From Traorella massiliensis (GTDB taxonomy: Bacteria; Bacillota_I; Bacilli_A; Erysipelotrichales; Erysipelotrichaceae), in the NCBI RefSeq assembly GCF_900104665.1, contig NZ_LT629968.1:186001-250000 (forward strand): a DNA stretch of 64,000 bases, in the 5' to 3' direction. A program made the translations under genes and the position numbers. This document shows, piece by piece, positions 1-64,000 of this stretch; positions within the stretch are counted from its first letter, which is position 1, and each line of letters begins with the position of its first letter. The notes beneath the pieces were generated by a model. The model did no database searches and had not been told where the DNA came from. It was given only the letters and a program-made list of their open reading frames with translations.

Positions 1-3000
1 CCCTATTACACCATCATCAACTATGGCAGAAGTTGTTGATGCATGGGCCACTCAAGGCCGCAAAAATATTTTTGACAGCGTCGTAAAAGTTGTAGAAATG
101 CAGTCAGAAGGCGGAGCTGCCGGAGCTGTTCACGGTGCTTTACAAGGAGGGGCGTTGTCTACTACCTTTACCGCAAGTCAGGGCTTGTTATTAATGATTC
201 CAAATATCTACAAGATGGTAGGTGAATGTCTGCCAGGCGTAATTCATGTGGCTGCCAGAGCCATTGCCGGACGTGCTCTTAACATCTTTGGAGATCATGA
301 AGATATTTATGCATGCCGTCAGACAGGTATCTGTATGCTTGCCAGTCATTCCGTGCAGGAAGCAATGGATTTAGGAGGCGTTGCTCACTTATCTGCTATT
401 AAGGCGCATGCACCTTTTATTCACTTCTTTGATGGATTCCGTACTTCTCATGAAATTCAGAAAGTAGAAGTAATGGATTATGAAGTGTTTGATCGTTTAT
501 TAGACAGAGAGGCATTAGCTTCTTATAAAGCAAATGCTTTGAACCCGCATTCAAATCCGGTAACTCGTGGTGGTGCTGAAAATGATGATATTTTCTTCCA
601 GGGAAGAGAAGCTCAGAATGAGCATTACGCAAAAGTTCCTGATATCGTAGCTGAATACATGAAAGAGATTTCTAAGGTTACAGGACGTGAATACGCACCA
701 TTTACTTATTATGGAGCAGAAGATGCTGACCGTATCATCGTTGCAATGGGGTCAGTAACAGAAACGATTAAAGAAACAATTGATACTTTAGTTGCTAACG
801 GTGAAAAAGTTGGTTTGATCAAAGTTCACTTATATCGTCCATTCTCTACGAAGTATCTGAGTGCTGTTTTACCTTCTACAGTTAAGAAGATTGCCGTATT
901 GGATCGTACAAAGGAAATGGGTGGCCGTGAACCTCTATATCTAGATGTTCTAAATGCATTGAAAGATCGTAAAGAACTTACGATTACCGGTGGACGTTAT
1001 GGCTTAGGTTCTAAAGATACAGCTCCAAATCAGATCAAAGCTGTTTATGATGAACTGGCTAAGGATGCACCAAAAGATGAATTCACGATTGGCATCAATG
1101 ATGATGTTACACATTTATCATTACCAGTAGATAAGGATTTTGAAGTAAAGACTGATTATACTTCCTGCTTGTTCTATGGCTTAGGATCTGATGGTACGGT
1201 AAGTGCTAATAAGAACTCAATCAAGATCATTGGTGACCATACAGATCAGTATGTTCAGGCTTACTTTGCTTATGACTCTAAAAAAGCGGGCGGGGTAACT
1301 CGTTCTCACCTGCGTTTTGGAAAGTCACCAATCAGATCTACTTATTACATTAATAATGCAGATTTCATTTCTTGCTCATTGGATGCTTATGTATTCAAAT
1401 ATGACATGGTTAGCAACCTGAAAAAAGGCGGTACATTCTTATTGAATACAACATTCCCAAAAGAAGAACTGGAAAGCCATTTACCAAATCGTTTATTAGC
1501 TACTTTAGCGAAGAAACAGGCAAAATTCTATATCATTGATGCGACTAAGATCGCTCAGGAAATTGGTATGGGCAGAAGAACAAATACAATTCTGCAATCT
1601 GCTTTCTTTGCTTTGAATACGCAGATCATGCCTTATGATGAAGCAGTAACCTTGATGAAGGAAGCTGCTAAGAAATCTTACTCTAAGAAGGGTGAAGATA
1701 TCGTATTAGCAAACTATAAGGCAATTGATTCTGGTAAAGATGGACTTGTTGAAATTCCTGTTAAGCCTGAATGGGCAGATTTGAAATATGATTCTGGAAG
1801 AAAGCCAATCGGTGATGAATATTTCGATAATCATGTAGCACCAATCAATCATTTGGAAGGCTATGATCTGCCAGTAAGTGCCTTTACAAAATATAACTTG
1901 TTAGATGGTTCTATCCGTAACAATGTTGCTTATGAAGAAAGAAGAACGATTGCGGTACAGGTACCTACTTGGGAACCTGATAACTGTATCCAGTGTGGTT
2001 TCTGTTCATATGTATGTCCTCATGGAACCATTCGTCCATTCTTATTGACAGAAGATGAAGTGAAGAATGCCCCAATGGAATTTAAGACAATTAAAGCAAT
2101 GGGCAAGGGTGTTGAAAATTTACAGTATCGTATTCAGGTATCTCCAGATAACTGTGTAGGATGCGGACTTTGCGTAACTGAATGTCCAGGTAAAGCTGGC
2201 AATAAGGCATTGAAGATGGTTGATGTCAATGCGAAGTTAGATCAGGTACCTTTGGCTGATTACCTTTATAAACATACTCCTTACAAGACTCAGTACTTCT
2301 CAACAGATACAGTTAAGGGAAGTCAGTTCATGATGCCTTACTTTGAAGTATCAGGAGCTTGTCCAGGATGTGGTGAAACTCCTTACTATAAACTGGTATC
2401 TCAGTTGTTTGGTAAAGACATGATGGTTGCTAACGCTACAGGATGCTCAATGATCTATTCTTCTAGTACACCTTCTACACCATTTGTTAATGATGAAAAT
2501 GGTAATGGTGTTGCCTGGGCTAACTCATTGTTCGAAGATAATGCTGAATATGGTTATGGTATGGCATTGGCTCAGAACTTTAAAGAAGCTAGAATCTTGA
2601 AGATCATGGAAGACAACATGGAAAGTGTTGAACCTGAATTAAAAGATGCTTTCACAAAATATATCGAAGCTGGCAACAACCGTGATGCTCAAAGAGAATT
2701 GGTAGAACCAATCATGAGTGGTGTAAAAGCAAGTGCTAATGAAGCTGTAAAAGAACTTGTTGACTATGAAAGAGACTTGGTTGGTAAGTCAATCTGGATC
2801 GTTGGTGGTGACGGATGGGCTTATGATATCGGATACGGCGGATTGGATCACGTATTAGCCAATAACTTAAATGTTAACATTTTAGTATTGGATACAGAAG
2901 TTTATTCTAATACAGGTGGACAGTCTTCTAAATCAAGTCAGGCTTCATCAATTGCGAAGTTTGCAGCTGGTGGTAAAGCAACAGCTAAGAAAGATTTAGG

Positions 3001-3427
3001 ACAGATCGCTATGGCTTATGGTCATGTATATGTAGCTTCAATTTCTATGGGTGCTAACAAGGCTCAGACGTTGAAAGCATTGAAGGAAGCTGAAAGCTAT
3101 GATGGACCATCATTGATCATTGCATACTCTCCATGTGCTGAACACGGTATCAAGGGTGGTTTAAGCAATCATCAGAAATCACAGGCTAAAGCAGTTGAAT
3201 GTGGTTATGTAACACTTTATCGTTATGACCCACGTAAAGAACAGCCATTGACAATTGATTCTAAGGCTCCTAACTTTGATGAATTCAATAACTTCCTGAT
3301 GAGTGAAACACGTTATTCACAGTTACCAAAGGTTAAAGGCGAAACAACAGCATATGAAATGTTTGAAAAGACAAAGAAAGATGCAATGAAACGCTATGAC
3401 CGTTTAGTAAAACTGTCACAGGAATAA
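1..3427 (+). CDS. nifJ: pyruvate:ferredoxin (flavodoxin) oxidoreductase, 5'-truncated by the window
   Basis: This enzyme decarboxylates pyruvate to acetyl-CoA and passes electrons to ferredoxin or flavodoxin, the central anaerobic pyruvate step. The reading frame is already open at base 2 and encodes PITPSST just before the first in-frame ATG at 23. PITPSS is the conserved N-terminal PFOR motif, so the gene starts upstream of the window and the ATG at 23 is internal. Visible landmarks are FEGPY-free PFOR domain I-II sequence, two CxxCxxCxxxCP ferredoxin-type clusters (about 1985-2020 and 2153-2190), the extra ACPGCGETP cysteines near 2356, and the thiamine-diphosphate motif GDGWAYDIGYGG near 2809. 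The visible part is 1141 residues against a usual 1170-1190, so little is missing. A strong hairpin terminator follows directly, so it is likely monocistronic or the last gene of its unit. Confidence 0.97.
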   Translation, partial: PITPSSTMAEVVDAWATQGRKNIFDSVVKVVEMQSEGGAAGAVHGALQGGALSTTFTASQGLLLMIPNIYKMVGECLPGVIHVAARAIAGRALNIFGDHEDIYACRQTGICMLASHSVQEAMDLGGVAHLSAIKAHAPFIHFFDGFRTSHEIQKVEVMDYEVFDRLLDREALASYKANALNPHSNPVTRGGAENDDIFFQGREAQNEHYAKVPDIVAEYMKEISKVTGREYAPFTYYGAEDADRIIVAMGSVTETIKETIDTLVANGEKVGLIKVHLYRPFSTKYLSAVLPSTVKKIAVLDRTKEMGGREPLYLDVLNALKDRKELTITGGRYGLGSKDTAPNQIKAVYDELAKDAPKDEFTIGINDDVTHLSLPVDKDFEVKTDYTSCLFYGLGSDGTVSANKNSIKIIGDHTDQYVQAYFAYDSKKAGGVTRSHLRFGKSPIRSTYYINNADFISCSLDAYVFKYDMVSNLKKGGTFLLNTTFPKEELESHLPNRLLATLAKKQAKFYIIDATKIAQEIGMGRRTNTILQSAFFALNTQIMPYDEAVTLMKEAAKKSYSKKGEDIVLANYKAIDSGKDGLVEIPVKPEWADLKYDSGRKPIGDEYFDNHVAPINHLEGYDLPVSAFTKYNLLDGSIRNNVAYEERRTIAVQVPTWEPDNCIQCGFCSYVCPHGTIRPFLLTEDEVKNAPMEFKTIKAMGKGVENLQYRIQVSPDNCVGCGLCVTECPGKAGNKALKMVDVNAKLDQVPLADYLYKHTPYKTQYFSTDTVKGSQFMMPYFEVSGACPGCGETPYYKLVSQLFGKDMMVANATGCSMIYSSSTPSTPFVNDENGNGVAWANSLFEDNAEYGYGMALAQNFKEARILKIMEDNMESVEPELKDAFTKYIEAGNNRDAQRELVEPIMSGVKASANEAVKELVDYERDLVGKSIWIVGGDGWAYDIGYGGLDHVLANNLNVNILVLDTEVYSNTGGQSSKSSQASSIAKFAAGGKATAKKDLGQIAMAYGHVYVASISMGANKAQTLKALKEAESYDGPSLIIAYSPCAEHGIKGGLSNHQKSQAKAVECGYVTLYRYDPRKEQPLTIDSKAPNFDEFNNFLMSETRYSQLPKVKGETTAYEMFEKTKKDAMKRYDRLVKLSQE

Positions 3428-3433
3428 TCTTAT

Positions 3434-3458
3434 AAAAGCGAGGAAACCCTCGCTTTTT
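3434..3458 (+). terminator. intrinsic terminator of nifJ
   Basis: Perfect 7-bp stem AGCGAGG/CCTCGCT with an AAAC loop, flanked by A4 and T5, beginning 7 bases after the nifJ stop codon. Confidence 0.9.
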
Positions 3459-3499
3459 GATTGTTTTATAGTATAATAATGTAAAAAAAAGGAGGACTT

Positions 3500-4279
3500 A
3501 TGAAGATTTGGATGCCGCCACAGATAAAAGAAAAAAATCATTATTCAATAGAGATAATAGGAGGTATAGCTGGTATTGTCCTTCTAGCATTGCTCTTAGT
3601 CATAGGAAGTTCCTTTCTTATGATTTATTTATCTGAAAGCAAAGAAATCGTTGCATTATTACTATGCTTATTTATTACGATATTTATGATCTGGTTAGCC
3701 ATAAAACTGGGAAGACGCTCTAAGAGGAATACGACCCTTTTCTGTATGGAACAGGAACATCTTTATATTATTGATGTTTCTAAGTACATAAGCTATCATA
3801 AAGGGCTTTTCGGTCATGCTGAAATGGTGAGTGAAACGGCAAAAAGGCTTGAAGAAGTTAAAAAAGAATTGGAAAGGGATAAACAGCTTCCTGCTGAAGC
3901 CGCTGAAATCATACAAGTAGATAATCTTCGTGAGCATCCAAACTATTATTCACTTGTATGTAAGATCAAAAATAAGGAAGATCAGATTTATCGCTGGACA
4001 TATTTGATGATGAAGGGATATGAGAATGAAGAAGAATTACGTATGATCTTAGAGAGAAAGCGATCGGCATACAGAAGTGTTGAAATAAAAGAAGAGCGAA
4101 AACCGTTTTATATATTTATAGCTGCTTTATTATTGATTATCTTTGTTTTGTTATGTGTTGTAAGTCATCCATCTATTCATCTTCTTTCTGATAATTTATA
4201 TTTTCCTTTTTTGGGTTTATCATTCCTTATTTTCTGCATTACCTTGTATCTTTTCATAAAATGGCGGCGTGGAGAATAA
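3500..4279 (+). CDS. membrane protein of unknown function
   Basis: I do not recognise this 259-residue protein. It has two closely spaced hydrophobic segments near the N-terminus (about residues 18-44 and 49-69), a charged cytoplasm-like middle of about 130 residues rich in Glu and Lys with a helical stretch at about 105-130, and two more hydrophobic segments at about 205-224 and 234-253. The architecture (TM pair, soluble domain, TM pair) resembles PH-like or DUF-type bacterial membrane proteins, but no motif decides this. A strong Shine-Dalgarno AAGGAGG lies 7 bases before the ATG. It stands alone between the nifJ terminator and the perR promoter. Confidence 0.8.
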   Translation: MKIWMPPQIKEKNHYSIEIIGGIAGIVLLALLLVIGSSFLMIYLSESKEIVALLLCLFITIFMIWLAIKLGRRSKRNTTLFCMEQEHLYIIDVSKYISYHKGLFGHAEMVSETAKRLEEVKKELERDKQLPAEAAEIIQVDNLREHPNYYSLVCKIKNKEDQIYRWTYLMMKGYENEEELRMILERKRSAYRSVEIKEERKPFYIFIAALLLIIFVLLCVVSHPSIHLLSDNLYFPFLGLSFLIFCITLYLFIKWRRGE

Positions 4280-4332
4280 TTATAAAAAATAATCTAAGAA
4301 GCATAAATATAAGTTCATTTTAGGTATTATTC

Positions 4333-4361
4333 TTGACTTCATTAGTACTTGCAAGTAGAAT
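4333..4361 (+). promoter_or_regulatory. perR promoter with embedded 12-bp palindrome
   Basis: TTGACT (4333-4338), 17-bp spacer, TAGAAT (4356-4361). The perfect palindrome TACTTGCAAGTA (4346-4357) lies in the spacer and overlaps the -10, as an operator would. The -10 ends 6 bases before the ATG at 4368, so the transcript would begin at or next to the start codon. Confidence 0.65.
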
Positions 4362-4367
4362 ATACAT

Positions 4368-4754
4368 ATGAAACAGACAAGACAGAAAACAATGATACTC
4401 AATGCTGTTATGAATCGTGATGATCATCCAACAGCTGAAATGGTTCATCAGGCACTTCTTTCTATAGATCCGCATATCTCACTGGCAACGGTTTATCGGA
4501 ACCTGAATACTTTCGCAGCGAAAGGCAAGATTCGTAAAATAGAGATGTCGAATATGAAAGATCGTTATGATTTCCGAACGTCTTCTCACGATCATGCTTA
4601 CTGTGTAAGATGTGGTAAACTGATTGATGTAGAATCCCGTTATTCTAAAAAACGTCACACTTTGCTTGAGGATGATTTTAAGGTTAATGAGGTTGAAGTC
4701 TTGTATAAAGGTATCTGTAAAGAATGTCGTAATCAAAATAATTGTGATGGCTGA
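4368..4754 (+). CDS. perR: Fur-family regulator, PerR-like
   Basis: Metal-dependent winged-helix repressor of 128 residues. The N-terminal DNA-binding domain shows HPTAEMVHQAL and the recognition helix region ISLATVYRNLN. The C-terminal dimer/metal domain has HDHAYCVRCGKLIDV, with a second CxxC (CKEC) near the end that would form the structural zinc site. The Asp in KLID aligns with the PerR regulatory Asp104, where Fur proteins have Glu, and the HPTA histidine aligns with PerR His37; this favours a peroxide sensor over an iron sensor. Rubrerythrin and yaaA, typical peroxide-stress genes, occur elsewhere in the window. No Shine-Dalgarno precedes the ATG, and promoter geometry suggests a leaderless mRNA. 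Zur or Fur remain possible. Confidence 0.85.
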   Translation: MKQTRQKTMILNAVMNRDDHPTAEMVHQALLSIDPHISLATVYRNLNTFAAKGKIRKIEMSNMKDRYDFRTSSHDHAYCVRCGKLIDVESRYSKKRHTLLEDDFKVNEVEVLYKGICKECRNQNNCDG

Positions 4755-4767
4755 TCAGCCATCTTTT
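4745..4767 (+). terminator. intrinsic terminator of perR
   Basis: Perfect 18-bp palindrome GATGGCTGATCAGCCATC followed by TTTT. The stop codon TGA lies inside the stem. Confidence 0.8.
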
Positions 4768-4826
4768 ATTATGAAAATTCTAGCAGTGAATGTAAAAGAG
4801 TTGTATAATAGGAAAACAAAGGTGAT

Positions 4827-6109
4827 ATGATAGGATCTTTTTTAATGATATTCATTGGATTAACTCTAGCGGTTTCTGCTGGCTGGGCATTTAGTTATTT
4901 TGGATTATCCTGTTTTGAACAGATTATATTTCATTTAAAAGTTCCTTTAGAAGGAACAAATACGCAGTTTATCACTGATTGGTTTAAAAAATGTTTCTTA
5001 AAGCATTTTTGATCTCATTGTTATTTTTAATACCCAATATTTTTGAATTCTATGCAAATATTTTTCCTTTGATATCTATTTGTGTTTTTGTCATCTGTAT
5101 TTTATATGGAGCAGCTAAAGTTGGAATCTTTGGAAACGACCTATGCCTCTAAAGAAAAAGGTGGTAATTATAAAGAAGATCTTATTGAAGAAATCACTCA
5201 GCTTGCAGAAGAACATCTCAATTTCTCTCATCAAAGCCGTTTAGGAGGCTATCATGTAGTAGCTGGTAGCGGATGGACAACCGGAGGAATCGTTGCTTCT
5301 ACAAGTGGTCTTCCATTAATCATTCCTCTGACAACACAACGTTTTTCAGAGGGCGGCCTTTTCTTCCAGGGGCATATGCTTTGGGGGATATCTTAAAGAA
5401 AGAAGGTTATCAGCAGGAATATCTGATAGGTTCTGATGCATTATTTGACGGTAGAAAGTTTTATTTTGATACGCATGGCAATTATCATATTTTTGATTTA
5501 AAAGAAGCCTATAATGAACATAAGCTGCCTGAAGATTATCATGTCTTCTGGGGATATGAAGATGAAAAGCTCTTTAGTTTTGCGAAAGAAGAAATATTAC
5601 GTTTGTCACAAAATGATCAGCCTTTTAATTTTACGATGCTGACCGTTGATACGCATCATCCTTATGGCTATAAAGATGCTCAATATAAAGAAAAATATCC
5701 AGAACAGTTATCAAACATCATTCGAGGCAATTCAGAAAAAATCGGTGAATTTATCGACTGGTTAAAGAAACAGCCTTTTTATGAAAATACAACCATTGTT
5801 ATCATGGGGGATCATACGAGCATGGCAGCTGAATATATTCATAAAACATATGATTCAGATTATGAACGTACGGTAATGAATGTGATTATCAATTCGCAGG
5901 AAAAAACAGCTTTTAATCATCAACGTCTTTTTACGGCATTTGATCTTTATCCTACGATACTGAGTGCCATGGGTGTGGAAATTGAAAATGATCAGCTAGG
6001 ATTAGGGGTCAGCCTATTTAGTGAAAAGAAAACTCTTGCGGAAGAAATGGGATTGCCTAAATTAGATCAGCAATTGAGACAACAGTCTAAAAATAAGATT
6101 TTAAAATAA
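4827..6109 (+). pseudogene. broken OpgB/LtaS-family phosphoglycerol transferase
   Basis: The region encodes pieces of one sulfatase-fold glycerol-phosphate transferase (OpgB/MdoB branch of the LTA-synthase family), spread over different frames. Piece one (4827-5012) gives a membrane segment and the family-typical IIFHLKVPLEGTNT motif. A second-frame stretch (about 4991-5145) continues the hydrophobic membrane part. The catalytic domain starts abruptly at LESLETTYA with SGWTTGGIVAS (5082 frame to about 5350), then shifts frame again to ALGDILKKEGYQ, TVDTHHPYG and VIMGDHTSM (to 6109). The metal-binding DH pair and the Ser/Thr-rich nucleophile region are both readable. At least two frameshifts, at an A6 run near 4985 and near 5340-5375, and one deletion between about 5105 and 5120 that removes the usual linker are needed to explain this. 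The deletion argues against simple sequencing error. A normal promoter-like TATAAT (4804) and ribosome site remain. Confidence 0.85.
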
Positions 6110-6159
6110 TAATATAATCCTTCTTTTAAATGTGTTAGAATATTAAAAAAGAGGGAATT

Positions 6160-7251
6160 ATGAGAAATAATAAATCAACAGGAAAATATCATACAAACGA
6201 ATCACTGGATACAACCATAAGATACTATAATACAGAACAGTATGCTTGTTTCAAACGTCTTCATCCTGGAGATGTAATTTTCGCAAAGATGCCGTTGTCC
6301 AATGAAATGCTCTTAGAAATTGAAGAGAGTCACCGCTCTAGGCCTTTTTTAGTGGCTAGAAAAGATAGGACATATGTATATGGCTATCAATGTTCTTCTT
6401 CATTAATGCCATGGCTAAAATCATATGAATATCATCCTTATCGTCAAAGCATTTATCATGATAACAAGGATTCATATTTTCAATTTAACTGCTATTATAA
6501 AATTCCTATTGATCATATTGAACGTTATTTAACTACCCTTTATTATGATGACTGCTATGAAATTCAGCGGAAATTGCTCATGTGTGAAAACCATCGTCAA
6601 TCAAAAGTTCATTTTAAGATTGATGTATCTTTGCGCTTAGGTGACATATTTATTAAAAATGGAAAGTTATACTTGATTTATCAGAGCGATCATTCTAATC
6701 ATTATGCATTTCGAACCTATGAAATCATAAGAAACCATGCTCAAAGTGTTGAAGCAGATGGATTTTATTTTGGGTTTAATTTTAATGACCGGCTGATTTT
6801 AAAGAAAAATGAATATTATTCTCTCTATTATCACTTCAATTATGATCAGCTATATCAGGCTGAAGCAATCAGAAAAAAGGTAAAAAGAAGTACTTCAAAA
6901 GAGGCTTTATTTAAACTTGAAAGAGGCATGAAGCTTTTAGATAGTCATGATATGGAATATATATATTTATTTACAAATGAAAAAATAAACTATGCATTGG
7001 ATCTTAAACAGAAACAAATCGTAAAAATGAAGCATTTAAATGAATTACAGCCAATAGAAATGTTGAATCAGAAATTACTCTATCATTATTGCATATCTCT
7101 TTATTCAAGTAATAAGAAATGGAAGAAAGAATTAAATCAGCTTCTTGATGAAACATCGGAAAAAGGAAAACTTTACTTATATGTCAATAGATATTTTTAC
7201 TCATTGTATTATTTTTTAAGAAAATATATGTATAAGCAAAATCATGAGTAA
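6160..7251 (+). CDS. unknown protein with a possible MazF/PemK-like N-terminal fold
   Basis: A 363-residue, Tyr/His-rich, basic soluble protein that I cannot assign. Residues about 34-80 (LHPGDVIFAKMP, then SRPFLVARKD and YGYQCSSS) have the spacing of the first strands of the MazF/PemK barrel, where GD near the start and RP(A/F)LV are typical. A second GDIFI...LYLIYQ segment near residue 160 may be a repeat of that unit. No antitoxin-like gene precedes it, and the protein is about three times the size of MazF, so a toxin role is not supported. It may be a lineage-specific RNA- or protein-binding domain protein. Shine-Dalgarno GAGGGA lies 5 bases before the ATG. Confidence 0.7.
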   Translation: MRNNKSTGKYHTNESLDTTIRYYNTEQYACFKRLHPGDVIFAKMPLSNEMLLEIEESHRSRPFLVARKDRTYVYGYQCSSSLMPWLKSYEYHPYRQSIYHDNKDSYFQFNCYYKIPIDHIERYLTTLYYDDCYEIQRKLLMCENHRQSKVHFKIDVSLRLGDIFIKNGKLYLIYQSDHSNHYAFRTYEIIRNHAQSVEADGFYFGFNFNDRLILKKNEYYSLYYHFNYDQLYQAEAIRKKVKRSTSKEALFKLERGMKLLDSHDMEYIYLFTNEKINYALDLKQKQIVKMKHLNELQPIEMLNQKLLYHYCISLYSSNKKWKKELNQLLDETSEKGKLYLYVNRYFYSLYYFLRKYMYKQNHE

Positions 7252-7287
7252 ATAAGCAGTCTGACAATCAATCACAAATGTAGAAAA

Positions 7288-7299
7288 GATATATCTTAT
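7288..7299. other. 12-bp palindrome between convergent genes
   Basis: AAGATATATCTT followed by ATTTTT on the plus strand lies between two converging genes. It may be a weak terminator, but the stem contains only A/T pairs apart from two G/C pairs. Confidence 0.3.
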
Positions 7300-7305
7300 T
7301 TTTAA

Positions 7306-7707
7306 CTAAGACTGATTTTTAAGTCTTGGACTTGTAAAGGAAATAGTTTGAAGCATATTTTGGCATAGTGTCATAAAATCCTCTTTATCCATTCCTTTTA
7401 CAATCGCTTCGCTGGCAATTAAAGAAATTTCTTGTTCTAATTTTTGACGATATTCATCACTTTCATCTCTGTTTGGACAAACTTTAGCACCATGACGTCG
7501 GTCAGTTACGATATAACCCTCTTGTTTTAAAAGATTATAAGCTTTACTAACTGTCATCGTATTAACTTGCAGATCTTTTGCCAGAGTCCTAACTGCTGGT
7601 AAAGTTTCACCATATTTAAATTGACCACTGCCAATTCCACGAACGATCTCATTTCTTAACTGCAAATAAATCGGCGTTTCACTTTCATAATCAAGTTCAA
7701 TAATCAT
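7306..7707 (-). CDS. GntR-family regulator, YtrA subfamily
   Basis: Short 133-residue repressor with only the N-terminal winged helix and a brief helical dimerisation tail, which is the YtrA layout. Visible motifs are PIYLQLRNEIVRGI, LPAVRTLAKDLQVNTMTVSKAYNLLKQEGYI and the wing DRRHGAKV. It starts at the base after the stop codon of the upstream DUF5808 membrane gene, so the two are translationally coupled. YtrA proteins usually repress their own operon, often with transporter or membrane genes. The inverted repeat at 9082-9106 over the operon promoter is the likely operator. Substrate or inducer is unknown. Confidence 0.9.
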   Translation of the reverse strand: MIIELDYESETPIYLQLRNEIVRGIGSGQFKYGETLPAVRTLAKDLQVNTMTVSKAYNLLKQEGYIVTDRRHGAKVCPNRDESDEYRQKLEQEISLIASEAIVKGMDKEDFMTLCQNMLQTISFTSPRLKNQS

Positions 7708-9069
7708 TTATTCCACCTTCTTTACTAGCTGTTCATAAACAGCTTTTGTTTTTTCCTGTTCATCATCGTTGACAATATATACTCCATCCTGAGTATACAA
7801 TATGATATAGGACGGATGTAAGGAAGCTAAATAAACTTCACAGTCGCCATATCGATCAAAACGATAATGACCTTTTCCATAAACTCCGGTATCTGTTCCA
7901 TTGACACGGAAACCTTCTCCTAAGTCATCACTAAACTCTATTTTTTCAATAGATGTTAATGTCCATTCATGTTCATAAAAAGGGCTATCAACATGTAATG
8001 TTGTTTCTGTTAATGTTAATTCAGCAAGTTCATGATGTTGATCTAAATAATAAGGATAACCAAAAATATATCCAAAAAACACGAATATCACAACAAATAC
8101 AGTTAGCATAAAATAACGATAACCTGGTTTTGCGGCATTAAAGATCATTTGCATGCCATTTGGACTCGGTATAAGTGTTCTGGGATCTGCCGGATTGTCA
8201 TAAACGGCTCCGATCAAACCAATACGCCATGCTTCATCAACATTCTGATAGTAAAATTTATCCTCATGAAGACGAATCATTCGTTCTTTTAAGCGATAAA
8301 AAGACAGTAAACCTGACACCATTAAGATCATAAAACATACCGCAATTCCTAAACATAATAAACCAGCTATAAACTGTTTATCCAGTATTAATAAACCCAG
8401 ATTAAAACAAGCATCACCACACCCGACATAAAACAATGCCATGAAATAACTATTCTTACGGGCCAAATTTAACTGGATATTTAAATCTGTGTCAGTTGTA
8501 TACGTTTGATTGGCTATGCGAGAAATGAAATAACTGCCAACACATAAAATCATGATCATGATTAGTACGGTTGCGACTAAGATTGTTTGCTTATAGTAAA
8601 TTCCAAATCCGAACAGAGCTAAATCCATACTTAATGGGATAGCTAAAAGATACCAGCAGGTCTTTGCTTTTTCCATATAAGCCGATAATTTTAAATCAAC
8701 ATGCATTTTTTTATCTTCTATGACGATCCATTGTTTTTCTCTTTTGAGTTCTTTTAATAATCTACGATACTTTCTAAAAGCAAAATTTGCCCCAATGACT
8801 AAAAGTACAAACCATGCCATCAGATAAACAAGATATATCATTCCTGATATAAAGAGCGTTGGTAGAGCTAAAAGTGTGATTAAAAAATAATTTCTTTGGC
8901 TTTCTTTTTTAAATCCAAGACAAAGCTCTTTTACTTCTTGACTATCATAAGCATATTCAGGAACTGATATCAAAAATAATCGTTTTTCACGATACGCTGC
9001 ATCACTTTTTGACTGATAATAAATCACTGCCTCTATAAATAACATGACCCCTAAAACAAACCATTTCAT
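7708..9069 (-). CDS. DUF5808/PH-like membrane protein
   Basis: A 453-residue polytopic membrane protein, first gene of a two-gene operon with the YtrA-type regulator. It has an N-terminal hydrophobic helix, pairs of membrane segments at roughly residues 62-98, 138-180 and 205-255, then the DUF5808-type motif (WRIGLIGAVYDNPADPRTLIP, residues about 280-300) and a further membrane helix near 320-340. The remaining 100 residues form a beta-rich C-terminal domain of PH-like character (EWTLTSIEKIEFSDD and following). Relatives commonly sit beside YtrA-like regulators, as here; their biochemical role is not established. Start supported by AGAGGTGG 5 bases upstream. Confidence 0.8.
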   Translation of the reverse strand: MKWFVLGVMLFIEAVIYYQSKSDAAYREKRLFLISVPEYAYDSQEVKELCLGFKKESQRNYFLITLLALPTLFISGMIYLVYLMAWFVLLVIGANFAFRKYRRLLKELKREKQWIVIEDKKMHVDLKLSAYMEKAKTCWYLLAIPLSMDLALFGFGIYYKQTILVATVLIMIMILCVGSYFISRIANQTYTTDTDLNIQLNLARKNSYFMALFYVGCGDACFNLGLLILDKQFIAGLLCLGIAVCFMILMVSGLLSFYRLKERMIRLHEDKFYYQNVDEAWRIGLIGAVYDNPADPRTLIPSPNGMQMIFNAAKPGYRYFMLTVFVVIFVFFGYIFGYPYYLDQHHELAELTLTETTLHVDSPFYEHEWTLTSIEKIEFSDDLGEGFRVNGTDTGVYGKGHYRFDRYGDCEVYLASLHPSYIILYTQDGVYIVNDDEQEKTKAVYEQLVKKVE

Positions 9070-9081
9070 TTATACCACCTC

Positions 9082-9106
9082 TTTGTATTATATATTATAA
9101 TACAAA
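9082..9106 (-). promoter_or_regulatory. candidate GntR/YtrA operator over the promoter
   Basis: A 10-bp perfect inverted repeat, TTTGTATTAT and ATAATACAAA, separated by 5 bases, lies 13 bases upstream of the DUF5808 start. Its centre contains the minus-strand -10 box TATAAT. A partial extra half-site (AATACAAA) follows at 9107-9115. Size and position suit a YtrA-type dimer. Confidence 0.6.
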
Positions 9107-9151
9107 TAATACAAAAATAATAGATATTTTTATCTAAAACTTACATAGCAA

Positions 9152-9199
9152 AAGACATGGCTCTGCATCAGTTTGCTCATCCAGCCTAAACCATGTCTA
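9152..9199. other. 8-bp inverted repeat in an otherwise empty 290-bp gap
   Basis: AGACATGG and CCATGTCT are separated by about 31 bases. The gap 9070-9359 otherwise holds only the operator at its left end and the foldase terminator at its right. No convincing small reading frame was found on either strand. Confidence 0.3.
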
Positions 9200-9328
9200 T
9201 AAGAGGAGAATATCATTAAGTCTGTGTCATGTTACGAATGCCTAAATTCTATTTAATGGCATAGGTGTATTTATCTAGTACTTAAAAAATCTAAAAGGAT
9301 GAAGTTATCACCTAAGCAGCAACAATCA

Positions 9329-9358
9329 TAAAAAAGCGTCAGCTTTATGCCGACGCTT
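9329..9358 (-). terminator. intrinsic terminator of the foldase operon
   Basis: On the minus strand AAGCGTC pairs with GACGCTT around a short loop, with a wobble-extended inner stem, followed by six T. It begins just after the stop codon at 9360. Confidence 0.85.
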
Positions 9359-9359
9359 A

Positions 9360-10238
9360 TTAGTTATCCTGGACGATATAGCTTGCTTTCTGAGACTGGA
9401 TACCGTTATATAAATCTATATCATATACTGTAAAGTTATATTTATCTAGATAGTATGCAAAGGCATCATCAGCAATTGTAGAAAGACCTTCAATCGTACT
9501 TTGTGCTTCTTCTAAAGGAACATCAACACTGACAACTTCAATAACATAGAAGTTAGATAAATCCGAGCTATACTGATAAAGATCCAAAAGAGTATTATCT
9601 TCAGTAACAGCCATAATATTTTCCCAGATATCACTGCCTAAGCCAGAAGCATTTGTTAAGATCTGCTCACTGCCATCATAAGTCGTAGTTACTGAATCAT
9701 ACTGATTTACAGCTTCTTCAATCGTCAATTCACCATTTTTAACTTTTTCCTGAACTTCAGCAGCAATACTTGAATCTGTTGTCTGGAAAATTCTCAGCTT
9801 TCTAATCTGATAATTTTCTTTGATCTCATCATAATTATCAGTAATATATTTACTAGTTAACTGAGAAGCACGAACAGAAAGCAAGGCTCTTTCTTCAAGA
9901 TACTGCTGTTCATTCTCATAGCCCATACTGGAAAGGAAAGTAGACCAGTTTTCTTCGCCAACAGTATCTTTAAAGCTCTGCATTGTTGACTGTGCCTCAC
10001 TCATCATTTCATCTGTTACAGGAACTTCCTGATCAACGATATAAGCCGTAAGTTTTGAAATGATGGCGGTAACACCATTTTCTGATTTCAACCCTGTATA
10101 AACATCATTTTTAGTAATGGTCGTATTTCCGACAGTAATCAGAGCATCATTACCATCACTTAAACTTGTTGTAGCATCTTTACATCCGCTTAATGTTACA
10201 AGTAAGGCAAATGCACACACTGTTAATAATTTTTTCAT
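9360..10238 (-). CDS. PrsA/SurA-like lipoprotein chaperone
   Basis: A 292-residue exported lipoprotein: signal peptide MKKLLTVCAFALLVTLSGC with a clear lipobox LSGC. After a Ser/Asp-rich linker it has ITVGNTTITKNDVYTGL, the typical start of a SurA/PrsA N-terminal chaperone domain. The rest is helical, and I see no complete parvulin motif, so it may be a chaperone without peptidyl-prolyl isomerase activity or with a degenerate domain. It is the second gene of a minus-strand operon, 11 bases after a longer parvulin-containing foldase. Strong AAGGAGG ribosome site. It is expected to act on secreted proteins at the outer face of the membrane. Confidence 0.8.
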   Translation of the reverse strand: MKKLLTVCAFALLVTLSGCKDATTSLSDGNDALITVGNTTITKNDVYTGLKSENGVTAIISKLTAYIVDQEVPVTDEMMSEAQSTMQSFKDTVGEENWSTFLSSMGYENEQQYLEERALLSVRASQLTSKYITDNYDEIKENYQIRKLRIFQTTDSSIAAEVQEKVKNGELTIEEAVNQYDSVTTTYDGSEQILTNASGLGSDIWENIMAVTEDNTLLDLYQYSSDLSNFYVIEVVSVDVPLEEAQSTIEGLSTIADDAFAYYLDKYNFTVYDIDLYNGIQSQKASYIVQDN

Positions 10239-10249
10239 GATGATCCTCC

Positions 10250-11236
10250 TTACTTTTCATCTTCAATGCCAAGATATGACTTAATGGCATTTTCAACATT
10301 TTCATTGGCAAATTCAACACCTAATTCCTGACCTGTTTCCCAGATGATCTGAGCATTTAAATCCGGATTAGCTTTTTCAATTGCAGCATAGATATCATTT
10401 CGAATGTCTTCATTTTCCATCAGAGCTTCTTTATCTGTTTCAGTTACTAAGATTTTATGATAACCATACTCTGTCTGTACCCAGTCTGTAACAACACCTT
10501 TTTCAGCAGCTAAGGCAGCTTCTTTAAATTCTGTTACAAGGCTTGAGTCTGAATCTACATAGCCAAGATTTCCACCATCGCTTGCACTGCCATCATCGGA
10601 ATATTCTTTGGCAACTTCCGCAAAATCTTCACCATCTGCCAGCGCCTGATCAATGGCATCCATCTTTGCCTGTTCTTCTTCAGTGATATTGTTGAAATCA
10701 CTGATCGTAACTAAGATGTGTGAAACAACTCGTGAATTCTTTTCTTCATATATTGGTGTGAACAGATTATCAAGATCTTTTGCATAAGCATCACCAATCA
10801 GTTTCTGCATTTTAAAAGAATGGGTAAAATAAAGTTCTAAATCATCTAAACTAGAATATCCGGCAGCTTGCAGCTGACTAAGCAGCGTTGACTCCTGGCC
10901 TTCATAATTCTGCTTGACGCTTGTAACGGCTGTCGCAATGTTTGTTTTCATTTCATCATCTACACTCACAGCAGCATCAACGACCGCTCTTTCAAAATAG
11001 CTGAATAAAACTTGTGTACCAGCTGAACTTGAGCTGCTTTCATCTCCGTAAAGCTCAAGATATAAATCATCAGCGAAAAAGTCCGTATCGCCGATAGATG
11101 CGACGACATCTTTGCCATCTACTTTTTTACCCGGGAGTTTTCCTTTGTTGGTGTCGTATGTATAATATCCGACAGCTGCAATCAGAATGACCGCAACTAA
11201 TACGACAAACCAATTTTCTTTTAGCTTTTCAATCAT
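10250..11236 (-). CDS. prsA: PrsA-type foldase with parvulin domain
   Basis: Membrane-anchored peptidyl-prolyl isomerase of 328 residues that helps fold secreted proteins. It begins with a short cytoplasmic segment and one transmembrane helix (NWFVVLVAVILIAAVGYYTY) with no lipobox, so it is anchored by an uncleaved helix. A SurA-like N-domain (VVASIGDTDFFADDLYLEL) is followed by the parvulin domain (SRVVSHILVTI, AKEYSDDGSASDGGNLGYV, TEYGYHKILVTE). An in-frame ATG 57 bases further upstream exists, but the ATG at 11236 has GAGGAGG at ideal spacing and starts the membrane helix correctly. It is cotranscribed with the lipoprotein chaperone. Confidence 0.9.
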   Translation of the reverse strand: MIEKLKENWFVVLVAVILIAAVGYYTYDTNKGKLPGKKVDGKDVVASIGDTDFFADDLYLELYGDESSSSSAGTQVLFSYFERAVVDAAVSVDDEMKTNIATAVTSVKQNYEGQESTLLSQLQAAGYSSLDDLELYFTHSFKMQKLIGDAYAKDLDNLFTPIYEEKNSRVVSHILVTISDFNNITEEEQAKMDAIDQALADGEDFAEVAKEYSDDGSASDGGNLGYVDSDSSLVTEFKEAALAAEKGVVTDWVQTEYGYHKILVTETDKEALMENEDIRNDIYAAIEKANPDLNAQIIWETGQELGVEFANENVENAIKSYLGIEDEK

Positions 11237-11264
11237 AATGTCCTCCTCGTATTTAGACTTGTTT

Positions 11265-11293
11265 ATTATAGAATAAAAAGGGTTAAAAATCAA
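11265..11293 (-). promoter_or_regulatory. sigma-A type promoter of the foldase operon
   Basis: On the minus strand TTGATT, 17-bp spacer, TATAAT, with the -10 about 28 bases upstream of the prsA start. Confidence 0.75.
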
Positions 11294-11469
11294 TTTAATC
11301 TCAACTGTTCAAGATAAATTCACGTTTTCTTCAAGATTTCTTCACACAAATGTTCTTATATAATATGAAGTTTATAGTTTTAAAATGAAAATATCGGTCA
11401 AAATTACTTATATGAGACAGATGAAAAAATAAATAGAACATATTACGTGAAGAATTATAAGAATTGTAT

Positions 11470-11475
11470 TATAAT
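11470..11475 (+). promoter_or_regulatory. probable -10 box of the suf operon
   Basis: TATAAT 26 bases before the sufC ATG. No convincing -35 is present at 16-18 bases, which may mean activator dependence. No IscR or SufR gene is nearby. Confidence 0.45.
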
Positions 11476-11501
11476 ATACAAGCAAGAAAAGAGAGGTAGT
11501 T

Positions 11502-12332
11502 ATGGCATTATTAGAAATCAAAGATCTACATGTATCAATTGAAGATAAAGAAATATTAAAAGGGTTATCATTGTCAATCGAAGAAAATGAGATCCATGCA
11601 TTAATGGGACCTAATGGTAACGGCAAAAGTACTTTGCTGGCAGCTATTATGGGACATCCAAAATATACGGTAACACAAGGAAGCATTACTTTTAAAGGAA
11701 AAGATGTATTAAGTATGAGTCCGGATGAAAGAAGCCGTGCCGGGTTATTTTTAGGTATGCAGTATCCGCAGGAAATTGCCGGAGTTACCAATTCTGATTT
11801 TATAAGAGCAGCGATCAATGCCCGTTTAGACAAACCTATTCCGTTATTCAAGTTTATCAAAGAAATGGAATCAACGATCGCCAAACTGCAAATGAAACCG
11901 GATCTGGCTCACCGTTTTTTAAATGAGGGCTTTTCCGGTGGAGAAAAGAAAAGAAATGAAATCGTACAGATGAGCATGTTGAAGCCGTCATTCAGCATGT
12001 TAGATGAAATTGATTCCGGTCTGGATGTAGATGCCTTGAAAATTGTGGCTGATGCCATTGTGGATCTCCAGAAGGAAAACAATATGGCCCTTTTGGTCGT
12101 ATCGCACTATGCCCGTTTCTATCAGCTGTTGAAACCGACACATGCTCATGTTTTGGTAGATGGCAAGATCGTAGTCAGCGGGGATGCTTCTTTAGTGGAA
12201 AGAATCGATACTGAAGGTTACGACTGGATCGAGAAAGAATATGGCATTCATGTTAATGAGGAAACACCTGTTATCAAAACAGGGGTTACATCTATAGGCA
12301 GCTGTGCCGCTAAAGTAAGAAAAGGGGCATAG
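11502..12332 (+). CDS. sufC: Fe-S assembly ATPase SufC
   Basis: ABC-type ATPase of the SUF scaffold; it drives conformational change in SufB-SufD during cluster assembly in the cytoplasm. Walker A is GPNGNGKST (residues 36-44), the signature is FSGGEKKR (about 144-151), and Walker B is SMLDEIDSGLD. The length of 276 is slightly longer than the usual 245-250 because of a C-terminal extension with two cysteines (SIGSCAAKV). It is the first gene of sufCDSUB; sufD begins one base after its stop. Ribosome site GAGAGG. Confidence 0.97.
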   Translation: MALLEIKDLHVSIEDKEILKGLSLSIEENEIHALMGPNGNGKSTLLAAIMGHPKYTVTQGSITFKGKDVLSMSPDERSRAGLFLGMQYPQEIAGVTNSDFIRAAINARLDKPIPLFKFIKEMESTIAKLQMKPDLAHRFLNEGFSGGEKKRNEIVQMSMLKPSFSMLDEIDSGLDVDALKIVADAIVDLQKENNMALLVVSHYARFYQLLKPTHAHVLVDGKIVVSGDASLVERIDTEGYDWIEKEYGIHVNEETPVIKTGVTSIGSCAAKVRKGA

Positions 12333-12333
12333 T

Positions 12334-13113
12334 ATGGAGAAAGTAACTCTGACAAACCATTCTTTTGAAAAAATGGATATCCAGGAATCAAAAGAATTGG
12401 AAATTTATGTAGAAAAAAATGCAGAGGCTTCTCTATATATAGCTACATCCGCAAAAGTAGATTTAAAATGTTCCATCACTTTAGAAGAAAATGCCCATCT
12501 CAAAGCACTGTTTTGGAATGAATGTGAAAGCTTGAACAGTGAATGTGTGATCATGGCGAAAAAAGATGCAAAGATGGAACTTAATCTTGGGGAAGTCAAT
12601 AGTGGAGAAGTTCAAAGCACGCAAAAGATTTACTTACAGGGAGAAGGAAGCGAGCTTCAATTAAGAAGTGCTCTGGCTGTCAGTGAAAAAAAGCATTTTG
12701 AAATTGAATGTGTTCATGAAGCACCTTATACTCAAAGCAACATGGAAAATTATGCAGTTGTTTATGAAAAAGGAAATTTTAAGATGAACGATACGGGTAG
12801 AATCCTTAAAGATGCTTATGGCAGCAATTCTCATCAGTCAAGCAGAGCTTTAGTTTTAAGTGAAGATCAGACGTGCGAGATCACGCCGATCCTTTTGATC
12901 GATGAAAATGATGTGCAGGCTTCTCATGCAACAACGATCGGACAGATCGATGAAAATCAGCTTTATTATTTACAGACAAGAGGACTGACGAAGAAACAGG
13001 CATTGGGATTGATCACAGTAGGTTATCTGATGCCGATTGCTTCTGTTTTAGATGATGAAATATTAAAAGAGGAATTGACCTCTAAAATAGAAAAGAAGGT
13101 GGGTCTTTCATGA
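12334..13113 (+). CDS. sufD: Fe-S assembly protein SufD, short form
   Basis: Scaffold partner of SufB with the right-handed beta-helix core. At 259 residues it is much shorter than the roughly 420-residue enterobacterial SufD and lacks most of the N-terminal helical region. The C-terminal core is clear: LSEDQTCEITPILLIDENDVQASHATTIG and ENQLYYLQTRGLTKKQA, which carry the conserved His used in the SufB-SufD interface. It overlaps sufS by 4 bases (ATGA). Confidence 0.9.
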   Translation: MEKVTLTNHSFEKMDIQESKELEIYVEKNAEASLYIATSAKVDLKCSITLEENAHLKALFWNECESLNSECVIMAKKDAKMELNLGEVNSGEVQSTQKIYLQGEGSELQLRSALAVSEKKHFEIECVHEAPYTQSNMENYAVVYEKGNFKMNDTGRILKDAYGSNSHQSSRALVLSEDQTCEITPILLIDENDVQASHATTIGQIDENQLYYLQTRGLTKKQALGLITVGYLMPIASVLDDEILKEELTSKIEKKVGLS

Positions 13114-14336
13114 TCGATGTACAAAAAATTAGGGAAGACTTTCCTATCCTGAAAAGAAAGATGCAAGGTCATGATCTCATTTATTTTGATAATGCTGCGA
13201 CAACATTCAAACCACAGTGCGTGATTGATGCAGTCGTGCGTTATTATACTGAATTAGGTGCAAATGCACATCGTGGAGATTATGAACTAAGTTTTCAGGT
13301 AGATAGTGAATATGAGGGATGCCGTAAGGCTGTAGCCCGGTTTATCGGTGCTGATGAAAAAGAAATCGTATTTACTTCCGGGGCAAGTGCTTCCTTAAAT
13401 CAGATTGCTTATGGCTATAGCCGCTTTTTAAAACAAGGTGATGTGATCTTAAGCTGTGAAGCGGAACATGCTTCCAGTATTCTTCCATGGATGCGGGTAG
13501 CTGAAGAAAAAGGCTGTATCATCAAATATATTGAATTAGATGAAGAAGGACGTTTATCGATTGAAAGCTTAAAAGATTTGTTAGATGAGAAAGTCAAAGT
13601 TGTGGCATTAGCTCATGTTACCAATGTTTTAGGTTATGAAGCACCGATGAAAGAAATTTGTGCTTTGGCACATCAGATAGGAGCTGTCGTAGTGATGGAC
13701 ATGGCTCAGAGTGCTCCGCATATGAAAGTAGATGTCAAAGATATTGACTGTGATTTTGCGGCTTTTAGTGCTCATAAGATGTGTGGTCCAACAGGTTTAG
13801 GTGTCATGTATGGAAAGTATGAACTGTTATCTAAAATGGATCCATATATGCTTGGAGGCGGCAGCAATGCCCGCTTTGATATGTGTGGGAATTTGCTTTT
13901 GAAAGAAGCCCCTTATAAATATGAAACAGGTACTCCGCCCATTGAAGCAGTCATCGGATTTCATGCTGCTCTCAATTATCTAAGTCAGATCGGTATGGAT
14001 GAGATTCAGGCTTATGAGAAAGAATTGCATGACTATGCGATTGAAAAATTGTCTAAACTAGAAAATATACTCTTATACAATCCGCATGCAGATGCAAGTA
14101 TCATTACTTTTAATGTCAAAGATGTGTTTGCCCAGGATGCCGCAACCTTCTTTAATTCACAAGGTGTGGCAGTACGGGCAGGTCATCACTGTGCGAAGCT
14201 TTTGACAAAAAAACTAGAGACAAGCGCAACGCTTCGGGCGAGCTGTACATTCTATAATACAAAAGAAGAAGTAGATCGCTTTGTGGAGGTTTGTTCACAG
14301 GCAACGATTGAAAACTGTTTAGGTGTCTTCTTTTAG
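13110..14336 (+). CDS. sufS: cysteine desulfurase SufS
   Basis: Type II PLP-dependent cysteine desulfurase (408 residues) that supplies persulfide sulfur to SufU. The PLP lysine is K223 in SAHKMCGPTGLG; the catalytic cysteine is C361 in RAGHHCAKLL. N-terminal YFDNAATTFKP and the THVTNVLG-like region are also present. A 4-base overlap with sufD and a 12-base gap to sufU show tight coupling. Confidence 0.97.
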   Translation: MIDVQKIREDFPILKRKMQGHDLIYFDNAATTFKPQCVIDAVVRYYTELGANAHRGDYELSFQVDSEYEGCRKAVARFIGADEKEIVFTSGASASLNQIAYGYSRFLKQGDVILSCEAEHASSILPWMRVAEEKGCIIKYIELDEEGRLSIESLKDLLDEKVKVVALAHVTNVLGYEAPMKEICALAHQIGAVVVMDMAQSAPHMKVDVKDIDCDFAAFSAHKMCGPTGLGVMYGKYELLSKMDPYMLGGGSNARFDMCGNLLLKEAPYKYETGTPPIEAVIGFHAALNYLSQIGMDEIQAYEKELHDYAIEKLSKLENILLYNPHADASIITFNVKDVFAQDAATFFNSQGVAVRAGHHCAKLLTKKLETSATLRASCTFYNTKEEVDRFVEVCSQATIENCLGVFF

Positions 14337-14348
14337 AAAGGAGTCGTT

Positions 14349-14786
14349 ATGAATGATTTAATGCAGGATCCAATGATCTTACGTCAGATCATTATGGATC
14401 ATTATGAATATCCACGTAATCATGAATTAACTCATGATGAAGCTTATATGAGCCGTCATATGGCTTCTGATTCATGTATTGATGACATTTATGTAGAAGC
14501 GAAAATCAAGGATCATGTCATTGAAGATATTCGCTTTGATGGGGTTGCCTGTACGATCGCAACAGCAAGCACTTCTATTATGAGTGAGCTTTTAAAAGGA
14601 AAGACGATCGATGAAGCGAATAAAATCATTGAAAACTATCATGCGATGATCGATGGTAAAGAATATGATGAAGATCTGCTGGAAGAAGCAGTGTGCATGC
14701 ATACGGTAGGAAAGCAGGCAAATCGCATTAAATGTGCGACGATTGGCTGGAAGGCCATTGAAGAAATGATTAAGGAAAGTGAGTAA
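14349..14786 (+). CDS. sufU: sulfur acceptor SufU
   Basis: Zinc-binding IscU-like protein that accepts sulfur from SufS in Firmicutes. The three cysteines are C43 (ASDSCIDD), C68 (GVACTIATAS) and C129 (IKCATIGW), with Asp45 nearby as zinc ligand. The insertion typical of SufU rather than IscU lies between C68 and C129. At 145 residues it has family length. It is followed by sufB after 3 bases. Confidence 0.96.
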   Translation: MNDLMQDPMILRQIIMDHYEYPRNHELTHDEAYMSRHMASDSCIDDIYVEAKIKDHVIEDIRFDGVACTIATASTSIMSELLKGKTIDEANKIIENYHAMIDGKEYDEDLLEEAVCMHTVGKQANRIKCATIGWKAIEEMIKESE

Positions 14787-14789
14787 GAC

Positions 14790-16184
14790 ATGGAAAATAA
14801 ATTCCCAAGTGAAGAATATAAGTATGGTTTTCATGATGAAGATGTAAGTGTCTATAATACTGGAAAAGGTTTAAATGAACATATCGTTGAACTGATTTCT
14901 AAAAAGAAAAACGAACCGGAATGGATGCTGGAATATCGTCTGAAAAGCTATCGTCAGTTTAAAAACATGAAATTACAGGAATGGGGACCTGATCTGAGTC
15001 ATATTGATTTTGATGATTATACCTACTATATCAAACCAAGTGAAAAACAGGAAAGAAATTGGGAAGATGTTCCGGAAACGATCAAAAATACCTTTGATAA
15101 GCTGGGTATTCCAGAAGCTGAACAAAAGTTTCTGGCAGGGGTATCTACACAGTATGAATCAGAAGTTGTCTACCATAACATGTTGAAAGAAGTAGAAGAA
15201 AAAGGTGTTATCTTTTTAGATACGGATAGTGCTCTTCGTGAATATCCGGAATTATTTAAGAAGTATTTTGGGACTTTGGTAAGTTATGCTGATAATAAAT
15301 TTGCAGCACTAAATAGTGCTGTATGGTCAGGAGGCAGCTTTATTTATGTACCAAAAGGGGTCAAGCTTGAAAAACCATTACAATCGTATTTTAGAATTAA
15401 TTCAGAAAGAATGGGACAGTTTGAAAGAACGCTGATCATCGTTGATGAAGGAGCAGATGTTCACTATGTGGAAGGATGTACGGCTCCTACATATTCCAAT
15501 GATTCCCTGCATGCAGCCGTAGTTGAGATCTTTGTTCATAAAGATGCGAAATGTCGTTATTCTACAGTCCAGAACTGGTCAAGCAATATCTTAAACCTGG
15601 TAACAAAAAGAGCTATCTGTTATGAAAATGCGACCATGGAATGGATCGATGGAAACATTGGATCACAAATTAATATGAAATATCCTGCCTGTGTATTAGC
15701 AGGTGAATATGCTAAGGGCATTACGGTATCTATTGCAGTTGCCGGTAAAAATCAGTTACAGGATGCGGGTGCGAAGATGATTCATCTAGCTCCTCATACT
15801 TCTAGTAATATCATTTCTAAATCAGTTTCTAGAAATGGCGGTAAAGTCAATTATCGTGGTCTTGTCAGTCATGGACCAAAGGCTCAGTTTTCAAAGAGCA
15901 AGGTAGAATGTGATACGTTGATCCTTGATAAACAGTCAACGAGTGATACGATACCAACCAATATCATGAAAAATGAAACAAGTCAGATCGAACATGAAGC
16001 AACGGTATCTAAGATCAGTGAAGAACAGCTTTTCTATCTGATGAGTCGTGGTCTGACCAAAGAAAGTGCTACGCAGATGATCGTAATGGGCTTTTTGGAA
16101 CCATTTACTCGTGAACTTCCAATGGAATATGCCGTAGAGCTTAACCAGCTTCTAAAGCTTGATATGAGCGATTCAATTGGTTAA
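14790..16184 (+). CDS. sufB: Fe-S assembly scaffold SufB
   Basis: Core scaffold subunit, 464 residues, of normal length. Clear motifs include [21 protein letters not shown], the central cysteine region [16 protein letters not shown], and the C-terminal [24 protein letters not shown]. The start ATG follows the SufU stop by 3 bases; AAGGAAAGTGAG gives a ribosome site inside sufU. It is the last gene of the operon, with a strong terminator. Confidence 0.98.
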
Positions 16185-16212
16185 AAAGACTGTCAGAGGA
16201 CAGTCTTTATTT
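16185..16212 (+). terminator. intrinsic terminator of sufCDSUB
   Basis: 10-bp perfect stem AAAGACTGTC/GACAGTCTTT with loop AGAG, then ATTTT. Confidence 0.9.
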
Positions 16213-16283
16213 TGAAACTTGATAATAAAGAGAGTTTGTAAGATAAATATGATAATCTGTATTTAACTGGGAAGGATAATGAT

Positions 16284-16706
16284 ATGATACGAAAAGCAGA
16301 GATAAAAGATGAAACAGCAATACTTCAATTATTAGATGAATTAGAAGAAACGAAGTTTTCAGAAGAAAGATTTCATGAGCTATATCTTAGAGATTTACAA
16401 GATAAAAGGCATCATTGCTTTGTGTATGAAGAAAATGATCAAATATTAGGCATGATTCATCTTCAACAACTACATCCCTGGCATCATCATAAAGAGGTCA
16501 TGGAAATCATGGAATTAATCGTAGATCCTCATTTTCGCTCAAAAAGAGTCGGTGCCCAATTATTCGACTATGCTCAAAAATTTGCATTAAAAGAAAACTG
16601 TGAACAGATAGAACTGGCAACAAATCAAAAAAGAAAAAAAGCTCATGCCTTTTATGAAAAACACGGAATGGTTCAAAGCCATTATTCCTATACCAAAAAG
16701 CTTTAG
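16284..16706 (+). CDS. GNAT-family N-acetyltransferase
   Basis: A 140-residue acetyl-CoA-dependent acyltransferase of unknown substrate. MIRKAEIKDETAILQLL is a standard GNAT beginning. The acetyl-CoA loop region reads IMELIVDPHFRSKRVGAQLFDYAQKFA (R-x-x-x-V-G-x), and the C-terminal motif is NQKRKKAHAFYEKHGM. Monocistronic, with its own terminator. Ribosome site GGAAGG. Confidence 0.9.
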   Translation: MIRKAEIKDETAILQLLDELEETKFSEERFHELYLRDLQDKRHHCFVYEENDQILGMIHLQQLHPWHHHKEVMEIMELIVDPHFRSKRVGAQLFDYAQKFALKENCEQIELATNQKRKKAHAFYEKHGMVQSHYSYTKKL

Positions 16707-16728
16707 AGATGGCAAAGACCATCTTTTT
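16707..16728 (+). terminator. intrinsic terminator after the GNAT gene
   Basis: Stem AGATGG/CCATCT with loop CAAAGA, then T4. A second small hairpin (TTGGGCA/TGCCTAA) follows at about 16731. Confidence 0.75.
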
Positions 16729-16853
16729 CTTTGGGCAAATGCCTAAATATAAAACATCTAGGTACATAACATGGAGTAGAGAGTTGACTCTAAACTTCTG
16801 AAATGAGACTTATTTTCATATAGTAGAACAGAGATCAAAAAGAGGGATATGAT

Positions 16854-17150
16854 ATGATTGATCTAAAAAGTATTGTTATTGAAACAGAAAGAGTGATCGG
16901 TTTACAAATCAAGCTTCCGTTTACTCTTTTAATATTTGTTTTTAATACAAAAGGTTTTCTATGCGGTAATCAGCTTAGTATAGAAGCATTTAAACATAAT
17001 CGTGCAAGTATCTGTATCATGTCGAAATCATCAACCTATGAAGAATGTTTAAACAGTGAAGTTAAAGCTATGAACCAGTCAGCCATTGATAAAGGAATTG
17101 AAATTGGCATGAAAGGTAAAAAAGCTTTAATGCTGATGTATGAAAATTAA
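16854..17150 (+). CDS. DUF1805 protein, YunC-like
   Basis: Small 98-residue soluble protein matching the DUF1805 family, typified by Bacillus YunC: it has the PFTLLIFVFNTKGFLCGN start of the domain and the C-terminal DKGIEIGMKGKKALMLM. No enzymatic function is known for the family. The next gene is a yunB homologue that overlaps it by 11 bases. In Bacillus subtilis yunB and yunC are also neighbours, which supports both assignments. Confidence 0.8.
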   Translation: MIDLKSIVIETERVIGLQIKLPFTLLIFVFNTKGFLCGNQLSIEAFKHNRASICIMSKSSTYEECLNSEVKAMNQSAIDKGIEIGMKGKKALMLMYEN

Positions 17151-17706
17151 AAAAAAGAATCTATGGCTGATGATTCTTTGCATCTTTATCTTTTTATTAG
17201 GAGCCTTCTATATACAGCTGCAGCCAGTTTTTCAGATACAGGCGCAAGCTTACTTCCACCAACAGGTTGTCAGTGAGATCATGAATAGTATCAAAGAAAT
17301 TACTGTCCCTGATGAATTTGTAGTCAAAAGTGACAATCAGGTCAGTATCAATGCAAATGTACTGAATAAATGGATCGTCGAAGTGAATGAAAAACTCAAT
17401 GAGTCGATCCCTGATGTTTATGAAGCTTCAATACCGCTTGGTTATTTTACAGGAGTTGTCTTTTTTCAAAATCAGGGGCCTGATATTTCAGCAACGTTTT
17501 TAATATCTAATCGTATTATCGCCCGTTATAATATCAAAACGACTGCTTTAGGTATCAATAATGCTTTTATTGAACTCATTTTAAATGTAGAATGTAAAGG
17601 GATTGTTTTATTTGGCTTTGAAAAAAATGAACTATCTATTACTGAAAAAATTCCTTTAGCATTAGAATATATCCAAGGAGAAGTACCGCAAATATTTCCG
17701 TATTGA
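17140..17706 (+). CDS. yunB: sporulation protein YunB homologue
   Basis: A 188-residue protein with one N-terminal membrane helix and an outer domain. The YunB hallmark sequence IPLGYFTGVVFFQNQGP, then GINNAFIELILNVEC and the C-terminal IPLALEYIQGEVPQIF match the family well. In Bacillus, YunB is made in the mother cell and is needed for normal spore formation. It is translationally coupled to the DUF1805 gene (start inside that gene). Presence suggests that the organism is, or recently was, a spore former. Confidence 0.85.
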   Translation: MKIKKKNLWLMILCIFIFLLGAFYIQLQPVFQIQAQAYFHQQVVSEIMNSIKEITVPDEFVVKSDNQVSINANVLNKWIVEVNEKLNESIPDVYEASIPLGYFTGVVFFQNQGPDISATFLISNRIIARYNIKTTALGINNAFIELILNVECKGIVLFGFEKNELSITEKIPLALEYIQGEVPQIFPY

Positions 17707-17716
17707 TAATAACGGT

Positions 17717-17758
17717 AAAAAAACACTGAATTCTAAACATTAGAAAACAGTGCTTTTA
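17717..17758. terminator. bidirectional terminator between yunB and nfu
   Basis: CACTG/CAGTG outer stem and TTCTAA/TTAGAA inner stem separated by a small internal loop, flanked by A7 on the left and CTTTT on the right. It separates converging genes. Confidence 0.7.
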
Positions 17759-17773
17759 CATAATAAAGATTTT

Positions 17774-18010
17774 TTAGTAAGCCTGTGCTACCTGAACACC
17801 GACAACTCCTTCTACCTCTTCCAATAATAATGCTTCTACACCCATTGAAATCGTATCATCTAAGGCTAAACAGTCACTGCAGGCTCCTAACATTTTAATG
17901 GTGACGATACCATCTTTAAAGCTGACAAATTCTAAATCTCCACCGTCTCGCTGAATATAAGGGCGGATTTTTTCTAAAACCGCAATAATTTCTTTTTCTT
18001 TCTCGCTCAT
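17774..18010 (-). CDS. NifU C-terminal-domain Fe-S carrier (Nfu)
   Basis: A 78-residue stand-alone Nfu domain that carries and delivers Fe-S clusters. IRPYIQRDGGDLEFV and the cluster ligands CSDC in LGACSDCLALDDTI are intact. It lies 12 bases downstream of the YuiD-like gene on the same strand. It likely acts downstream of the SUF system found 1.6 kb away. Confidence 0.93.
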   Translation of the reverse strand: MSEKEKEIIAVLEKIRPYIQRDGGDLEFVSFKDGIVTIKMLGACSDCLALDDTISMGVEALLLEEVEGVVGVQVAQAY

Positions 18011-18022
18011 ATCCTATTCCTC

Positions 18023-18487
18023 CTAAAATATACCTAATATATAGGCAACACCCACTGTTAATACAGCACCTAATACAAAACCGCCAACAGCTTCGATCAT
18101 TCGATGTCCCAAAACCTGTTTCATTTTTTCATGATAGATAGGATCATCTAAAGGAAGTTTGATCATTTCCGCAAGATCTGATACTAGCTGCTGTGTCAAT
18201 TGAATATTTTTTCCCGCATAATAGCGTACATTAACAGCATCATAGATTACGATAACGCTGAAAACAGATGTTATCGCAAACAGTGTAGAATTGAATCCTT
18301 CTACAAGACCAACGGCAATGCTTAACGCTGTTACGGTCGACGTATGGCTGCTTGGAAAGCCTCCGCAGGCAATGGTATAGTGGATATCAAATTTACCGCT
18401 TCGGTAATAATAAATAAATGGTTTTATAACCTGTGCTAAAGCATTGGCACATAATGCGATCCATAATGGAAAAAGATCATGAAGCAT
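18023..18487 (-). CDS. divergent PAP2-family membrane protein, YuiD-like
   Basis: A 154-residue membrane protein of the DUF212/YuiD family. GGFPSSHTSTVTALSIAVG and YDAVNVRYYAGKN are the acid-phosphatase/PAP2-like active-site motifs, and GHRMIEAVGGFVLGAVLTV holds the later histidine. Four or so hydrophobic segments. Probably hydrolyses a membrane phosphate ester, but the substrate is unknown. Start supported by GGGGTGAT upstream. Confidence 0.88.
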   Translation of the reverse strand: MLHDLFPLWIALCANALAQVIKPFIYYYRSGKFDIHYTIACGGFPSSHTSTVTALSIAVGLVEGFNSTLFAITSVFSVIVIYDAVNVRYYAGKNIQLTQQLVSDLAEMIKLPLDDPIYHEKMKQVLGHRMIEAVGGFVLGAVLTVGVAYILGIF

Positions 18488-18571
18488 TTCATCACCCCGT
18501 AGTCCTTATTATATCACGCTTAGGGGCATTTTGTGAAATATGACATAAAAAAATCAAATAAATTGTTAACT

Positions 18572-19414
18572 TTAAATTAAAAACAGACGAAAAATAGAAT
18601 ATAAGGCAAGATTTAAGAAGATATGCAAGAAACGGAATTTTAAATAATCAGGATATCGCAGTTCGCTTTCCTTGCAGCCGCTCATGATTTGAAGATGTGA
18701 ACAAAAGCCTCCAAAACCAATACAGATAAGAATATAGAAAATGTGATATTGATGATGGGCATAATAAGCACATCCGCTAGAAAATTCCATAAAAAGCTGA
18801 ATCATATCTTCAAGAGGTCTTAAATAAATCAAAAGAAGTGTTTTTAGTGAAGCTGTGATTAAAAGATAGGCTAAGATCAGTGCCATGGTATGGAGTGAAA
18901 ATGAAATAGCCTGATAGAGGGAAACCGGCTCATGAGTGTTATTCAAAGAGATAGCTGTTTTTCTTGTCATAAAAAGTAAGATGAAAATACTTATGATATG
19001 AATCATAAAAACGATAAGGGCCGTATTTTGTGAAGTCATAAAGGCTAAGCTCATCATCATGAAGCTGAAAGAGGGAATAGCTGTGCAAATAATGAATCGA
19101 TGGGCCTGATTTTTTGTAAGCTTATGTTCTTTTAAAAGGGAATTGATCATATAGCTTTGAGCAGGACTTCCCAGCAGGATTGCTTTTATGATGATAAAAA
19201 ATGAAGCTGTATCCATATGAAAAAACTTTTGAATGAAAGAATTTTTATTTGTTTTTTGGGGAAGAGAGATCATCTGGACAAGGATGCATAAAAGAAAAAG
19301 ACTGGGGAGAAGCTGTTCTATAAAGAAGGTCAGTGTTTGCTGATTTTCAAGAATAATAGCCTGATAGTGAAAAACAGAAAAGAAGATGAAACAGAGAAGA
19401 AGTAAAGTTTTCAT
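18572..19414 (-). CDS. YlbJ/SpoVV-like membrane protein
   Basis: A 280-residue polytopic membrane protein. LLPSLFLLCILVQMI, LLGSPAQSYMINSLLKEHKLTKNQAHRFI and GFGGFCSHLQIMSGC resemble the YlbJ (SpoVV) family with its nucleoside-recognition-like gate domains: the family has GYPxGAK, then an acidic or basic helix, and a GGLxxHLQ motif. In Bacillus this protein carries dipicolinic acid into the forespore. Here the sequence is diverged and about 100 residues shorter, so the assignment is provisional. Together with yunB it hints at sporulation. Confidence 0.6.
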   Translation of the reverse strand: MKTLLLLCFIFFSVFHYQAIILENQQTLTFFIEQLLPSLFLLCILVQMISLPQKTNKNSFIQKFFHMDTASFFIIIKAILLGSPAQSYMINSLLKEHKLTKNQAHRFIICTAIPSFSFMMMSLAFMTSQNTALIVFMIHIISIFILLFMTRKTAISLNNTHEPVSLYQAISFSLHTMALILAYLLITASLKTLLLIYLRPLEDMIQLFMEFSSGCAYYAHHQYHIFYILICIGFGGFCSHLQIMSGCKESELRYPDYLKFRFLHIFLNLALYSIFRLFLI

Positions 19415-19476
19415 GGCACACCCCTAGTATTTTATGGCTGAAACGAGTAAAATAGAAAAGAATGTGAGGAATATTT

Positions 19477-20703
19477 ATGATACATATAAGTTTAGAAGGA
19501 ATCGTAAAAACAAAAGAAGATGAAAATGCACTCATTGATCAGATAGAAAAAGTATGTCATGAATATAAAGTCCTTTTTGAAATAGATCATGGCATTGGTT
19601 CTATCTATGTATGTCCATGTGGTGTCATCGAAGTGAATATTTCAAATTATTATGCCATTTTAAAAACAAATACTGCACTTGTAGGACCTGGATATCATGC
19701 TTTTGTATGTGAACTGTTTGATAAGATCCAAAAAGGAAGTCATATTTATTTGTCTTTGGATGATGAGTGTGATTATCTGGAAGATCATGATCTAAATAGA
19801 ATCAAAGATCTGGCTTTCTATCCTTATATGCATCGATTGATGGATAGTTTTTCGAAGATGAAAGAAGAGGATGAAGCGACTTATGCCTGGGATGATAAGA
19901 GCTATTTGCCGGTTGCTAAACCAAAAAGTGTGATTACACCATTTGGTTATATATATGCAAATGAATGTCAATCTGTTTCATTGCAGGAAGCCTGCAGTCG
20001 TTTCTATATTTGGAATGAAGTTGAAAAAGATGCTCTTTTCTATCGTAATTCTGCTTTGGTAAGCTTATGGTGCGACTGTTTGTTTGAAAATTCATTGTAT
20101 GATGAAGCGGCATTAAATTTAGCGAAATCAATTTGTATTGCATTGGAAAAAGCTCATGAGTTAGATAAAGAATTACCATTGCCAATAGATGAATATCAAA
20201 TGTTATGTCGCCTTTTAAATCGTGAAAATCAAATCTTTGATGTGGATCAGTATCCAAAAGGTGATGTGGGTTATCGTAAGAATGAAGTGTTTTATGTTTA
20301 TGGCAACTGGTTTATATATTTCCAGGGAAATGCGATTCAAAGCTTTGACGGACATACGATGATCTTAAAAATCGTAAATGAAGAAGAAACGCTTTTGAAT
20401 ATGAAAATTACAGGTTATAAGAGCAATGAGAAAATGGACTTTGCTTATCGCTATTTAAATACCGTTGACTCAATGGATAGCCTTGATTTTGAAGATGGTG
20501 CGATGCGGGTAAAAAGTGTTCTTCATGAACTTCATGATGGAACGAATACACTTTATTTGCAGGCGCAATGTATTAAGGAGAATGAAATGCTGATGATCAA
20601 TGCCGAATGCAGTGATATGTCTTTTTATCAGCAAGCCATTCATACGCTTGAAAATATGCAGATGATCCGTCAGGAAAGAAGTGAAGTAGATGTTAAAGTA
20701 TAG
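19477..20703 (+). CDS. unknown protein, first gene of the maf operon
   Basis: I do not recognise this 408-residue acidic, apparently cytoplasmic protein. It has no signal peptide or membrane helix. An N-terminal alpha/beta part (about 1-115) contains CPCG and many aromatic residues; the middle (about 155-240) is alpha-helical with several cysteines; the C-terminal third (about 260-400) is beta-rich. It overlaps the next gene, an alpha/beta-hydrolase, by 14 bases. That coupling suggests a shared task, possibly lipid- or envelope-related. Confidence 0.75.
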   Translation: MIHISLEGIVKTKEDENALIDQIEKVCHEYKVLFEIDHGIGSIYVCPCGVIEVNISNYYAILKTNTALVGPGYHAFVCELFDKIQKGSHIYLSLDDECDYLEDHDLNRIKDLAFYPYMHRLMDSFSKMKEEDEATYAWDDKSYLPVAKPKSVITPFGYIYANECQSVSLQEACSRFYIWNEVEKDALFYRNSALVSLWCDCLFENSLYDEAALNLAKSICIALEKAHELDKELPLPIDEYQMLCRLLNRENQIFDVDQYPKGDVGYRKNEVFYVYGNWFIYFQGNAIQSFDGHTMILKIVNEEETLLNMKITGYKSNEKMDFAYRYLNTVDSMDSLDFEDGAMRVKSVLHELHDGTNTLYLQAQCIKENEMLMINAECSDMSFYQQAIHTLENMQMIRQERSEVDVKV

Positions 20704-21805
20704 AGCAGAGGATTACGCATCTTTGTGTGCTTTGACCTATCTTGATATTCCTGAATACCGGAAGGGAATGCTTTTTTCTACTTATGTGGAACAGTGTTTT
20801 CTTAAAGGGTGCAAAGAAAATGAGTTTTATCAGCGTTTGCATGAATATGTCATGAAACAGAATTTTTATGAATTTATGGATCTGGAAATTGTCAACTATG
20901 TCAATGAGAACAATCATAGCGGGCTTGTTTTTTATCAGCTGGAGGATAAGAATGACTGCTATCTGATCTATCGTGGCAGTGAGCTCTATGATGCCGTAAA
21001 TCATGAAAATGGATGGGAAGACTGGCTGGATAATCTAGAAATCTGGCTAGGGATCACAAATCAGCAGCTTCGAGCGATGAAATATTTTAATGAGTTAAAT
21101 ACGCAGAAAAGATTGCATTTAATTGGTCATTCGAAGGGCGGTAATATCGCTTTGTTTCTTGGCGTTGCCTGTAGTGATGAAAAGATGTCACAGATTGATG
21201 AGATCGTGACGTTTAATGCCCCTGGTATCAATGATGATATGATGATGCAGTATAAGAAAAGGATTCAGGATATTCATTTTAAAAATAAGATATTATGTAT
21301 TGAAAATGAAAATGATCCTATTAGTTCAATGTTTTCACATGTGAAAGAGCCTGTATTGGTATCTTCGATATATAAAGGAGCAAGTGTGGAAGAAGCTTAT
21401 CATTCTCATCAGATATGGGCTTATGAAAAAAAAGATGGTTATTTTGTCAGTGCAGCTAAAAAATCAATTCTTCCAAGACTGGCCGATCTTGTCAGCAATC
21501 ATTTTGTAAATCTTTTAGATGAAGAAAATAAGAAAAAGTTTGTTCATAAATTCATGGAATATTGTCAGAATGATTGTTCATTGGAAGAAATGTATCATGT
21601 TGTGTTATATAACATTGGTATTCATCAAAATCTTTTAAGTGAAGATGAGGATTTCAGATCGGTGGAAATTCAGACATTGCTTTCTTTATTTCAAAAAGAA
21701 ATGAAGGAAAAAGTCATTTCAATTCCAGAGAGTGTAAAGGCTTCATTTGACGAAGTAAAAAGTAAAGTAGAAGGCTGGGTGAATCAGGTTGGAAAGAAGC
21801 AGTAG
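20690..21805 (+). CDS. Mbeg1-like (DUF2974) alpha/beta-hydrolase
   Basis: A 371-residue lipase-like protein without a signal peptide. The nucleophile elbow is GHSKG in LHLIGHSKGGNIALFLG, preceded by YLIYRGSE and followed by ENENDPISSMF, which would hold the acidic residue, and by a His-rich HSHQ segment. This is the DUF2974/Mbeg1-like arrangement common in Firmicutes. The substrate is unknown, but a lipid ester is likely. Overlaps of 14 and 17 bases join it to its neighbours. Confidence 0.8.
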   Translation: MLKYRAEDYASLCALTYLDIPEYRKGMLFSTYVEQCFLKGCKENEFYQRLHEYVMKQNFYEFMDLEIVNYVNENNHSGLVFYQLEDKNDCYLIYRGSELYDAVNHENGWEDWLDNLEIWLGITNQQLRAMKYFNELNTQKRLHLIGHSKGGNIALFLGVACSDEKMSQIDEIVTFNAPGINDDMMMQYKKRIQDIHFKNKILCIENENDPISSMFSHVKEPVLVSSIYKGASVEEAYHSHQIWAYEKKDGYFVSAAKKSILPRLADLVSNHFVNLLDEENKKKFVHKFMEYCQNDCSLEEMYHVVLYNIGIHQNLLSEDEDFRSVEIQTLLSLFQKEMKEKVISIPESVKASFDEVKSKVEGWVNQVGKKQ

Positions 21806-22517
21806 GATAGCAGGCATCGTTGCTGTTGTAGGAATATTGGCAGCTTGTCTTTTTGGTAATATTGATTTTCATGCGTTTAATCTAAGTTATTATGAAAGTG
21901 AATATACAAAGCTGAATACGGCTGAAAGTATTGGAATGAGCAATGAAGCACTTTTTGAAGCTACGGATGCGCTTTTGAGCTATATCAAAGGGAATAGAGA
22001 AGATATCAGCTGTGTACAAGAGATCAATGGTGTTGAAAGGGAAGTTTTTGATGAACGGGAAACGGCTCATATGGTTGATGTAAAGGCCCTTTATCAGAAT
22101 GCCGGAAATGTTTGTTTTCTTTTGACAGCTTTGGGAATAGCATCTTTGTTATTTATCTTTTTTATTTATAAAAAGGGATATGTTTCATTAGAGAAGGCTT
22201 TACTGTCATTAAAAGATGGCTTTCGGCAGGTAACGCTGGCTTTTGTGATCGTCGTATCGTTTTTGGTTTTTTATGCTTTAGTAGATTTTAATCGTTTTTG
22301 GACCGTTTTCCATGAAGTTTTCTTTACAAATGATCTTTGGCTTTTAGATCCAAGAGTATCTGTGATGATCAATATGTTTCCAGAGGAATTCTTTTTTGGC
22401 ATGGTCATGAGAATTGCACTTGGCTTTATCATCTGTTATGCTGCGATTACTTTTATTTCTTGTTATGGGATACGAAGATATTTTAAAAAAGCGAATTTGA
22501 TTGAAAAAGATAACTAA
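21789..22517 (+). CDS. TIGR01906-family integral membrane protein
   Basis: A 242-residue protein with one N-terminal helix, an outer segment containing DALLSYIKGNREDISCVQEING, two central helices (about 107-130 and 146-170) and a C-terminal helix after NMFPEEFFFGMVMRI. These features match the TIGR01906 membrane family, whose function is not known. The start is TTG, inside the preceding gene; no upstream ATG is possible in frame without losing the first helix. Confidence 0.8.
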   Translation: MERSSRIAGIVAVVGILAACLFGNIDFHAFNLSYYESEYTKLNTAESIGMSNEALFEATDALLSYIKGNREDISCVQEINGVEREVFDERETAHMVDVKALYQNAGNVCFLLTALGIASLLFIFFIYKKGYVSLEKALLSLKDGFRQVTLAFVIVVSFLVFYALVDFNRFWTVFHEVFFTNDLWLLDPRVSVMINMFPEEFFFGMVMRIALGFIICYAAITFISCYGIRRYFKKANLIEKDN

Positions 22518-22552
22518 TAGGGTTATAATTTTTATCAGAAAGAAGTGAAAAT

Positions 22553-23116
22553 ATGAGAAGTGTAATATTAGCAAGTGAATCACCAAGAAGAAGAGAACTG
22601 ATGAATATAAGCGGTATACCTTTTAGCTGTGCCAGCCCAAAGATCGAGGAACACCTTGACCTTTCAAACGGTATAGAAGAAGGAGTCATGAAACTTGCGA
22701 AAGAAAAGGCAGAAGCGGTTTATGAAAGCCATGGAGGCTATCTCGTGATTGGCGCAGATACGATCGTGGTTATCGGAGATGAAATTCTGGGAAAACCAAA
22801 AGACAGTGAAGATGCCCGAAGAATGCTGAGACTTTTATCTGGTAAAACACATAAGGTCATTACGGGTGTTGCACTTGTCAATCAGGAAGTTCATGAAACT
22901 TTCTATGAAGTAACTGATGTTACTTTCTGTGAATTAAGTGATCAGGAAATTGATGATTACATCAAAAGCCGGGAACATTATGATAAAGCAGGAAGCTATG
23001 CCATTCAGGGTAAAGGTATGATGTTTGTGAAAAGAATTGAAGGGGACTATGCGAATGTCGTAGGACTGCCAATGTGCCATTTGGTTCATGAATTAAAAAA
23101 ATATGTAGAAGAGTAA
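22553..23116 (+). CDS. maf: Maf nucleotide pyrophosphatase
   Basis: House-cleaning dTTP/UTP pyrophosphatase linked to septum formation, 187 residues. Family motifs are SESPRRRELM at the N-terminus, IGADTIVVIGDEILGKPKD, and GKTHKVITGVAL; YDKAGSYAIQGKG is the later conserved block. A TATAAT at about 22525 could give it an extra promoter within the operon. Confidence 0.96.
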   Translation: MRSVILASESPRRRELMNISGIPFSCASPKIEEHLDLSNGIEEGVMKLAKEKAEAVYESHGGYLVIGADTIVVIGDEILGKPKDSEDARRMLRLLSGKTHKVITGVALVNQEVHETFYEVTDVTFCELSDQEIDDYIKSREHYDKAGSYAIQGKGMMFVKRIEGDYANVVGLPMCHLVHELKKYVEE

Positions 23117-23186
23117 GGACGAAAAGTAGTACTTAATCGAAAAGAAAAAGAAGAGATTTTAAATAAAAAAGTTAAATAAAAAAAAT

Positions 23187-24847
23187 GAGCGCACTAAAAA
23201 CAAGTGCACAAATGAAATAAAATAAATTTAGCGAAAATCAGGTTTCATTTTTAATCCAAGCATCAAGATGAATATTGATGGCGGCAAAGATTGAAAAGAA
23301 AGCTGCTTTGGAGTCTTCACGAATTCTCATCTGATGAAGATGATAGTCATTGAGAATTCTATTATTGATTCTCTCAGTACAAGTTCTATTTTTGTATAGT
23401 TCTTTCCATTTATCTGTTTTGTAAGGAACAGGGCCAAAAAGACGCATATCAAGCGAATCGTTAATGTAAACAGTTCTACCATATGGAGAAGGAGAACATG
23501 TATCTGCATGTGGACAAGAATCAATCAATCCCATTTTTAGAGGACAACGGAATTTTCTTCTTTGCCTTTGATAGTCGTAGCCACAGTGATACATTTCAAC
23601 ACCACAATCACAAATTGGTTTGCCGTTTTCACTAATAGAATCAAAGTGTTTATAAATATTTTTACCCAATTTACGTTGATTGAAATCAATGATTGGGATA
23701 ATATTATGGTGACGCAGAAATTGGTAAACGGCAGAAGAATCGCTTGCGGAATCGAAACACATGAATTTTGGAGAGAGTTCAGGGTTAATATCAAGGAAAC
23801 GAGCGGTAGAGGAAATGGAAGACAGAGCATCATGACGAGAAGCTTTCTCTAAATCGATAAAGACGGGAAGGTCAGTATGGATTAGAGGGTTATGATAAGA
23901 AATGTTATAGAGAGTATAACCGAAGTAATACATTCCAAGATCACTGTCCCAACCAAAATCTGCGTTTTTAGCGCTATAACGATGAGTGTTTAAAATATTG
24001 TCATCTTTAATGATTTGATGACCAAAAGGAGAAGCATGAATATGAAAAGCAGAACCATCACCAGAAAAGACAAGATTGTAGGAATCAATAAAGCCCATGT
24101 CATGAGAAGGAATGACAGCAATAGCGTTAAAAAGTAATTGAAGAGTATAAATCATACGATCACGGTCAAAAACAGAACCATCATGAGTGTAATTATCGAA
24201 AAGAGAATAAGTATCATCATTAGAGAAGTTCATTAATTTTTCACCTTTCTTAGGTTTAGAAGAATTAGATTTATTCGTAAAAAGGCCTTTAGGAAGAAGA
24301 TCGTTATGGTGAGAAAAAGAATGAGTGATACGGTTAATGAAATCGTAATGAGAAGAATGGTTAGGAACATTCCAAGAACCGATAAGATATTGAAGAAGCC
24401 TATCGTGATGAACTTCATAACACCAATTTTTAAGAGAAGTAAAACCAAGATGAAGCATCAAAACGACAGAACGCAAATAGATAGCAGGATCGTTAGCGGG
24501 ACGACCCAAAGGAGAATATAAAGGAAAGATGATATCGGCGACAAGGTCGACATCAAGTTTAGACAACTTATGAATAGCAGACTTAAAATTAGGAGAAGAA
24601 AGTCTGAAAAGATCAGAAGTTGAAAGAGAAGACTTTTCTGTCTTAAGAAATTCTTTGTAATCTTGAGACGAAGAGAAATAAATTAACATTGAAGATCACC
24701 ACCTACTTACTACAGAAAGGCGAGCAAAGCGAGCCCGCAACGAGGGCGATTTGTCAAGCAAAAAGTGAAAAAAGTTGGGGGGATTTCAAAAAAACGGCAA
24801 TTAAAAAAGAGCGTAAACAAGCCGTTAAAATGTTTTCGACCACGCTC
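23187..24847 (-). mobile_element. insertion sequence with DDE transposase
   Basis: The element is bounded by imperfect terminal repeats beginning GAGCG (23187 on the plus strand; 24847 on the minus strand), which share GAGCG, a T four bases on and then an A-rich AAAACA. Total about 1661 bp, fitting a 483-codon transposase. Target duplication cannot be decided: the flanks differ. A GC-rich hairpin region (about 24718-24755) and a second hairpin AGAGCGT/ACGCTCT (24808-24848) lie at the promoter end. Confidence 0.6.
23238..24689 (-). CDS. DDE transposase, IS1182-like (IS4/IS5 superfamily)
   Basis: A full-length 483-residue transposase. The N-terminal part (SPLGRPANDPAIYLRSVVLMLHLGFTSLKNWCYEV) resembles the DUF772 domain of IS1182/IS5-type enzymes. 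Candidate catalytic residues are Asp in FSGDGSAF, Asp in KFMCFDSASD and Glu in NRTCTERINNRI. Between the last two lies a Cys-rich segment (CDCG, FRCPL, CPHADTC) that could bind zinc. The reading frame is intact, so the copy may be active. Family placement is by pattern only. Confidence 0.8.
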   Translation of the reverse strand: MLIYFSSSQDYKEFLKTEKSSLSTSDLFRLSSPNFKSAIHKLSKLDVDLVADIIFPLYSPLGRPANDPAIYLRSVVLMLHLGFTSLKNWCYEVHHDRLLQYLIGSWNVPNHSSHYDFINRITHSFSHHNDLLPKGLFTNKSNSSKPKKGEKLMNFSNDDTYSLFDNYTHDGSVFDRDRMIYTLQLLFNAIAVIPSHDMGFIDSYNLVFSGDGSAFHIHASPFGHQIIKDDNILNTHRYSAKNADFGWDSDLGMYYFGYTLYNISYHNPLIHTDLPVFIDLEKASRHDALSSISSTARFLDINPELSPKFMCFDSASDSSAVYQFLRHHNIIPIIDFNQRKLGKNIYKHFDSISENGKPICDCGVEMYHCGYDYQRQRRKFRCPLKMGLIDSCPHADTCSPSPYGRTVYINDSLDMRLFGPVPYKTDKWKELYKNRTCTERINNRILNDYHLHQMRIREDSKAAFFSIFAAINIHLDAWIKNET

Positions 24848-24946
24848 TAGAAATATAAGGGGAATTCCCTTTTTTTCTTTACAATTTTGTGTATAATAAA
24901 GATTAAGGATACAAATATTCTAAGAAAGAGAAAAAAGGAGAAAAAT

Positions 24947-25384
24947 ATGAAAAAGTTAACAGCATTATTATGTGTTTTATGTCTGGTTGGATGTTCATCA
25001 GAGGAAGACACAAAAACAACGGTTTGTACAGCAGAAATTAATGGGGTCAACATCACGAATTCATTTAAATCAAATGGTGATGAGATCACAAGTCAGTCAA
25101 TTCAAAACGAGTTAGATTATAGCTCATCTGAGATATCTGCAGAAGAAATAACGGCAACAGCAGAAGCTTATAAAGCAGCTTATGACATAACTGGTGTGGA
25201 ATATAGTTATGAAAATGATGGAAGTACGCTTTTTGAAAATATAACGATTGATTTTACAAAAACAGATTTCAGTGAGCTGATGGATGCTGGACTGATTACA
25301 AGTGACAGTGGCGAAGAAGTAACTTATATTTCATTGGAACAAACATTAGAAGCATTAGAAAATAGTGGTTTTGAGTGTAAGTAA
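24947..25384 (+). CDS. DUF1307 (YehR-like) lipoprotein
   Basis: A 145-residue lipoprotein. The signal MKKLTALLCVLCLVGC ends in a lipobox, CSS. The mature part matches YehR/DUF1307 proteins: repeated polar strands, ITIDFTKTDFSELM near the middle and a C-terminal LEALENSGFECK. The frame is open 20 codons further upstream, but the ATG at 24947 has AAGGAG at good spacing and starts the signal peptide. Function unknown. Its promoter lies just beyond the insertion sequence (TATAAT at 24892). Confidence 0.82.
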   Translation: MKKLTALLCVLCLVGCSSEEDTKTTVCTAEINGVNITNSFKSNGDEITSQSIQNELDYSSSEISAEEITATAEAYKAAYDITGVEYSYENDGSTLFENITIDFTKTDFSELMDAGLITSDSGEEVTYISLEQTLEALENSGFECK

Positions 25385-25409
25385 GGATGAGCATTGACTC
25401 ATCCTTTTT
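25385..25409 (+). terminator. intrinsic terminator after the DUF1307 gene
   Basis: Stem GGATGAG/CTCATCC with a 6-base loop, then T5, directly after the stop. Confidence 0.88.
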
Positions 25410-25428
25410 GCATAAGAGGTGATAATCA

Positions 25429-26607
25429 TTGAATCGGTTAAACTTATATTTAAGTGATAAGATCAAGGCAACATTTACTAGAAAAGTAGAAGATACGGAT
25501 TTTTTTGTTATTAATAAAGATTTTTATATTCATCGTCTGTTATGTGATAAAAAAGAAATGATATTTAAGGAAGAAACTACTTCTTCAAATTTTAAAGTCA
25601 TTTTATTTGAAAAGATCAGTGGAATGCTTGAAATAGAATATGAAGGGATTCTTGATGGTACAACAGGCAAGTATCCTTATGTAAAAGAAAAGACAAGTGA
25701 TGATTTTTATATCCTGCGGCATGAAACGGTTTATTATCCTTGCTTTATAAGAGTGGATAGTGAGGATTATATACAGCATTTGATCGAGCCAAGGGAAGAG
25801 GATATGTTTGAAGTAAGTGTTCATGTAGAAGACCAACGCTGTGCTGTAAGCAATCTAAAAGAAGTGAATGGCTGGTTAAGAGGATTTAATCCAACGATCG
25901 TAATTGGAAATTATCATGAATATAAGAGTTTTTTTGGTGCTGTTTATTATGAAATGATAGAAAAAGAAAAGCTTCAAAGACTTGAAAAAATCATTTATGA
26001 TACGAATCAGTTTATGAATCGTTATAAAAAAGCAAAGATCCAGGATTATAAAATCATTATCATTCCAGAAGGATATGGCAGTTTTGTATTAGAAGATACG
26101 ATGTTTGTAACTAAAGAAGGCTGTGAGGATGCTCAACAATTGATTCATGAACTGATTCATACACATTGGAATCCTAAGTGTGATAAAAAGATCCAGCGAG
26201 CACGTTTCTTTGATGAAGCTTTGACACAGTATTTTACTTATCGAGCATGTGATGCGTTAAATATCAGATCTAAAAAGGAGATCGAAGAGGCATATTTACA
26301 TGATTATCAGAATATCATGACTACTTATGAAGTTTCGCCCATGCCGATTCATACCTTTGCAGATGAAGAATTAGGTGACTTGTCTTATTCTTTTGGTGCA
26401 TTGGCACTTATTGCTTTAGAAAAACAAATCGGTGAAAAAGAAATGGATGACGGTCTTACTAAATGTTTGTTTTTATATGAGAAGGAAGCCATTGATTTTA
26501 ATAAGTTTGAAGCTTTGTTTTCAAGTGAATCTAAAAAAGTATTTGATGAATATTTTAGAAATGAAACAGCTGCAAGAAGACTTTTAGATAATAAAAAAAG
26601 CTGCTGA
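25429..26607 (+). CDS. M1-like zinc metallopeptidase, cytoplasmic
   Basis: A 392-residue gluzincin-type peptidase. The zinc motif is HELIH (His240, Glu241, His244), with the third ligand Glu263 in FFDEALTQYF exactly 18 residues after His244, the spacing seen in the M1 family. No signal peptide or membrane helix was found, and the usual GxMEN substrate motif is absent (the corresponding region reads EDTMFVTKEG), so substrate choice may differ from aminopeptidase N. The start is TTG with AGAGGTGAT ahead. It stands alone after a terminator. Confidence 0.8.
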   Translation: MNRLNLYLSDKIKATFTRKVEDTDFFVINKDFYIHRLLCDKKEMIFKEETTSSNFKVILFEKISGMLEIEYEGILDGTTGKYPYVKEKTSDDFYILRHETVYYPCFIRVDSEDYIQHLIEPREEDMFEVSVHVEDQRCAVSNLKEVNGWLRGFNPTIVIGNYHEYKSFFGAVYYEMIEKEKLQRLEKIIYDTNQFMNRYKKAKIQDYKIIIIPEGYGSFVLEDTMFVTKEGCEDAQQLIHELIHTHWNPKCDKKIQRARFFDEALTQYFTYRACDALNIRSKKEIEEAYLHDYQNIMTTYEVSPMPIHTFADEELGDLSYSFGALALIALEKQIGEKEMDDGLTKCLFLYEKEAIDFNKFEALFSSESKKVFDEYFRNETAARRLLDNKKSC

Positions 26608-26611
26608 GCAG

Positions 26612-27598
26612 CTAATAATTTTCAAAGATTTCTCTAATTTGCTGTTTATCATGTGTGATCGATAAAGCGAAGGATAGCAAGATCCTTGCTTTTTGAGCAC
26701 TTAATGTATTGGAAGCAATACATTGTTCATGAGGATCAAAAACATGATCGCTGAATACGATGCCCAATGGAACACGGCTGGCTCTTACAAAGATGATCTG
26801 TTTGCTTTCTGAGAGCTCATTGATCCTGTTAAGCCATTTCTGAGAATAGTTACCATTTCCGCTTCCAGCGATAACGATACCTTCATGGTTTTGCGCAAGA
26901 TAATCTAAGATGTATGGATCAGCTCCGGCATAAAAGTAAGCAATCCCCACTTTTGGAAGAGCATCGGGTAAGTTTTTAGAGAAAATAGACTGATATGTAT
27001 GATATTTAAAAGTCTTAGAGAAAAAATAGACATGTTCATCCTGCATATAGCCAAGACAGCCAAAGGCTTTTTGATCAAAGGCATCGATTTTATAGTTATT
27101 GACTTTTTGAATATCTCTTCCAGAATAAATCGTATTGGAAAAGAGGACCATGACTCCTTGTCCTTTTGACTGTTCATTGCCGGCTAATGCGATTGCCTGA
27201 TATAGGTTATAAGGACCATCAGCACTTGTAGCAGTAGCAGGACGCATGGCTCCGGTAATAACAACAGGTTTATCAGAATGAACGGCTAAACTTAAAAAAT
27301 AGGCGGTTTCTTCAATCGTATCTGTCCCATGAGTAACAACGATGCCATCTATCTTCTCGCTTTGAATCAGTTCATTGATCTTTTTCGCAAGCACAAGCCA
27401 TTTCGTTTCATCGATTTCATTAGAATCAACATTAAATAATTGAATTTCTTGGATATGAGCAATTTTCTCAACGCTGGGAATTGATTTTAATATGTCTTCA
27501 ACACTGATTTCACCGGCATGATAGGCAACCGTCTTACCTTTTTCACCAATTCCGGCAATCGTACCACCGGTTGCGACAACCATAATATTTTTCATCAT
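26612..27598 (-). CDS. L-asparaginase, cytoplasmic
   Basis: Hydrolyses asparagine to aspartate and ammonia. The two catalytic threonine motifs are ATGGTIAG at the N-terminus and VVTHGTDTIEETAYFL; GAMRPATATSADGP is the third conserved block. Length 328 fits the family. No signal peptide is present, so it is intracellular despite sequence that resembles type II enzymes. Its start overlaps the stop of the NUDIX gene (ATGA). Confidence 0.93.
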   Translation of the reverse strand: MMKNIMVVATGGTIAGIGEKGKTVAYHAGEISVEDILKSIPSVEKIAHIQEIQLFNVDSNEIDETKWLVLAKKINELIQSEKIDGIVVTHGTDTIEETAYFLSLAVHSDKPVVITGAMRPATATSADGPYNLYQAIALAGNEQSKGQGVMVLFSNTIYSGRDIQKVNNYKIDAFDQKAFGCLGYMQDEHVYFFSKTFKYHTYQSIFSKNLPDALPKVGIAYFYAGADPYILDYLAQNHEGIVIAGSGNGNYSQKWLNRINELSESKQIIFVRASRVPLGIVFSDHVFDPHEQCIASNTLSAQKARILLSFALSITHDKQQIREIFENY

Positions 27599-28182
27599 TT
27601 TGCTCCCTTCATTTTATTAACTAACTTTTGATAGATATTTTCCATCATCCAGACTTCTCTTACTTCTTGTTTCAGTAGGTCGACAGGTATCCATTTGACA
27701 CCCTTTGTTTCTTCTTTGTTGAGAATCAAAGGGGTTTTTTCATCAGCCTCAATAAGATAGGTTAGATTGAGATGTAAATGAGAAGAAACATATTTATTTC
27801 TTTTCACATGTCCATCAACAGTTAGAACTTCTAAAGAGAAAGGTTTATCAGATAAGAGAAGATATTGACCGACACCAGTTTCTTCCTTCATTTCCTTAAG
27901 AGCCACCGCACATAAGTCCTCTTCACCATCAGCGTGACCACCACACCAAGCCCATGAATCATAGATTTTATGATAGATCATCAGCACCTTTGTTCGCTCC
28001 TGATTAGTGATCCAGCAGGAAGAAGAAAAATGCATGAATGGATTGCTTCTATGAAGCAAATCTTCATGAACTTCCATTGCCTGTAAGATAAAGCCTTTGT
28101 CTTTTACTTCCTGTTCATTAAAAGGGATGTAATTTTGAATCATTTCTTTGAGTTTCATAGAATCATGGTAGCATTCAATCAT
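27595..28182 (-). CDS. NUDIX hydrolase
   Basis: A 195-residue Nudix enzyme. The Nudix box runs GHADGEEDLCAVALKEMKEE then TGV, with Lys in place of the usual Arg at the REUXEE position. Substrate unknown. It is cotranscribed with asparaginase through a 4-base overlap. Two in-frame ATG codons (28182 and 8 codons later) are possible starts, and neither has a clear Shine-Dalgarno. A minus-strand TATAAT at 28209-28214 gives a leader of about 20 bases from the first ATG. Confidence 0.85.
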   Translation of the reverse strand: MIECYHDSMKLKEMIQNYIPFNEQEVKDKGFILQAMEVHEDLLHRSNPFMHFSSSCWITNQERTKVLMIYHKIYDSWAWCGGHADGEEDLCAVALKEMKEETGVGQYLLLSDKPFSLEVLTVDGHVKRNKYVSSHLHLNLTYLIEADEKTPLILNKEETKGVKWIPVDLLKQEVREVWMMENIYQKLVNKMKGAK

Positions 28183-28203
28183 AAAAAACTCAATGATTTT
28201 TAT

Positions 28204-28232
28204 TTTAAATTATACATTCATTATGATATAAT
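28204..28232 (+). promoter_or_regulatory. glmS promoter
   Basis: TTTAAA, 17-bp spacer, TATAAT, ending about 50 bases before the ribozyme cleavage site. It overlaps the divergent NUDIX promoter. Confidence 0.65.
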
Positions 28233-28267
28233 AACCACTAGATTAATATAAATGAGGAGGATCGTGA

Positions 28268-28412
28268 TTTATATTAGTTGAGCGCCAGGACTAGTTTAGT
28301 TGACGAGGACAGCAGATTATCGAAAGATTCGGCGGGTACTGCTGCGGTATACCAATATCGTTAGAAATCATACAAAAATCAAAATCAACATTGAAACAAA
28401 AGTGATTTCATT
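28268..28412 (+). ncRNA. glmS ribozyme (glucosamine-6-phosphate riboswitch)
   Basis: The self-cleaving RNA that lowers glmS expression when glucosamine-6-phosphate is high. Conserved elements in order are AGCGCCAG (28281-28288), GTTGACGAGGA, the P3 stem CAGCAG/CTGCTG, TATCGAAAGATTCGGCGGG inside it, and a distal P4-like stem GAAATCA (28364-28370) with TGATTTC (28403-28409). Cleavage is expected between A28281 and G28282. The RNA ends just before the glmS ribosome site. Confidence 0.93.
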
Positions 28413-28431
28413 TGATAGGAGGAAAATGATA

Positions 28432-30237
28432 ATGTGTGGAATAATTGGCTATGCCGGCAGTAAGCCTTGTGCGCATGGTGTTTTATTGAGTGGGCTAAAG
28501 GCTTTAGAATACCGTGGATATGATTCTAGTGGTATTGCATCTTTTCAAGGCGATCAAATTAAGATTGTTAAAGCAAAGGGAAAAATAAAAGAACTTGAAG
28601 AGAAAATCAAAGATGTTCCTGAGTCCACTTGCGGCATTGCTCATACAAGATGGGCAACTCATGGAGAACCCAATGAAATCAATGCTCACCCTCATAAAGT
28701 AGGACAGATTACCCTTGTACATAATGGTATCATCGAAAATGCTGCCGCCTTAAAAAAGGCTTATGAGAAAAGAGGTATTGTTTTTAAAAGTGATACGGAT
28801 AGTGAAGTTGCTTGTGCTTGTCTAGCAATATTATATCGAACTGAAAAAAATAAGTTAAATGTACTTAGAGAAGCTGCAAAGATATTAAAGGGAAGCTATG
28901 CTTTTGGAATCATGTTCGAAGATGAAGAAGGTGTTCTATATGGAATGCGTAAAGATTCACCTTTGGTTTTGGGAATCGGTGAAGATGGTAATTTTTTAGC
29001 GAGTGATCTAAGTGCCTTTGTTCGTTTTACTCGCAAATATGCGGTTATTGATGAAAATCAGATCGTAAGAATCACCAATAAAGAAATTGAATGTTACGAT
29101 AAAGATTTAAAGCATATAGAACTTAAAACACAAATCAGTGAGATGGATATCTCAACGATAGAAAAAAATGGATATGATTCTTTCTTATTAAAAGAAATTC
29201 ATGAAGAAGGAAAAGTGGTCATGGATACGATTCATCATTATATGACCCAAAGTCTACATGAACTTTCTAAGACAATGATCGATTTAAAAAAATATGACCA
29301 TCTTTATTTTGTTGCCTGTGGTAGTGCTTATCATGTAGGTTTGTTAGCGAAAAATCTAATAGAGAAGTATGCTCGTATTCCTTGTAATTGTGAGGTGGCA
29401 AGTGAATTTCGTTATAATTCGCCAATCTTAGATGAAAAGACACTGGTCGTTTGTATTTCTCAATCGGGAGAAACGGCAGATACCTTAGCGGCCTTACGAA
29501 TGGTGAATAAGATGGGAATTGATAGCTGTGCGATCGTGAATGTAAAAGGGAGTTCGCTTGAAAAAGAAGCAAAATATGTATTACCGACACTTGCCGGGGT
29601 TGAAATATCTGTAGCAACGACAAAAGCATATTGCGCACAGGTAGCGGTTTGTGCTTTATTAGCTTTACATGCCAGTATCGATCATCTGTCATCTTTACAG
29701 ATACATATGATTGAAAAACAGCTTTTAAAGTTAGATACTTATATTCATAAGCTCATCAGTGATACAAAATTAGATGGTTTTGTATCATCGATCATCAATA
29801 AGAAAAATGTCTTTTTTATAGGACGAGGTATGGATTATGCATTATCGATGGAAGGGGCTTTAAAACTCAAAGAAATTACTTATATTCAGGCTGTGGCTTA
29901 TCCGGCAGGAGAACTGAAACATGGAACGATTTCGTTGATTGAAAAGGATACTCCAGTGATGGTATTGATCAGTGATGAACATTTGGTGGATAAAAGTATT
30001 TCTAATATGAAAGAGGTTAAAGCAAGAGGTGCTAAGATACTTTTAGTCATTCGTGAGGATCTGTATCACGAGAACATCGAAGCTGATGAAGTGATTTTCT
30101 TGCCAAAGGTAAGTGAATTTCTTCAGGGAATCGTTTCAATCGTACCATATCAGCTTTTAGCTCATCATATAGCTGCCCAGATGGGCTGTGACATCGATCA
30201 GCCGAAAAATCTCGCTAAATCAGTAACAGTTGAATAG
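28432..30237 (+). CDS. glmS: glucosamine-6-phosphate synthase (isomerizing)
   Basis: Makes glucosamine-6-phosphate from fructose-6-phosphate and glutamine, the first step to UDP-GlcNAc and peptidoglycan. The protein must begin MCGIIGYAG so that Cys1 of the mature enzyme is the glutaminase nucleophile; the ATG at 28432 provides this and has AGGAGG nine bases upstream. The frame is open further upstream through the ribozyme but that part is not coding. The glutaminase domain shows ALEYRGYDSSG and HTRWATHGEPN. Two SIS domains follow (ACGSAYHVGL, SQSGETADTLAAL; FFIGRGMDYALSMEGALKLKE), and the C-terminus is NLAKSVTVE. Length 601 is normal. Confidence 0.98.
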   Translation: MCGIIGYAGSKPCAHGVLLSGLKALEYRGYDSSGIASFQGDQIKIVKAKGKIKELEEKIKDVPESTCGIAHTRWATHGEPNEINAHPHKVGQITLVHNGIIENAAALKKAYEKRGIVFKSDTDSEVACACLAILYRTEKNKLNVLREAAKILKGSYAFGIMFEDEEGVLYGMRKDSPLVLGIGEDGNFLASDLSAFVRFTRKYAVIDENQIVRITNKEIECYDKDLKHIELKTQISEMDISTIEKNGYDSFLLKEIHEEGKVVMDTIHHYMTQSLHELSKTMIDLKKYDHLYFVACGSAYHVGLLAKNLIEKYARIPCNCEVASEFRYNSPILDEKTLVVCISQSGETADTLAALRMVNKMGIDSCAIVNVKGSSLEKEAKYVLPTLAGVEISVATTKAYCAQVAVCALLALHASIDHLSSLQIHMIEKQLLKLDTYIHKLISDTKLDGFVSSIINKKNVFFIGRGMDYALSMEGALKLKEITYIQAVAYPAGELKHGTISLIEKDTPVMVLISDEHLVDKSISNMKEVKARGAKILLVIREDLYHENIEADEVIFLPKVSEFLQGIVSIVPYQLLAHHIAAQMGCDIDQPKNLAKSVTVE

Positions 30238-30270
30238 TAATTTATAAGTTATCAATAAAATGAAATGTTA

Positions 30271-30299
30271 TCGACAAAGTGGAAAAGGTATGTTAGAAT
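30271..30299 (+). promoter_or_regulatory. promoter of the short antisense-like RNA
   Basis: TCGACA, 17-bp spacer, TAGAAT. It would start an RNA at about 30306 running into the 12-bp hairpin at 30327-30357. Confidence 0.5.
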
Positions 30300-30305
30300 A
30301 ATAAC

Positions 30306-30360
30306 GGATGAACTCCATACAAATAGGAAACCCCAGTGGTGCTAGCACTGGGGTTTCATT
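30306..30360 (+). ncRNA. candidate antitoxin RNA of a type I toxin-antitoxin-like locus
   Basis: A predicted RNA of about 55 bases. It carries CTCCATACAAATA (30313-30325) and ends in a perfect 12-bp hairpin GAAACCCCAGTG/CACTGGGGTTTC (30327-30338 and 30346-30357). The same 13-mer recurs at 30497-30509, so this RNA would be complementary there to the opposing transcript, over the ribosome site of the small reading frame. That is the logic of Fst/par RNA II. The T-run after the hairpin is weak. Confidence 0.45.
30313..30325 (+). repeat. 13-bp direct repeat, copy A (copy B at 30497-30509)
   Basis: CTCCATACAAATA occurs identically at 30313-30325 and 30497-30509. Copy B reads on the minus strand as TATTTGTATGGAG and forms part of the TATGGAGGGGG ribosome site. 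Confidence 0.9.
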
Positions 30361-30379
30361 TAGGAGGGAGGATTGCGGA

Positions 30380-30487
30380 TTATCGTTGAATCAGACTGAT
30401 GTACAGTATGATCAAACGCAAACATTCTTTCACAGCTACTACATTTTCATATAATAACTGGAGAAGAATGATGAGTTCAAAACCCAA
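30380..30487 (-). CDS. candidate small hydrophobic peptide (toxin-like), reading frame 2
   Basis: A 35-codon frame starting TTG with GGAGGGGG five bases upstream. The peptide begins MGFELIILLQLLYENVV, then AVKECLRLIILYISLIQR: a hydrophobic segment broken by charged residues and a basic end, the general look of type I toxins, though I cannot match it to Fst, Hol_Tox or TxpA. An in-frame ATG exists at 30502 but lacks a ribosome site. Whether this or the overlapping frame 1 is translated cannot be decided from sequence alone. Confidence 0.35.
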   Translation of the reverse strand: MGFELIILLQLLYENVVAVKECLRLIILYISLIQR

Positions 30488-30522
30488 CTGCACCCCCTCC
30501 ATACAAATAATATAGGTGTCAT
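30439..30522 (-). CDS. candidate small peptide, reading frame 1 of the same transcript
   Basis: A 27-codon frame with ATG and a strong AGGAGGGAGTGAGG region upstream. Product starts MTPILFVWRGCSWVLNSS and ends in Tyr/Met-rich residues. The ATG lies in a stem (TAGGTGTC 30513-30520 with GACACCTA 30547-30554) that would hide the ribosome site in the loop. It may be a leader whose translation controls frame 2. Confidence 0.3.
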   Translation of the reverse strand: MTPILFVWRGCSWVLNSSFFSSYYMKM

Positions 30523-30555
30523 GGATCCTCACTCCCTCCTTTGTAGGACACCTAC
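30513..30555 (-). promoter_or_regulatory. alternative hairpins at the 5' end of the toxin-like transcript
   Basis: Two mutually exclusive stems are visible: a small 5' hairpin GTAGG/CCTAC (30551-30555 with 30543-30547) and a larger one, 8 bp, pairing 30547-30554 with 30513-30520 and enclosing the ribosome site and ATG. Such switching is typical for type I toxin mRNAs. A minus-strand TAGAAT lies just upstream (about 30556-30564). Confidence 0.4.
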
Positions 30556-30574
30556 TATTCTATATCCATGAAAT

Positions 30575-30622
30575 GGTTATTTTTCCCAAAAAAGAATAAA
30601 AAAATTTTGGGAAATAGTAACC
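30575..30622. other. long inverted repeat upstream of the toxin-like transcript
   Basis: GGTTA/TAACC outer and TTTCCCAAAA/TTTTGGGAAA inner arms enclose an A/T-rich 13-base loop. It may be a terminator for either direction or a protein site near the minus-strand promoter. Confidence 0.5.
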
Positions 30623-30690
30623 TCAACAATGTGATAAAAAGTCATTGTGATGACAATTCTGCAGACATCAAAAATCAGAAAAGAAAGCAG

Positions 30691-30729
30691 CCTGGCTAAT
30701 TTAGAAAAGATCTTTAGCTAGGTTTTTTT
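30691..30729 (+). terminator. intrinsic terminator with no gene attached
   Basis: CCTGGCTAA/TTAGCTAGG with one G-T wobble, then seven T. No annotated plus-strand gene ends here. A 23-codon frame starting ATG at 30652 would stop inside it but has no ribosome site. Confidence 0.75.
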
Positions 30730-30835
30730 CACTCACTTTCTCGCTGAATTGTAACGATTCATCAGTTTGTTTTTTAAATAAACATAAATAATGTCGTATT
30801 AATGGGTATACTGGACATATAAGGAGGACCTGATT

Positions 30836-30907
30836 ATGTTCAATCTTATTGCAATCGTGGCAGCATTTTTCATCGGCTTCTTCTCTAGTGTCATTTTAGA
30901 AGCCTAA
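30836..30907 (+). CDS. 23-residue hydrophobic membrane peptide
   Basis: ATG with a perfect AAGGAGG seven bases upstream. The product begins MFNLIAIVAAFFIGFF and ends SSVILEA: a single membrane-spanning helix with almost no charge except one Glu. It is followed immediately by its own terminator and preceded by a TATACT -10-like box (30807-30812). The compact unit (promoter, ribosome site, frame, terminator) supports a real gene. It may be a small regulatory membrane protein or a type I toxin; no family was recognised. Confidence 0.55.
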   Translation: MFNLIAIVAAFFIGFFSSVILEA

Positions 30908-30937
30908 AAGCATTCTCATTACAGAGATGCTTTTTTT
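30906..30937 (+). terminator. intrinsic terminator of the 23-residue peptide gene
   Basis: AAAAGCAT-CTC pairs with GAG-ATGCTTTT (one bulged T), loop ATTACA, then a run of seven T. The stop codon lies at its base. Confidence 0.8.
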
Positions 30938-30977
30938 CTTGTTGGATACTTTTCATGTATCATATTAAAAGCATAGC

Positions 30978-30993
30978 GTATCTTGAAAGATAC
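30978..30993. promoter_or_regulatory. 16-bp near-palindrome upstream of rubrerythrin
   Basis: GTATCTT-GA-AAGATAC, perfect 7-bp arms, 20 bases upstream of the rubrerythrin -35. Possible regulator site. It does not match the palindrome at perR. Confidence 0.4.
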
Positions 30994-31013
30994 ATCATTC
31001 TGTTGCATAAAGC

Positions 31014-31042
31014 TTAACATTTGATTGAATTGTGTGTATAAT
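31014..31042 (+). promoter_or_regulatory. rubrerythrin promoter
   Basis: TTAACA, 17-bp spacer, TATAAT; -10 about 22 bases before the ATG. Confidence 0.75.
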
Positions 31043-31064
31043 GATGACAAAGGAGATGAAAACA

Positions 31065-31601
31065 ATGGAACTTAAAGGATCAAAAACAGAAAAAAATTTA
31101 ATGACAGCTTTTGCTGGTGAGGCCCAGGCTTCTATTAAGTATACGTACTATGCGTCAAAAGCTAAAAAAGATGGTTATGTACAGATTGCTAACTATTTTG
31201 AAAAAACTGCTGCCAATGAAAAAGAACATGCGAAATTATGGTTTAAGAAACTGCATGGCGGTATGCCTGGTACAGTAGAAAATTTAAAGGATGCTGCTGC
31301 GGGCGAAAACTATGAATGGACAGATATGTATAAGGAATTTGCAGCTGTTGCTCATGAAGAAGGCTTTGAAGACATTGCCAAGATGATGGAAGGCGTTGCT
31401 GCTATTGAAAAGCATCATGAAGAAAGATATCGCAAGCTTCTTGGAAATATTGAAGGTAAAGTTGTTTTTGCGAAAGATGATGTAGTTGTTTGGGAATGTT
31501 TGAATTGCGGTCACTTACATATTGGTAAAGAAGCTCCTGCTGTTTGCCCGGTATGTGATCATCCTCAGTCTTATTTCGCTCTTGAAGTAGAAAATTACTA
31601 A
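31065..31601 (+). CDS. rubrerythrin
   Basis: Non-haem di-iron peroxidase that removes hydrogen peroxide in anaerobes. The N-terminal ferritin-like four-helix domain supplies Glu/His ligands ([51 protein letters not shown]). The C-terminal rubredoxin-like domain binds iron with CLNCGHLH and CPVCDHP. Start chosen at [11 protein letters not shown] because AAAGGAG precedes it; the frame extends 11 codons upstream without a ribosome site. Length 178 is typical. Confidence 0.95.
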
Positions 31602-31621
31602 AATTTAAATTCTTAACGATT

Positions 31622-31646
31622 ATGGGCTCTTATTGAGTCCATTTTT
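31622..31646 (+). terminator. intrinsic terminator of rubrerythrin
   Basis: ATGGGCTC/GAGTCCAT with one wobble pair, loop TTATT, then T5. Confidence 0.75.
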
Positions 31647-31647
31647 A

Positions 31648-31656
31648 TGTTATGAT
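31648..31656 (+). promoter_or_regulatory. extended -10 of yaaA
   Basis: TG-T-TATGAT; the hexamer ends 6 bases before the ATG at 31663. No ribosome site is present, so the mRNA may be leaderless. Confidence 0.55.
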
Positions 31657-31662
31657 TAGTAT

Positions 31663-32403
31663 ATGAAAATAATTATATCACCCGCTAAAAAAATGATCGA
31701 TCATGATGATTTCGAATGGCATGAGCTTCCCTTGTTTTTGAATAAGACTGAAATCTTAAAAGAGAAGCTTCAGAAAATGGATGCTGATGAGCTGGCTGCT
31801 TGTATGAAGTGTAATCAAAAGATTGCAGCTTTAAATTATGATCGTTTTCAGAGAATGAATCTTCATGAAGGTTTGATACCTGCTCTTTTTGCCTATGAAG
31901 GATTACAGTATCAGCATATGGCTCCTTCTGTCTTTACAAAGGATGAACTGGAATATGTTGAAAGACACTTATTGATTTTATCGGGCTTTTATGGCTTGCT
32001 TCGTCCTTTTGATGGTATCCGCTGCTATCGTTTAGAGATGCAGACAAAGTTAGATATCAATGAAACGAAAAGCTTATATGATTTTTGGAAGGATGATTTG
32101 GCGAATGAACTGTTTCATGATAATGATCTGGTTTTAAACCTGGCTTCTAAGGAATATTCACTATGTATTGAGCCTTATCTGGGTGAAAATAGAAAAATGA
32201 TTACCTGCATCTTTGCTTCTTTGGATAAAGGAAAATTGAAGGTGAAAGGAACAGAGGCAAAGATGGCTCGTGGTGAAATGGTACGGTATATGGCTTCGCA
32301 TCAAATTGAAGATTTAGAAGAAATCAAAAATTTTGACTATTTAGGATATACATATGATGCTTCTTATTCAAATGATAAAGAATGGGTATATTTAAAAAAA
32401 TAA
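31663..32403 (+). CDS. yaaA: peroxide-stress protein YaaA
   Basis: A 246-residue UPF0246/DUF328 protein that protects DNA during peroxide stress, probably by limiting free iron. It begins MKIIISPAKKM and has the conserved LSGFYGLLRPFDGIRCYRLEMQTKL, VLNLASKEYS and KGTEAKMARGEMVRYM blocks. It follows rubrerythrin, fitting an oxidative-stress cluster. No Shine-Dalgarno precedes the ATG. Confidence 0.93.
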   Translation: MKIIISPAKKMIDHDDFEWHELPLFLNKTEILKEKLQKMDADELAACMKCNQKIAALNYDRFQRMNLHEGLIPALFAYEGLQYQHMAPSVFTKDELEYVERHLLILSGFYGLLRPFDGIRCYRLEMQTKLDINETKSLYDFWKDDLANELFHDNDLVLNLASKEYSLCIEPYLGENRKMITCIFASLDKGKLKVKGTEAKMARGEMVRYMASHQIEDLEEIKNFDYLGYTYDASYSNDKEWVYLKK

Positions 32404-32429
32404 TCATGTATACAATGCATGATTTTTTT
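32402..32429 (+). terminator. intrinsic terminator of yaaA
   Basis: AATCATG/CATGATT stem, 9-base loop, then T7. Confidence 0.75.
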
Positions 32430-32476
32430 AATTTATTTAAAAAATATATAATAATAATTTTAAAAATATTAAAGTA

Positions 32477-32485
32477 TGCTATAAT
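32477..32485 (+). promoter_or_regulatory. extended -10 of the DUF2089 unit
   Basis: TG-C-TATAAT, 28 bases before the ATG at 32513. Confidence 0.5.
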
Positions 32486-32512
32486 ATTATTGAAGAAAGA
32501 GAGGACTTCTAT

Positions 32513-32806
32513 ATGAAAGAGAGGGAGTGGATCGAAACGCTGGAAGATGAAGATTTGGCTTTTATCAAGAATTTTGTTCTTGCCAGTGGTTCTTTAAAAG
32601 AAATAGCAGAAATTTATGGTGTAACATATCCAACGGTTCGACTTCGTTTAGATAGACTGATTCAAAAAATTAAGATCAGTAGTGAAAATAAGGAAGAGCC
32701 TTATATTACATTAATCAAGAAAATGGCGTTAGACGATCGTATTGGAGATGAGGAAGCAAAAATTTTGATTCAGGAATATAGAAAAGAGAAGAAAGGGGAG
32801 AAATAG
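32513..32806 (+). CDS. DUF2089-type helix-turn-helix protein
   Basis: A 97-residue protein. LEDEDLAFIKNFVLASGSLKEIAEIYGVTYPTVRLRLDRLIQKI is a clear helix-turn-helix of the DUF2089 type; the usual N-terminal zinc part is missing, leaving only the DNA-binding region and a charged tail. Next to it is a small membrane protein gene, one base after the stop, an arrangement often seen for this family. Likely a local regulator of the membrane protein. Confidence 0.85.
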   Translation: MKEREWIETLEDEDLAFIKNFVLASGSLKEIAEIYGVTYPTVRLRLDRLIQKIKISSENKEEPYITLIKKMALDDRIGDEEAKILIQEYRKEKKGEK

Positions 32807-32807
32807 A

Positions 32808-33170
32808 ATGTTACAAACTACATTGGCTACATTGACAGTATGGATTATAATGGCAATTACTTTTTTAGGAAAAATGCTGATTCCATTGGCTTCGCTAGGC
32901 TTGTTGCAATATTGGATTTGTAAGAAGAAATATTGATGGCATAATGTATTGCCAATCTTATGTTTAGTATTTTTAATAGGCATGGAGATATTAATGTTAA
33001 GTATCGTGTCTACAAATGGAGCTTCTTATGGACTATGGACGCTTATATTTGTTTTATTCATGTTAATCCCATTTGGCAGTCCGCTTCTTGTAACATTTAT
33101 AGTTTCTGCCTTTATGAAAAGAAATAATAAAAAAGATGATTTAGAGAAAATGAAGATCAATGATCTATAA
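32808..33170 (+). pseudogene. small membrane protein split by an in-frame TGA
   Basis: A single frame runs from ATG 32808 (ribosome site GGGGAG) to the TAA at 33170, interrupted only by TGA at 32934-32936. The first part (42 codons) has one membrane helix and ends WICKKKY; after the stop the frame continues WHNVLPILCLVFLIGMEI with two further helices and a charged tail. Read through, it would be a 120-codon protein with three or four helices. Other genes here use TGA as a stop (perR, nagA neighbours), so a recent nonsense change is the simplest view. The 42-residue peptide could still be made; the second part could also start at TTG 32949. Confidence 0.6.
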
Positions 33171-33186
33171 AATGGAAGAACATAAT

Positions 33187-33250
33187 AAAAAGGAGCTGTG
33201 CTCAGTTTTGTAATTTTTGAAAAATTACTTCACTGACATAGCTCCTTTTT
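33187..33250. terminator. large bidirectional terminator
   Basis: Outer stem AAAAAGGAGCT/AGCTCCTTTTT (11 bp) and inner stem GTAATTTTT/AAAAATTAC in one long hairpin between convergent genes. Confidence 0.85.
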
Positions 33251-33252
33251 AT

Positions 33253-33792
33253 TTATTTTTTTCTTTTCGCTAATGCAACCAGATAGATAATACCATAAAT
33301 ACAAATTACCAATGAGATGATGAGCATAGTGATAAATTCAATATCATTTAGTTCTTTCTGATAAGAATATATTGCTAGCAATACGCCAAAAAGTATATAA
33401 AGAATCGCTTTAAGGAACAGAGAGCTTTTTTCATTTTTCTCGTTGATTTGTTCAAGGTAACTTGTTTTTCTTTCAGGTTTAAAATTTGGAATTACTGTCA
33501 ATGATTTTAAAAAACGAAAGCGAAAGAAAAACTCGAATGCAAGTAAGACGATGATAGCTACAGCAGTAGCCATATATATATCTATATAAAAGCTGCCAAT
33601 TCGATAATTTAGAAGAAGCGCAAAAGCAATTAAAGGAATAATGAGTCGTTTTTGATAGAAATTAAACTGACTAACGTTACTCTCTAGAATTAAATAGCCA
33701 TTTTTAGTGATAAAGTCATAATAGACATCTCGACCATGTCTATCTTTATAGATAGAAAAGCCAGAGACATTCGGCTGATTCTTTTGGGCCAT
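33253..33792 (-). CDS. membrane protein of unknown function
   Basis: A 179-residue protein with an N-terminal soluble part of about 45 residues (SGFSIYKDRHGRDVYYDFITKNGYLI), two membrane helices (about 48-85), a basic linker (FKPERKTSYLEQI) and two more helices near the end. No family recognised. Its start codon overlaps the stop of the deacetylase gene by one base (TAATG), so it is translated with it. Confidence 0.75.
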   Translation of the reverse strand: MAQKNQPNVSGFSIYKDRHGRDVYYDFITKNGYLILESNVSQFNFYQKRLIIPLIAFALLLNYRIGSFYIDIYMATAVAIIVLLAFEFFFRFRFLKSLTVIPNFKPERKTSYLEQINEKNEKSSLFLKAILYILFGVLLAIYSYQKELNDIEFITMLIISLVICIYGIIYLVALAKRKK

Positions 33793-34931
33793 TATAACTG
33801 AGCTTCTCCTTTGCAGTAAGTTTGTGCTACAGAATAATCATCTTCTAATACTACGATATCAGCGTCATAACCGACACATAATTTACCTTTGTGATCGTCA
33901 ATGCGTAAAAGTCTTGCTGGATTGATCGTACAAGAATTTAAAGCAGCATCAAATGGAACTTTTGCTTCTTCAACTAGAATTCTTAATCCTTCATTAACTT
34001 TTAAAGTACTTCCTGCAAGTGAATTGATTTCTGTTAAGTGAGCACTTCCATCTGGATAGATTTCAATTTCATGTCCACCAAACATAAAGCGGCTTCCAAC
34101 AGGATTTCCTTTAGCCATCAAAGAATCCGTAACCATGATTGCATAATCACGTCCCTTTGTTTCAAAATAGATATTTAGAGCTGCTAATGTAGAGTGATTT
34201 CCATCACAGATAACTTCACCAAAAACATCTCTGAATCTGAAAGCTGCACCTACTAACCCATTGTTGCGGTGATTGAATGGAGACATACCGTTATAAACGT
34301 GTGTCATGCTTCTAGCACCATTTGCAACGGCCATAGCAGCTTCTTCATAAGTTGCGTTAGAGTGTCCCATACTAACAACGACACCATGTTGTGAACAGTA
34401 TTTTGTCAAGGCAAAATCTTCATCATGCTCAGGTGCTAAAGTAATGATTTTAATTAAACCATCAGCAGCTTCCTGATAACGTTTGAACTGTTCGATAGAA
34501 GCTGGAACGATATGTTCAGGTGGCTGAGCTCCTTTATATTTCATATCCAGATAAGGTCCTTCGAAATGAATACCAAGAATTTCAGCACCTTTTGGGTTTG
34601 TCTTATAAACTTCCGCTACATGGCTGACAGCTTTGGTCAATACCTCTTCGCTTTGCGTAATCGTTGTTGGACATAAGCCGGTAACACCTTCGTGTGTGAT
34701 ATTGGCTAACCAAGTTTCTAATCCGTTTTCAGTAGCATCGTTGGTATCCCAGCTGTAAGCTCCATGTGTGTGAATGTCCAAAAAGCCCGGTACGATTCTT
34801 TTTTCGCCGTAATCCTGGTCGACTTTTTTACTTTCATAAGGGTAGATACTTTCGATCTTGCCATTAATGATTTCAATTTGCGCAGGGATAAACTGATTGG
34901 CAATCCATACTTTTTTACTTTGAATAATCAT
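33792..34931 (-). CDS. nagA: N-acetyl-hexosamine-6-phosphate deacetylase (NagA/AgaA)
   Basis: Removes the acetyl group from GlcNAc-6-P or GalNAc-6-P. Amidohydrolase motifs are complete: GFLDIHTHG metal site, HFEGPYL, VSMGHSNATYEEA, MTHVYNGMSPFNHR and the catalytic Asp in MVTDSLMAKG. Length 379 is normal. It is divergent from agaS, which would act on galactosamine-6-P, and shares the 150-bp control region with it; the PTS nearby is of the amino-sugar type. Thus it could serve GalNAc (AgaA) rather than or besides GlcNAc. GGAGG ribosome site. Confidence 0.94.
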   Translation of the reverse strand: MIIQSKKVWIANQFIPAQIEIINGKIESIYPYESKKVDQDYGEKRIVPGFLDIHTHGAYSWDTNDATENGLETWLANITHEGVTGLCPTTITQSEEVLTKAVSHVAEVYKTNPKGAEILGIHFEGPYLDMKYKGAQPPEHIVPASIEQFKRYQEAADGLIKIITLAPEHDEDFALTKYCSQHGVVVSMGHSNATYEEAAMAVANGARSMTHVYNGMSPFNHRNNGLVGAAFRFRDVFGEVICDGNHSTLAALNIYFETKGRDYAIMVTDSLMAKGNPVGSRFMFGGHEIEIYPDGSAHLTEINSLAGSTLKVNEGLRILVEEAKVPFDAALNSCTINPARLLRIDDHKGKLCVGYDADIVVLEDDYSVAQTYCKGEAQL

Positions 34932-34965
34932 AAATTTTCCTCCCTTTTTATACCTATACTTATTT

Positions 34966-34978
34966 TAAACCAAGTTTA
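34966..34978. promoter_or_regulatory. small inverted repeat in the nagA-agaS control region
   Basis: TAAAC-CAA-GTTTA lies between the divergent starts. Weak candidate operator. Confidence 0.25.
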
Positions 34979-35031
34979 GGAAAAATCATTTGTATATTTT
35001 GATATTCCTATTATCTATTTTAACTAATTTG

Positions 35032-35060
35032 TTGAAATCTTACAACTCAAACACTATAAT
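35032..35060 (+). promoter_or_regulatory. agaS promoter
   Basis: TTGAAA, 17-bp spacer, TATAAT; -10 ends 24 bases before the ATG. Confidence 0.75.
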
Positions 35061-35084
35061 TAAAGTGAAAATAGGAGGGATACC

Positions 35085-36254
35085 ATGATATTCAATTTTA
35101 CAAAAGAACAATTAGATGAATTAAGCGCTGTTTTCACAGCAACTGAAATTCATCAGCAGCCTGCTACATGGGTAAAAACGATTCAACAGATCAAAGATCA
35201 CAAAGATGAGTTGAAGGCGTTTATCTCACAGGTGACTTCACAGGAAGATTATGATATTGTGCTGGCTGGAGCTGGAACGAGTGAATTTGTAGGCAACAGC
35301 CTGTATTCTTATCTTAATAAGAAAACAAATTTCAAGTGTAAGTCATATGGAACGACAGATATCGTTGCCACACCTGAAAATTATCTTTCACGTACAAAAC
35401 CAACGCTTTTGATTTCATTTGGACGCAGTGGAAATTCACCAGAATCAGTAGGGGCTGTCGATGCAGCTGAGGTAGTATGTGAAAACCTGTATCACTTATT
35501 TATTACTTGTAATAAAGAAGGTGCATTGTCAAAACGTGCGAATGAAGAAGAACATTGCTATGCGATCAATTTGACAGATGAAACACATGATCAGTCTTTT
35601 GCGATGACAAGTTCATTTACAAACATGTATCTAGCATGTCTATTATGCTTTGAATTGGATCGTCTGGATGAAATTGCCAGCGAATTAGAAAGTGTTGTAG
35701 CTTGCGGTAGTCAGTTTGTGGAGAAAGACTTTACATTAGCTGATGAAATCGTAAAAGATTATGACTTTAACCGTATTGTTTATTTAGGAGCTAATGCTTT
35801 AAAAGGTGTCGCACAGGAGAGTGCGTTGAAGATGCTGGAGCTGACAGCTGGTAAAGTAGCTACGATGTATGATACACCATTGGGATTCAGACATGGGCCT
35901 AAGTCAATTATTGATGATAATACATTGACTGTTATTTATTTAAGCGATGATGCTTATTCTTATCAGTATGAGCTTGATTTGATCAAAGAGATGAGTGGCC
36001 AGAGAAAGGGCAATAAGATCTTTGCTGTTACAAATACAGATCGTCCTGAAGTTAAAGAACTTGTTGATTACTATTATTCATTTAATGGTGAAAAACATAA
36101 TAATGTTCTTTTAGGATTAGACTATATTACTGTGGCTCAGTGCGTTGCTTTATATAAATCACTCTCTTATGGTATTACTCCAGATAATCCATGCCCAAGT
36201 GGAGAAGTGAATCGTGTTGTAAAGGGTGTTATTTTATACCCGTATTCAAAATAA
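35085..36254 (+). CDS. agaS: galactosamine-6-phosphate deaminase/isomerase AgaS
   Basis: Converts galactosamine-6-phosphate to tagatose-6-phosphate and ammonia. It has two SIS domains: VLAGAGTSEFVGNSL and LLISFGRSGNSPESVGAVD in the first, IVYLGANALKGVAQESALKMLELTAGKV and PLGFRHGPKSIID in the second. The 389-residue length matches AgaS rather than GlmS (no glutaminase part). It is followed by a PTS IIA gene after 21 bases, an arrangement found in GalNAc operons. Confidence 0.93.
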   Translation: MIFNFTKEQLDELSAVFTATEIHQQPATWVKTIQQIKDHKDELKAFISQVTSQEDYDIVLAGAGTSEFVGNSLYSYLNKKTNFKCKSYGTTDIVATPENYLSRTKPTLLISFGRSGNSPESVGAVDAAEVVCENLYHLFITCNKEGALSKRANEEEHCYAINLTDETHDQSFAMTSSFTNMYLACLLCFELDRLDEIASELESVVACGSQFVEKDFTLADEIVKDYDFNRIVYLGANALKGVAQESALKMLELTAGKVATMYDTPLGFRHGPKSIIDDNTLTVIYLSDDAYSYQYELDLIKEMSGQRKGNKIFAVTNTDRPEVKELVDYYYSFNGEKHNNVLLGLDYITVAQCVALYKSLSYGITPDNPCPSGEVNRVVKGVILYPYSK

Positions 36255-36275
36255 AAAATTAGAAGGAGAAAAAAG

Positions 36276-36707
36276 ATGATTGGAATTTTAGTTACAGGAC
36301 ATGGTAATTTTGCTACTGGAATCAGTTCAAGTGTAAAATTGATTGCCGGTATGCCAGAAAAATACGAAATGGTTGATTTTTTAGAGAGTTATTCTGTAGA
36401 TGATCTGACAAGAGAGCTGAATGCTGCAATGGATCGTTTGAGCGATTGTGATGGTATTTTAGTTTTTTCTGATCTTGCTGGCGGTTCACCTTTTAAGACA
36501 GCTGTAGAAGTAGGTGTTGGCAGAAAAGAAAGAGTTGAAGTTCTTGGTGGTACCAACTTAGGTATGATCATTGAGATTTCAATGGCTCGTGGTTTTGTCA
36601 GTGATATGGATGCCTTGGTAGAGATGGCTGTGAATACAGGAAAAGATCAGGTCGTACATTTTGTGCTTACAAAGCATGAAGATACTGCTGACGAAGAAGG
36701 TATTTAA
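36276..36707 (+). CDS. mannose-family PTS component IIA
   Basis: A 143-residue phosphotransfer protein. The phosphorylated histidine is His9 in GILVTGHGNFATG; SDLAGGSPFKTA is the second conserved block. It supplies phosphate to the IIB protein encoded 350 bp downstream, behind a separate promoter. By context probably AgaF-like. Confidence 0.93.
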   Translation: MIGILVTGHGNFATGISSSVKLIAGMPEKYEMVDFLESYSVDDLTRELNAAMDRLSDCDGILVFSDLAGGSPFKTAVEVGVGRKERVEVLGGTNLGMIIEISMARGFVSDMDALVEMAVNTGKDQVVHFVLTKHEDTADEEGI

Positions 36708-36729
36708 TAAATTAAGCAGATAAATAATG

Positions 36730-36754
36730 AAAGACGGTATGCAGCCGTCTTTTT
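36730..36754 (+). terminator. intrinsic terminator after the IIA gene
   Basis: AAAGACGG/CCGTCTTT, loop TATGCAG, then T-rich. Confidence 0.85.
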
Positions 36755-36971
36755 CATTTTTAATATTTACAATTATGGAATACTGACTGTAAAAAAGAAT
36801 AAAGATCTTGCATCTGGGAAAAGATATTTATTGAAAAAAATAGAACATAATTAGGAAAATTGCGTTTTTTTTCACATATTTTAAGACATTTTTTATAAAA
36901 TGTTTAAAAATGAAAAATCATAAATATTAAAAAGTGCAAATAAAAAAACAAAAAAAGTAAAGAAATATAAG

Positions 36972-36986
36972 TGAAAACGCTTTACA
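36972..36986 (+). promoter_or_regulatory. cre-like site (CcpA)
   Basis: TGAAAACGCTTTACA fits the catabolite-responsive element except for one extra base before the closing CA. It lies 12 bases upstream of the -35 of the PTS promoter. Confidence 0.5.
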
Positions 36987-36994
36987 ATATCTAT

Positions 36995-37031
36995 GTAATT
37001 GTTAAAGATTGTGAGGTCTTAATATAATTAC
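36995..37031 (+). promoter_or_regulatory. PTS operon promoter inside an inverted repeat
   Basis: TTGTTA (36999-37004), 18-bp spacer, TATAAT (37023-37028). The promoter is spanned by nested inverted arms GTAATT/AATTAC and TTAAAGA/TCTTAA (one bulge), a plausible operator. Confidence 0.55.
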
Positions 37032-37059
37032 AAAATGATATGAAGGGGAGGAGAACTTT

Positions 37060-37536
37060 ATGCCAAATATCGTATTAACACGTATTGACAACCGCCTGAT
37101 TCATGGACAGGTAGCTACACAGTGGTGTGGTGTTATCGGGGCTAACCTGATTCTTGTCGCTAATGATGAGGTAGCTGGCAATACACTTCGTCAAGGTTTG
37201 ATGGATATGGCTGCTCCAAGTTACGCTCAGACGCGTTACTGGACAATTGAAAAAACGATCAACACTATCCATAAAGCCTCAGATGCACAAAAGATTTTCA
37301 TCGTATGTGACAATCCTACTGATGTACTTGCTTTGGTAGAAGGTGGCGTACCTATTAAAAAAGTAAACATCGGTAATATGCACATGGCTGATGGAAAACG
37401 TCAGGTTGCTACTTCTGTTGCTGTTGACGACAAGGATGTTGCAGCTTTCAAGAAACTGCAGGAACTTGGAGTTGAACTAGAAATTAGACGTGTTCCTGAT
37501 ATTGCTGCAGAAGACGTAAACAAATTATTTAAATAG
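37060..37536 (+). CDS. mannose-family PTS component IIB
   Basis: A 158-residue cytoplasmic phosphocarrier. The phosphorylated His15 is in RIDNRLIHGQVATQW, the family signature. LILVANDEVAGN and the C-terminal RRVPDIAAEDVNKL are typical of GalNAc-type (AgaV/AgaB) IIB. First gene of IIB-IIC-IID with a strong GGGGAGGAG ribosome site. Confidence 0.94.
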   Translation: MPNIVLTRIDNRLIHGQVATQWCGVIGANLILVANDEVAGNTLRQGLMDMAAPSYAQTRYWTIEKTINTIHKASDAQKIFIVCDNPTDVLALVEGGVPIKKVNIGNMHMADGKRQVATSVAVDDKDVAAFKKLQELGVELEIRRVPDIAAEDVNKLFK

Positions 37537-37568
37537 AATTAAATTATTAAAAAAGGAGAAAAGACAAT

Positions 37569-38360
37569 ATGCAAGCTATTTTATTAGCAATCGCTACATT
37601 TATTTTTGCTATTGACCAATTCTCATTAACTGAAATTTTATATCGTCCAATTGTTGCTTGTCCTATCATTGGTCTTATTTTAGGAGATCCTCAGACTGGA
37701 CTTGTAGTTGGTGGTACTTATGAATTAATGATGGTTGGTAATATGCCTGTTGGTGGAGCTCAGCCTCCTAACGCCGTACTTGGTGGTATTGTTGGTGTTG
37801 TTTTGGCTGTAAACGTTGGTTTACCAACAGAACAAGCTTTAGGTGCTGCTGTAATCTTCTCACTGTTTGGACAGTATGCTGTTACTTTGACATTTACATT
37901 CATGTCAGGTATGATGGCAAAAGCAGACAAAGCTGCTGCTGAAGCTAATCCTAGTGGAATTACAATGGTTAACAACATCGCAATGTGTATCTTAGGTGCA
38001 TTGTTCGCTGCTATGGCTGTTGCTGCTTATTTTGGTGGACAGGCATTAGGTGAAACATTGACTAAATTCTCAGAAGATTTCTCATGGCTAATGGCTGGTT
38101 TAGGTGCTGCTGGTGGTATGATGCGTAATGTCGGATTTGCCGTATTATTGAAAATCATGCTTTCAAACGACCTTTGGGGTATCTTCCTTGCCGGATTTGC
38201 TGCTGCTGCAGTATTAGGTAATGTTGATGCTACTTCTGGAGCTGCTTTGATCTTAACAGCATTCATTGGTGTTGCTATTGCTATCAATGACTTCACATTA
38301 AACTTAAAAATTAAGGAAAATGCCGGAAGCGGAAACGGAGGTGTAAGTGATGGCATCTAA
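37569..38360 (+). CDS. mannose-family PTS component IIC
   Basis: A 263-residue membrane channel subunit. Conserved features are PIVACPIIGLILGDPQTGLVVGGTYELMMVG and QPPNAVLGGIVG. About seven hydrophobic segments. Its 3' end overlaps the IID start by 11 bases. Probably AgaW/AgaC-like by neighbourhood. Confidence 0.94.
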   Translation: MQAILLAIATFIFAIDQFSLTEILYRPIVACPIIGLILGDPQTGLVVGGTYELMMVGNMPVGGAQPPNAVLGGIVGVVLAVNVGLPTEQALGAAVIFSLFGQYAVTLTFTFMSGMMAKADKAAAEANPSGITMVNNIAMCILGALFAAMAVAAYFGGQALGETLTKFSEDFSWLMAGLGAAGGMMRNVGFAVLLKIMLSNDLWGIFLAGFAAAAVLGNVDATSGAALILTAFIGVAIAINDFTLNLKIKENAGSGNGGVSDGI

Positions 38361-39252
38361 TGCTACGACTTATAAAGATTTAACTCCTGCTGCTCCTCTT
38401 GATAAGAAAACTTTAAACAAGATGGTTTGGAGATCTTGTCAGTTACAGGCATCTTTCAACTATGAAAGAATGCAAGCTGCAGGATGGTTATGGGGTATTT
38501 TACCAGGATTACAGAAAATCCATACAAATAAAGAAGATTTAGCTGCTTCAATGGAACACAACCTTGAGTTCTTTAATACTCACCCATTCTTAGTAACATT
38601 TGTTATGGGTATCGTTCTTTCATTAGAACAGCAGAAAGCTGATATCAACACAATTCGTTCAGTACGTGTTGCAGCTATGGGACCTCTGGGAGGAATTGGT
38701 GACGCATTGTTCTGGTTCGCTTTAGTTCCTATCACAGCTGGTATTACTTGTAATATGGCTATCGAAGGTAGCTGGCTTGGACCAATTCTTTACTTCATCA
38801 TCTGCTTCGGTGTTGAAATGGCACTTCGTTATGGATTGATGTATTGGTCTTATAACTTAGGTACAAGTGCTATTGCTACTTTGACTAAGAACGCTAAAGA
38901 ATTCACTCGTGCTGCTTCTATGCTGGGTGTATTCGTAGTAGGTGCATTAACATGTAACTATGCTAACGTAAGCTTAGGAATGATGATTCCTAATGGTACT
39001 GCTATTAATGAAGCTGGAGAAACAGTTGCTAACTATATCGATGTTCAGGGACTGTTGAATGGTGTATTACCTGCAGCATTGTCATTAGCTATCACATTGT
39101 TATGCTACTGGCTGATCAAGAAGAAAAATTGGTCTGCTACAAAATGTATCTTATTGCTATTGGTAATTGGTATCGTAGGATGCGTATTCGGTATCTTCGG
39201 TGGAGCTGCCGGCGAATATACTACTCCTATTTCAGTTCCTTGGCACGCATAA
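38350..39252 (+). CDS. mannose-family PTS component IID
   Basis: A 300-residue membrane subunit. It begins after GGAGGTG with ATG at 38350; a GTG three bases earlier is possible but less likely. Motifs include ASFNYERMQAAGWLWGILPGL, MEHNLEFFNTHPFL, VAAMGPLGGIGDALFWF. With IIC it forms the sugar channel. Confidence 0.94.
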   Translation: MASNATTYKDLTPAAPLDKKTLNKMVWRSCQLQASFNYERMQAAGWLWGILPGLQKIHTNKEDLAASMEHNLEFFNTHPFLVTFVMGIVLSLEQQKADINTIRSVRVAAMGPLGGIGDALFWFALVPITAGITCNMAIEGSWLGPILYFIICFGVEMALRYGLMYWSYNLGTSAIATLTKNAKEFTRAASMLGVFVVGALTCNYANVSLGMMIPNGTAINEAGETVANYIDVQGLLNGVLPAALSLAITLLCYWLIKKKNWSATKCILLLLVIGIVGCVFGIFGGAAGEYTTPISVPWHA

Positions 39253-39283
39253 GAATTTTAAAAAATTAACTCTAAACCTTCAT

Positions 39284-39310
39284 AAAGAGAAGTCGCAAGG
39301 CTTCTCTTTT
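39284..39310 (+). terminator. intrinsic terminator of the PTS operon
   Basis: AAAGAGAAG pairs with CTTCTCTTT around an 8-base loop, then a short T/C tail. Confidence 0.8.
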
Positions 39311-39409
39311 CCTTTGTATAAATTATGATTTTGTTTGTAAAATATAACTAATATATATAAAAATACTTTGTTTCGTGGTAAAATAAGTTTGTTAATAAGG
39401 GAGGATATT

Positions 39410-40735
39410 ATGAATACAAATCCATTAAAACAAATTGTTACGAAGCAGAAAGCAGGCGAACATGTAGGTATTTATTCTTGCTGCAGTGCCAATAATTATG
39501 TTATCGAGGCAGCAATAGAACGTGCAAAGAAAGATCATGCCGTTGTTTTGATTGAATCTACGGCTAATCAGGTTGATCAGTTTGGCGGTTATACAGGTAT
39601 GAAACCTGCTGATTTCACAAAATTCGTAAAAGAGATCTGTGATAAGTGCGAGTATGATTTTTCACGTATTTTCTTAGGAGGAGATCATTTAGGACCATTG
39701 ACATGGACACATTTGCCTGAAAAAGAGGCTATGAAGAACGCTGAAGATCTGATTCGCAGCTATGTACTTGCTGGTTTTACTAAAATTCATATTGATACAT
39801 CTATGAAGGTAGCTGATGATGATCCAAACACTCGTTTGAGCGATGAAATCATTTCTCGTCGTGGAGCCCATCTGGCAAGAGTTGCTGAAGATGCTTATCA
39901 GGAATTGTTAAAAACGAATCCTGATGCAGTACGACCTGTTTATGTTGTGGGTAGTGAAGTACCGATTCCAGGTGGGGCACAGGGAGCTAGTGAAGACACA
40001 GGTATCCAAGTAACAAAGGTAGAGGACTTCAAGGCAACAGTAAGTGCATTTGAAGAGGCTTTCAAAAAAGAAGGTCTTGAAAAAACATGGAAAGATGTTA
40101 TCGCAGTTGTTGTACAGCCAGGAGTTGAGGAAAAGGATGCTGGATGTACGGAATATGATCGTGAAAAGGCAAAAGATTTGATGGCTGCTATTAAAGAATA
40201 TCCAAATTTAGTATTTGAAGGACATTCAACAGATTATCAGACAAAGATTAAGCTTAAAGAATTAATTGAAGATGGCGTCGGTATTTTAAAGGTTGGTCCA
40301 GGTTTAACTTTCGCAATGCGTGAAGGATTGTTTGCTTTGGCATATATTGAAGAGGAAGCCTTTAAAGGAACAGATGTTGAAACAAGTCATTTGATTGATG
40401 TATTAGAAGAAGTAATGCTTGAAAAGCCAGATAAGTGGGCGAAGTATTATACAGGTAATGAAAATGAATTAAGAATCAAACGTAAATTTTCTTTCTCTGA
40501 CCGCTGCCGTTACTATTTACCAAACGAAAGAGTTCAACAGGCAATTGCTAAGCTTATGAGCAATTTAAGAAGTCTTCCAGAAGTGCCTTTGAATCTAATG
40601 AGTCAGTTCATGCCAATTCAGTATACAAAGGTAAGAGAAGGACAGCTTGTAAATGATCCGGAAGCTTTAGTAAAAGATCGTGTTATCAATACGATTGATG
40701 AATATTTATACGCCACTCATCAGGAAAAGCTTTAA
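39410..40735 (+). CDS. kbaZ: tagatose-1,6-bisphosphate aldolase subunit KbaZ/GatZ
   Basis: A 441-residue class II tagatose-bisphosphate aldolase accessory subunit. IYSCCSANNYVIEAAI, IESTANQVDQFGGYTGMKPADF, FLGGDHLGP and EGHSTDYQ match KbaZ/GatZ. The ATG at 39410 with GGGAGG is chosen; the frame begins 14 codons earlier without a ribosome site. In enterobacteria this subunit stabilises KbaY/GatY; no KbaY and no tagatose-6-phosphate kinase are in the window, so these must be elsewhere or replaced. It has its own unit between two terminators. Confidence 0.93.
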   Translation: MNTNPLKQIVTKQKAGEHVGIYSCCSANNYVIEAAIERAKKDHAVVLIESTANQVDQFGGYTGMKPADFTKFVKEICDKCEYDFSRIFLGGDHLGPLTWTHLPEKEAMKNAEDLIRSYVLAGFTKIHIDTSMKVADDDPNTRLSDEIISRRGAHLARVAEDAYQELLKTNPDAVRPVYVVGSEVPIPGGAQGASEDTGIQVTKVEDFKATVSAFEEAFKKEGLEKTWKDVIAVVVQPGVEEKDAGCTEYDREKAKDLMAAIKEYPNLVFEGHSTDYQTKIKLKELIEDGVGILKVGPGLTFAMREGLFALAYIEEEAFKGTDVETSHLIDVLEEVMLEKPDKWAKYYTGNENELRIKRKFSFSDRCRYYLPNERVQQAIAKLMSNLRSLPEVPLNLMSQFMPIQYTKVREGQLVNDPEALVKDRVINTIDEYLYATHQEKL

Positions 40736-40740
40736 TATGA

Positions 40741-40771
40741 AAAAACGCTATTGCATTGCAATAGCGTTTTT
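40741..40771. terminator. bidirectional terminator between kbaZ and the AraC gene
   Basis: Near-perfect 15-bp inverted repeat AAAAACGCTATTGCA/TGCAATAGCGTTTTT. Confidence 0.92.
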
Positions 40772-40775
40772 GATT

Positions 40776-41942
40776 TTATTTATATATTGTTTTCGCATAA
40801 TCACTTGGTGCTAAATTAAATTCCTGTTTAAATTTCCTGGAGAAATAATGAATACTTGTAAACCCCAGTTTTTCAGATATCTCTGAAATCGTATATTTAT
40901 TTTCTTTAATAAGATATTTAGCTTTCTTAAGTTTTAAATGACTAATGTACTGTTTTGGAGCTGTATTTAGATTCTTATTAAATAGCTGCTGGAGTGATGA
41001 ACGTGAAGTTGAAAATTCATGACATAACTGTTCAACGGTAATCGGTGAATAAATATTATCATTGATATAGATAATTATTTCATTTAACAGTTCGTCTTCA
41101 ATTTTCTGCTGCATTGGTGAATAAGCAGGTTTTACAGTTTTTGTAGATTGTAACTGTAAAAACTGAATGATAACCTGATTGAGATAGCAGATGCAAAGAT
41201 CTTTATAAAAAGGTTCTTCACGTTCAGTTGCGTTTATAAATTCCTGTAATGTGTTAATGATTCCTCGTGAGGCATGGAAAACTTTATTGTTTAATAACTC
41301 TACGGGGAAGTCTGAGGTTTCAAAGATTACTGTTAAGTAAGAACAGGCATCTTTGTCATTTGTTTTTTGTGAATGAAACTGGCCCGGTGAATATAATATA
41401 CAGTCATACTGATTTAATTTATATTCTTTTCCTTCTACCTCTGTAATTAAATGTCCGCTATCTATGAATGTTAATTCCCAGTATTGGTGAATTTCACCAG
41501 GGAAAACATAGTTTGTGTTTTTTACTTGATAATAATAAACAAGGATCTCTTTGACGGCAATGCTTGGAAGAATTCTTTTACAAAAGATATGTTCACCATT
41601 GATACGTTTAATTGTGACAACATTTTCATGACGCTTATAGATTGAAACGATGGCTGTTTCGCTGATTGCGAAAAAATTAAAATATGAATGCTTTTTTAAA
41701 CGTATTGTATGATGAATAACAAATTGTTCATAAGTGTCAGCTTTGTTTTCCTTAGAAATACAGAGCATGACGATACCATCATCCACATAGATGTAAATAT
41801 CATCATCATTATAAAAAGCAGTTGAAACTTTTTTGTTATCTATCTGGAGTGTTTCTTTAGGATATTCACTGGCATCTACTGGAAGAGTCGTATAAGTATC
41901 TCCGTATTTTTGAAAAAAATAGTTTGATGTTTTATTAAACAT
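40776..41942 (-). CDS. AraC-family regulator with cupin-like sensor
   Basis: A 388-residue transcription activator. The middle part (YVFPGEIHQYWELTFIDSGHLITEVEGKEYKLNQYDCILYSPGQFHS) is a cupin-type ligand-binding domain; the C-terminal 100 residues are the double helix-turn-helix (ITVEQLCHEFSTSRSSLQQLF, then YTISEISEKLGFTSIHYFSRKFKQEF). ATG 41942 follows AAGGTGAT; a GTG three codons upstream is less likely. Convergent to kbaZ, it is the likely activator of the amino-sugar PTS/AgaS locus, but no binding site can be shown. Confidence 0.9.
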   Translation of the reverse strand: MFNKTSNYFFQKYGDTYTTLPVDASEYPKETLQIDNKKVSTAFYNDDDIYIYVDDGIVMLCISKENKADTYEQFVIHHTIRLKKHSYFNFFAISETAIVSIYKRHENVVTIKRINGEHIFCKRILPSIAVKEILVYYYQVKNTNYVFPGEIHQYWELTFIDSGHLITEVEGKEYKLNQYDCILYSPGQFHSQKTNDKDACSYLTVIFETSDFPVELLNNKVFHASRGIINTLQEFINATEREEPFYKDLCICYLNQVIIQFLQLQSTKTVKPAYSPMQQKIEDELLNEIIIYINDNIYSPITVEQLCHEFSTSRSSLQQLFNKNLNTAPKQYISHLKLKKAKYLIKENKYTISEISEKLGFTSIHYFSRKFKQEFNLAPSDYAKTIYK

Positions 41943-41960
41943 AATGATCACCTTGATTTC

Positions 41961-41989
41961 ATTATAGCTAAAAGGATAAAAAAAGTAAA
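41961..41989 (-). promoter_or_regulatory. promoter of the AraC-family gene
   Basis: On the minus strand TTTACT, 17-bp spacer, TATAAT. Confidence 0.7.
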
Positions 41990-42034
41990 TAAAAAATGCA
42001 AATGAGCTGGCAATAAGTGCAAAAAAAGGAACAT

Positions 42035-42805
42035 TTAGTTCCTATTTTTATCATAGATAATTTTTAATCCTTTAAAAGTCAGATCACGATCATAGATATC
42101 AATCATAGAAGTACTTTGAGAAATTAACTTTCCAAGACCACCGGTAGCAATGACTAGCATATCAGGCTGATGCAGTTCATCTTTAAATTTTTGAATGATA
42201 TATTCAACACTTCCAAGATATCCATAAAATAATCCAGCCTGCATTGAAGTAATCGTTTCTGTAGCTAAAATAGTCTGTGGCTTTTCAATTTCAATTTCCG
42301 GAAGCTTTGCACAATGTGTTGAGAGAGCTTCAGCACTTATACCAATACCTGGAGCAGTTACACCATATTTAAAGACACCATCTTCAGAAATATAGTCATA
42401 AGTCGTAGCTGTTCCAAAGTCAATGACTAAGGCATTACCTTGATAGTTATAGTAACAGCCCGCAAGGTCAACAATACGGTCAGCACCTACTTTCTTTGGA
42501 TTTTCAGTTTTGATAGAAATGCCTGTTTTGATTCCAGGACCAACAAGAATAGGTTCTTTGTTGATGTATTTACGTATTGAATTGGTAAAGGAATGCATGA
42601 TCTTAGGAACAACGCTTGAGATGATGACATCTTTGATTTGTGAAGCTTCTACTTTGCTATCCATTAGAAAATTCAAGATCATAAAACCATATTCATCTGA
42701 AGTTCGTTTGAACCATGTTGTGAGTCGATAATTACCAATAAGGGTATCATCTTTATAGATACCAAGGGTAATATTCGTATTTCCTATATCAATGACTAGC
42801 AGCAT
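42035..42805 (-). CDS. coaX: type III pantothenate kinase
   Basis: First enzyme of coenzyme A synthesis. LLVIDIGNTNITLG (phosphate loop), NPKKVGADRIVDLAG, VIDFGTATTYD and ATGGLGKL are the ASKHA-fold motifs. Start at MLLVIDIG with GGAGG upstream, inside the end of coaBC (17-base overlap). Last gene of panT-coaBC-coaX. Length 256 is normal. Confidence 0.96.
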   Translation of the reverse strand: MLLVIDIGNTNITLGIYKDDTLIGNYRLTTWFKRTSDEYGFMILNFLMDSKVEASQIKDVIISSVVPKIMHSFTNSIRKYINKEPILVGPGIKTGISIKTENPKKVGADRIVDLAGCYYNYQGNALVIDFGTATTYDYISEDGVFKYGVTAPGIGISAEALSTHCAKLPEIEIEKPQTILATETITSMQAGLFYGYLGSVEYIIQKFKDELHQPDMLVIATGGLGKLISQSTSMIDIYDRDLTFKGLKIIYDKNRN

Positions 42806-43982
42806 ATAAAACCTCCAACTTACGAAGTATGTGGTAAGATAATTCATCTTTGCTCATGATATCATAATCGATCTGTTCCTCTTTTGTGAGTAAAGTAGCG
42901 ATATTTGTATCATGTTTAAAACCGGCACCTTCTTTATTTAAAGAATTTACAACTAATAAATCACAATTTTTAGATAAAAGTTTTTGTTTCCCGTTTGCGA
43001 TTTCATTTTCAGTTTCCATCGCAAAACCACATAAAATCTGATGTGTTTTGTTTTCTCCTAAATATTTAAGGATATCCGGTGTTCTTTTCAAAGATAAAGA
43101 AAGATCATTCTCTTGTTTTTTAATTTTTGAAGTACTGAAACTTTCTGGTGTGTAATCAGAAATAGCCGCTGCACAAATAATGATATCTGCTTCTTCATAT
43201 CGTTTTGACATCTCTTGAAACATATCATTAGCACTTTCAATACTGATAAAAGATATGTTACGTGGTGTTTTTAATTGTGCAGGACCACTGACAAGGGTTA
43301 CCTCAGCACCTAGGTTACGAGCAGCCTTTGCAAGTGCATACCCCATTTTACCACTAGAATGATTGGACAAGAAACGAACTGGATCTATTTTTTCACGAGT
43401 AGGTCCTGCATTTATTAATACTTTTTTACCTTTTAGAATCTTTTCTTTCACCAGACCTTCTTCAATCGCTTCCATTAATTGATCTAAATCTGCCAGCTTA
43501 CCGATACCGGAATCACCACATGCCAAATGACCACTGACAGGTGAGATGATATCATAACCATATTTCTCACATAAGCAAAGATTATCCTGGGTAACTGGAT
43601 TTAAATACATCTTGGTATTCATTGCAGGTGCTATCAGCTTTGGACAGTCGCATGCTAGAAAGGTTGTTGTCAGCATGTCATCACAGATGCCATGGACGAC
43701 CTTTGCGATAAAATTAGCTGTTGCTGGAGCAACGATGAATAAATCAGCTTTCTGAGCAATGGAAATATGCTGTGTAGAATAAGAGTGCTGACGATCAAAA
43801 GTATCCACCATGACACGATGATGCGTAAGTGATTCAAATTGCAAGGGAGCAATGAATTGAGTAGCATTTTCTGTCATGATAACCTCAACATCAAAGCCTT
43901 TTTTTACTAGATCACTAACAAGCTGGACACTTTTAAAAGCACCAACACAACCGGTGACGCCAACAACGATACATTTTTTCAT
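42789..43982 (-). CDS. coaBC: bifunctional phosphopantothenoylcysteine decarboxylase/synthetase
   Basis: Ligates cysteine to phosphopantothenate and decarboxylates the product. The N-terminal flavoprotein CoaC domain has GVTGCVGAFKSVQLV, APAMNTKMY and the ACGDSGIGKLAD loop with its catalytic Cys. The CoaB domain has INAGPTREKIDPVRFLSNHSSGKMGYALA and AAAISDYTP. Overlaps panT by 4 bases (ATGA). Confidence 0.96.
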   Translation of the reverse strand: MKKCIVVGVTGCVGAFKSVQLVSDLVKKGFDVEVIMTENATQFIAPLQFESLTHHRVMVDTFDRQHSYSTQHISIAQKADLFIVAPATANFIAKVVHGICDDMLTTTFLACDCPKLIAPAMNTKMYLNPVTQDNLCLCEKYGYDIISPVSGHLACGDSGIGKLADLDQLMEAIEEGLVKEKILKGKKVLINAGPTREKIDPVRFLSNHSSGKMGYALAKAARNLGAEVTLVSGPAQLKTPRNISFISIESANDMFQEMSKRYEEADIIICAAAISDYTPESFSTSKIKKQENDLSLSLKRTPDILKYLGENKTHQILCGFAMETENEIANGKQKLLSKNCDLLVVNSLNKEGAGFKHDTNIATLLTKEEQIDYDIMSKDELSYHILRKLEVLYAASH

Positions 43983-44596
43983 ACTCGTGCTCCTTTTGCC
44001 TTTAGGGCTTTAATAACGGCTATAGAGATCAATGCCGCTAAAATGGCTTCTATGATACCATTTGTAAAGATGGTTGCTTTAATGACATTTAAAAAGGTTT
44101 CATAAGCAAATCCGGCAGTGGCAGCATATTCTCTTCCAAAGAACAGCCAGATACCAGACATGACTAAGATCGTATTGATAAGTGAACCTGCCGCAGCACT
44201 AATCGTAATGGCAAAAGATTCACTGATTTTTTTATTTAAAAATTTATAAAGATATCCACTGCCAAGACCAATACAGATACGTGGAATCATCGCAATTAAG
44301 ATGGATGAAAAATTACCATGTATCTCACCAATCGAATAAAAAGGTGAAAAACAGAATGAAAAGGCAGTAGGACGGAAGGTAGATGTCAAAATAGAGAAAA
44401 TTCCAAAAATAACTCCTAAGATAGCTCCTTCTTTTACACCTAATAAAATAGAAATAATAATGACAGGAATATGAAGAGTGGTTGCATTGATTGGTCCAAT
44501 AGGTACGAAACCTAAAGGGGTAACCGTAAGCACGACCTCGATCCCGATAAACATGCTTAGTAAAACTAAACGTCTTACTTTTTTAGATTGTGACAT
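43979..44596 (-). CDS. panT: ECF transporter substrate component, pantothenate type
   Basis: A 205-residue integral membrane S component. It begins SKKVRRLVLLSMFIGIEVVL and has the family pattern of a hydrophobic N-terminus, GPINATTLHIPVIIISILLG and later helices. Gene context with coaBC and coaX supports pantothenate as substrate. It would work with energy-coupling subunits (EcfA/EcfT) encoded elsewhere. The ATG at 44596 has AAGGAG; the frame extends 19 codons upstream without one. Confidence 0.85.
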   Translation of the reverse strand: MSQSKKVRRLVLLSMFIGIEVVLTVTPLGFVPIGPINATTLHIPVIIISILLGVKEGAILGVIFGIFSILTSTFRPTAFSFCFSPFYSIGEIHGNFSSILIAMIPRICIGLGSGYLYKFLNKKISESFAITISAAAGSLINTILVMSGIWLFFGREYAATAGFAYETFLNVIKATIFTNGIIEAILAALISIAVIKALKAKGARV

Positions 44597-44697
44597 AAAT
44601 TTCTCCTTACTGTCGCTCTTTAAGATGCAACGTAACGGTATTATTATAGTCAACTTTACTTATTTTTTCAATTTATTCTATATATAATTGATTGAAA

Positions 44698-44706
44698 TGA
44701 TATAAT
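44698..44706 (+). promoter_or_regulatory. extended -10 of the VanZ-like gene
   Basis: TG-A-TATAAT; hexamer ends 6 bases before the ATG at 44713. No ribosome site, as for perR and yaaA. Confidence 0.55.
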
Positions 44707-44712
44707 AAAATC

Positions 44713-45120
44713 ATGAAAAGTAAAAAAATCTTTATTTTATTTTGTATATGGATATGTTTTATATGGGCTAATTCATTACTTCCGGCCACTCAATCAAGTG
44801 AATTATCAGGAGGACTGACATATCAATTGTATCACTTTTTACACTTACCTATTGATTTTGAACTGTTCCATACCTTCATTCGCAAATGTGCACACATTTG
44901 TGAATATGCCGTATTAGGAGGTTTAGCCCTCTTATCTTTTGGTTATCGGAAAAGAGGTCTTGGTATAAGTATCCTGGTTGCTTGCCTTGATGAAACGCTT
45001 CAGCTTTTTATTGAGGGAAGAAGCGGACAAATTAGTGATGTACTGATTGATAGCACTGGAATCATATGTGGTTTTTTTATTGCTTTTTTCTTTATGAAAA
45101 AATTATTTCATCAGGACTAA
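44713..45120 (+). CDS. VanZ-like membrane protein
   Basis: A 135-residue membrane protein of the VanZ family, whose founding member gives low-level teicoplanin resistance. Hydrophobic N-terminus, then WANSLLPATQSSELSGGL, the HxCEY motif in RKCAHICEYAVLGGLA, and DETLQLFIEGRSGQISDVLIDSTG. Its own role is unknown. Likely leaderless mRNA. Confidence 0.88.
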   Translation: MKSKKIFILFCIWICFIWANSLLPATQSSELSGGLTYQLYHFLHLPIDFELFHTFIRKCAHICEYAVLGGLALLSFGYRKRGLGISILVACLDETLQLFIEGRSGQISDVLIDSTGIICGFFIAFFFMKKLFHQD

Positions 45121-45192
45121 CAAATTTGTCATTCTGGTTGTAAGCAAAACAGAAAAAGAATATACTGAGCATGTTCAAAGGGGGAGGATGTT

Positions 45193-45903
45193 ATGTTAAG
45201 TATCCAAAATTTTTCTAAAAGTTATGATGATAAACTTGTAGTAAAGAAAATTAACCTGGAAGTAGAATCAGGTGAAATCTATGGCTTTATCGGTCATAAT
45301 GGTGCCGGAAAAACGACAACGATCAAAAGCATTGCCGGTATTCTTGATTTTGATGAAGGTGATATTCTGATTAATGGAAAATCCATAAAAAAAGATCCTA
45401 TTGCCTGTAAATCAATCATGGCCTATATTCCAGATAATCCTGAATTATATGATGGACTTTCAGGAATCAAGTATTTGAATTTTATTGCTGATATATATAA
45501 GGTCAGCAGTGAAAGAAGAATCGAATTGATCAAAAAATATAGTGAAGCATTCGAACTGGAAGCCAATCTGGGTGATTCTATTTCATCTTATTCGCACGGT
45601 ATGAAACAAAAGCTGGCTATTATCGCAGCATTGATACATGAACCAAAACTGCTGTTATTAGATGAACCTTTTGTAGGTCTTGATCCAAAAGCAAGTCATA
45701 TCTTAAAGATGATCATGCGTGAGATATGTGATCAGGGTGGCTGCATTTTCTTCTCTACACATGTTCTTGAAGTAGTAGAAAAGTTATGTGATCATGTTTG
45801 TATTATTAAAAATGGTGAGATCATCAAAGATGGTACGGTTGAAGAGGTCGTGGGTGATCAGTCATTAGAAGATGTTTTCCTGGAGTTAGCAGAACATGAG
45901 TAA
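45193..45903 (+). CDS. ABC exporter ATP-binding protein
   Basis: A 236-residue ATPase: Walker A GHNGAGKTTTIKS, signature SYSHGMKQKLAI, Walker B LLLDEPFVGLD, H-loop FFSTHVLE. The type resembles exporters of lantibiotic/ABC-2 class. It overlaps the permease gene by 8 bases. A GGGGGAGG ribosome site precedes it. Confidence 0.92.
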   Translation: MLSIQNFSKSYDDKLVVKKINLEVESGEIYGFIGHNGAGKTTTIKSIAGILDFDEGDILINGKSIKKDPIACKSIMAYIPDNPELYDGLSGIKYLNFIADIYKVSSERRIELIKKYSEAFELEANLGDSISSYSHGMKQKLAIIAALIHEPKLLLLDEPFVGLDPKASHILKMIMREICDQGGCIFFSTHVLEVVEKLCDHVCIIKNGEIIKDGTVEEVVGDQSLEDVFLELAEHE

Positions 45904-47476
45904 TTTATGGCTTTTGATGAAAATTCAGATCCAAGGCATTCTATTCAGAACGACCACACACCGTAATAAGAAAAAGAAGGCTGCAGGATTTGGTATGCTG
46001 ATACTGCTGGCAGTAGTATTTATGTATATGTCAGTGGTATATGTTTCAGGAATGGTCATGGCATTTCCTGAAGGATATCAGTATATAGCTTTATATATCA
46101 TGGGTATGGTAACAATATTTATGTTACTGATATTTGGCTATCAAAGTGCTGGCGGACATCTATTTGGATTTAAAGATTATGATCTGTTGATGTCGTTGCC
46201 AATAAAAAAATCAGAAGTTTTAGTAAGTAAATTCTTGTCATTTTTGGTTCTAGAATATTTTTATGGGTTCTTCTTATTAGCCCCATCTATTGTGATCGTA
46301 GGTATCGTATGTAAATATGGATTTATGTACTATGTATTGGGACTTGTTGCATGGCTGCTCATTCCTTTAGTACCTATGGTAATAGCGGCTCTTCTGGCAT
46401 ATCTGTCTATGTACATGGCTGGTAAATTTAAATATAAAAATCTTATGAATAATATTTTCTATATTATTCTGATGGGAGCTGTATTTGTCCTTATATTTGC
46501 TTATCAGAACCTATTAGGTCAAGAAGCAGGACAGCTTTTAGATTTACTATCTAATATTGAAAGATATCTTCCATTCATGTCTTTCTTATTTGATGGTATG
46601 GTATTTGGTGATCTATTGAAGTATCTTCTAGGTATTTTAATAAATGTAGCTGTATTTGGATTATTTGTAGGATTATTTTCAAAGAATTTCATGAAATTAA
46701 ATTCACAGATTCAATCTGGATACAAAGTGAAAAACTTTAAACTTAGAGCAACAAAAGCGAATTCATCTTTTAAAGCTCTTTTCAATAAAGAACTGAGAAC
46801 TTATTTCTCAAATACAGTTTATTTCATGAATACAGCAGTCATGCCAATCTTATTAGTAATCGGTTTTGCATATCTGTGTATTTTCATGAGAGAAGAAATG
46901 AATATCGTTCGGAATATGATGCCTGAAATCATCATGCCGGTATTCTGTGGAGCCATTTTATTATTAGCGTTGATGAGCTGTACGACGAACTCTTCGATAT
47001 CACTGGAAGGCAAGAATTTTGATTCTTTGAAATCTTATCCTATTGATGTGATGGATATTTTTATGGCTAAGATGAGCGTGAATTGGCTCGTGATCATCCC
47101 TTGTGCACTCATATGCAGTGTGATGGCAGTCATCTTCTTGAACTTATCATTAGGTGATTTTCTATTATGTGTATTAACGACTTTGACAAGCAGCTTCTTT
47201 ATCAGCTCTTTAGGATTGATCCTGAATCTGCATTTCTATCGTTTAGATTGGGATAATGCTGCTGTTGTTGTGAAACAGTCGATGCCGGTATGGATTACGA
47301 CGATTGGCGGAATGGTCGTGGCAATTGGTATTATTTTCTTAGGCGTTCAATTAACAGAATATCTTTCAGCTACGATGATCGTTGTTTTGATGAATCTTGT
47401 GTTATTATTATTTGATATTGCTTTCTTTGTATATTTAAACAAAGGTGGAAGAAAACAATTTATGAAAATTCACTAA
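45896..47476 (+). CDS. ABC-2 type exporter permease
   Basis: A 526-residue permease with about twelve hydrophobic segments. SAGGHLFGFKDYDLLMSLPIKKSEVLVSKFL and a second half with FNKELRTYFSNTVYFMNTAV and LEGKNFDSLKSYPIDVMDIFMAKM show the internal duplication common in large ABC-2 permeases. The substrate cannot be told. Confidence 0.88.
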   Translation: MSNLWLLMKIQIQGILFRTTTHRNKKKKAAGFGMLILLAVVFMYMSVVYVSGMVMAFPEGYQYIALYIMGMVTIFMLLIFGYQSAGGHLFGFKDYDLLMSLPIKKSEVLVSKFLSFLVLEYFYGFFLLAPSIVIVGIVCKYGFMYYVLGLVAWLLIPLVPMVIAALLAYLSMYMAGKFKYKNLMNNIFYIILMGAVFVLIFAYQNLLGQEAGQLLDLLSNIERYLPFMSFLFDGMVFGDLLKYLLGILINVAVFGLFVGLFSKNFMKLNSQIQSGYKVKNFKLRATKANSSFKALFNKELRTYFSNTVYFMNTAVMPILLVIGFAYLCIFMREEMNIVRNMMPEIIMPVFCGAILLLALMSCTTNSSISLEGKNFDSLKSYPIDVMDIFMAKMSVNWLVIIPCALICSVMAVIFLNLSLGDFLLCVLTTLTSSFFISSLGLILNLHFYRLDWDNAAVVVKQSMPVWITTIGGMVVAIGIIFLGVQLTEYLSATMIVVLMNLVLLLFDIAFFVYLNKGGRKQFMKIH

Positions 47477-47498
47477 GAGGCGAAAAGCCTCTTTTTTT
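47476..47498 (+). terminator. intrinsic terminator of the ABC exporter genes
   Basis: AGAGGC/GCCTCT stem, loop GAAAA, then seven T. Confidence 0.88.
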
Positions 47499-47571
47499 GA
47501 AAATTAATCCTTTTTTTCACATCAAAAAAAGTTATATAATTTAATTAGGAATTACAAATGGAAGTGATAAT

Positions 47572-48831
47572 ATGAGTAGAAATAGTGGCGGACGCAACAG
47601 TAAAAATTCTGACAATACACGTACTAGTAAAGGAAATCGAAGCAGCAGTGGTTCACGTAGCAGTGGCGGTTTAGGAAATAAACATTCCACTGGTGGATTT
47701 AGTGGAGGGGGACGAACCTCTGGAGGGTTTAGTGCGAGTGGACGTACATCAGGCAGAAGCTCATCTGCTGGAAATACTTCTTCACAGAAGCAGTCCACCA
47801 GTTCATCTTCAACAAGGCCATCTACTAATGAACGCCCAGCACCTGTAAGAAAACCTGATTCAGCACCTAAAGACAAAAAGATTCATACACCACCTAGAGA
47901 TTATCATGAGCCGTCATTTCATCATCCCATAGAAGAGCCACCAGTGTCACAAAGTCGGGATAGTTATCATGTACCGCCACCAAGAGTTAGGCCACAGAAA
48001 AGGCCAAGAAAATCAATTCCAAAAAGACCAAGAAGGCAAATAAATGATAAGTATAATCTCAAGATTTTATTAAAAGTTTTCGGATATTTTTTACTCTTTT
48101 ATATATTGGCCTCAATTTTAATGAACTTTCTTGGTTATACTCCTGCATCAACAGATGAAAACATTCCAAATAACACGACCAAAAGAGAACCTTTGCAAGG
48201 AATTGTAATGGAAACAGACTGGTATGAGGATGAACTAGGATGGATTCATGATGGTGATCTTCTAACAGATGGATTAGGATATTTCTATTCTGATACTGGC
48301 ATACAACCGTATATTGTATTAATGGAAAGCGCAGATGAATTCTGGCAGGATTCTTTTCAATCACAGGCAGCTAGTGAATATTTAGAAGAATTGTATGATC
48401 AAAAATTCAGTGATGAAGGTCATATTATCCTTGCCTATTTTTCATCTTTAGATGATTCTGAAGAAGAAGTGAATGGAGAATTTTTATATTTAAGTGGTTC
48501 TGAAGCTGATAAGATCATGGATGAGGAAGCTTTGACAATTTTTTGGGCAAACTTCGAGAAAAATTATTATGATACTTCACTATCAATTGAAGAAATGATA
48601 GCAAATACTTTTGAAACCACCGCAAGATCTATTATGAATATGCCTATGACAGGTTGGGATGTCATAAAAGTGATGATCGTAATAGGAGGAGCTTATTTGA
48701 TTATTCGCTTTTTATATAGAAAATTAAAAGCTAAAAATCAGAAGAAAGAAGAAAATACAGAAATGCTCTTGAATCAGCCATTAAAAACTTTTGGTATCGA
48801 TACGACTGAATTGGAAGAGAAATATAGATAA
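47572..48831 (+). CDS. TPM-domain-like membrane protein with long disordered N-terminus
   Basis: A 419-residue protein. The first about 160 residues are low complexity, rich in Ser, Gly, Arg, then Pro (repeated RTSGGFS and RSSSG-type units), ending in a very basic RPRKSIPKRPRRQ. One membrane helix (about 165-185) leads to an outer domain of about 165 residues (WIHDGDLLTDGLGYFYSDTGIQPYIVLME, FWANFEKNYYD) resembling the TPM phosphatase-like fold; a second helix near 365-385 returns to the cytoplasm. The basic disordered segment may bind nucleic acid or acidic polymers. Function unknown. Confidence 0.75.
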   Translation: MSRNSGGRNSKNSDNTRTSKGNRSSSGSRSSGGLGNKHSTGGFSGGGRTSGGFSASGRTSGRSSSAGNTSSQKQSTSSSSTRPSTNERPAPVRKPDSAPKDKKIHTPPRDYHEPSFHHPIEEPPVSQSRDSYHVPPPRVRPQKRPRKSIPKRPRRQINDKYNLKILLKVFGYFLLFYILASILMNFLGYTPASTDENIPNNTTKREPLQGIVMETDWYEDELGWIHDGDLLTDGLGYFYSDTGIQPYIVLMESADEFWQDSFQSQAASEYLEELYDQKFSDEGHIILAYFSSLDDSEEEVNGEFLYLSGSEADKIMDEEALTIFWANFEKNYYDTSLSIEEMIANTFETTARSIMNMPMTGWDVIKVMIVIGGAYLIIRFLYRKLKAKNQKKEENTEMLLNQPLKTFGIDTTELEEKYR

Positions 48832-48844
48832 TGATTGAAATAGT

Positions 48845-48868
48845 AAAAACGTCTTTTAAGGCGTTTTT
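48845..48868 (+). terminator. intrinsic terminator after the TPM-like gene
   Basis: AAAAACGTCTT/AAGGCGTTTTT with one wobble pair and a tight TT loop. Confidence 0.8.
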
Positions 48869-48950
48869 AGTATCATTATTCGTTATAAATTATGTTAGAA
48901 TATAGGGTGTAATAAATATCGGTACTTTTACCTAGTAATAAAATATGATT

Positions 48951-48983
48951 AAAAAAAGAGAAAACATCCAATTTTCTCTTTCT
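48951..48983. terminator. second hairpin upstream of the sensor operon
   Basis: AAAGAGAAAA/TTTTCTCTTT, loop CATCCAA, flanked by A-run and T-run. It could work both ways. A TAGAAT box at 48896-48901 might make a short RNA that ends here. A 12-bp palindrome ACGATATATCGT lies at 49015-49026. Confidence 0.5.
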
Positions 48984-49041
48984 ATATATTTAAATTATAC
49001 TGGAATGATAATGTACGATATATCGTTCAAATATTCAAAAG

Positions 49042-49093
49042 TTTAAAATAATACTGTATTTCTTAAAAATGTATAGAAAAAAAGCGTTAGTTT
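49042..49093 (+). promoter_or_regulatory. response-regulator site 1, sensor operon promoter
   Basis: TTTAAAAT (49042-49049), 11 bases containing ATACTGTAT, then TCTTAAAAA (49061-49069). A weak -10-like TAGTTT begins 27 bases after the start of TCTT (49088). The same layout is found at 53022 and 59403. Confidence 0.7.
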
Positions 49094-49109
49094 AAAGTGG
49101 GTGGTTATC

Positions 49110-50051
49110 ATGAAAAAAATAGTTTTAATGATCATGATCCTGCTTCTGGCAGGATGTCAAAAAGAAATACCAAAAGCAGAAGAGGATTTTCGTTATTTTC
49201 TTTTCGCAACGCCTTTATCTGAGCATCCTATCTGGCTTCACAGCAAGGAAGGTTTTGAAGATGCATGCGAGGAATTAGATGTTATGTGTGACTGGATCGG
49301 GCCTAAGATTATTGATACAGAGACGATGGAAGAGGTTATTAAACAAGGCATCATTCAGAATGCTGATGGCATCATAACACAGGGTGTTGTATCTTCGGAG
49401 ATTCTTGAAGAAGCAAAACAAAATAATATTCCAGTCGTATTAGTAGATTCAAATATGCCTGAAAGTGAGAAACTTGCTTTTTTCGGTAAAGACTTTACCA
49501 GACAGGCAGCAATGATCGTAGAAGAAACGGAAAAAAATCTAGGTAAAGAGGTTAAGCTGGTCGTAGCTATTCAAGTAGCAGAATTAGGTTTTGATATCGC
49601 AACGGATCAGATAGCAGAATTGGAAAAAGCATTGCAGAAGCATCCCGGAGGCTATGAGATCGTCAGTGTTACGGAATCCAAATCAGATGAAGTACGTGCC
49701 CAAAGCGAATGGATGCGTGTATTAGAAGAAAATCCGGAGATTAATCTTTCAGTTAGTTTTGCAGGAGAATCCGCACATGCTTGTGGTGAAATTGCTCATA
49801 ATTTAGGAATTAAGGATCAATTGTTTGTCTTTGGGGTCGATGACATGGAAACGACGATCGATTATATAAAAAAAGGATATATTGATGCGAGCATCGTTAC
49901 TTCGTTTTATCAGTATGGTTATGATTCTTTATATATGTTATATCAGTATAAAACAGAAAACAAAGTTCCTTCATCCGTGAATCAGCCAGTAGAATTACTT
50001 GTTGTAAATAAAGAAAATGCAGATACATATATGGAGGAATTAATGAAATGA
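49110..50051 (+). CDS. lipoprotein sugar-binding sensor (PBP4 type)
   Basis: A 313-residue lipoprotein. MKKIVLMIMILLLAGC gives the lipobox with Cys16. The mature part is a type I periplasmic-binding fold (LacI/RbsB-like): FATPLSEHPIWLHSKEGFEDACEEL, IIQNADGIITQGVVSS, IPVVLVDSNMP, FVFGVDDMETTIDYIKKGYIDASIVTSFYQYGYDSLYML. With no transporter genes next to it and a kinase overlapping its stop, it is likely a ligand sensor that hands its signal to the kinase, like XylFII-LytS in clostridia. ATG 49110 is preferred to a GTG three codons earlier because it starts the signal peptide after GGGTGG. Confidence 0.85.
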   Translation: MKKIVLMIMILLLAGCQKEIPKAEEDFRYFLFATPLSEHPIWLHSKEGFEDACEELDVMCDWIGPKIIDTETMEEVIKQGIIQNADGIITQGVVSSEILEEAKQNNIPVVLVDSNMPESEKLAFFGKDFTRQAAMIVEETEKNLGKEVKLVVAIQVAELGFDIATDQIAELEKALQKHPGGYEIVSVTESKSDEVRAQSEWMRVLEENPEINLSVSFAGESAHACGEIAHNLGIKDQLFVFGVDDMETTIDYIKKGYIDASIVTSFYQYGYDSLYMLYQYKTENKVPSSVNQPVELLVVNKENADTYMEELMK

Positions 50052-51511
50052 GAAGTAAAAGTTATCGGCAACAGCTTTTATTTTATACGCTTGTTTCATT
50101 AGCATCTATTATCTTAGTTGTATTGATTCATGAATTTATTAATACACGACTGATTGATAAATATGACTCAGCATTCTCAATTTATGATGAAATGAGCCGA
50201 TTTTATGATAATCAGAACCAGGCACACGAATCATTGAGAAACTATCTTTATACAAATGAAAGCTATATCTATGATGAATATGAAGGATATATAGAAAAAG
50301 CAAAAGAGAATTTAGAGCATATAACAGTTAGATTAGAAAATCAGGAAAATTTATGGCGATTTCAATTGCTTGAAAATATGGTGAATAATTACGAGAAAAA
50401 TGTAACGATGATTCAGGTTGTGATGCAGGTTAAAAATGAAGAATATGATGAATATTATAATCGCTTAACTGAAATTAATAATGCGATCATTAAAACAAGT
50501 GATGAATATTTTCGTTTGCTGACAGATGAACTTGCGGAAGTAAGAAGTGATATTGATAGAGAGAGAAGTATTTTACAAGGAATTTCATGGGTTATCGTTC
50601 TTTTTTGTCTGATCATGATCAGCTGGTTAACTTACAGTATTTTTAGAAGTATTACTCGACCTATCAATGAAATCGTTCAAAATATTAATGAAATCAAGTC
50701 AGGAAATTATAATCTTCAAAAAATTGCCTCTGTGAATGATGAAATGAATATTTTATGTATAGCTTTACAAGATATGGCACTGACCGTTAAAAAAAATCAG
50801 GAAAATGAAAAAAGGCAGACGGAGCTTGAACGTAAACTATTGATCAAAGAAAATGAAAGCTTACGTAAGGATGAAATTCTTGCAAGCAGTGAGCTGAGAT
50901 CTTTACAAAATCAGCTAAATCCACATTTCCTTTTTAATACGTTTAATATGATTTATCAGAAGGCTCTTGAAGAGAATTCCAAGAGTACGATTGAGATGAT
51001 CGAAAAAATGACAGAGTGTATGCGATATACGTTAAGTAATCGAAGCAGAACAACGACTTTAGATATGGAAATTAATTTTATTCGCAATTATTTATTTATT
51101 CAAAGTAAACGTTTTGAAGATCGAATACAATTTGAATTCAATGTTGAAAAGAATGTACCGGATATAAAAATTCCATCAATGATCATTGAGCCATTGATTG
51201 ATAATGCGATTCGCCATGGGTTATCTGATATGGAATCAGGTGGTGAGATTTCTGTCAATATTACGTTTGCAGATGATCATGTTTATATACGTGTAGAAGA
51301 TAATGGTAAAGGTATGGATGTAGATGAAGTTGAAAAGCTGATTCTAAATAATTTTGAAAAAGATGATGAAAAATATGAAGATAGTTATGGATTATATAAT
51401 CTGGCAAGGCGTTTAAAGATGTATTTTGGTGATGAGGCAGCCATTAATATCAGCAGTATGCCTGAATGTGGTTTTGATGCCCTGATCATATTACCGGCAT
51501 CAATGAGTTAG
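50048..51511 (+). CDS. YesM/LytS-type sensor histidine kinase
   Basis: A 487-residue membrane kinase. TM1 at about residues 10-28, outer helical domain to about 180, TM2 about 181-201, HAMP domain (RSITRPINEIVQNINEIKSG), a coiled coil, then the His_kinase motif with His293 in LNPHFLFNTFN. The ATPase lobe has IEPLIDNAIRHG and EDNGKGMD. It overlaps the lipoprotein gene by 4 bases (ATGA), which points to a complex of binding protein and kinase. Confidence 0.95.
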   Translation: MRSKSYRQQLLFYTLVSLASIILVVLIHEFINTRLIDKYDSAFSIYDEMSRFYDNQNQAHESLRNYLYTNESYIYDEYEGYIEKAKENLEHITVRLENQENLWRFQLLENMVNNYEKNVTMIQVVMQVKNEEYDEYYNRLTEINNAIIKTSDEYFRLLTDELAEVRSDIDRERSILQGISWVIVLFCLIMISWLTYSIFRSITRPINEIVQNINEIKSGNYNLQKIASVNDEMNILCIALQDMALTVKKNQENEKRQTELERKLLIKENESLRKDEILASSELRSLQNQLNPHFLFNTFNMIYQKALEENSKSTIEMIEKMTECMRYTLSNRSRTTTLDMEINFIRNYLFIQSKRFEDRIQFEFNVEKNVPDIKIPSMIIEPLIDNAIRHGLSDMESGGEISVNITFADDHVYIRVEDNGKGMDVDEVEKLILNNFEKDDEKYEDSYGLYNLARRLKMYFGDEAAINISSMPECGFDALIILPASMS

Positions 51512-51522
51512 GGGGATCTATT

Positions 51523-53007
51523 ATGAATGTTTTGATCGTAGAAGATGAAAAAATTGAACGAGATGCATTAGTTTCTTTATTTTCGGAATATTTTTCTAAA
51601 AGAGTACAGCTTGTTACTTCTGTCAATAATGGGGAAAGTGCTTTAGAAGAGTTTGAGAGGAATAATTTTGAACTTGTTATTTCTGATATCAATATACCAC
51701 GGATGAATGGTTTGGAACTCCTTCGTGCAATCAAGACACAAAAACCAAAGACACGCTGCATTATCTTAACTTCTTATGATTATTTTGAGTATGCTCAGGA
51801 ATCTATTCGTATTGGAGTGGATGATTTTATATTAAAACCAGCGAAAAAACAAGACATTTGTAATCGTATCGAAAAGATGATGGATATGATCGAAGAAGAA
51901 TCAAAAGGAGAAGGGATTTCACTTTCTTATCATTTAAGACAAGTACAGTCTATCTTACAAAGTGATTTATTATATGCAATTCTTTATAATGATTCTGAAA
52001 AAAATATTCAGCGTTATTTTAAGATCTTACATATGAATGTGAAGAATGCTGTCTGTTTCTGTATCAAAAGAAAGGAAACAGATATTGATGGGCTTGATAA
52101 AGTGGTTTCTATCTTAAAAGAATCAGGTTATATCTGTATCTTTGAAACTTATTTTGATAATTTAGTTGTTTTTGTGTTCTATGATGAGATCATACCCCAT
52201 CAAAGCGTTGTATTTATCTATAATATGTTTATAAAGTTATGTGCCAATAAAAGTGTGATTGGTGTAGGTAAAGTAAAAAGTAAATGTTCCGAGTATTATG
52301 ATTCATTCAAAGAAGCTTTAGGAAATATCAATAATAGCGTTGCTTTTCAGGAAGAAAAAAGCAGTGTATCTGTCAATGAGGAAATGTTGAAAATCATTGA
52401 TGAGATTGAAGAAGCAATTAAAGTTGGGAATGAAAATATTTCTACGAATATTTCTAAGAAAATCTATGATCAGCTTTTAGTTTATGATCGTAAAGATGCG
52501 AATACGATATTAGAAAACTTCTTTTATACTTTTATGGAACGTATGGAAAAATATGATCATGCTTTAGATAAAGACAATTTACAAAAAGAATTAAAAAGAA
52601 TATCACAGGCTCAGAATATTCGTGATATCTATATTCAGTTAACATATTTAGTGAAAAGTATGATCGATCCTATCATTTACAGTACAAAGAAAAATACTCA
52701 TCACTTGATCAAAGAAGCTTATAAGTATATTGAAAAGAAATATCGTTATCCGATCGGATTAAATGATGTAGCAGCACATTTAGATGTGACACCACAATAT
52801 ATCAGTTCTTTATTTACTAAGTATACAGGAAAGAACTTTACTTATGTACTTTCTGAATATCGTGTTAATAAAGCGAAAGAGTTATTGGATCAGGGTGCTA
52901 AGATCAAAGAAATTGCATCACTTGTAGGTTTTCAGAATCAGAATTACTTCACAAAAGTATTTAAGAAAATAACCGGGGTTACTCCTAGTGAGTATAAAAA
53001 TGAGTAA
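51523..53007 (+). CDS. YesN-type AraC response regulator
   Basis: A 494-residue response regulator. The receiver domain has the phospho-acceptor Asp55 in LVISDINIPRMNG, acidic pair EDE at 7-9 and a Lys in ILKPAKK. A long helical linker region follows. The C-terminal AraC domain carries two helix-turn-helix units (IGLNDVAAHLDVTPQYISSLF and AKIKEIASLVGFQNQNYFTKVF). Twelve bases after the kinase gene. It is the expected binder of the repeated motif at 49042, 53022 and 59403. Confidence 0.95.
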   Translation: MNVLIVEDEKIERDALVSLFSEYFSKRVQLVTSVNNGESALEEFERNNFELVISDINIPRMNGLELLRAIKTQKPKTRCIILTSYDYFEYAQESIRIGVDDFILKPAKKQDICNRIEKMMDMIEEESKGEGISLSYHLRQVQSILQSDLLYAILYNDSEKNIQRYFKILHMNVKNAVCFCIKRKETDIDGLDKVVSILKESGYICIFETYFDNLVVFVFYDEIIPHQSVVFIYNMFIKLCANKSVIGVGKVKSKCSEYYDSFKEALGNINNSVAFQEEKSSVSVNEEMLKIIDEIEEAIKVGNENISTNISKKIYDQLLVYDRKDANTILENFFYTFMERMEKYDHALDKDNLQKELKRISQAQNIRDIYIQLTYLVKSMIDPIIYSTKKNTHHLIKEAYKYIEKKYRYPIGLNDVAAHLDVTPQYISSLFTKYTGKNFTYVLSEYRVNKAKELLDQGAKIKEIASLVGFQNQNYFTKVFKKITGVTPSEYKNE

Positions 53008-53021
53008 TGTAGTGAAAGTAA

Positions 53022-53073
53022 TTTAAAATATAACTATAATTCTTAAAAAAAAGCTAAAAGATTTTTGTATAGT
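53022..53073 (+). promoter_or_regulatory. response-regulator site 2 and GH89 promoter
   Basis: TTTAAAAT (53022-53029), 11 bases with TAACTATAAT, TCTTAAAAA (53041-53049); -10 box TATAGT begins 27 bases after TCTT (53068). There is no good -35, as expected for an activated promoter. Confidence 0.8.
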
Positions 53074-53128
53074 ATGGATATAAGAAAAATAAATGTTCTT
53101 ATAAAACGTAAAAGTAAGGAGGGCAAAT

Positions 53129-56100
53129 ATGAATCTATGTTTGAATTTTAAGGAAGACTTAAAAAAAGTCATAAAATTAGGATTATGTTTTATGATGATT
53201 TTTTCCTGTTTTACTGCTAGAGAAATTCATGCAGTAAATGAAAATACAAATGAATATCAGATTACAGAAGATGCTTATATTCGTAATGGGAATAATTCAT
53301 CAAAGAACTATGATTTTGAGAATATTACTAAGGATCATAGTTCTGATTATGTAGGATTGGATTATAAAGTCATCAATTTTAAAAATGGCGGTGTTAATTC
53401 ACAAATAATAGGATTGATGAAACTGCCTCTGCCTACTCAGCAGGAAATAGAAGAAAATGGATATAATACTTATGAATTTGTATTTAACATTTTTAAGAAT
53501 CCAGATTATGGAAATGGTCCTCAAACCTATCATTTTTACTATACAACAGATACAGGATGGTCGGAAAATGAGATTACCTGGAATAATAAACCAGACAGTG
53601 TTGATATAGAAGGAGAAAATCTTTTATTTGACTTTACAGTGGCTAAAGATTTTAGATATGAAACACTCACAGATGAAGAAAAAAGAATTACTGTGGATGT
53701 TAGCGATACCATTGAAAAGCTTGTAAATGAAGGTACCAGTGCAATTACGATTTTTGTCGTTGCGGAAGAGGAAAAAAATACTTCTTTGATGATTCATAGC
53801 AAAGAGAGTGGTAACGATGGCATTTATAGAGGCGCTAAATTAGTAGCATCTGTAAATCAGGAAGCTGAATATGTAGTTACTGAAGATGCTTATGTACGTC
53901 AAAGCAAATCAACGACGAATTATAATTATGAATCTATAGGGTCTGGCCATGGTGATCAGTATGTTGGAAAAAATATTAGAGCGTTAAGTTCTAAATACCA
54001 GAGTAGTGAAGAAATTTTTACTTTATTAAAGTTTAATTTGCCATCTAGTGAAGATTTAGAGGTATATGATAAATTTGAGCTAGAATTTAATATCTTTAAA
54101 AATCCAGGTTATAACACAAATCCAACACAAACTTATCAGTTCTTTTATACAACTGATACAAACTGGGATGAAACTACACTTACTTGGAACAATAAACCTG
54201 AATCAGTAAATCGAAATTCATCTAATTTAATGGGAACTTTTACGATTGAACAAGGTGATGAGTATGAAATTAAAACAGATGCGGAAAAATTAGTTCGTGT
54301 AGACATTACTCATGCAGTTGAGAAATTGGTTGATGAAGGTGTTACAAAAGCTACTTTCTTTATTACTGGGCAAAATTCTTCTGGAACATCTTTGATGATT
54401 CATGATCGTACGAGTGGTTCAGTATCTACAGATGTCAATGGTGATAAAGGAGCTAAAATTATTGCTTCAAAGACAGGAATCACATTGGATTCTTTAAAAG
54501 GGTTGATTGAAGAATGTAAACTGATTTCTTCAGATAATTATTCAGAGGATAGTTATTCTGCTTTACAGAGTGCAATTAGTGAAGCAGAAGCATATGTACA
54601 GACAAATCCGACAGACGCAAGAAAGATTCGTGATATGTATATTAATCTTGAATCAGCTAAAAATGCATTGGTTAGTACATCAGATCCTGATGATACAGAT
54701 AATGTTGCATATCAAAAACCAACAAGAAGCAATCTTTCAAAAGATCAGACAGTATATGTTAATGATGGAAATAATCAAACACAATGGACAGGAAAATTTT
54801 ATCCGTCATATGTCGATGTTGATTTAATGGATACTTATGATATTGAGGACATAGTACTAAATTTCCCTGAAAACAAAGTCATCTATTATACATTGTATGG
54901 AAGTAATGATGGAAAAAATTATGATGAAATATTTCAGCACCATAGTGATGAACCTAAAACAGCTGAAGGTGATGTTATTTCTGTAAGTGGTTGCCAATAC
55001 CGCATTATTCGAGTTTATTTAGAATATACAAAAGGCGATGTAAAATCTTATTTATCTGAAATTCGTGTTCATGGTACAAAAACAAATACGAATACTGAAG
55101 AGTTGCGTAAAGGTACTTTTGAAGAGATAACAGGAATTCAAGCATATGAAGATACAGAATACGCAGCACCAATTACACAAGAAGAAACAATTGAAAATGT
55201 TTATGGTATCATTGATCGTACTATAGGAGCCGAATATAGAGATTGGTTTACATTTGAAATTGCTCCAAACACGGAAAATGATTATGATTATTTCGAACTG
55301 AGTGATGTTAATGGTAAGATTCATATTAAAGGTAATGAAGGATTATCTTTAACAACAGGATTGAATTACTATTATAAAAATTATGTAAATGTTCAGATTT
55401 CTGAACAAACAATGCAGGTAAATATGCCTGACAGTATTGTTCCAATTGGTACCACAGTCCGCAAGGAAACACCAATAGAAGTGCGTTATGCATTTAACTA
55501 TTGTACATTAAGTTACACATTTGCATTCTTTGGGGAGGAAGAATGGCAGAGAGAAAATGACTGGCTGGCATTAAATGGAGTTAATGTTGTTCTTGATTTG
55601 GCAGGCCAGGAAGCCACATGGATCAAATTCTTAATGAATTTTGGATACTCATTTGATGATGCGAAAGACTGGTTAGTAGGCCCGGGATATGAAGCATGGC
55701 AATTTATGCAAAATATGGAAGTATTTGGCGGACCTCTTCCTGATGGATATGTCATTGACCGTGTTGAATTAGCAAGATCGACTCAACGCTGGAAAAGGTC
55801 GTTAGGAATGGATACTGTATTGCAGGGCTACGCAGGAATGGTACCGACTAATTTTACAGATTTTTATGATGTTGATGTTACGGTACAAGGCAGTTGGGGC
55901 GGATTTGATCGTCCATCAATGATCGCAACTGATAGTGAAGCTTATGATTTGTTTGCTGAGAAATTTTATGAAGCTCAGAAATTTGTCTATGGCGATACCA
56001 CAGATTATTATGCAGTCGATCCATTCCACGAAGGAGGAAGAAGACCATCAGGATTAACTGATGATGTGATTTCTAAAGAAGTTCTGGAATCTATGCTTAA

Positions 56101-59100
56101 ATATGATCCGGATGCAGTCTGGACCGTTCAAGGCTGGCAATCAAATCCAACAGATAAATTGCTTGAAGGTATGGGAGAATATCGTGAAGATCATGTTTTA
56201 GTGGTTGATTTAATTAAATATCCGTTGCTTTCAAGTGGGGAAGCTCAGTATAAGAAGAATGAATTCCAAGGTACTAGCTGGGCTTGGTGCTTATTAGGCA
56301 ATTTTGGTGGCAACCCGACAATGAACGGTGAAGTTGAAACAATGGTAAATGATATTTTAAGTGCTAAGAAAAATTCAAAACATATGAAAGGAATTGGAAT
56401 TATTTCGGAAGCAACTTATGATAATCCAATGATTTATGATCTTATCTTTGATCTTGCATGGGTTGATGAAAATTTTGACTTAAATGCATGGGTAAAGAAG
56501 TATATTCAAAGAAGATATGGTGCAACTTCAACGAATGCTGAATATGCATGGAACCTAATTATTGATGCGAATTATGATTATGGTGTTCGATTGACTCCTG
56601 AAATTTTAGGTTTGAGAACAGGAGGAATACCAGCTAAATTAGGAAAGAAAACTATTGGATATGATACATCAGATTTAGAAACTGCCTTACGTCTATTACT
56701 TGAAGATTTTGATACATTTAAAGATAGTGAAGGTTATCGCTATGATTTAACTGAAATTATGCGTCAGGTAGCTAGTAATTATATTACTTTGAAGTATCAT
56801 GAAGTAATTGATGCTCGTGATTCTAAAGATTTAGAAGCATTCCAAAAAGTAAAAGAAGAATTTTTGAATGCCTTTGATGTGCTTAATGAAGTTACAGGAA
56901 CACAGCAGGACTGGTTAGGTGGAGAATGGATTGGAAAAGCTGAAGATCGTGCAGAAAATTATGATGATTTCTCAATGTCAGCATTTAAAATGAATGCAAA
57001 ATCTTTAATTACTACTTGGGGAAGTACGACAGATGCATTGATTGATTATGGCTTTAGAACATATGAAGGAGCATTCAACGATGTTATCAAAGCCCGCTGG
57101 GTTGAATACCTTGATCAAGTAGAAGCAAATATTAAAGATGGAACTCCAATTACAGTGCCAACTTCTACTTCAGGATATGCATCATTCTATTGGAAATGGG
57201 TTATCGGAGATCAGGATTATACTCGTGAAGCCAAAGATACACCGGAAGACTTGAAGAGAGTAGCGGATCGTGTATTAGAAGAATGCGTATTTACAGGTGA
57301 GTTAGATCCGAATATTGGCAATGTTGCATTGAATCGGAAAGTTCAGAGTCGTGATGTTGAAAGTGGAAAAGCTTCTCAGGTAAATGATGGCATGATTGAT
57401 ACAAGTGTAGTTTTAAGTGGCAATCATCCAGAATTGACCGTTGATCTGATAGCTGAATTCCAGCTTTCAAAAATTCAGGTTATTCTTGATGGTACTGATA
57501 ATAAAGCATATCAGTATGAAATATATGGAAGTACTGATGGAAAAGAATGGCATCTTATCGCTCAAAAAGATGATGATAGTATCGCAACTGATGAAGGAGT
57601 AACACATGAAATTACAAGTTCAACAGATCGATATATTAAAATTGTGGGTACAGGAAATTCATCTGATCAGACATTGGTAATCAAGGAAATTCGTGCATAT
57701 GGTGAGCGAAGACTTCCGGAGTTAGAAGCACTTCAGAGATTAGTTGATTATGCAGAAACAATCGAGAAAGGAATAAATAGCGATACTGATTATGCACAGT
57801 TCCAGAAAGCTTTAGAAAATGCGTATGCAGCTTTAGAAGAAACATCTCCTGACACAGTAAATACGGCTTATTGGAATTTGTATGATGCAATTGTTGAATT
57901 AAATATTAGTGATGTTCACAATGTTGCTTTAAATAAGCCAACTGAGGCTTCAAATGATCCGGATGGTCATTCAGAAGGAATGGTTGATGGAACAACATCA
58001 ACGAATTGGAATTCAGGACGCTTAAGTATTCCAGGTAAGCCATATGATCATGATACTTTATTACCAGGTGAAAATATCATTGATTTAGAAGATGTTTATA
58101 ATATCAATGAGTTGAGAATTTATTTTGGAAGTTCCTCAATTTGGTATAACTATGAAATTTATGGTAGTCTTGATGGAGAAAAATGGGAAAAACTTGCTGA
58201 GAAAACAACCCAGACACTTCCAAATGAAGATGAAGATGTTCACGTAATTGAAACTGGACAGTATCGATATATTAAACTCTTGACAACGAATGTTCAAATT
58301 GGAAGTGACGACAGAAGAAATAATGTCAATGTTACAGAACTTGAAGTCTATGGATATGAAGTAGCTGATACCACTCAATTAAAGGCTAAGATAGAAGAAT
58401 TAGAAAAGCTTGATGAATCATTGTATACAAAGGAAAGCTGGGAAAATCTGAAGGAAGAATTGAGTTATGCTAAGGAAATTGCAGAAGACCAGTATTCAAT
58501 GCAGTCAGATGTAACAGATGCTTTAGGATATTTGAATGATGCACAGCTGAATTTAGTCTATAAATTCGCTGATTACACAGCTTTGAATTCTGCAATATTA
58601 AAAGCAACGAGCTTAGATAAGAACTTGTATAAAGATTTCTCAGCGGTAGAAAAAGCATTGGATGCAGTTATTCCGGATTTAGATATCACACACCAGGAAG
58701 AAGTGGATGCAATGGCAAAAGCTATCGAAGATGCCATCAATGCTCTTGAGTACAAAGATGCTGACTACAGTAAGGTCAATGATGCAGTTACAAAGGCTAA
58801 TGGGCTGAACAAAGATCTTTATAAGGACTTCTCAGCAGTAGAAAAAGCATTGGAAGCAGTCAACCCTGATTTAGATATCACTCAACAGGAAGAGGTAGAT
58901 GCCATGGCAAAAGCTATTGAAGATGCCATCCGTGCTCTTGAATATAAAGATGCTGATTACAGTGCTGTAGAGAAGGCAAAGGAAAAAGTACCAACAGATC
59001 TAAGCATCTATACAGAAGAATCAGTGAAAGCATTAAATGATGCACTGGCAGGTGTAGTAGAAGGCAAGAACATCACTGAACAGGAAGAAGTGGATGCGAT

Positions 59101-59326
59101 GGCTAAAGCGATTGAAAATGCAATCAATGGACTTGTGAAGAAGGATACAGGAAATAGTGATAAACCAACAGAACCGACAACACCGACTGATCCTGAAACA
59201 CCATCAGAACCGGAAGGACCAAATACAAGTGACAATTATCAAGTTGCAGTATTTGCAGGACTGATGATTCTGAGTGCAGGAGTACTTGCATTCGTACTTT
59301 TCAAAAGAAAAAGGGATGTAAAATAA
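53129..59326 (+). CDS. cell-wall-anchored alpha-N-acetylglucosaminidase (GH89), multidomain
   Basis: A 2065-residue secreted enzyme that removes terminal alpha-GlcNAc, as found on gastric/duodenal mucins. Signal peptide to about residue 36; two tandem DNRLRE/CBM96-like modules (about 42-245 and 247-451, each with TEDAY(I/V)R and WNNKP); a short FIVAR-like helical unit; a CBM32-like module (about 524-655); the GH89 domain (about 660-1388) with catalytic candidates Glu968 in DPFHEGG and Glu1094 in GIISEATYDNP; two more CBM32-like modules (about 1397-1525 and 1597-1747); four FIVAR repeats (about 1749-2004); a Pro/Thr/Glu linker; and a C-terminal anchor PNTSDN, hydrophobic helix, KRKRD. The anchor has Ser where sortase signals normally have Gly. 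GGAGGG ribosome site. It is controlled by site 2. Confidence 0.95.
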   Translation: MNLCLNFKEDLKKVIKLGLCFMMIFSCFTAREIHAVNENTNEYQITEDAYIRNGNNSSKNYDFENITKDHSSDYVGLDYKVINFKNGGVNSQIIGLMKLPLPTQQEIEENGYNTYEFVFNIFKNPDYGNGPQTYHFYYTTDTGWSENEITWNNKPDSVDIEGENLLFDFTVAKDFRYETLTDEEKRITVDVSDTIEKLVNEGTSAITIFVVAEEEKNTSLMIHSKESGNDGIYRGAKLVASVNQEAEYVVTEDAYVRQSKSTTNYNYESIGSGHGDQYVGKNIRALSSKYQSSEEIFTLLKFNLPSSEDLEVYDKFELEFNIFKNPGYNTNPTQTYQFFYTTDTNWDETTLTWNNKPESVNRNSSNLMGTFTIEQGDEYEIKTDAEKLVRVDITHAVEKLVDEGVTKATFFITGQNSSGTSLMIHDRTSGSVSTDVNGDKGAKIIASKTGITLDSLKGLIEECKLISSDNYSEDSYSALQSAISEAEAYVQTNPTDARKIRDMYINLESAKNALVSTSDPDDTDNVAYQKPTRSNLSKDQTVYVNDGNNQTQWTGKFYPSYVDVDLMDTYDIEDIVLNFPENKVIYYTLYGSNDGKNYDEIFQHHSDEPKTAEGDVISVSGCQYRIIRVYLEYTKGDVKSYLSEIRVHGTKTNTNTEELRKGTFEEITGIQAYEDTEYAAPITQEETIENVYGIIDRTIGAEYRDWFTFEIAPNTENDYDYFELSDVNGKIHIKGNEGLSLTTGLNYYYKNYVNVQISEQTMQVNMPDSIVPIGTTVRKETPIEVRYAFNYCTLSYTFAFFGEEEWQRENDWLALNGVNVVLDLAGQEATWIKFLMNFGYSFDDAKDWLVGPGYEAWQFMQNMEVFGGPLPDGYVIDRVELARSTQRWKRSLGMDTVLQGYAGMVPTNFTDFYDVDVTVQGSWGGFDRPSMIATDSEAYDLFAEKFYEAQKFVYGDTTDYYAVDPFHEGGRRPSGLTDDVISKEVLESMLKYDPDAVWTVQGWQSNPTDKLLEGMGEYREDHVLVVDLIKYPLLSSGEAQYKKNEFQGTSWAWCLLGNFGGNPTMNGEVETMVNDILSAKKNSKHMKGIGIISEATYDNPMIYDLIFDLAWVDENFDLNAWVKKYIQRRYGATSTNAEYAWNLIIDANYDYGVRLTPEILGLRTGGIPAKLGKKTIGYDTSDLETALRLLLEDFDTFKDSEGYRYDLTEIMRQVASNYITLKYHEVIDARDSKDLEAFQKVKEEFLNAFDVLNEVTGTQQDWLGGEWIGKAEDRAENYDDFSMSAFKMNAKSLITTWGSTTDALIDYGFRTYEGAFNDVIKARWVEYLDQVEANIKDGTPITVPTSTSGYASFYWKWVIGDQDYTREAKDTPEDLKRVADRVLEECVFTGELDPNIGNVALNRKVQSRDVESGKASQVNDGMIDTSVVLSGNHPELTVDLIAEFQLSKIQVILDGTDNKAYQYEIYGSTDGKEWHLIAQKDDDSIATDEGVTHEITSSTDRYIKIVGTGNSSDQTLVIKEIRAYGERRLPELEALQRLVDYAETIEKGINSDTDYAQFQKALENAYAALEETSPDTVNTAYWNLYDAIVELNISDVHNVALNKPTEASNDPDGHSEGMVDGTTSTNWNSGRLSIPGKPYDHDTLLPGENIIDLEDVYNINELRIYFGSSSIWYNYEIYGSLDGEKWEKLAEKTTQTLPNEDEDVHVIETGQYRYIKLLTTNVQIGSDDRRNNVNVTELEVYGYEVADTTQLKAKIEELEKLDESLYTKESWENLKEELSYAKEIAEDQYSMQSDVTDALGYLNDAQLNLVYKFADYTALNSAILKATSLDKNLYKDFSAVEKALDAVIPDLDITHQEEVDAMAKAIEDAINALEYKDADYSKVNDAVTKANGLNKDLYKDFSAVEKALEAVNPDLDITQQEEVDAMAKAIEDAIRALEYKDADYSAVEKAKEKVPTDLSIYTEESVKALNDALAGVVEGKNITEQEEVDAMAKAIENAINGLVKKDTGNSDKPTEPTTPTDPETPSEPEGPNTSDNYQVAVFAGLMILSAGVLAFVLFKRKRDVK
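58760..59154 (+). repeat. FIVAR cassette, copy in the GH89 gene
   Basis: 395 bases that recur with few differences and the same length at 62601-62995 in the next gene. Codes for two FIVAR repeats before the anchor. The first FIVAR of the set (58570-58760) is a further diverged copy. Confidence 0.9.
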
Positions 59327-59331
59327 CGTAT

Positions 59332-59361
59332 AAGAGTTAGTTGAATGACTAACTCTTTTTT
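59332..59361 (+). terminator. intrinsic terminator of the GH89 gene
   Basis: AAGAGTTAGT/ACTAACTCTT, loop TGAATG, then T-run. Confidence 0.88.
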
Positions 59362-59402
59362 AGCATTAATAAAGAATTCAATTAAATAGAACACAAAAAA
59401 AA

Positions 59403-59454
59403 TTTAAAATTTAACTATAAATCTTAAAAAATAACCAAAAATAATTTATATGAT
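59403..59454 (+). promoter_or_regulatory. response-regulator site 3 and esterase promoter
   Basis: TTTAAAAT (59403-59410), 11 bases with TAACTATAAA, TCTTAAAAA (59422-59430); -10 box TATGAT begins 27 bases after TCTT (59449), exactly as at site 2. Confidence 0.8.
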
Positions 59455-59519
59455 TTGAATGTAGAATTCAGATATTTCTTTTGTACATTAGTTGTGATTA
59501 TTTAGAGAGGAGGAGAAAT

Positions 59520-62500
59520 ATGAAAAAAGTAAAGAATGCAATCAAATTTTTGATAGTTTTTTTAATGTCCATCAACATATTTGGAGTAAATATTAAAGCA
59601 GTTAATACTAAAATTGATGTTGATGATATGCAAAAACTAGTGTACTCAGATGGAGAAAGTTCTATGCCATATCGTTTATATATTCCAGAAGATTATGATA
59701 GTACAAAAGAATATCCAACAATCGTATTTTTACATGGTGCAGGAGAAAGAGGTAATAACAATACATCACAGTTAGCCAATGCCATTCAAAATTTATTTGA
59801 TACACAAGAACAAATGAAAAATGCAATTGTTATAGCTCCTCAATGCCCATCAGGGAAGCGCTGGGTTGAAACAGACTGGACAAAGGGTAACTATGATAGT
59901 GATGCTATTGCAGAAGAACAATTAGCAATCGTAATGAAAATATTAGAATCTGTTCAAATGCAATATTCTACAGATAATGATCGAATTTATGCAATAGGTC
60001 TATCTATGGGTGGATTTGGTACATGGAATTTACTGATGAATCATAGTGATGTATTTGCAGCAGGAATTCCAATTTGTGGAGGTGCTGATACAAGCAAAGC
60101 AGAAATATTAAAAGATATTCCTATTTGGACATTCCATGGTACAAGTGATCCAACTGTTCCATATTCAGGAACAAAGGAAATGGTTGATGCTATTCAAGCT
60201 GTTGGCGGACAGAAAATAACATTTACCACTTATGAAGGAGCCAATCATATCATTTGGAATACAGCAGCTGAAACAGAAGGATTGATTGACTGGCTCTTCT
60301 CACAAAAACTATCAGATCGTCAATTATATAATTTGTATGATAAAAATCATTATGATAATTGGGATAATGCTTTGACAAACAATGGTAATAAATTAGTGAA
60401 TGAAACGAATTATCAAAATATATTTACAACACATCCAATTGAAGTAAAAAACGGTGATACATTATATTGGGGAAGTTTTGGACAAGAAACTTATGTGATG
60501 GAAGTTTATAATAAAGATCATCAATTTATTAAACAGGTACTTTTTAAAGAAGTTGAAAGTACGGCTTTAGGTACGACCGTTACAGGTGTTGGAAACAAGA
60601 CGGTAAATGAATATCGGTATTCATATAAAATAACAAATGAAGATGCAGCATATGTCAGAATTTTAGGAAATATTTCTACTAAAGATCGTTTTCAAGTTTT
60701 TAAAAACTTAGAAGAAAATAATTTGGAATATCCAGACACATACATACCTTATGAAGATAATGTTTTAATTGGTAAATCTGTTTTATTTGCTGGTGACAGT
60801 ATTACCAATGCTATTAAGGATGACTATCAATTAAGCGGATGGGCTGGAAGAATTGGTGAAAGTAATAATATGAACTGGATCAACGCTGGTGTTAGTGGTG
60901 CTTCTGCATCAACAAGCAGAGGATCGAATCGTGTAATTAATCAATTAAAAAATCATAGTAACAAAGATTATGATTATATTATTTTACATGCCGGTGTCAA
61001 TGATGCGATGGATAGCGTAGAAGTTGGATCAATGAGTGATTCATATAACATAAATGATTTTGATACTTCTACATTTGCTGGCGGATTAGAAGAATTATTT
61101 TATTACACAACAAAAAATTACTATGGTAAAAAAATTGGATATATCATAAACTATGCAACACCTAATTCGACATGGGGTGGCAATACAAAAGATATGTCTG
61201 CTTATTTTGAAACTGCAAAAGAAATTTGTGATAAATGGGAGATACCATATATTGATTTATATAGTGGTACAATAGAATTAGATGGAAAAGAATATTCATA
61301 TAGTCATGATATTCTAAATGTAGAAAGTTCAGGTTCATTTTACAATAATGATTCAGGTGAAGTTCATATTGGCGGAAAGGGATATGATATCATATCACCT
61401 TACATTGGGTATTGGATGAGATCAATAGAAAGTAATACTATTGGATCAGAACTAGGTGATATTCAAGAGAATATCGCTCTAAATGCAACCGTATCTGCTG
61501 ATAAAGAAGCTAAAGATAGATCTTCAATTGCAGGAATAAATGATGGTATCATGCAGGATGTCAGAAGCAATTTTACTATTTTTTATAATAGTGATCTTCC
61601 TACAATTGAATTGAAATGGGAAAAACCTCAAACTATTACAGATATTCATTTATTTACTTTCTGTGCTAAGAGATTTGGTCCTACGAAGTATGAATTATTC
61701 TATATATTAGAAGGACAAGAAGAACCACACTCTTTAGGTATTAAAACTATTGAATGGCAAACTGATTTAAATACTATTTTTGAAGCTAATGAATGGAAAT
61801 TTGAGGAACCATTAGAAAATGTAGTTTCTTTGCAATTTAAAATGATGCAAGGCGGTTCAGCAGGTAAATGTACGATACAGGAAATTGAAGTTTACGGCTA
61901 TGAAAGGAAAGAAATACCTTATGTTGTTAGTTGTGAATCGTTTGCAGAATTGAATGTAAATCATATAGATGAAGTATCAAGCAGCCTGCCAAAGAGTGGA
62001 AGTGTATTATTATCTAATGATGAAAAATTATATGTGCCAATTAATTGGAATTTAGAGAATCTTAATGATGAAACGAATGATTTTATTTTAGAGGGAACTT
62101 TAGAATTGCCGGAAGGCTATAGCAATAAGGACAATATTAAAGCAAAAATAGAAGTAAGTATCCATGTAGATAAATCACAGTTAATAGATTTAATAAATAG
62201 AATTGAATCAAAACTTAATAAAACTGATGAAAATCTATATACAGAAACTTCTTTATCTGCTTTAAAAAAGAGTTTAGAGGATGCTAAAAAGGTAGTAGAA
62301 GATGATAGTTTATCTCAAAAATATGTAGATTTTGCATATGATTCTTTAATCAAGGCTAATAAGTTAGAATATAAGTCAGCAGATTATGAAGAATTGAATA
62401 AAGTGATAGCAGAGGTAGAAAATATTCTAAACAGTAAAAATTATGAAAAATTCTATACAGAAAGTTCACGTAACGATTTGGAATTAAAATATGCGGCTGC

Positions 62501-63203
62501 GAAAAAAATAGAAACTGATTTAGATATTACCAAACAAGAAGAAATTGATACTGTAAAGGACGCATTGGAAAATGCTAAAGCTAATTTAATTTTTAATTCA
62601 GCTGACTACAGTAAGGTCAATGATGCAGTTACAAAGGCTAATGGTCTGAACAAAGATCTTTATAAAGACTTCTCAGCAGTAGAAAAAGCATTGGAAGCAG
62701 TTATTCCGGATTTAGATATCACGCATCAAGCAGAAGTAGATACAATGGCTAAAGCGATTGAGGATGCAATTAATGCTCTTGAGTATAAAGATGCTGATTA
62801 CAGTGCTGTAGAGAAGGCAAAAGCAAAAGTACCAACAGATTTAAGCATCTATACAGAAGAATCAGTGAAAGCATTAAATGATGCACTAGCAGGTGTTGTA
62901 AAAGGCAAGAACATCACTGAACAGGAAGAAGTGGATACGATGGCCAAAGCAATTGAGAATGCAATCAATGGACTTGTGAAGAAGGATACAGGAAAACCTG
63001 AGGATCCATCAAAACCAACAGATCCAGCAATTCCGGTTGAACCAGAGAATCCAACAACACCAAGTGAACCAGAAACACCAACAGAACCAGAAGGACCAAA
63101 TACAAGTGACAATTATCAAGTTACAGTATTTACAGGACTGATGATTCTAAGTGCATGCGTGCTTGCATTCGTACTTCTCAAAAGAAAAAGAGAAGCAAAA
63201 TAA
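59520..63203 (+). CDS. cell-wall-anchored double esterase with FIVAR repeats
   Basis: A 1227-residue surface protein with two different esterase domains. After a signal peptide, residues about 35-265 form an alpha/beta-hydrolase (PTIVFLHGAGERG, nucleophile Ser162 in GLSMGGFGTW, GTSDPTVPY, ANHIIWN). Residues about 420-640 form an SGNH/GDSL esterase (Ser427 in FAGDSITNA, Gly in NAGVSGASAS, Asn in HAGVNDAMD, His in VHIGGKGYDI). A CBM32-like module follows (about 651-795), then an Ig-like stretch, five FIVAR-like repeats (about 883-1160) and the anchor PNTSDN, helix, KRKRE. It probably removes O-acetyl or similar groups from sugars so that glycosidases can act. Start ATG 59520 after GGAGGAG; the frame is open 13 codons further up. 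Controlled by site 3. Confidence 0.9.
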   Translation: MKKVKNAIKFLIVFLMSINIFGVNIKAVNTKIDVDDMQKLVYSDGESSMPYRLYIPEDYDSTKEYPTIVFLHGAGERGNNNTSQLANAIQNLFDTQEQMKNAIVIAPQCPSGKRWVETDWTKGNYDSDAIAEEQLAIVMKILESVQMQYSTDNDRIYAIGLSMGGFGTWNLLMNHSDVFAAGIPICGGADTSKAEILKDIPIWTFHGTSDPTVPYSGTKEMVDAIQAVGGQKITFTTYEGANHIIWNTAAETEGLIDWLFSQKLSDRQLYNLYDKNHYDNWDNALTNNGNKLVNETNYQNIFTTHPIEVKNGDTLYWGSFGQETYVMEVYNKDHQFIKQVLFKEVESTALGTTVTGVGNKTVNEYRYSYKITNEDAAYVRILGNISTKDRFQVFKNLEENNLEYPDTYIPYEDNVLIGKSVLFAGDSITNAIKDDYQLSGWAGRIGESNNMNWINAGVSGASASTSRGSNRVINQLKNHSNKDYDYIILHAGVNDAMDSVEVGSMSDSYNINDFDTSTFAGGLEELFYYTTKNYYGKKIGYIINYATPNSTWGGNTKDMSAYFETAKEICDKWEIPYIDLYSGTIELDGKEYSYSHDILNVESSGSFYNNDSGEVHIGGKGYDIISPYIGYWMRSIESNTIGSELGDIQENIALNATVSADKEAKDRSSIAGINDGIMQDVRSNFTIFYNSDLPTIELKWEKPQTITDIHLFTFCAKRFGPTKYELFYILEGQEEPHSLGIKTIEWQTDLNTIFEANEWKFEEPLENVVSLQFKMMQGGSAGKCTIQEIEVYGYERKEIPYVVSCESFAELNVNHIDEVSSSLPKSGSVLLSNDEKLYVPINWNLENLNDETNDFILEGTLELPEGYSNKDNIKAKIEVSIHVDKSQLIDLINRIESKLNKTDENLYTETSLSALKKSLEDAKKVVEDDSLSQKYVDFAYDSLIKANKLEYKSADYEELNKVIAEVENILNSKNYEKFYTESSRNDLELKYAAAKKIETDLDITKQEEIDTVKDALENAKANLIFNSADYSKVNDAVTKANGLNKDLYKDFSAVEKALEAVIPDLDITHQAEVDTMAKAIEDAINALEYKDADYSAVEKAKAKVPTDLSIYTEESVKALNDALAGVVKGKNITEQEEVDTMAKAIENAINGLVKKDTGKPEDPSKPTDPAIPVEPENPTTPSEPETPTEPEGPNTSDNYQVTVFTGLMILSACVLAFVLLKRKREAK
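62601..62995 (+). repeat. FIVAR cassette, copy in the esterase gene
   Basis: Same length as, and nearly identical to, 58760-59154. The downstream anchor coding sequence (63084-63203) also closely matches 59207-59326, while the Pro-rich linkers between differ in length. Confidence 0.9.
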
Positions 63204-63210
63204 CGTATAG

Positions 63211-63235
63211 GAGCTAGTCCATAGACTAGCTCTTT
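63211..63235 (+). terminator. intrinsic terminator of the esterase gene
   Basis: GAGCTAGTC/GACTAGCTC, loop CATA, then TTT. Confidence 0.82.
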
Positions 63236-63264
63236 AAATAGATATTGTTGCAAAATTGTAAGGG

Positions 63265-63293
63265 TTTACAATAAATGCTTATTGTACTATAAT
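63265..63293 (+). promoter_or_regulatory. promoter of the GH20-like gene
   Basis: TTTACA, 17-bp spacer, TATAAT. It lacks the TTTAAAAT/TCTTAAAAA motif. The predicted leader to the ATG at 63473 is about 170 bases. Confidence 0.75.
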
Positions 63294-63314
63294 GCAGATA
63301 TAAGTATTTGAAAG

Positions 63315-63395
63315 AGGAGGGGGAACATGGATTAAATGGAATTTATTCTGTATGTTTTTGGTATATATGTGAGGAATTGTTTGATGATAATTTGA
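63315..63395 (+). other. leader with a minimal ATG-GAT-TAA frame behind a perfect ribosome site
   Basis: AGGAGGGGG at 63315-63323 is followed by ATG GAT TAA (63327-63335) and then directly by ATG at 63336, which opens a 19-codon hydrophobic frame (MEFILYVFGIYVRN...). This may be a leader peptide that affects the gene downstream, or the remains of a decayed gene. Confidence 0.35.
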
Positions 63396-63472
63396 GAAAT
63401 GAATTAAGTATGTTTTTTTAATATAAGAAAGGAATTGACCATATAAGGGAAAGGTTAAGAATTGGATATAAT

Positions 63473-64000
63473 ATGAAAAAAAAGTTTTGTTCTATATTGG
63501 TAATATTTTCAATGATTTTAAGCGTGCTGCCTGTTAATTATGCTTATGCTTCAGCAGAAGAACCTCTAACAATTGAAAAGGTAGATTTTACTACGACTTC
63601 AATTGAGAAAGAGAGGACTTCTGATGATGAAAAACTTTTAGAAAATTACCAGCAAATTAAAACAGAAGCACCTCTTCTTTCAGAAGATAAAACACATATT
63701 ATTTTACCTTCCTGTGATGAAGGATACGAAGTATCATTATATGGTACAAGTAATCCTGCTGTTATCGATATGGAAGGAAATGTAACTCAACCATTAGAAG
63801 ATATGGAAGTCTATTTGTTTTATCAGATTGAAAACACTGAAACAAACGAGAGTCTTCATATGGATGATCCTATTAAAGTAGTAGTAAATGGTAAATATGG
63901 TGATGAATATAAGAATATTAATCGTCCGGAAATTATACCAGGAATACGTGAATGGAAAGGTAACGAAGGTGATTTTCATTTTACTGGAAAAATAGTCATT
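63473..64000 (+). CDS. secreted GH20-like beta-hexosaminidase, 3' end outside window
   Basis: The frame stays open to the end of the window (176 codons). Signal peptide MKKKFCSILVIFSMILSVLPVNYAYA is clear. The part visible then reaches PEIIPGIREWKGNEGDFHFTGKIVI, which resembles the start of the N-terminal GH20b domain of beta-N-acetylhexosaminidases and lacto-N-biosidases. The catalytic domain is not in view, so the family call is provisional. There is no good ribosome site near the ATG (AAAGG is 18 bases away). Confidence 0.6.
   Translation, partial: MKKKFCSILVIFSMILSVLPVNYAYASAEEPLTIEKVDFTTTSIEKERTSDDEKLLENYQQIKTEAPLLSEDKTHIILPSCDEGYEVSLYGTSNPAVIDMEGNVTQPLEDMEVYLFYQIENTETNESLHMDDPIKVVVNGKYGDEYKNINRPEIIPGIREWKGNEGDFHFTGKIVI

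Follow-up and report, generated by a model that had tools for sequence, protein, structure and literature searches.

The window analysed here is a 64-kb stretch (G000:C8:186001-250000) of a 2.6-Mb genome whose same-genus matches are named Traorella. On its plus strand, positions 30836..30907 (stop codon included) hold an ATG-initiated gene for a 23-aa membrane peptide, MFNLIAIVAAFFIGFFSSVILEA, recognised from the translation of the reading frame and from its conservation. The Shine-Dalgarno sequence TAAGGAGG (30820..30827, plus strand) lies 8 nt upstream of the ATG, and an intrinsic terminator (30906..30937, plus strand), composed of a bulged hairpin at 30906-30934 and a run of seven T residues, begins at the stop codon according to RNA folding. 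This terminator is absent from the list of a simple scanner, probably due to the bulge; the RNA fold shows the hairpin. The first-pass annotation of this DNA had described a ribosome site, a single-helix peptide and an immediate terminator, and all three were confirmed. Six Shine-Dalgarno-led open reading frames of 15-60 aa occur in the window, one of which, that at 30836-30907, passes the hydropathy threshold for a membrane helix (Kyte-Doolittle mean of at least 2.5 over 17 residues), its best 17-residue mean being 2.64. Among 20 simulated sequences of 64 kb with the first-order composition of the window, such reading frames arose at 6.25 per 64 kb and hydrophobic ones at 0.0 per 64 kb. The peptide matched no family in Pfam, PHROGs or PADLOC, and NCBIfam returned one match only (NF038351, cyt_ox_assem_30), covering 13 residues and scoring 16.3 bits against a cut-off of 27.5, in keeping with the earlier description of the gene as undescribed and too short for normal annotation.

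A search of the genus placed the gene in four of five Traorella genomes, as five copies. At the DNA level, the search of 60 relatives gave strong matches in G003 (87% identity over 166 bp) and G001 (74%), and a weak one in G004. G003, the nearest relative, encodes an identical peptide and a second tandem copy, MLNLVVIVAVFFIGFFSSIILEA, while the versions in G001 and G004 read MINLIVIVAAFFIGFFSSVILEA and MIDFMTVFAAFFIGFFSCIVLGLN, respectively. All ten nucleotide differences that separate the window from G003 between start and stop codon are synonymous, and the 16 differences from G001 change two residues; simulation of random mutations yielded so few changed codons in none of 100,000 trials for either comparison. 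The reading frame at 30836-30907 is under purifying selection, and it is this synonymous divergence from G003 and G001 that settles the reality of the gene. The first-pass annotation had proposed to look for a lack of conservation or for frame-breaking changes in close relatives, and neither was found. On sequence grounds, a genuine monocistronic gene for a predicted single-helix membrane peptide of the genus Traorella is well supported.

The distribution of the gene appears to be narrow. When 294 genomes of the order were searched with a profile, five matches stood far above background, all from Traorella; the next-best matches (E 4e-4 and 7e-4) had no Shine-Dalgarno-led small reading frame in the scanned DNA, and no convincing member was found outside Traorella among these genomes. 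Scanning of genome contigs revealed the peptide in two Traorella MAGs only, and scanning of viral contigs in none; this, together with the lack of a PHROGs match, led to the rejection of a phage origin. No copy was found in G002, a gap that does not prove absence because that assembly, at 79% completeness, lacks the nucleotidyltransferase neighbour too. The tandem second copy in G003 (L003:1304-1375) has neither the WYL-type promoter described below nor a clear terminator of its own.

Downstream, the peptide gene adjoins a rubrerythrin gene (31062-31601) with a promoter-like site of its own, TTAACA-17-TATAAT (31014-31042). In G000 and G003 the peptide gene precedes rubrerythrin and yaaA, and in G001 and G004 it precedes a nucleotidyltransferase (NTP-transferase) gene, judged in G004 from its beginning only. 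Because gene context differs in this way between species, we treat the peptide gene as a free-standing unit whose neighbours say little on its function. The first-pass annotation had pointed both to rubrerythrin and to a toxin-like locus in the same gap: the adjacency to rubrerythrin stands, the link is not conserved in G001 and G004, and nothing was found that ties the peptide to the toxin-like locus. A connection to rubrerythrin or peroxide was rejected on the grounds of the nucleotidyltransferase found instead in G001 and G004 and of the separate promoter-like sites in the window. The toxin-like locus itself (30305-30560) is made up of facing short transcription units sharing one bidirectional terminator (30327-30357). 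The direct repeat CTCCATACAAATA stands at 30313 and again at 30497, and a hydrophobic reading frame on the minus strand, MEGVQLGFELIILLQLLYENVVAVKECLRLIILYISLIQR, has a counterpart in G003; we take the locus to resemble a type I toxin-antitoxin locus of par/Fst-like layout. Further upstream, a glmS ribozyme (RF00234, 73 bits, 28270-28419) precedes glmS and is the sole Rfam match in the window.

The informative part of the locus, missed in the first-pass annotation, is the promoter. The palindrome AACATAAATAATGTC (30781..30795, plus strand), a candidate operator one base off GACATAAATRATGTC, spans roughly -38 to -24, where a -35 element would be expected, and is followed by an 11-nt spacer (30796..30806) and the -10 hexamer TATACT (30807..30812), both on the same strand, the distance from palindrome to start codon being 55 nt. 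No -35 element is recognisable 16-18 nt from TATACT, where the best candidate matches at three of six positions. An alignment of four species has its best conserved non-coding block around CATnAATAATGT, plus parts of the -10 and of the Shine-Dalgarno sequence, and the arrangement palindrome-N11-(-10) is kept at the peptide gene in all four Traorella species that have the gene; the length of the spacer is fixed in these species and across the promoter class to which we assign the site below. Genome-wide, the 13-mer ACATAAATAATGT has two mismatch-free occurrences in the 2.6 Mb, one at the peptide gene and the other at a gene for a WYL regulator, and 16 identical bases stand upstream of the two genes.

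A hairpin that could pair the sequence before the Shine-Dalgarno with the start codon was noted at 30812-30841. Its folding energy is -10.4 kcal in G000 and -8.7 kcal in the first G003 copy (G003a), which carries a compensatory change; the second G003 copy (G003b), G001 and G004 lack it or have a weak or different one. A role as a riboregulator was considered and set aside. The 5' arm of the hairpin probably precedes the transcription start.

Two readings of the peptide that dispense with a WYL regulator can be weighed at this point. A type I toxin of the TisB, Fst or Hol_Tox kind, held down by antisense RNA, would share with the peptide its length, its one hydrophobic helix and a short mRNA with its own terminator, and might be suspected from the toxin-like locus in the same gap and from the 5' hairpin that can form over the start codon in G000 and G003a. 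We consider it highly improbable, seeing that antisense promoter-like sites vary in place and strength with none conserved among the five copies, that the hairpin is so inconstant and its 5' arm, starting at the end of the -10, would mostly lie ahead of the transcript, and that the peptide is devoid of positively charged residues, which Fst and TisB have. The peptide might otherwise serve a membrane enzyme as a small housekeeping subunit (CydX, KdpF or cytochrome-oxidase-assembly type), its promoter likeness being coincidental. Its helix does present a face of small residues (A10-x3-G14-x3-S18), as is typical of accessory subunits, and the sub-threshold match to cyt_ox_assem_30 points the same way; that match is, however, one of 13 hydrophobic residues, no partner enzyme gene is seen directly beside the peptide copies, the peptide is restricted to one genus, and the promoter geometry recurs in four species, which together make a housekeeping subunit improbable.

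The regulator gene (G000:C9:563983-564924), with a copy of the palindrome 34 bp upstream, encodes a 314-aa protein of winged-helix/WYL/WCX architecture (Pfam: WYL 1.3e-10, WCX 7.5e-6, and HTH_11 5.6e-5, the last just short of its cut-off). A profile of 17 orthologues compared with solved structures matched PafBC best (E 2e-15), followed by DriD (E 1.5e-7) and BrxR (3e-4). The predicted fold, of low global confidence (mean pLDDT 77, pTM 0.42), retrieved DriD and PafBC chains at ranks 1-15 (E 7e-14 to 6e-11), then BrxR and CapW at 4e-8 and weaker. A second aligner ranked them alike: the DriD C-domain scored Z 14.2 (rmsd 8.2, 190 residues) and BrxR Z 11.8 (rmsd 12.9, 216 residues). Domains, profile and fold rankings agree in placing the predicted protein among WYL proteins of the DriD/PafBC group. 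PADLOC groups it with CRISPR-associated WYL proteins, and it also aligns with the N-terminal region of a Cas3c model resembling a WYL-Cas3 fusion.

Orthologues of the regulator (E 1e-30 or better) are present in 21 of 60 relatives, all belonging to the family of the window, and their operons often place an ankyrin gene before the regulator and a DUF2779 gene after it (PF11074, 1e-32, tested in G001). Allowing up to two mismatches, GACATAAATRATGTC occurs within 650 bp upstream of 8 of the 21 orthologues (125 bp for G031, whose regulator lies near a contig end), as compared with 22 of 4200 shuffled windows and none of 21 windows inside the regulator genes. No palindrome was found upstream of the regulator in G004, and G001 and G002 have degenerate sites only. 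By eye, the site at the Traorella regulator gene itself lacks a hexamer at +11 and sits between a conventional promoter and the Shine-Dalgarno sequence, a position that suggests autorepression.

The 11-nt spacing was first noticed on perfect sites and then counted across the 60 genomes on every site that had one mismatch or none (109 sites). In genomes that carry the regulator (WYL+), 20 of 51 sites have a TANNNT hexamer at +11, the next best offset reaching 5 of 51; for genomes lacking it (WYL-) the count is 5 of 58 (Fisher P 2e-4). Once perfect sites and the window are left out, the counts are 13/43 and 5/57 (P 0.008). Sites outnumber a reversed-word control by 51 to 25 in WYL+ genomes, compared with 58 to 60 in WYL- genomes (P 0.018). 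All these P values are optimistic, as sites before orthologous genes are not independent. Across 272 genomes of the family, 36 perfect sites face about 26 for the reversed control; by itself the word is thus enriched mildly at most, and the argument is carried by position and geometry. TANNNT follows at +11 in 21 of these 36 sites (13/26, plus 8 of the other 10). We therefore assign the peptide promoter, with good though not full confidence, to a putative class of WYL promoters of DriD/PafBC type, and if this reading is right, such promoters can be recognised by sequence alone, as palindrome, N11 and -10.

Further genes of the Erysipelotrichaceae stand behind GACATAAATRATGTC-N11-TANNNT. The promoter precedes regulator operons in G012, G015, G017, G025, G026, G164 and G183, and an ankyrin gene in G211. 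In G015, a complete type I-C CRISPR-Cas operon with its array (L144, G015:C11:7300-17300) lies behind a pair of WYL-type palindromes, each followed by a -10 at +11. Such CRISPR systems were rejected as a general target of the promoter: only 2 of 60 genomes have type I-C, and in the second of these, G010, no good site lies upstream, the best having five mismatches. Perfect palindromes also precede rsmG in G033, G151 and G268 (L164, L165 and L180; the identity of the gene was tested in G033 and assigned in the other two by resemblance to it), hinting that ribosome or chromosome-partition genes may belong to the regulon. Behind palindromes in G140 (L179) and G290 (L291), genes that look transposase-like by eye were noted; Pfam gave no support for this identity. 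In G004, AACATAAATAATGTCG lies some 20 nt in from the end of an IS-like repeated element, four copies of which (L130-L133) stand at contig ends. A small alarmone synthetase-like gene in G005 was dropped as a target, the nearby site facing away from it and lacking the hexamer at +11.

The same promoter is found before a second group of tiny proteins, an unannotated family of 43-53-residue single-helix proteins with the pattern CMxxDPxFxxLAxxQxxSW in genera g30, g2 and g69 (L147-L151, L166 and L181). It precedes members in G033, G140, G214 and G110, which are all four searched species of g30, and others in G257 and G151; the palindrome stands 54-59 nt upstream of the start codon, much as at the peptide gene (55 nt). 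A homologue in G005 has the related palindrome GTCATATATAATGAC. An HD-domain gene lies 3' of the family gene in G033 and G257, where this was read. Homology of the 23-aa peptide to this family was rejected, with 22-48% of shuffled sequences aligning as well; the promoter alone is common to both. The promoter grammar may serve to find small membrane protein genes that annotation overlooks; following it brought up directly this other family, unrelated to the peptide, in three genera.

How the regulator would act at these sites admits two answers. The WYL protein could be a repressor in the style of BrxR or CapW that sits over the -35 and is relieved by a ligand or phage, the peptide being a membrane effector of defence or abortive infection. 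BrxR and Sll7009 are WYL regulators that repress defence loci (PMC9122601), the site at the Traorella regulator gene lies just downstream of its -10, as does R-BOX1, and both the PADLOC results and the type I-C cas operon that carries the promoter fit a link to defence. Nevertheless, repression should depend on a functional -35 and be compatible with variation in spacing, whereas the fixed 11 nt to a -10 in the absence of a -35 suit an activator that replaces the contact of sigma-4 with the -35, and the closest solved relatives of the regulator are activators; we judge repression with a defence effector to be rather unlikely. Activation rather than repression has, in our estimate, a modest advantage.

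Taken as a whole, we lean slightly towards a membrane peptide that is switched on by a WYL activator upon DNA damage or invasion, in a manner resembling DriD-DidA. The regulator at G000:C9:563983-564924 most likely binds the palindrome of the peptide gene. A single-stranded DNA or other nucleic-acid signal arising from damage or invasion would bind its WYL domain, and a dimer on the palindrome, at about -38 to -24, would then help RNA polymerase to use the -10; on induction by damage or ssDNA in particular, we find the balance even. A short mRNA would be made and terminated, and the peptide would enter the membrane and restrain a membrane protein through its small-residue face. The partner would most plausibly be a late component of division or of the cell wall, as for DidA under DriD and SidA under LexA in Caulobacter, yet division control as the role of the peptide is in itself unlikely. 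The anonymous 23-codon reading frame becomes by this account a testable output of a regulator and, if the account is right, a Firmicutes counterpart of DriD-DidA, with CRISPR-Cas expression and tiny membrane proteins brought into one regulon. More tentatively, we can imagine in the Erysipelotrichaceae an SOS-independent, ssDNA-sensing WYL regulon with its own grammar, in which CRISPR-Cas, transposons and rsmG would be coupled to arrest by tiny membrane proteins that change from lineage to lineage and are unrelated to one another; the 23-aa Traorella peptide would be such an executor, and among the smallest known. Literature searches brought up, among the records listed, no account of such a WYL-linked small membrane peptide system in Traorella or the Erysipelotrichaceae.

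Several known systems invite comparison. In both DriD and PafBC, ssDNA triggers activation (PMC12340889, PMC11804915). The closest parallel is DriD-DidA of Caulobacter crescentus, in which a WYL regulator of the same fold group controls a small single-helix membrane protein, as is proposed here. The placing of the sites is similar in the two systems: those of DriD are -35-proximal at didA and -10-proximal at driD (PMC12340889), and the Traorella palindromes take corresponding positions at the peptide gene and the regulator gene. DidA (71 aa) and SidA (29 aa) block division in Caulobacter as small single-helix proteins (PMC4211646). No sequence kinship of the peptides is claimed, and the Traorella system differs in the length of its peptide (23 aa), in its 15-bp palindrome with a fixed N11 to the -10, and in the placing of a CRISPR-Cas operon under the same promoter in related genomes. 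PafBC, the mycobacterial factor for sigma adaptation, is the best solved relative of the regulator by sequence, and is an activator that inserts itself between sigma-4 and the promoter DNA and so substitutes for the -35 contact (PMC11804915); it is a heterodimer that works with a -26 motif, in contrast to the one 314-aa protein and the palindrome found here. SidA and YneA, the latter a small single-helix membrane inhibitor of division in the SOS response (PMC13396833), resemble the peptide as tiny single-helix membrane proteins under damage-type control, which is established for them and proposed here, but they are SOS-controlled, whereas the promoter described here is of WYL type. BrxR and CapW, finally, share with the regulator the winged-helix and WYL architecture, inverted-repeat operators (with a 5-bp spacer for BrxR; PMC9122601) and defence targets, and are set apart by their greater distance in profile and fold and by the mode of action of BrxR, which represses from an operator placed immediately downstream of the promoter.
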